Positions 1-20,813 of a stretch of 20,813 nucleotides of DNA are shown piece by piece (within the stretch, counting starts at the first letter, position 1; every line of letters starts with the position of its first letter). A program made the translations under genes and the position numbers. The notes under the pieces were generated by a model. The model made no database searches and was not told where the DNA came from. It saw only the letters and a list, made by a program, of their open reading frames with translations. Source of the stretch: Saccoglossus kowalevskii (Eukaryota > Hemichordata > Enteropneusta > Harrimaniidae); the NCBI RefSeq assembly GCF_000003605.2, contig NW_003151259.1, positions 172,189-193,001 on the forward strand, given 5' to 3'.

Positions 1-612
1 AATACGATTAATATTTCTTAGATGGGAATATCCAGATCTACAAATAGTAGAAATGTGTGTTTCCATAGATAGCTGCGAATCAAACAAGACACCCAAGTTT
101 CTAGCACATGACGAAGCACTAACCAATGCTTCACCAATTGCGATACTAGACAAAAGACACGAGTCTTGTGAGAAACTCCGAGACGACATGGACACAAATT
201 CAGTTTTCGACACATTCAAAAGTAGAAAATTACAAGACATCCAATCGCCAACACCTTGAATACATGTTTGAAGTATCACCCGGGCACGAATTTGATCATC
301 TTCAGAAACCGATAAATAAATCTGTGTGTCATCGGCGTAAAAATGATATTTTACGCTGTGACGTCGCAATAACTCGCCCAATGAACGCATGTACATTGAG
401 AACAATAATGGCCCTAAAACGGAGCCCTGTGGAACACCGGTTTCTAATATAGACGTCATATCAGAAAATACATTTCCAATTTTCACTTTTTGAGTGCGGT
501 TACTCAAATACGACTCAAACCATTTAATGATGAGACCATTTAAACCAAAATTTGATCTCAACCTATCGATGAGAATCCTGTGATTCACAGTAAATACCAT
601 AACTAAATTGAA
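1..612 (-). mobile_element. 5'-truncated non-LTR retrotransposon (LINE) reverse transcriptase fragment
   Basis: The minus strand is open without a stop from about 612 to the left edge, roughly 200 codons. Reading from 600 downwards it gives NHRILIDRLRSNFGL, then GVPQGSVLGPLLF (about 440-400), then the polymerase box FYADDTQIYLS (about 340-310), then NLGVLFDSQLSM and finally HLRNINRI at the edge. This order is the palm and thumb of LINE reverse transcriptases of the CR1/L2/Jockey-like group, which copy their RNA into DNA at the target site. The first catalytic-Asp box (usual form DLSAAFDTVNH) is degraded to NLVMVFTVNH, with the leading Asp replaced by Asn and one codon lost. Homology stops just upstream, so this copy is truncated at its 5' end and is inactive as it stands. 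The 3' end lies outside the window. Family assignment beyond LINE is an inference. Confidence 0.9.
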
Positions 613-818
613 AAAAAATCCTGGCCCACCACTGCCATTGCAACAGCAAAAAACTGATTTTTGAATACTTTTGCCCCAAATTTATTACCTCCTAAAACAA
701 CGTCGGATCCAAACGACCTGTGTCCTTGAGAATCAAGTCTTATCGCCTTTGCCTTTCAAGCGAAAAAGATCGAAACTACTTACTGCGGCGTTAGATACCT
801 CAATTATATTATGATTTT

Positions 819-1246
819 AGTAATCAAGGGTAAAAACTGTGTTTATGCTATGAGTAAGTGCAGATCTTGAACGTACTTCAGTGCAAATACATTTTTGCCT
901 ATCAAGGCGAATTTCCTTAGTTATATGCAGTGTCCAATATGGCGACCAAGGGCAAAAACTTTGTTATGCAAATTAGCTTTAGTTGAAAATTTGAGTTTTT
1001 CGGCGATATTTGAACCAAAATCTTATCGACAAGACTCAGAATACGACTGTGACGACTACTGAAACGCAATTGAAGGCAAATGAACACGTCAAGCAAAAAA
1101 GACTTTTTTGAGTCATGGCGTAAAATGGAGGCACATACCATTTTGACTCATGAGGGGAATGGAAATCAGTTGATTTGAGAGTGTCACAATAAGCAAGGGA
1201 GCAAATCGTTTTTATGCTACGAAAAACTGCAGACCTTGAACGTACT
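819..1246. repeat. Pair of diverged ~60-bp direct repeats
   Basis: The segment 819-878 and the segment 1188-1246 share the order CAAGGG, TTTATGCTA, a CTGCAG-like core and CTTGAACGTACTT, with scattered mismatches. A third, shorter relative sits near 943-972 (CCAAGGGCAAAAACT followed by TTATGC). This suggests an old repeated element or duplication, family unknown. Confidence 0.45.
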
Positions 1247-1676
1247 TTTTGGACTTTAGAACAACGTCATTTTTGTTTGATTACCTAAGGTTTTTAGGTT
1301 CATTTGCTGCAAGTTACAGAGCACATATCTAAGCTATCGTCCCTTCAGCAAATAATGAAGCAAAGACATTTTCAATGTCGAAATCGCGAAACTCACCCTT
1401 TGTACGCAAACTGGGAAGTTTCAATTACTAAACGAAGTACAGGACGACAGAGATAAAATATCCAAGAATCAACACAAACCAAAAATTATATCTCAAAAGT
1501 GAATATTCGTGGTGTATTTTAGATCTAACCGGACCATAAGTGGAAATGTGTAAAATATCCAAACATATTTTAGTATAAGGTAGTAATTAATGAATTTCAG
1601 TATATTTTGGTAAACTGAATTCTTCTCACTTCCAAAGTCAATATTTGTTACCTTCTGAGTAAAGGTAATCCTGTTT

Positions 1677-1766
1677 CATCTAGAAAGGTATGTGTTTAAT
1701 GTGTACTATGCATCTAGAAAGGTATGAGACAAATTGACGCTTTGTGTTTAATGTGTACTATGCATC
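1677..1766. repeat. Short local tandem duplication
   Basis: ATCTAGAAAGGTATG occurs near 1678 and again near 1712, and TGTTTAATGTGTACTATGCATC occurs near 1693 and again near 1745. The interleaved order indicates a recent local duplication. No coding role is seen. Confidence 0.6.
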
Positions 1767-4700
1767 ACTGTGACCTGAGTGCTACCAGAATTGTTTTGAG
1801 TCTTAGTAAAGTAATAATTCAGAACGAAAAAAAATCTAGAGCAAATATTTCCAATATTATTCATAATGAATATTTAATTAAATTCATCTTGAGAAATTTA
1901 GTGAATTTTGAAAAAAAATCTCAATTTAGGACATTCACTAATGACAGAGAGAGAAAAGCCTCACACAAAACTCAATAATGTGGTGATGATCACAACTCAT
2001 TATTATTACAGGGTTGATGTTTATAATCACAGACTGGGCTGTCAAACTTGACCCTTTTACCGTTGATGTCAACTTTATCTGTTTTCTGAAAGGACATCAG
2101 AAAGATTACACATTACTGACAGAGTTGAAGACATACTTTTAAAGGAAGAAAGTCTTGTAATTGTAATTACTGGAACCCAAATGCAGGAAACAGTTGCCTG
2201 AAACTCACAAAAACAGGATGTGACTATAACAAATATAATTATACTAATATTTCCATGCCTACATGTATACTTAACCATCTGTTTTTAATAGCAACATTAG
2301 ATATATATGTTTATATGAGTACAAATTTATTACCTGAACACTTCAAAGTGTTTATAACAATTTTTGAAACTGTTTTTAAAAAAACAAAACAATTATTTGC
2401 ATTTGTAGTACACGCAATGATACATCCTATTAAGTGGGCATGAATCGACTTGTTCATCAATTATTCACATGCTATACAGACAAATCAATGCTAGGTATCA
2501 CTCAGAATAATTATGTTGCTATTGGCAAACTTCAATAAATTAGATTTTCAAGCAATTCGATTTAGAGAATATCAAATCTTGATTGAATCACCATATGGTA
2601 CGTAATTGGAAGTTTCTGAGAGGAGACCAATCAACTAGAAATCAAATTGACTGCATTAGAATTACTAATCCCCAGTGTATAACCAGAACCTTTTTCATCA
2701 ATTCGTAAAGAGCAAAACACGCTAATGAGATTTTATTAAACGATCAACTCGTTGTGAATATTGAAGGAATCTTTGTGGAAGACGGACAGAATAATATAGA
2801 CACAGAAACCACCTGTTGATGGAAACAGGTCAAAGGTCACACTGCAGATTTAACATGACTCATGACTTTGCAAGTGACAAGTTGTTGATCAATGTTAAGA
2901 GTGCCTATTACATGTACCAACACTCAGGAATGAAACTAAATGCATATAAGGATAAACACAGATTTTAAACTGGCGTGTGCAATAACTAGAAATATACAAT
3001 TTTTGTCTGTGACTAAAAAAAGGGAGATCATGAAAATGAATCACCCTAACAGAGTGGGGTAATAAAAATGACTAGAATAATTTACACAGAAAATCAAATT
3101 GTTTAGAATTTTTTAAAATAATAACTATTTTTATTATCTATGGAACATATGTGAGTTCACATATTAGTCATGGTCCCATGACATGTATACTTCTCACCAA
3201 TGTGATGCAGTGCCAGTAAAAACCACTACTTAAAAACTACAAATATTTTAAGTGCTTACATTTTTATTTAGTAATTTATTCATTCATTTTTCTTTATTGA
3301 ATTTCAGTGTTTTTGTTTTTAGTTGATTCAAGTAGGAATATGCAAACTGAATGTTTTTTTATTAAAGTTGTTCAATACAGTTTTACTTTTGGACGAACAA
3401 TGCCCGTAGTTTGTATAAAAACTCATACATGTATGAGGGTGAGCATAATGCAAATCATAGTATTATATCTCAAAAATGGTTTATTTGGGGATTTATTTTT
3501 TCATCATATGTATCATCGAGTATGACTCCATGAATCTCTGTGCAAAATAAATAAAAAATCTCAAAGTTTTTCAGGAAACGTTCTATACACTTGGGTATGG
3601 TCGTCGTTGCTCTGTCACAAAATCTATGAAGTGAATGCGGATGCAATTTTATGTGGTCAGTTACAAAGATGCATCATTTGCCTAAATACATCATGTTAAT
3701 GTGTCTGAATCCCCCACTATCAGTTTGATGTCTCCTGTTTTGATTGGTTTGACCCGACTTATTCTAAACACATAACTTAGCTGGCAATGTTGCTGTTTTT
3801 GTGTTCTGAACAATATGGTAATGACAGTAAAAGAAATTACTGTTTTTTATATTTCAAATTGTCATTTTTAAGTTTTCCAAATAGATCCTGTGTACTGTGT
3901 AATACAAACATATGATTTTCTCTAAAAAATGGTTAGTGACCTTATTTTTATAATATTACTAAATAGAACAATCTCCTAATGTACCAAAAATTGAGAAAAC
4001 TTCATATGTTTTTGTCAAACTGTATTAGTCATCCTTAAATTATGATATTTCATTCAATATTAGTTTATTGTACATGTAAACTTCAATGGTATAATGACAA
4101 ATAATTTCCTGGTCCTAAAATGAGGGTTAACGACCTTGTATCAGTGACTGATTGCATTATTGTTCCACAGCTGTTATGAATGCCACACAATAACAAATAA
4201 CACATTATGAAGCAAATCAAACTGATCAATTAGTACCGGTACATTACAAAATCTTGTCTCGTTAGTTTGCAGAAAAAATGGATTGATCTCAGTAATTAAA
4301 TAAACCTGAAAATTTTCTACATGGTTTAATAATGCTGGATATTTAGCATAATAGAGGTTATCTAGTATCAAGTTCTAGTACATTTAAAATAGTCATACAG
4401 ACATGGATATTTTCTTTTCTGACTTAAAAAGCAAACAAAAAAACAGCTAACACATGAAAAACAGAAATATCATTTGGCAATTCAATGGGCAATAATTTGT
4501 GAATGTGAAATCTAAAAATATGAAGCCAGTGACTGAGAGAGGGAGATACAACACCGAGCTTCCGCAAAGTGCCATCAGTTATTTATATGTTCACAGCTGT
4601 GTCGTTAAAACCACTTCTACTGAAAACAGCAATAAATTACTCCGTCATAAAATAACGCTGTGGCGTGTGTTTCATTACACGTAGTTTCGATAATTATTTG

Positions 4701-4958
4701 GATCGTACGCATACTGTACACACCGACGCTAAGCGTGATTCAGCTAGTACAGTGGCAGCAGTTGCATGATCAAATGGCACCTACAATCGTCCGACTCAGC
4801 GACTGACAGTGGAGTTGATCGGTAAACATCAGGTGAACTGTGTTGAAACAGACGGGGACAAGGCAAAAGTAGGAACCGCAGGTCGCAACTAAGTCACGAT
4901 CTTCTTCCGAACACATAATTCAACCAGCTAGAAACAAGAACAAGAAAATAAAATTTAC

Positions 4959-5010
4959 CTGCACAGCCGCTTCTAATAATCACAGAGTCTGATCGCCATC
5001 TTTGCCCACA
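4959..5010 (-). other. Possible non-coding first exon of a divergent minus-strand gene
   Basis: On the minus strand AAAGATGGCG (ATG at 4999-4997) is followed by a very short frame ending in TAG after eight codons, then by a good donor, GCAG|GTAAAT, with the exon end at 4959. This looks like a 5' UTR exon with a tiny upstream frame. No further exon of that transcript can be recognised to the left. The call rests on the donor and on the mirrored motif at the CCDC40 start, and remains tentative. Confidence 0.3.
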
Positions 5011-5151
5011 TAATTAGCATATTTATATTTTTGAACACATGACATACAGAACTTTTCACGTGATACAGTCACATGATGAGATTGTTTTTTCATGTGACAA
5101 TTTGTTTATTCCCATGAACCTTTGCGTGGTTTACCTACACATAGCAACAAG
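5011..5151. promoter_or_regulatory. Putative CCDC40 (possibly bidirectional) promoter
   Basis: This short stretch precedes the CCDC40 ATG. It holds three E-box-like sites: TCACGTGA (5056-5063), TCACATGA (5069-5076) and TCATGTGA (5090-5097). A forkhead-like TGTTTATT sits near 5102-5109 and an AGCAAC half-site near 5143-5148. Motile-cilia genes are often driven by FOXJ1 and RFX factors. A full RFX X-box is not visible, only the half-site. AAGATGGCGG at 5149-5158 overlaps the start codon and fits the YY1-type motif. Binding is inferred from motif resemblance only. Confidence 0.4.
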
Positions 5152-5171
5152 ATGGCGGATAACGAAGATAG
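5152..5171 (+). CDS. CCDC40: CCDC40 exon 1 (coding part)
   Basis: It encodes MADNED plus two bases (AG) of the next codon, which exon 2 completes as Arg. The donor is ATAG|GTTCGT. The context CAACAAGATGG is a reasonable initiation site. The transcription start and any further 5' UTR exon cannot be placed. Confidence 0.75.
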
Positions 5172-8100
5172 GTTCGTATCAACACCTCCAATGACTTTAG
5201 CTGATTTCCCTCTAATCAAACGAGAGATTCATCGGGAAAACTGTGTCGACTAGTAAACTGCACAAAACCGACCACATTCAGCTGGTTCACTTTATTTTAG
5301 ATTGGTCTGAAACATGTTTTGCAGTGACAAATGTCGACCATTTATATTTAATTTAGATGTATTATGATTAGAATTCCATTGCAAAATTAAAATTTTTCGT
5401 TTATTCTCAAGTTACAAGAGAGAATTCACTTATAGTATTGTTGTATACGTATTCTGAACAATTATCATATTGGTGTGATCAATAGTTCACTTAGGCCAGA
5501 GTCAGAAAATCATTGGGGGGGGGGGGTCTACGACTGTATGCATGTCAAGGATTCACAGTCAATTCGTCCCAATTAACTTTCGTCCCAACACATTCGTCCC
5601 ACAAGTCGATTCGTCACAATTCATATTCGTCCCACGAGTCGATTCGTCCCAATTCACATTCGTCCCATTTCACATTCGTCCATTTTTTAAATTTTTAGTC
5701 AGCATTACGATCTTGAACAGGGTCAATTTCTATGCCAACTGTTACTGACACGCTAACTAATAACTCCACGTTGTGTGAACGGAGTATTTGTATTTATTAA
5801 CTAATAACTTGTACGTTGAATGTCCGGTGTATTTGTATTTATTAACTAATAACTCTACGTTGCACGTAAGGTGTATTTGTATTTATTGACTAATAACTTG
5901 TACGGTGTATTTGTATTTATTAACTAATATATTTGTATATAATGTTGGCAAAAAAAAAAAAGGCGCAACGAACAATTACGCATGCCAGTGCATGACGTGT
6001 ACGTGAACAGTTCGTTGTTTGGATGTGTTTGTGCTTATTTGGCGAGTTAGTAGTGGGCTAACCTTAAATCTGACGAATCGACTTTGGGACGAATCAACTT
6101 GTGGGACGAATCGACTTTGGGACGAATCGACTTGGGACGAATCAACTTGTGGGACGAATCGACTTGGGACGAATGTGATTTGGGACGAATCGACCGTCCC
6201 CCATGTCAAGTTACTGTGATATGGGTATGGTACGTTTTCTTTGGAGAATGTTCCAAGCGTCTAGTGGATAGTTTATGAGCTGTCGTATTATTATTTTCAA
6301 ATCATTTCTATCGTAACAACACTATGCAACAAGTAAAGTTGTAGTACATGTACCTGATGAGTGAGTGCAAATCCGGTGCGTGTCGGCTACCCCCGGTAAT
6401 ACCGGTATCATGGTTTTCCCTATAATTTTGATCAGAAGGCTCAATAATGGAAGTATTTGGTTGAATTGTATTCTTTTCAGCAGTATTCAAAAAGTAGGCA
6501 GCTAATAAGTCATTAGATGGCTAATTAATATGCAGTTGCCTTGTAAGGAAACCCCTGCATATGAATATGGGAAGTTGTGTAACCACTAGAACAAAAATTG
6601 TATTTAACACATGAAATTTAAACGAAAAACGTGATAAAGGGGTACTCCTTTGATCAAAACAAATCAGAAATTCTCAGATTTTGAATTTGTTCAGCTTATT
6701 TTATTCAGTGACAAGGCACAATGGGCATCTTTCGTGGACAGTAATATTTATGAAAATATTTGTTCACAATTTTATAAACTGGCTTGGAATTTCCACCACC
6801 AATTAGATAGTGTCACAGCATTTCGAATTTTATTTTAACGAATCCAAAATGCATTTTAGGTTTTGATAATTTTTATTTTTAATGGGTTAATATCATTAAT
6901 TTAATCCAGCGGTAAGATAGGATATTTATTAGAGAAGCTAGAGGGACCAAAATTTGCAATGTCACTGCGACAATAAATCAGTGATAGCCAAGGGGGTGAG
7001 GGACTGAATTTCAAAAACATATTAATATATAGGGTAGATAATTACTGAACTAAGGATATGCCACAATAAATGATGCTGCCTCTCTCATTGGCCAATAAGC
7101 ATGCTGCTTACTGTTTGTCACAATAAGATCTTTTCTGCTATTGGTCAAACTCCTGTTATTTTTTGTGAAAATACAGCATACATCTTATGTACTATGTTGA
7201 GTTAATTGCACGTCTGACATTGTTGTGCACAGTAAAATTATGATTGCTCCCTTCTCATTTTTGTCATCAACATGTATTTACTATTGATAGATTCAAACAA
7301 ACACAAACTAATTTGGAGAATGTGCGGCTCATAAATGACAAACACAAGGACATGAATTCACAAAAAAAAAAATATTATTCAGTTCAGTGACATGACATAT
7401 ATATTCTCTCACATAATTGTACACTGGATTAGCTCGCTCATGGTTGTGTTAATACTTCATAGTCCTGAAATATTACTACTATCTTCAGCAGAACTTTTAA
7501 ACTAACCATGTTAATCATTTAATTTGGCTGCTTTGTCTATACTGATTTTTTAATCTGATTAATCACAGACCCACCAGTGCTAAAGATGCAGCTGAGGCTC
7601 CTGCGGGAGAAGAGGAACCTAAGCAACCCACAGTGGAAGCCCAAAGTGGTGATGAACAGCCAGAAGGTGAAGCAGCTCCTGCAGAGGGTGCTGACGAAGA
7701 ACCAACAGAAGATGAGGTGCCAGCAGAGGTTGCTGATGATCAGCCTGCTCCAACTGAGGACACTGAAGATCAGCCAACCGGGGATGAGACTACATTGACT
7801 GAATCTGTGGACCAACCGGCTACTGATGAGACTCCTGCTGAAGTAGTAGAAGAACAACCAGCTGAAGAAGATGATACCACTGCCCCTGAACAACCACCAG
7901 GTATTTCCAACATTATTATATTTGATAGCTTTCACTGAATGAGATATGTAGATATTTAAAATGTATTGGAACTTGTAAATTAAATTGTCTGGTGTGTTTT
8001 TTATGACAGAAGGTGAAACAGAAGAAGCAAAACCACCATCTGGGCCTCCCAGCAGAGCATCTACTGCCAAGTCTGGTAAATCAGCCAGGTCAGCCAGATC

Positions 8101-11100
8101 AGCAAGATCGGCAAGATCACAGAGATCAGGTGGTAGTGGTGCAGCTGCTGATGATGAGGATGGTCCAACTGAGGCGTTGCCACCACCAGTGGATGATGCT
8201 GTGATGTCTCCTCCTCCAGTGGCTGAATCACCAAATAGACCAGCAAGTCAAAGATCTGGTGGATCTGGTAGAAGAAGTGCAGGTAAATGAAGCATGCAAA
8301 TACAAATGATACTCACTGCTTCTTCATGTGTATTTATCAGTACCAATAGACAAGTTTTGACTTCCCTGGGTGTGATTCACGGTTGCTCCATGGCAGAAAA
8401 GGAGGTTGATTTTATGACTAGTAATCCAGGAGTCTGTTTGCCTCAGTTTTTCACAAGTTGAATAGACATGTATTGTTTACACCCATATATTATCACACAC
8501 AACATTTCAGCATGGTAACTTTAAGAACTGTTTTCAAGATACTGATGGCTTATTCATATTTTTGTAGGTTTTACAACTGATTTGCAAGGTACAACAGATA
8601 TAGCTTTACCAGAGGATTTAGGTGTAGATAGCGATGGAGATGATTTTTCAGATGCAGAGGAAGGTGAAGATGATGACTTACTAGATTCTGAAGCCAGTGA
8701 GGATGAAAGTGAAATGGTTGTTCTTGATCCTGATCATGTAAGTGTGTTAACAAAATATTCAATAATGGATACAACCAGAGTTGTATTATTTGAAGTCTTT
8801 AACATGTGTAGTAAAATGAGCTATGATGGACATGGTAATGCCCTGAAATATTGAAAACTCAATGACAGCAGAATCTTCTGCTTGGTAATGTTTACAAAAA
8901 ACTTGTGACCCGGATATCTTGGGAAATAAAATAATTGTCACATTTGGCATATGACACATAGTATTTTATATAAATGTACGTCAAAGGCTGTGTCACTTCA
9001 TCAGAAGACTGCTTGGACAACTACATATCTGCCTTCAATACATAGCCAGATTAAACAGGATTTCCATTTTACAGTTGAATATATATTTATGTATATTAAT
9101 GTGTAATACTGTGTTTCAATTTCAATTGTTTTTTTATGTATTTTTTATTTCTGATTACAATCATATATTTGTTCTTTCTAACAGCCTTTGATGCAAAGAT
9201 TCCAGAGAGCTTTAAATTCACACTTGGTAAAACAACAAGAGAAGGTAACATTGCAACTTAGGGAACTGGTAAGTAAATAAATTTCATTTTCAAATTTTCT
9301 TTTTATTGAATAAAAGTTCTTACTGAAAAATATTTTTTTTATATAATGGGAAACAAATAAATTGCCTGGAAATTTAAAAAACATTATGTAAGTGAGCCTG
9401 AAAGAGTTATAAGTAATTATTGGTTAATTGTACAATTGGTTATCTATCATTGCAAGATTCACTGTATTATATTTGCTTCTTACTTATTTTGACTATGGAC
9501 TTATCTCTGTCATTTACAACCCCCTCCCCCCTTTGACCCTATGCTACATACAATTTATTGCCTACCCTAAATTTGTTTGGTCAAACATGCAAAAATGGCG
9601 CAAAATCACAATGAGACTTGAATAAAACTGAATTTATTTTCCAGAATTTTGGCCAAATTGGGACCATTGTACTGTAAACATTATTAAACATATTAGTCAA
9701 GTAATCAGCACAGTAAGTGATGTCCAAAAAAGGAAAGAAAAAAAAAAATGACCCAGTAAACTCTGACCTACCCAACCTGTGTATGTTATCAAACTACACA
9801 GTGATTTATTTTCATGAATATCAATTTTGATGGTGAAAATTTACCATCATAAAAGTATAGTATTGTGATGTGTTGACTCAGAAACACACAAAATATCAAA
9901 GAAACCAAAGAGCTTGCAAGTTTAACTTCTTCTGCCATTTTCAGTTACACCATTGGCACTACTTTTTACACATCAATACACTCAGGTGATCAGGTGACAT
10001 ATAACACCATTACAAAAGAATGTATTATGATGCATACAATAAAGTAGTCCCAAAACGTCACAAGCACGTTATTAATCACCATAATACTGCCAAAATATGT
10101 TGCATTTCCCAAATCCCATGCAATGTTTTGATACCTCAACAACTATGATTCCAAACATAACGCGAGATTTCGCTGTGAACGGAAAATGTTTTATACATGA
10201 GTATTTGACTTACTTCTTAAGCAAGGATTTAAATTGTTATAGTAAATTAAAGTTTTGTATTTTAGGATAATCTGTTTGGGCTTCAAGCTAAACATTATTC
10301 ACTCAAACACATTAAATATTTCACTTTAGCTTGGAGCATTGAAGAACAAAAAGAAAGACAGAGAAGACATTGGTGTAAATTTGTATGGTCTGCAGCAAGA
10401 ATTAGCCAGGCAACAGATGCTGTTAGAACAGCTACATGATGAATTCAGTCAGACAAATCAAGTCAGACATCAGTGTGATGAAGAACTAGAAGAAGTGAGA
10501 CATTTTTATAAATACACCCAGAATAATGTGACTGGGCAACGAAAGACAGGTGAGGAATATCCTATGACTATGTAACACTGTTTTTGATTGGCTATTGTCT
10601 TATCTCACTCGTATGTTTTCGAATCTGTTTGGAGGTCCTCTCACTGACTGTTTATTATTTTTATCACTCCACAGCTTCTGAATTACAGACTGAAGTTGAG
10701 AATTTAGCAACCAGACTGTTCTATCTGTCGAATGCCAAAGAAGATGTGCGATCAGATATTGCTGTAATGAGACGGGCAGCTGAAAAGGCCGATACTGAAG
10801 TCACTAAAGCAGAGACTGAAAAACAGAGACAGGATTTGTATGTAGACAGACTAACAGAGATTGTGGACAAACTGAAAGAAAAGATAGCCATGTATGAAGC
10901 GCAGCATTCGGCACAGACGGAAGAAACTAAGGCAGCTAAGGAAGCACTGAGTGAAGCTAAAAATGAGATTGAGGTAGGTGTATATCACATGATTATGGTT
11001 CTGTGCATGTCCACATTTAAAGATGCAGATAATGATAACATGTTATTTCATTATGTTGCAGAGTATCAACTTAGAAAAGAAGCATCTATTACAACAGTGG

Positions 11101-14100
11101 CATAGTAGTTTGATTGGTATGAGAAGACGTGATGAAGCACATGCTGCTTTGATGGAGGCACTTCAGTAAGTCATTTACATTCACATTGTTTTCTCTGCAT
11201 TTGACATCGATCAACAAATAGGATAACCATGAACAAATTAACCCATCAAATAAATCTCCATTGATTCTTACAAAACTGTATGACCACATGATAAAGTAGA
11301 AATTGTATTGCAACCTGAGTCTGATTACAAACTAGATGTGCCTGTTGCTTTTAATACAAGCCCTTCAGTTGGCCTGGAAGCTAAATATTGCTCTGCTGAA
11401 TACAGTAACACAAGGTAGCTGCAGTATTAAAATATCGTCACAATTTTATGGATTGGGAGAGTGATAATTAGGTTTTCCAGGTCTTGATTTAGATGAGTGA
11501 TGACTCGCTTCAGAAAATAAAGTCTCTAATATATGACTTCTAGTGCATGTCTGTTGTGGTACTTACTCATCTAATTTGTCAATTCAATTGTATCTTGATA
11601 AAAAAAAGATTTTGTCACTTGAAGAAAGTGATCTAAAATATGAATTCTGATGTAATCAGAAGTGTGCACACTGCCAGCCATATATTTAAAATGACCGAGG
11701 CCTCTACAGCAGATTTCAATCCCAACTAGCATTATCAACAGGGGTTGAAAATTATACATCATGAAAAATATAATCAGGAATGTATTAGACAACAGTTAGT
11801 ATAAATTCATCTTATTATTACATCTCTTATATCTCATTTTTCCAATTCACTGTGTCATAACAAAATATCATAACCCTTGTGCATGTGTGAAAGGGAATAT
11901 AAAAACAGGTTCATACTTAAGTAAGCATTAACTTACCTAATATTTTATCATCTTTTCCAGTCAACAACAGCAGAATATACAATCTTATGCAACTGAAATA
12001 GACGGCTATAAAAAATCCATCCAGAAGGAACAGGAAAGTAATGAGACATTGACCCTTATTTTGAGGAAAAATGAAGCAGACATTGCTACGACAAAGAAGC
12101 TCATCCAACTGTGTCAGGACAAGCAAGATAAAATAAAACAAGAATATAGCACTTTCACTAGAATGCTGCATGAAACTGAGCAGTCATTGAATCGAGCATC
12201 AACGGTGAGTGTCTTTTATGATTAAATATGTAAACATAGCCTAATTGGTCATTTTGTGTTTCTACTACATTGTGTAACCATTACATTTTGTGTTTCTACT
12301 ACATTGTGTAATCTTTTCATTTTGTATTTCTACTACATTGTGTAATCATTACATTTTGTGTTTCTACTACATTGTGTAATCATTACATTTTGTGTTTCTA
12401 CTACATTGTGTAATCATTACATTTTGTGTTTCTACTACATTGTGTAATCATTACATTTTGTGTTTCTACTACATTGTGTAATCATTACATTTTGTGTTTC
12501 TACTACATTGTGTAATCATTACATTTTGTGTTTCTACTACATTGTGTAATCATTACATTTTGTGTTTCTACTACATTGTGTAATCATTACATTTTGTGTT
12601 TCTACTACATTGTGTAATCATTACATTTTGTGTTTCTACTACATTGTGTAATCATTACATTTTGTGTTTTAACTACATTGTGTAATCATTACATTTTGTG
12701 TTTCTACTACATTGTGTAATCATTACATTTTGTATTTCTACTACATTGTGTAATCATTACATTTTGTGTTTCTACTACATTGTGTAATCATTACATTTTG
12801 TGTTTCTACTACATTGTGTAATCATTACATTTTGTGTTTCTACTACATTGTGTAATCATTACATTTTGTGTTTCTACTACATTGTGTAATCATTACATTT
12901 TGTGTTTCTACTACATTGTGTAATCATTACATTTTGTGTTTCTACTACATTGTGTAATCATTACATTTGAATGCATACTGTTGATGATTTATAATGTTAA
13001 AAATGTAGTTTGTTAGATTCAGTCTTCTTTCGTAGTTCATTACTTTTCTGTACTTCTGTTTTAAATATATTTAAAGGGTGTTTGATAAGGTTGCATACTA
13101 CACACAGCAATATGCGTGTTGGTGTAATGCATTCTTCATTCTTTACCCACAATTCAAGTGTAACTGAATGTATCCAATGAGCACCACAATGTATGAAATA
13201 AAATGTGTGTGTATTCTGGTGTGATAACAATGTGTCCACTTTTTAAAGTCAATCATTCTCAAAATATACAATAACATTTTTTGAAGATAACATTTTTCCT
13301 TATTCTTTTTAAAAAATCAAAAAGCTAATGGAATACAATGTTATTTCGATCTAAAAGTAACAACAAATATTACCGGTATGTAGAAAATTAACAATACTGC
13401 AAAAAAATATTGGTGGGTTCAAAAAGTTAACACTGAGAGCAAGTTTGTGATTATGTTTCCAATAATGTATACGGTTTTAAAGCAGTAACCTTAATGGATG
13501 GTTCAATCTGCATTTTTATTCCTTTTACACTTACATTGTATATTTACTTCACCATTATTAGGACCGTACTCTTAGAATGAATGAATTAAATGCACTACGA
13601 AAACAAATTGAAAGAGAATATCAAGAGAAAGTTCGTTTGGAAGATACCATTCTGGAAAAAATGAGGGAGGAACTGACGATGGATAAAGCTGCTATATACA
13701 CCAAAAAGATGACTGATAAGTTGAGAGGAAGAACAAGGGATCAGGTATGAACATTTTTTTTAATGTTACATGTTAGATTTTATTTATTTTTACAGGATTT
13801 TTACTCTGTATTATTAGAAAATAAATAAATTGTGTAGAACTCTTCCAATTTCAGTACATCTGCAAATTACTTTTTTGGCAAAACTATTTAACTCATTTTT
13901 ATACTGCAATGCAAATAATGTTGCTTGGAACTTGTGTTCTGGTTGATGTGAAGCAGTGTAAATGTTCATTTTATTTTTACTTCATCTTGTAGGAATCATC
14001 TATGGCAACAGTCAAAAATGAGATTGCGAGAGATACCATGGAACTCTCACATACCATGACAAGAGTGGAGCGACTTAAAAAGGTTGCAAAAGAGCATGAT

Positions 14101-17100
14101 ATCGAAATTAGAGATAAGAATGATATTATTTCGAGAAGTGAAAATGAAATAGTTCGCCGTAATGCAATAATTGAACGTAAACAGGGACAAATTGATCAGT
14201 ACAATAAAAAGATAGAATCCATTGCTACTGCACAAGGGGTAAGTAATTCTTTTACATGTACTCGGAATTGCATGGCCATTTTGAGATATTTGGCTTACAA
14301 CTACATCTCATTGTACAGTACAGTGGTTTATCAGAAGCCATGGTAATAATTTTTTCCGCTTAAACTGAATTTACAACTTTATTTTGTCACTATAGGGAGA
14401 AGAACTTGGTCCACTGGAACATGAGATCAATGCACTTACAAAGAATATTGAACAACGCTCTCAAGAAATTGGGGAATTACAGCAGTTTTGGTTGCGGCAA
14501 CAGAATGAACTGGTCAAACTTAGCAAAGAGAAAGATAGCCAGGAGACAGAAGTAGGAACTATGAAGAAAGCATTAACTATCCTCCACCAGAAGAAATTGA
14601 GAATTGAAAGTAAGTTTAGTGTACTATATACCGGTATTACAGCAAGTATAACTACACATATATGACTAATGTGATTGGGGTGTGACTTCTCATACCAATC
14701 TATGTAGGTAATTGACTTTGTCTCTTTGTATTTTCAGATGAAATCAGCACCCACACTAATGAGGATGAGAACATTCATAGAAATATCAGTAATATGCAGA
14801 ATGACATGATCAAACTAAACACCTTGTTGACAAAGCAGGGCAAGATAAAAGAAGGTTTGGAACAAGGCAATGTACTGGTAGAGAGTGACTTTGTACAAAG
14901 TCTCAAGGTAAGTGACTTTACTGACATCATTATTTGCTACAATCATATTCCTTTGTGTTTCAAGATTTTACATGTTTTCCATTATTTATATGTGTTTAAC
15001 TATAATTTGGTTGTTCATCTTGTACATTTCCAGGAGGCGGAGTTGAACTCTATCCGTATGCAGAGAAATGTGGAAGAATTGACTGAAGAGAAGGAGAGAC
15101 TGCTAAACAGTCTTGTTGAAGCTGAGTAAGTAATTTTTGATAAATAATCATTTTTTGTAGCTGCAGCTTATAGACTTGTGAATTATTCAGTGTTTTTTAC
15201 CATGACGGTCTACTTGAGTCATAATGCATGCAACACCACCATATACTGCAAGTGCATTCATTATTCACTGGATTTTATTTTCGTTGATAGATAAAATCTG
15301 CTAAGTGAAAACCACAAAAACATGTAAAATAACATTAGTACTCATATATATATATAAGTACATCCGTGACAGATTAGCATTTACACCGTCGCTTGGTGTA
15401 TCACAAATGCAAGTTCCAGAGTCCATTGCATTTTACTATGGACACATGCAGAATGCTTAGTTGCAGTTTGATTTTATATGCGTGATGATTCTTTTCATCC
15501 TGAAATAATAATACTGATATCATTTTCTTTCCCTCTCAGACGACAGATCATGCTATGGGAGAAGAAAACACAGCTGGCCCGTGAAGCTAAGGCAGCGGTA
15601 GATTCTGAAGTAGGCCAGGGTGAGATTGGTGCCATGAGAGCTGAAATCCATCGTATGCAAGTGCGTTATGCACAACTGATGAAGCAGCAAGAGAAGATGA
15701 TACAAGATATGGAGAAGGCAGTCTCCAGACGTGACACCATTGTCACTAGAGGTGACGCACAGTCTAAAATGGACAAAAAAGTAGAAACTAAAGGAATGTT
15801 TCAGAAGAAGTTATCTGAAATGAAGAAAAAGGTGAAAAAAGTTCAACAAGTAAGTTATATACATTTAGTTTTTTTATTGTCAGTTTATAATCTGTGATTA
15901 TTTGCACAACTGTATTGATGTTACTTTAGAAGTAAATACATGAATGCAACAGCTCCGATATTCACAAGATATCCACGTCAAAAGTTTCCTGCCAATAGCA
16001 GAACATCACCAATCAGTTCCGTGGATCTTAAGGTTTTATTGAGTTAGTTTGATGTAAAGCATTCTGCATTTCTGGTGGGGCACATGCACATGGAACTGCA
16101 GTTTTCAAAGATAACTAAAATTTGCTACCTAAATTGCAAAACAGCTAACTGTCACCCATGCAAAGAAACATGGCCAACTGAAATGTTACAGCCGTTCTGA
16201 GAATTATTCGGACAGTCAGTTAGCAAAATGACTTGCAACTTTGCAAAACACTTTGGCCCAATCTAGACTTGTCGGCGCCACTTGATTGACAGGCGCGTGG
16301 TTTGGAATTACTATTTCTTAGGGGTTGTCAGCATGGTGAATTGAAAGTATTATCTAGCGTGCATATACAGAAACCATTCTTTATTTTTTTATATTTATAT
16401 TGTAATTATTGTCAATAATTTTAAAAATCGCTTGGGTGTTGCTTAAATTTGTCGAAAATTTCAACACCTCACTCATTTTAGTCAGTTGTACCTGTTATAA
16501 AAATGGACTAGACATAATAACTGTTGTCATACCCTCGTCATTTTCAAACTGCAGTTGAAAAAGTGATTTGCTCAAGGATGGCACCTTCGATTTGACAAAG
16601 TCCATCAAATCGTTATAATCAAGTTTTCCATCCATGTATCCCTGACGTACTCTCCCACCTCGGTATAAAATCTGAACTTGATACTTAATGCACAAGTAAT
16701 GTAAAAACAACTTTTAGTTTGGCTCAAAACTGTCGCGAAACTGCAGAAAGAAAGAAGAAACTTTACTTTGAGCCTTCCCGCCAACGACAAGTTCATTAAT
16801 ACCTGGGGTGGACTCAGATGGTTATACCAATTTAAAATAACACTTTGCCATCAAGTCTGTATTAGAAAGTGTTTTGCAAAGTTCCAAGATATATTGCTAA
16901 CTGACTGTCCGAATAATTCTCAGAACGGCTGTAATCCAAATTAGGTAGTATGGGTGTGTCATGTTTTTGTAAGAAATCATCCCACCCCTCACCTTGGGCT
17001 TGCCGAAAATATTGCTTTAAACTTATCAAATAAAAGTGAGAAAAAAATGTACAGAAATTTTATCTAAATCAACAGTAACTTTGAACATGAAGAAGAAATC

Positions 17101-18112
17101 CGAACAAAAATAATTTTCTTATTCACATGCAAGTACAAGTGGTATGCCTGATCTAGACTCTGTACAATGTGAAACATACAAACCAGATAGGGCTTCGTAC
17201 AACTGTATACAATTTAACTTTGTGATCTAAATTTGAACTTTTTGAACTTCACACCGAAGATACTAGTAATTAAATCCGCCAAAATGCTTGATTTTAACAA
17301 ATTATTCATCTTTTCACCGAACTATTTTTATTTGTTCACAGCAGCACATTAATTTACATGACCTGTATGATAAATTTTTTTCTTCATTTTAGGATGCAAG
17401 TTCTTGCGATTCAGATATTGCAGAGTTACGTGGCCATCAACAACAACTTAGTCAAACACTAGAAGAAAGGCAAATAAATTACCAACATCTACAGGGCCAG
17501 GCTGATACTTTAGACGGTGATATTGATAAACTCATGGAAATCAAAGGAAGGGTAAGTAGCAATTATTTAGCTTGAGCATTCTTTTAAAAATTTCCACCAG
17601 CAAATTCTCCTTTGTCTCACACCCAGCATGACTTATTGTTAGTTTGATGCATCACCTTGTTGGTTAGTAGCTATGTTGGAAAAAGTGTGGGTCACAGTTG
17701 TTCAACACTGAGGACGCTGTTCAAGTCGTGATTGGACATTCATTTTATCAAAAACTAAAATTATTATGGGTAAATAAAAGTGGTTACAATCCATCTTTGA
17801 TTTAACTACACGTCATCAGAGAATGTAAATGCATGTGTAACACTTCTTTTTATTCTCACTTCACAGAACATGGCTGATTTGATTGCAAGGCAACAGAAAG
17901 TAAAACACTACCAGGCACTAAAGGACGGCAAATACACATTACTGTGTAAAACTGACCAAGCATTGGACAATGAAATGGAAAAACAAGGAGACCGCATACA
18001 TACCATTACATCTATTGTAGATAGACTTAATCAAGAGTTTCCTCACATCCAACCAGCTTTGAGGAAAGTCTCTGTATCCCTCGCATCACGGGGTATCACT
18101 GATGAAGATTAA
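5152..18112 (+). CDS. CCDC40: Coiled-coil domain-containing protein 40 (CCDC40), complete, 17 exons
   Basis: Coding segments: 5152-5171, 7569-7900, 8010-8282, 8568-8737, 9185-9268, 10330-10549, 10675-10973, 11062-11165, 11961-12204, 13562-13744, 13993-14238, 14396-14609, 14738-14907, 15034-15125, 15540-15849, 17393-17551 and 17867-18112. All introns are GT..AG and all phases join, giving 1121 residues. Residues 1-258 are acidic and low-complexity. The family signature VVLDPDH ends at residue 265. From about 266 to 1105 the protein is almost continuous coiled coil, with landmarks such as DIGVNLYGLQQ, KQRQDLYVDRL, RRDEAHAALMEAL, IERKQGQID, VEAERQIMLWEKK and EIHRMQVRYAQLMKQQEKMI. Known role: with CCDC39 it forms the axonemal ruler that sets the 96-nm repeat and docks inner dynein arms and the nexin-dynein regulatory complex in motile cilia; human loss causes primary ciliary dyskinesia. 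The start was chosen because MADNEDR joins exon 2 in frame and sits in a good initiation context. Confidence 0.95.
5562..5681 (+). repeat. Left arm: eight ATTCGTCCC motifs
   Basis: Copies start at 5562, 5578, 5592, 5609, 5625, 5642, 5658 and 5674, so spacing is 14-17 bp. The 5609 copy ends TCAC instead of TCCC, and the last copy ends TCCA. Several copies are preceded by AGTCG. Confidence 0.85.
5755..5935 (+). repeat. 45-bp tandem repeat, about four copies
   Basis: Units begin AACTAATAACT and end GTATTTGTATTTATT, at 5755, 5799, 5844 and 5888. The last full unit is shortened by about 11 bp and a further partial unit follows. The middle part of each unit (CACGTTG to ACGG) is more variable than its ends. 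Confidence 0.85.
6071..6190 (-). repeat. Right arm: eight GGGACGAAT motifs
   Basis: Copies start at 6071 (TGACGAAT), 6086, 6103, 6119, 6134, 6151, 6166 and 6182. They are linked by TCGACTT or TCAACTTGT. The array mirrors the left arm in copy number and length (120 bp each). Confidence 0.85.
7569..7900 (+). CDS. CCDC40: CCDC40 exon 2
   Basis: It encodes residues 7-117, a strongly acidic stretch rich in Glu, Asp, Pro, Ala and Thr with degenerate repeats of the type DDQPAPTEDTEDQPTGDE. Vertebrate CCDC40 also has an acidic, poorly conserved N-terminus. Acceptor TAATCACAG, donor CCAG|GTATTT, ending in phase 1. Confidence 0.88.
8010..8282 (+). CDS. CCDC40: CCDC40 exon 3
   Basis: It encodes residues 118-208: a Pro-rich start, then Ser-Ala-Arg repeats (DNA repeat 8081-8125), then a Pro-rich linker and a second SQRSGGSG. 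The fragment is basic, in contrast to the acidic exons on either side. Acceptor TTATGACAG, donor GCAG|GTAAAT, phase 1. Confidence 0.85.
8081..8125 (+). repeat. In-frame 9-bp repeat encoding Ser-Ala-Arg
   Basis: There are five 9-bp units (TCAGCCAGG and variants; the last reads TCACAGAGA, Ser-Gln-Arg). The first two units are nearly identical at DNA level, suggesting recent slippage in a disordered region. Confidence 0.85.
8568..8737 (+). CDS. CCDC40: CCDC40 exon 4
   Basis: It encodes residues 209-265: an acidic run (DSDGDDFSDAEEGEDDD) followed by the family signature MVVLDPDH, which in vertebrate CCDC40 also marks the end of the disordered N-terminus. Acceptor TTTTTGTAG, donor CAT|GTAAGT, phase 0. 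Confidence 0.92.
8738..9184 (+). other. CCDC40 intron 4
   Basis: It is 447 bp, AT-rich, with donor GTAAGT and acceptor TTTCTAACAG. Nothing else was recognised. Confidence 0.8.
9185..9268 (+). CDS. CCDC40: CCDC40 exon 5
   Basis: Exactly 28 codons (PLMQRFQRALNSHLV and onward), the beginning of the coiled coil directly after VVLDPDH, matching the conserved order in the human protein. Donor CTG|GTAAGT, phase 0 at both ends. Confidence 0.92.
9269..10329 (+). other. CCDC40 intron 5
   Basis: It is 1061 bp with donor GTAAGT and acceptor TTCACTTTAG. It has short poly-A tracts and no recognised element or gene. Confidence 0.75.
10330..10549 (+). CDS. CCDC40: CCDC40 exon 6
   Basis: It encodes residues 294-366, with the conserved DIGVNLYGLQQELARQQ followed by charged heptads. 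Acceptor CACTTTAG, donor GACAG|GTGAGG, phase 1. Confidence 0.92.
10675..10973 (+). CDS. CCDC40: CCDC40 exon 7
   Basis: It encodes residues 367-466, including TEVENLATRLFYL, then KQRQDLYVDRLTEIVDKLKE and AMYEAQHSAQTEETKAAKEA. It closely follows the human order (ENLALHLFYM, KKQDLYVDQL, FEAQYLAQAEDT). Acceptor CTCCACAG, donor GAG|GTAGGT, phase 0. Confidence 0.94.
11062..11165 (+). CDS. CCDC40: CCDC40 exon 8
   Basis: It encodes residues 467-500: LLQQWHSSLIGMRRRDEAHA, then ALMEAL, a highly conserved block of the family. Acceptor ATGTTGCAG, donor CTTCA|GTAAGT, phase 2. Confidence 0.94.
11166..11960 (+). other. CCDC40 intron 8
   Basis: It is 795 bp and AT-rich, with acceptor TCTTTTCCAG. No gene or repeat was recognised. 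Confidence 0.75.
11961..12204 (+). CDS. CCDC40: CCDC40 exon 9
   Basis: It encodes residues 501-582, with EIDGYKKSIQKEQESNE and a run of coiled-coil heptads ending NRAST. Acceptor TTTTCCAG, donor ACG|GTGAGT, phase 0. Confidence 0.92.
12205..13561 (+). other. CCDC40 intron 9
   Basis: It is 1357 bp; over half is the 34-bp minisatellite at 12251-12968. The remainder (12969-13561) is AT-rich with one TACCGGTA at 13371 and no gene. Acceptor CATTATTAG. Confidence 0.8.
12251..12968 (+). repeat. 34-bp minisatellite, about 21 copies
   Basis: The unit is TACATTTTGTGTTTCTAC followed by TACATTGTGTAATCAT. Most internal copies are identical. Deviations are seen in the first copy (GTAACCATT), the second (ATCTTTTCATTTTGTA), one near 12668 (TTTAAC for TTCTAC) and one near 12733 (GTATTTC). 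The unit contains the near-palindrome TGTAATCATTACA. There are no unique spacers, so this is a minisatellite and not a CRISPR array. Confidence 0.97.
13562..13744 (+). CDS. CCDC40: CCDC40 exon 10
   Basis: 61 codons (residues 583-643), starting DRTLRMNELNALRKQIERE and ending LRGRTRDQ. It is highly charged coiled coil. Acceptor ATTATTAG, donor CAG|GTATGA, phase 0. Confidence 0.92.
13993..14238 (+). CDS. CCDC40: CCDC40 exon 11
   Basis: 82 codons (residues 644-725), with the conserved NEIVRRNAIIERKQGQIDQY (human: SEISRRTILIERKQGLI). Acceptor ATCTTGTAG, donor GGG|GTAAGT. Confidence 0.94.
14396..14609 (+). CDS. CCDC40: CCDC40 exon 12
   Basis: It encodes residues 726-796. It opens with the strongly conserved GEELGPLEHEI and ends HQKKLRIE. 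Acceptor CACTATAG, donor GAAA|GTAAGT, phase 1. Confidence 0.94.
14738..14907 (+). CDS. CCDC40: CCDC40 exon 13
   Basis: It encodes residues 797-853, including NDMIKLNTLLTKQGKIKEGL and ESDFVQSLK, both close to vertebrate CCDC40. Acceptor ATTTTCAG, donor AAG|GTAAGT, phase 0. Confidence 0.94.
15034..15125 (+). CDS. CCDC40: CCDC40 exon 14
   Basis: It encodes residues 854-883, EAELNSIRMQRNVEELTEEK and then LLNSLVEAE, the last codon split with exon 15. Acceptor ATTTCCAG, donor GCTGA|GTAAGT, phase 2. Confidence 0.93.
15126..15539 (+). other. CCDC40 intron 14
   Basis: It is 414 bp with a short (TA)n run near 15345. Nothing else was recognised. Acceptor CCCTCTCAG. Confidence 0.8.
15540..15849 (+). 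CDS. CCDC40: CCDC40 exon 15
   Basis: It encodes residues 884-987, the best conserved part of the protein: RQIMLWEKKTQLAREAKAAV, DSEVGQGEIGAMRAEIHRMQ and LMKQQEKMIQDMEKAVSRRD. Acceptor CCTCTCAG, donor CAA|GTAAGT, phase 0. Confidence 0.95.
16189..16254 (+). repeat. Left terminal inverted repeat
   Basis: It begins CAGCCGTTCTGAGAATTATT and ends TTTGCAAAACACTTT. It matches the reverse complement of 16866-16931 at 62 of 66 positions. Confidence 0.9.
16533..16796 (-). pseudogene. PB1-domain gene fragment inside the TIR element
   Basis: On the minus strand 16683-16533 reads YQVQILYRGGRVRQGYMDGK, then LDYNDLMDFVKSKVPSLSK, then LFQLQFENDEG. This resembles a PB1 domain, a ubiquitin-like protein-interaction fold: a first strand with a YRGG turn, a central LMDFVKSKV helix, and an acidic FENDEG loop at the place of the OPCA motif, as in atypical PKC. 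The frame is closed by a stop just upstream, but an in-frame start exon is possible: ATG at 16796 encoding MNLSLAGRLK, donor AAA|GTAAAG at 16767, acceptor TTAAG before 16683. The fragment ends at a donor-like GAGG|GTATGA at 16533. The domain call is by eye and the donor gene is unknown. It could also be expressed from its own promoter. Confidence 0.55.
16866..16931 (-). repeat. Right terminal inverted repeat
   Basis: Read on the minus strand from 16931 it begins CAGCCGTTCTGAGAATTATT. The outer 38 bases are identical to the left repeat; mismatches are confined to the inner part. Confidence 0.9.
17393..17551 (+). CDS. CCDC40: CCDC40 exon 16
   Basis: 53 codons (residues 988-1040), DASSCDSDIAELRGHQQQLS and onward to DGDIDKLMEIKGR. 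It is less conserved coiled coil, aligned to the human region rich in LEETQ and LEKQEKL. Acceptor CATTTTAG, donor AGG|GTAAGT. Confidence 0.92.
17552..17866 (+). other. CCDC40 intron 16
   Basis: It is 315 bp with acceptor CACTTCACAG. Nothing else was recognised. Confidence 0.8.
17867..18112 (+). CDS. CCDC40: CCDC40 exon 17 (terminal coding)
   Basis: It encodes residues 1041-1121 and the TAA stop. NMADLIARQQKVKHYQALKD, then GKYTLL, and later IVDRLNQEFPHIQPALRKVS match the conserved CCDC40 C-terminus (human: [20 protein letters not shown]). Confidence 0.95.
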   Translation, partial: NMADLIARQQKVKHYQALKDGKYTLLCKTDQALDNEMEKQGDRIHTITSIVDRLNQEFPHIQPALRKVSVSLASRGITDED

Positions 18113-18405
18113 AATGTACCCCCCCCCCCAGTTAAATAATGGAATGTGCCAATGCATCTAAAAACAGTGTATCATCTGTGTTGGATTGTACTATATAAAA
18201 CTGAGAGAAGAGGTTATGCATTACATGAAAGAGATTCATTTTTGTATAATAACTTAAAATTCATTTGTCCCATATTACTTTACAATGTAAGTGTACATAT
18301 TATGACTAAATACTTTGCATACCATTGTTATGGATTCCATGGTCCTTTTTAAATGTGTGTATATTATTGTTTTTTTGCAATAAAAAAGAATTTTACGACC
18401 AAAAG
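18113..18405 (+). other. CCDC40 3' UTR
   Basis: It follows the TAA stop. It starts with a C run (about 18120-18130) and ends shortly after the AATAAA at 18379. The exact cleavage site is estimated, 15-25 bp past the signal. Confidence 0.65.
18379..18384 (+). terminator. CCDC40 poly(A) signal AATAAA
   Basis: Canonical AATAAA, 267 bp after the stop, preceded by a T run. It is the first canonical plus-strand signal after the CDS. Confidence 0.75.
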
Positions 18406-18564
18406 AAACTTGGAGACAATGTAGTCGATGATTATCATAAACAAAACGGTCTTCGTCAAATGAAGTCTAAAAAGCAATCCAGCATACATTTCTAATTCCG
18501 CATTGTTAAACAGAATATGCAAAATTTATATTCAATGCATCAAGATGCCATGTTTGTATATATT

Positions 18565-18570
18565 TTTATT
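18565..18570 (-). terminator. YARS2 poly(A) signal AATAAA (minus strand)
   Basis: TTTATT on the plus strand reads AATAAA on the minus strand, about 165 bp after the YARS2 stop. This implies a 3' UTR of about 190 bp, ending about 150 bp from the CCDC40 3' end. Confidence 0.65.
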
Positions 18571-18735
18571 AAACAAACTCCTGATAAATTACATTTGATT
18601 ATTAACTCCATGTTATAACACAATAAAGTAATATTATGAGCACTGCTGATAGTATAGTACATCCATTCTGATTGGCTGTAAAAAATGTTAAGCAGGTGCT
18701 ACCGCCAATATAATGCAATGTTGAATATAGAGTCA
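18571..18735 (-). other. YARS2 3' UTR
   Basis: It runs from the TGA stop at 18738-18736 down to the AATAAA signal, AT-rich. No coding potential or structured element was recognised. Confidence 0.6.
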
Positions 18736-18773
18736 TCAGTACACCCACTTTACAATGTGATAATTCTTCTTTC
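18736..18773 (-). CDS. YARS2: YARS2 last coding exon (13 codons with stop)
   Basis: Read on the minus strand, acceptor TTTATTGCAG is followed by GA, which completes a Gly codon with the previous exon, then KKNYHIVKWVY and TGA. GKKNYHIVKW is the expected end of the S4 domain (human GKRNFYIIKW). The exon is so short that automatic prediction may miss it. Confidence 0.88.
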
Positions 18774-20285
18774 CTGCAATAAACAACGGGACAAATATTA
18801 GAGAGGTGTGTCTGTGAATCAGATGTATACATACAGATCCTAGGATGCAGATCGCTACGGTGATCCAAATGACAAATTGTTCAAAAGTTAATTACGACTC
18901 CAACATCCTATTTTTCTTTGGTTGCCATGACTGCTGACCATGGTTGGCAATGTATTGATCTCACCGACATTGTAAATTGACTTTACCACTTAGCCAATCT
19001 GAGGTTGAACAGAAAATGACAAATTACTTTTGCACATAACTGCCCAAAAAAATCATTCTAACTTAAGACCAAAGCAATGGAGCTGCCTCTGATCATGCAT
19101 GGTTACTTTTTAACCAGGATTTGAGTCGTATTTGCTGTGAGAACATATCACCATTTTGGCTTTTCAACTTGTAAATTTCACAGCAAAGTATATTTAAACA
19201 ATAAAGAAGATTACCGGTAGGCAAACAAGGTTATGCTCCTAGATGAATTGCTCCAACAAATGCATAAGAAAGCAGTTATGAATGAATTTAAATTCCCATG
19301 CATATGCCATGACAGAGTAAGTAGGAAAGAAGAAAAAAAAGAGCTCACTGGAACTGATAAATACTAAATAAACAAATTGGAAAGTGTACTTGCCCACTCT
19401 GAGTAGGGTTAAATCATTCTTCAGTATGTGGTCACCTAGCAACAGAATTTGGTCTGGATTGGTTATTTTCCTATAATTCACATAGAATCCACCTTCTTGG
19501 ATGATTCTCTCACCTTGAACTGAAAAATAACATAAATGATTGTTACTTGTGTGAATTATCGTCAATATTAACAAACAGACATAACAAAGGCAAAGGTAGG
19601 AATGGTACTTTCATAATTTTGTGCAAAAACATTTAAATAAAGTTACTAGAATTCATTTTTTGAATTGACATTCAAAAGACTTTTCGGCTGTTTTGTCTGG
19701 AAATTATTTTTATTGATTTATGACGAGTTGAATGTAAAATATAGGAACAAACTATAAGGGATATTTGCTGGATTTTATTTTCACGGAATCATCACTTCAG
19801 CGAAAATAAATTATTTTACAGTATTCTAGTATGAAATATATGTAGATGAAAAATGTTACTTGTGAAAAGTATACACGTATGAAATAATTTTTTCATAAAA
19901 CTAATGAGTTGACTATCTCACCTCCTGTAGAAGGTAGACTGTTGACTTTTTTACCCAGATCTAACATGGTTATCCCAGGTTCTAATGTCAATGTTGTGGA
20001 TGGTGCATTTTTAAACAGTTCTTTCAACTCTTTCTCTGATAATTTCTCTAGTGTTTCAGGACTTCCACTGTACAGTGCATTGGTGAATCTTACAGCAGTG
20101 TTTAAACCTTCATCTGTTAACAAATAATCTGAGGAACTACTTTGAAGCACAAAGAATTTAATAAATAACTCCAATCAAAAAAATAGTTGTCTTGAAGAAA
20201 ATTGATAAAAATGAATACCTCCATGTACAAGCAATGTCACCTGTTCTGCTAGCTTTCTTTGCGCTGTTCTATTGTCTGGTTTGTT
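18736..20285 (-). CDS. YARS2: Mitochondrial tyrosyl-tRNA synthetase (YARS2), 3' part, four exons
   Basis: Coding segments in transcription order: 20285-20219, 20113-19922, 19519-19394, 18773-18736. They join in phase into 140 residues plus stop. The enzyme attaches tyrosine to mitochondrial tRNA-Tyr in the matrix. The class I catalytic core (HIGH and KMSKS) lies upstream, outside the window. Visible parts are the linker RTAQRKLAEQVTLLVHG, the helical stretch TLEKLSEKELKELFKNAPST, and the C-terminal S4-like RNA-binding domain: IIQEGGFYVNYRKITNPDQI, LGDHILKNDLTLLRVGKKNY and HIVKWVY. These follow the conserved human order (QELKELFKEAP, QHILKNGLSLL, GKRNFYIIKW). The mitochondrial rather than cytosolic enzyme is indicated by the S4 tail; cytosolic YARS1 has an EMAP-II-like tail. 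The gene is cut by the right window edge. Confidence 0.92.
18774..19393 (-). other. YARS2 last intron, GC-AG class
   Basis: It is 620 bp with donor GTGG|GCAAGT and acceptor TTGCAG. No GT donor in the right phase is seen. The intron contains one TACCGGTA (19212) and no gene. Confidence 0.85.
19394..19519 (-). CDS. YARS2: YARS2 penultimate exon (S4 domain)
   Basis: It encodes VQGERIIQEGGFYVNYRKIT and then NPDQILLLGDHILKNDLTLL, ending RVG with a split Gly codon: the S4-like RNA-binding domain that contacts tRNA. Acceptor TTTTTCAG, ending at the GC donor. Confidence 0.92.
19520..19921 (-). other. YARS2 intron
   Basis: It is 402 bp with donor GTGAGA and acceptor TTTTTCAG, AT-rich. Nothing else was recognised. 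Confidence 0.8.
19922..20113 (-). CDS. YARS2: YARS2 exon (linker helices)
   Basis: It encodes DEGLNTAVRFTNALYSGSPE, then TLEKLSEKELKELFKNAPST and LEPGITMLDLGKKVNSLPST. The conserved KELKELFKNAP anchors the assignment. The acceptor is TTAACAG, chosen because VHG-DEGL then aligns with human VHG-REGL without a gap; an upstream CTCAG would add seven residues. Donor GGAG|GTGAGA. Confidence 0.9.
20219..20285 (-). CDS. YARS2: YARS2 exon (RKLAEQVTLLVHG)
   Basis: 22 codons plus one base: NKPDNRTAQRKLAEQVTLLV, then HG. This corresponds to the conserved AQKRLAAEVTKLVHG of the human enzyme. Acceptor GTTTTCAG, donor GGAG|GTATTC, phase 1. Confidence 0.88.
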
Positions 20286-20813
20286 CTGAAAACCAAAATT
20301 ATCGAATGAGATATTGGAGTAATGTAAAAACAGAAGTGCTCTGGCATTTCAATATTACATTCTATTTTCCCCAATAGTAGCACAGTTCTTACGTAAATTT
20401 CACATTTCTTCAAGTCTCTATTTTTGATTAATACTTTTGGTAAAAAATGTTTTGAGTTCTTTTTGAAAACTTCTACTCTGCTTTGATATTGAGTATGCTT
20501 TGGTATCCATGGAGATAATCTCCAAATAATCTTACACATAAACCGAAAATACTGTGAGTACTTGGAGAGTGTAATCACAATGAACTGCAAACTAAACTAA
20601 AAATTCTATATAACAATTCTCAGTATTTCAAATACTGTTTGGAATGTTTCAATGGGGAAAGGTTGACATTATAGACACTTACATAAAACATTCAAAGAAT
20701 GATTGATGTGTTACTGTAAGTTTTATATGTGTTAATTTGTTATAGGATTCAGCCATAAAACACAATTTGTATTAACATGCAATAAAAGTTACATATTTAC
20801 AGTTAGCAATTGG
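20286..20813 (-). other. YARS2 intron, running to the window edge
   Basis: No further YARS2 exon (catalytic core, KMSKS loop) is recognisable in these 528 bp in any minus-strand frame, so the upstream exons lie beyond the window. The sequence is AT-rich without other features. Confidence 0.6.

Follow-up and report, generated by a model that had tools for sequence, protein, structure and literature searches.

A MITE-like TIR family of Saccoglossus kowalevskii with a probable PB1-like coding relic

The TIR element in the CCDC40 intron of the window (the whole stretch of 20,813 nucleotides of Saccoglossus kowalevskii DNA analyzed here) is very probably an older, internally deleted copy of a multicopy, non-autonomous, MITE-like TIR family that carries a PB1-like relic as a passenger. 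The first-pass annotation had read the same element as a captured fragment of a PB1 gene, with a start exon, a donor, and an acceptor, perhaps expressed as an isolated decoy-like domain.

According to the present explanation, a founder element would have contained a PB1-like frame from its ATG (MYQIQILYRGG...) through about codon 63, and a transposase from an unseen relative, recognizing the TIRs, would have moved the elements in trans. The PB1 segment of the founder would then have been amplified as a passenger, decaying neutrally. The copy in the CCDC40 intron would most likely only occupy intron sequence, in antisense orientation, and, judged from its sequence, it is most likely without function.

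Structure of the Element and Its Host Intron

The features of the element and of the flanking exons are collected in Table 1. The TIRs are 66 bp long, and the outer 38 bp of the two arms are identical; with the flanking bases included, the arms (16186–16254 and 16866–16934) extend over 69 nt and are 94% complementary. The comparison of the arms thus bears out the initial description of the repeats, of the CAGCC..GGCTG ends, and of the flanking TA. When the whole window was scanned for inverted pairs of at least 25 nt, 12 were listed, namely the TIR pair, nine pairs within a separate tandem-repeat foldback at 5.6–6.2 kb, and two weak ones (25 nt, 76–80%). Set against these, the TIR pair is beyond chance.

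Table 1. Features of the TIR element and its surroundings in the CCDC40 intron (positions in the window)
Feature	Position	Strand or location	Basis or remark
CCDC40 exon (part), upstream of the host intron	15600..15849	+	followed by GTAAGT; joined-peptide match
Left TA of the target-site duplication (TTAA target)	16187..16188		sequence; family left ends; empty site
TIR element	16189..16931	within CCDC40 intron	ends CAGCC...GGCTG
Left TIR	16189..16254	+	inverted-pair scan; both arm sequences compared
Probable PB1-like coding relic, 63 codons, truncated before the domain end	16498..16686	-	Pfam, copy comparison; stop at 16495–16497
Family start codon ATG, AAG in the window copy; splice acceptor of the first-pass annotation	16684..16686	-	50-copy comparison
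Junction of 45-bp deletion relative to the family majority	16806..16807		alignment of copies
Junction of 128-bp deletion relative to the family majority	16846..16847		alignment of copies
Right TIR	16866..16931	-	inverted-pair scan; both arm sequences compared
Right TA of the target-site duplication	16932..16933		sequence; family right ends
CCDC40 exon, downstream of the host intron	17393..17551	+	joined-peptide match

The host gene is CCDC40. The peptide joined from the two exons that flank the intron is colinear with CCDC40 chains in the PDB (best match 9fqr, query 2–154, E = 2.5e-39), which confirms the location originally given for the element. The PB1-like frame is antisense to CCDC40. Pfam searches with three element frames of the window copy gave no family besides PB1 and no transposase, so that the reported absence of a transposase holds for the frames examined. 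The frames of the family majority sequence, read by eye, include no long frame and none that resembles a transposase, while NCBIfam for two window frames and Rfam at gathering scores for the window listed nothing.

Other parts of the window contain features of their own. At 5555–6197, a GACGAATCGACTT-type unit forms arrays that are inverted relative to each other (about 5562–5681 and 6072–6194), one 30-nt pair being 97% complementary; the region resembles a foldback-type element whose arms are tandem repeats. A 34-bp unit is repeated head to tail in 21 copies at 12250–12968 (98% matches). A reverse-transcriptase frame (PF00078, E = 3.6e-17) occupies 1–681 on the minus strand and is cut by the window edge. 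At 19239–19610, also on the minus strand, an S4-domain match just below the cut-off (E = 1.6e-4), accompanied by weak tyrosyl-tRNA synthetase C-terminal matches, probably marks a neighboring gene.

Copies of the Family

The Saccoglossus kowalevskii assembly (572 Mb, 4830 contigs) was searched with 831 bases of the element. The best 40 of the 186 candidates were scored and all of them matched: the window copy and 39 others at 79–91%, with the interior included. Dispersed copies of the kind that the first-pass annotation had suggested looking for therefore exist; their interior, however, is common to the family and was thus not acquired by the window copy itself, which speaks against a fresh capture in this intron.

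Ends were placed by script, and 29 of the 40 fetched places proved to be two-ended. Four of these exceed 960 bp and were left out, and the remaining 25 were aligned. The aligned copies measure 617–937 bp, 19 of them falling at 853–937 bp, with a majority sequence of 935 bp to which they are 91–97% identical; compared pairwise, they are on average 91% identical. For the window copy, the identity to the majority is 93%, and two blocks of 45 and 128 bp are missing in addition to smaller gaps. It is hence an ordinary, internally deleted derivative and not a unique capture.

The four longer copies (L014, L033, L036, and L044) were considered as autonomous forms and rejected. Their extra stretches of 729–961 bp do not match one another, two of them have inverted ends of their own, and the only listed frame of at least 70 codons has 76; for these reasons they resemble nested insertions. 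The family copies L033 (273–1001) and L044 (1809–2708) each enclose an element of another kind, bounded by inverted ends of its own.

A genome search with the TIR only, in which the best 40 of 210 candidates were scored, gave 40 matches at 96–100% identity. Places already fetched account for 27 of them, and four of the other 13 lie beside PB1 peptide matches. Five of the remaining nine places (L089–L093) were read. Two of them, L091 and L093, are deletion forms that lack PB1; PB1 is wholly or mostly gone from L090 and L092, which contain other sequence, and L089 is mostly N. The PB1-less copies (L090–L093) look like deletion forms that may have lost PB1 after insertion, so that they do not demonstrate a pre-capture form.

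Target Site and Transposition

Among the ends placed by script, TTA is found at 35 of 36 left ends and TAA at 39 of 40 right ends. One copy (L043) is inserted in another repeat, of which the uninterrupted version is present in L033, with one TA where L043 has two. This clean empty site, together with the flank pattern, shows that the family inserts at TTAA with duplication of the TA. Another copy, L009, is situated in a tandem array. Up to TTA, its left flank agrees with the other units; its right flank is not cleanly alignable at the junction.

The family displays the features by which MITE-like elements are recognized, i.e., TIRs at both ends, a target-site duplication with an empty site, short length, and many similar copies. 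The Tc1/mariner-type superfamily has TA duplications and CAG ends, and placing the present family there would rest on this general likeness. Since no transposase was found, we make no superfamily assignment. No autonomous partner was found among the best 40 of the 210 TIR candidates, with five of the nine new TIR places read, one of them mostly N; within this scope, it is a point against the explanation given at the outset.

Neutral Decay of the Frame

The comparison of copies indicates that the PB1 part decays neutrally within the family, as a passenger. The sample consists of 50 copies (the 40 fetched places and 10 others, partial copies included) over a 150-bp frame. The 149 distinct substitutions are spread over the three codon positions as 50/51/48, and 39 of the 149 (0.26) are synonymous, compared to 0.21–0.28 expected without selection for transition weights of 1 to 4. 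The 25 aligned copies diverge from the majority by 3.3–3.6% in the TIRs, by 4.8–4.9% in the interior outside the PB1 part, and by 5.7% in the PB1 part itself, where two poorly aligned copies (L043 and L037) raise the value.

The integrity of the frame, assessed by script over the first 50 codons, points in the same direction: the frame is broken in 30 of the 50 copies (17 with the ATG and 13 without it) and unbroken in 15 copies with the ATG and five without. One 34-bp deletion that removes the ATG is common to nine of the 50 copies, which means that a frame-broken lineage has multiplied. The majority sequence shifts frame after FEND, and a subfamily that includes the window copy continues to MTTVIMSSPFL. 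In the genome search with the PB1 peptide, six of the 80 matches span the query to residue 53 or 54 without a stop. Some of the 15 copies with an intact frame could, from their sequences, still make a short peptide.

Relatives Outside the Family and Coding Ancestry

The protein search of the genome with the PB1 peptide gave 80 matches, all 79 candidates being scored. Every match below 62% identity was traced, and unfetched matches of at least 62% were taken as family copies without reading. Four diverged loci emerged, C3288 (50%), C4457 (47%), C1343 (36%), and C3473 (33%), all values being amino acid identities. The last three have a stop within the PB1 stretch. In C3288 the matched stretch is open for 139 codons, and a one-base frameshift just upstream, which could be an assembly error, puts it out of frame with its own start. 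This start reads ATG TAC CAA ATC CAG, compared to ATG TAT CAA ATT CAG in the family.

Over 36 codons, the family and C3288 differ at 9/4/17 sites by codon position, with pS = 0.70 and pN = 0.16, which correspond to dS ~2.0 and dN ~0.19; these are small counts, taken from two segments around the one-base frameshift in a stretch chosen by eye. The excess of dS over dN indicates that the family frame and C3288 descend from a protein under purifying selection, and the PB1-like fragment is thus probably a genuine coding relic.

The four loci themselves look, from their sequences, like relics of repeated sequences. C3288 and C4457 are alike also in their flanks (73–74%, beside 76% in the PB1 part), and C1343 and C3473 have ~840 bp in common at 83%. 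No family TIR was found around C3288 (129000–147000 of the contig, with an N gap inside). In the 2.6–3.0 kb read at each of the other three, the only TIR match is a weak one of 31 bp to the inner TIR sequence (25/31, E = 0.002), which lies in C4457 ~130 bp ahead of the PB1 part and in the orientation opposite to that expected on that side. Gene-like frames lie beside the C3288 relative (L081 7146–7508, L080 562–948 and 1024–1305), one of them with a weak SAM match below the cut-off (E = 0.0066); they may be pieces of an unrecognized repeat-encoded gene.

Origin of the PB1 Segment

Two origins of the PB1 segment were considered, each compatible with the MITE-like family described above. In the first, a Pack-type capture to which we give an even chance, gap filling or template switching would have brought the first coding exon of a host PB1 gene into a founder TIR element, and the chimera would then have multiplied. 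The coding ancestry deduced from C3288 is consistent with this origin, as are the ATG at the start of the segment and the fact that the segment stops short of the end of the PB1 profile, both as in an exon fragment. PB1 and a transposase did not occur together in any TIR copy seen, and Pack-TIRs are known in animals, as described in the portion of PMC8277862 drawn on here. Against it stands the lack of an intact parental gene: besides family copies, the 79 candidates of the protein search yielded just the four diverged loci, all with a stop or frameshift relative to the family. The only foreign interior that could be searched, that of L092, was considered as a captured gene and rejected, being another dispersed repeat with more than 40 matches. 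It should be noted that a scan of the genome with the PF00564 profile gave only six matches, so the searches are insensitive and a parental gene may be missed. A seemingly suitable candidate, C3766, was discarded as well, its "1273-aa open frame" being a run of N.

The initial reading as a captured PB1-gene fragment hence survives only in part. A capture by the founder is possible; for the window copy, the neutral, family-wide passenger and the missing intact parental gene argue otherwise. The first-pass annotation had itself named two outcomes that would count against it, namely an interior common to all copies with no host gene that matches it, or no PB1 similarity in an HMM search. The interior is indeed common and the insensitive protein search gave no intact host gene, while the PB1 similarity stands weakly.

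In the second origin, the PB1 segment would be what remains of a transposon gene: a PB1-containing protein would have been encoded by the autonomous ancestor or by a related transposon, from which internal deletion gave rise to the short elements. We regard this as a real possibility that falls somewhat short of probable. The four PB1 relatives that do not belong to the family agree with this origin, since they carry stops or a frameshift and form the repeat groups C3288/C4457 and C1343/C3473, and the weak 31-bp inner-TIR match near C4457 hints at a connection to the family. However, this match is wrongly oriented and has no counterpart in the stretches read near the four relatives. No transposase was seen together with PB1 in any TIR copy. 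Moreover, the open 139 codons of C3288, if its frameshift is an assembly error, speak against a mere relic. A further-reaching proposal, that an undescribed autonomous DNA transposon of animals encoded a PB1 domain and had the PB1-like frame as its accessory gene, with relics in the short TIR elements and in the C3288/C4457 and C1343/C3473 repeats, seems to us rather unlikely. PB1 is an oligomerization module, and if the source were a transposon gene, this domain would join those carried by animal DNA transposons.

Identity of the PB1-like Part

On the sequence evidence, the fragment is probably PB1-like. The minus frame 16495–16713 matches Pfam PB1 (PF00564) over positions 3–54 of the 84 in the profile with E = 3.1e-4; its 21.1 bits lie below the curated cut-off of 23.6, so the domain assignment made at the outset stands as a similarity rather than as a formal match. 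In the genome scan with the PF00564 profile, the best match is C3354 (25.5 bits) and the window copy comes second of the six (19.3 bits, E = 0.475).

The single-sequence model of the 63 residues (mean pLDDT 87) has strands at 2–8 and 12–18, a helix at 24–34, and strands at 42–49 and 52–59, an order that we take to fit the first part of PB1, as the fragment is truncated. The model is not decisive as proof of PB1, the topology being suitable and the Foldseek comparison lacking a significant match. Taken together, the sub-threshold Pfam score, the fitting order of strands and helix, and the absence of a Foldseek match make the PB1-like identity probable and not proven.

A resemblance to PB1 by chance, or another ubiquitin-like fold, was weighed as well. 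The Pfam score below the cut-off and the modest E value of the genome-wide scan would agree with it, and so would the PDB searches: the fragment had no sequence match at E up to 10, and Foldseek of the model gave nothing at E <= 0.001 and named no PB1 in the first 50 of 673 rows. In addition, the majority 50-residue version reaches only 13.1 bits, and the PB1 pieces of C3288 matched no Pfam family. Nevertheless, E = 3.1e-4 was obtained over all of Pfam with no other family listed, PB1 is the sole family matched by seven of nine aligned copies, and the window copy ranks second in the profile scan, all of which make a chance or alternative fold improbable.

Start Codon and Splice Model

The start codon of the window copy is dead. 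At the position of its AAG (16685), 32 of the 50 copies have ATG, one has ACG, 16 have a gap, and the window copy alone has AAG; its frame runs for 72 codons from stop to stop without the family ATG. The splice model of the first-pass annotation placed an acceptor at this AAG and a donor at 16767, where a GT is indeed present. The family frame begins inside the proposed second exon, which makes an upstream start exon unnecessary, and the proposed acceptor is the mutated family start codon, so that neither the start exon nor a spliced decoy is supported. An isolated, decoy-like PB1 domain expressed from the CCDC40 intron is in our view scarcely credible: the 72 open codons and the strand-strand-helix-strand-strand order of the well-scored 63-residue model speak for it, whereas the lost start codon, the neutral evolution of the frame in the family, and the truncation of the domain speak against it. 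The picture of this locus is thereby corrected, the "splice acceptor" being a dead start codon and the fragment, very probably, a passenger.

Comparison with Known Systems

MITEs, i.e., short non-autonomous TIR elements, occur in many copies and have TIRs and a TA duplication. The present family resembles them in all of these respects, in the absence of any transposase seen, and in its presumed mobilization in trans. It differs in the recognizable protein-coding relic of its interior and in the TTAA context around the TA. A probable coding-domain fragment has here been amplified by a TIR transposon in an animal genome to at least 40 copies, and the family can serve to examine by what route elements acquire such fragments and whether the host makes use of any copy. 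A literature search found no description of PB1 in animal TIR elements, which is not proof of absence.

Animal Pack-TIRs, of which the portion of PMC8277862 drawn on here reports 370 in 100 genomes, share with the family the TIRs around coding sequence, which in the present family may be of non-transposon source, and the occurrence of intronic copies. Multicopy cases are described there as rare (Ssk-FB4 and four others), unlike the at least 40 copies found here. The main Pack-TIR set of the same source required an unambiguous parental copy outside the TIR element, a requirement relaxed in a further human count. Here no unambiguous parental copy was found; the relatives reach only 33–50% amino acid identity and carry stops or a frameshift, in searches of limited sensitivity. 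If capture were shown, the family would be a multicopy Pack-TIR case.

Plant Pack-TYPE elements, as presented in the part of PMC8903248 used here, are likewise non-autonomous and carry coding DNA. The present family differs from them in its animal host and in that capture is only a candidate reading. The plant MUSTANG (MUGB) genes, in which the cited sections of PMC3435246 describe a PB1 exon on a transposon-derived gene, provide a further parallel, by analogy only, for a PB1 domain joined to transposon-derived sequence. According to the same sections, they belong to the plant host, derive from MULEs, and are under purifying selection, in contrast to the PB1-like relic of the present family, which appears to decay as a passenger.
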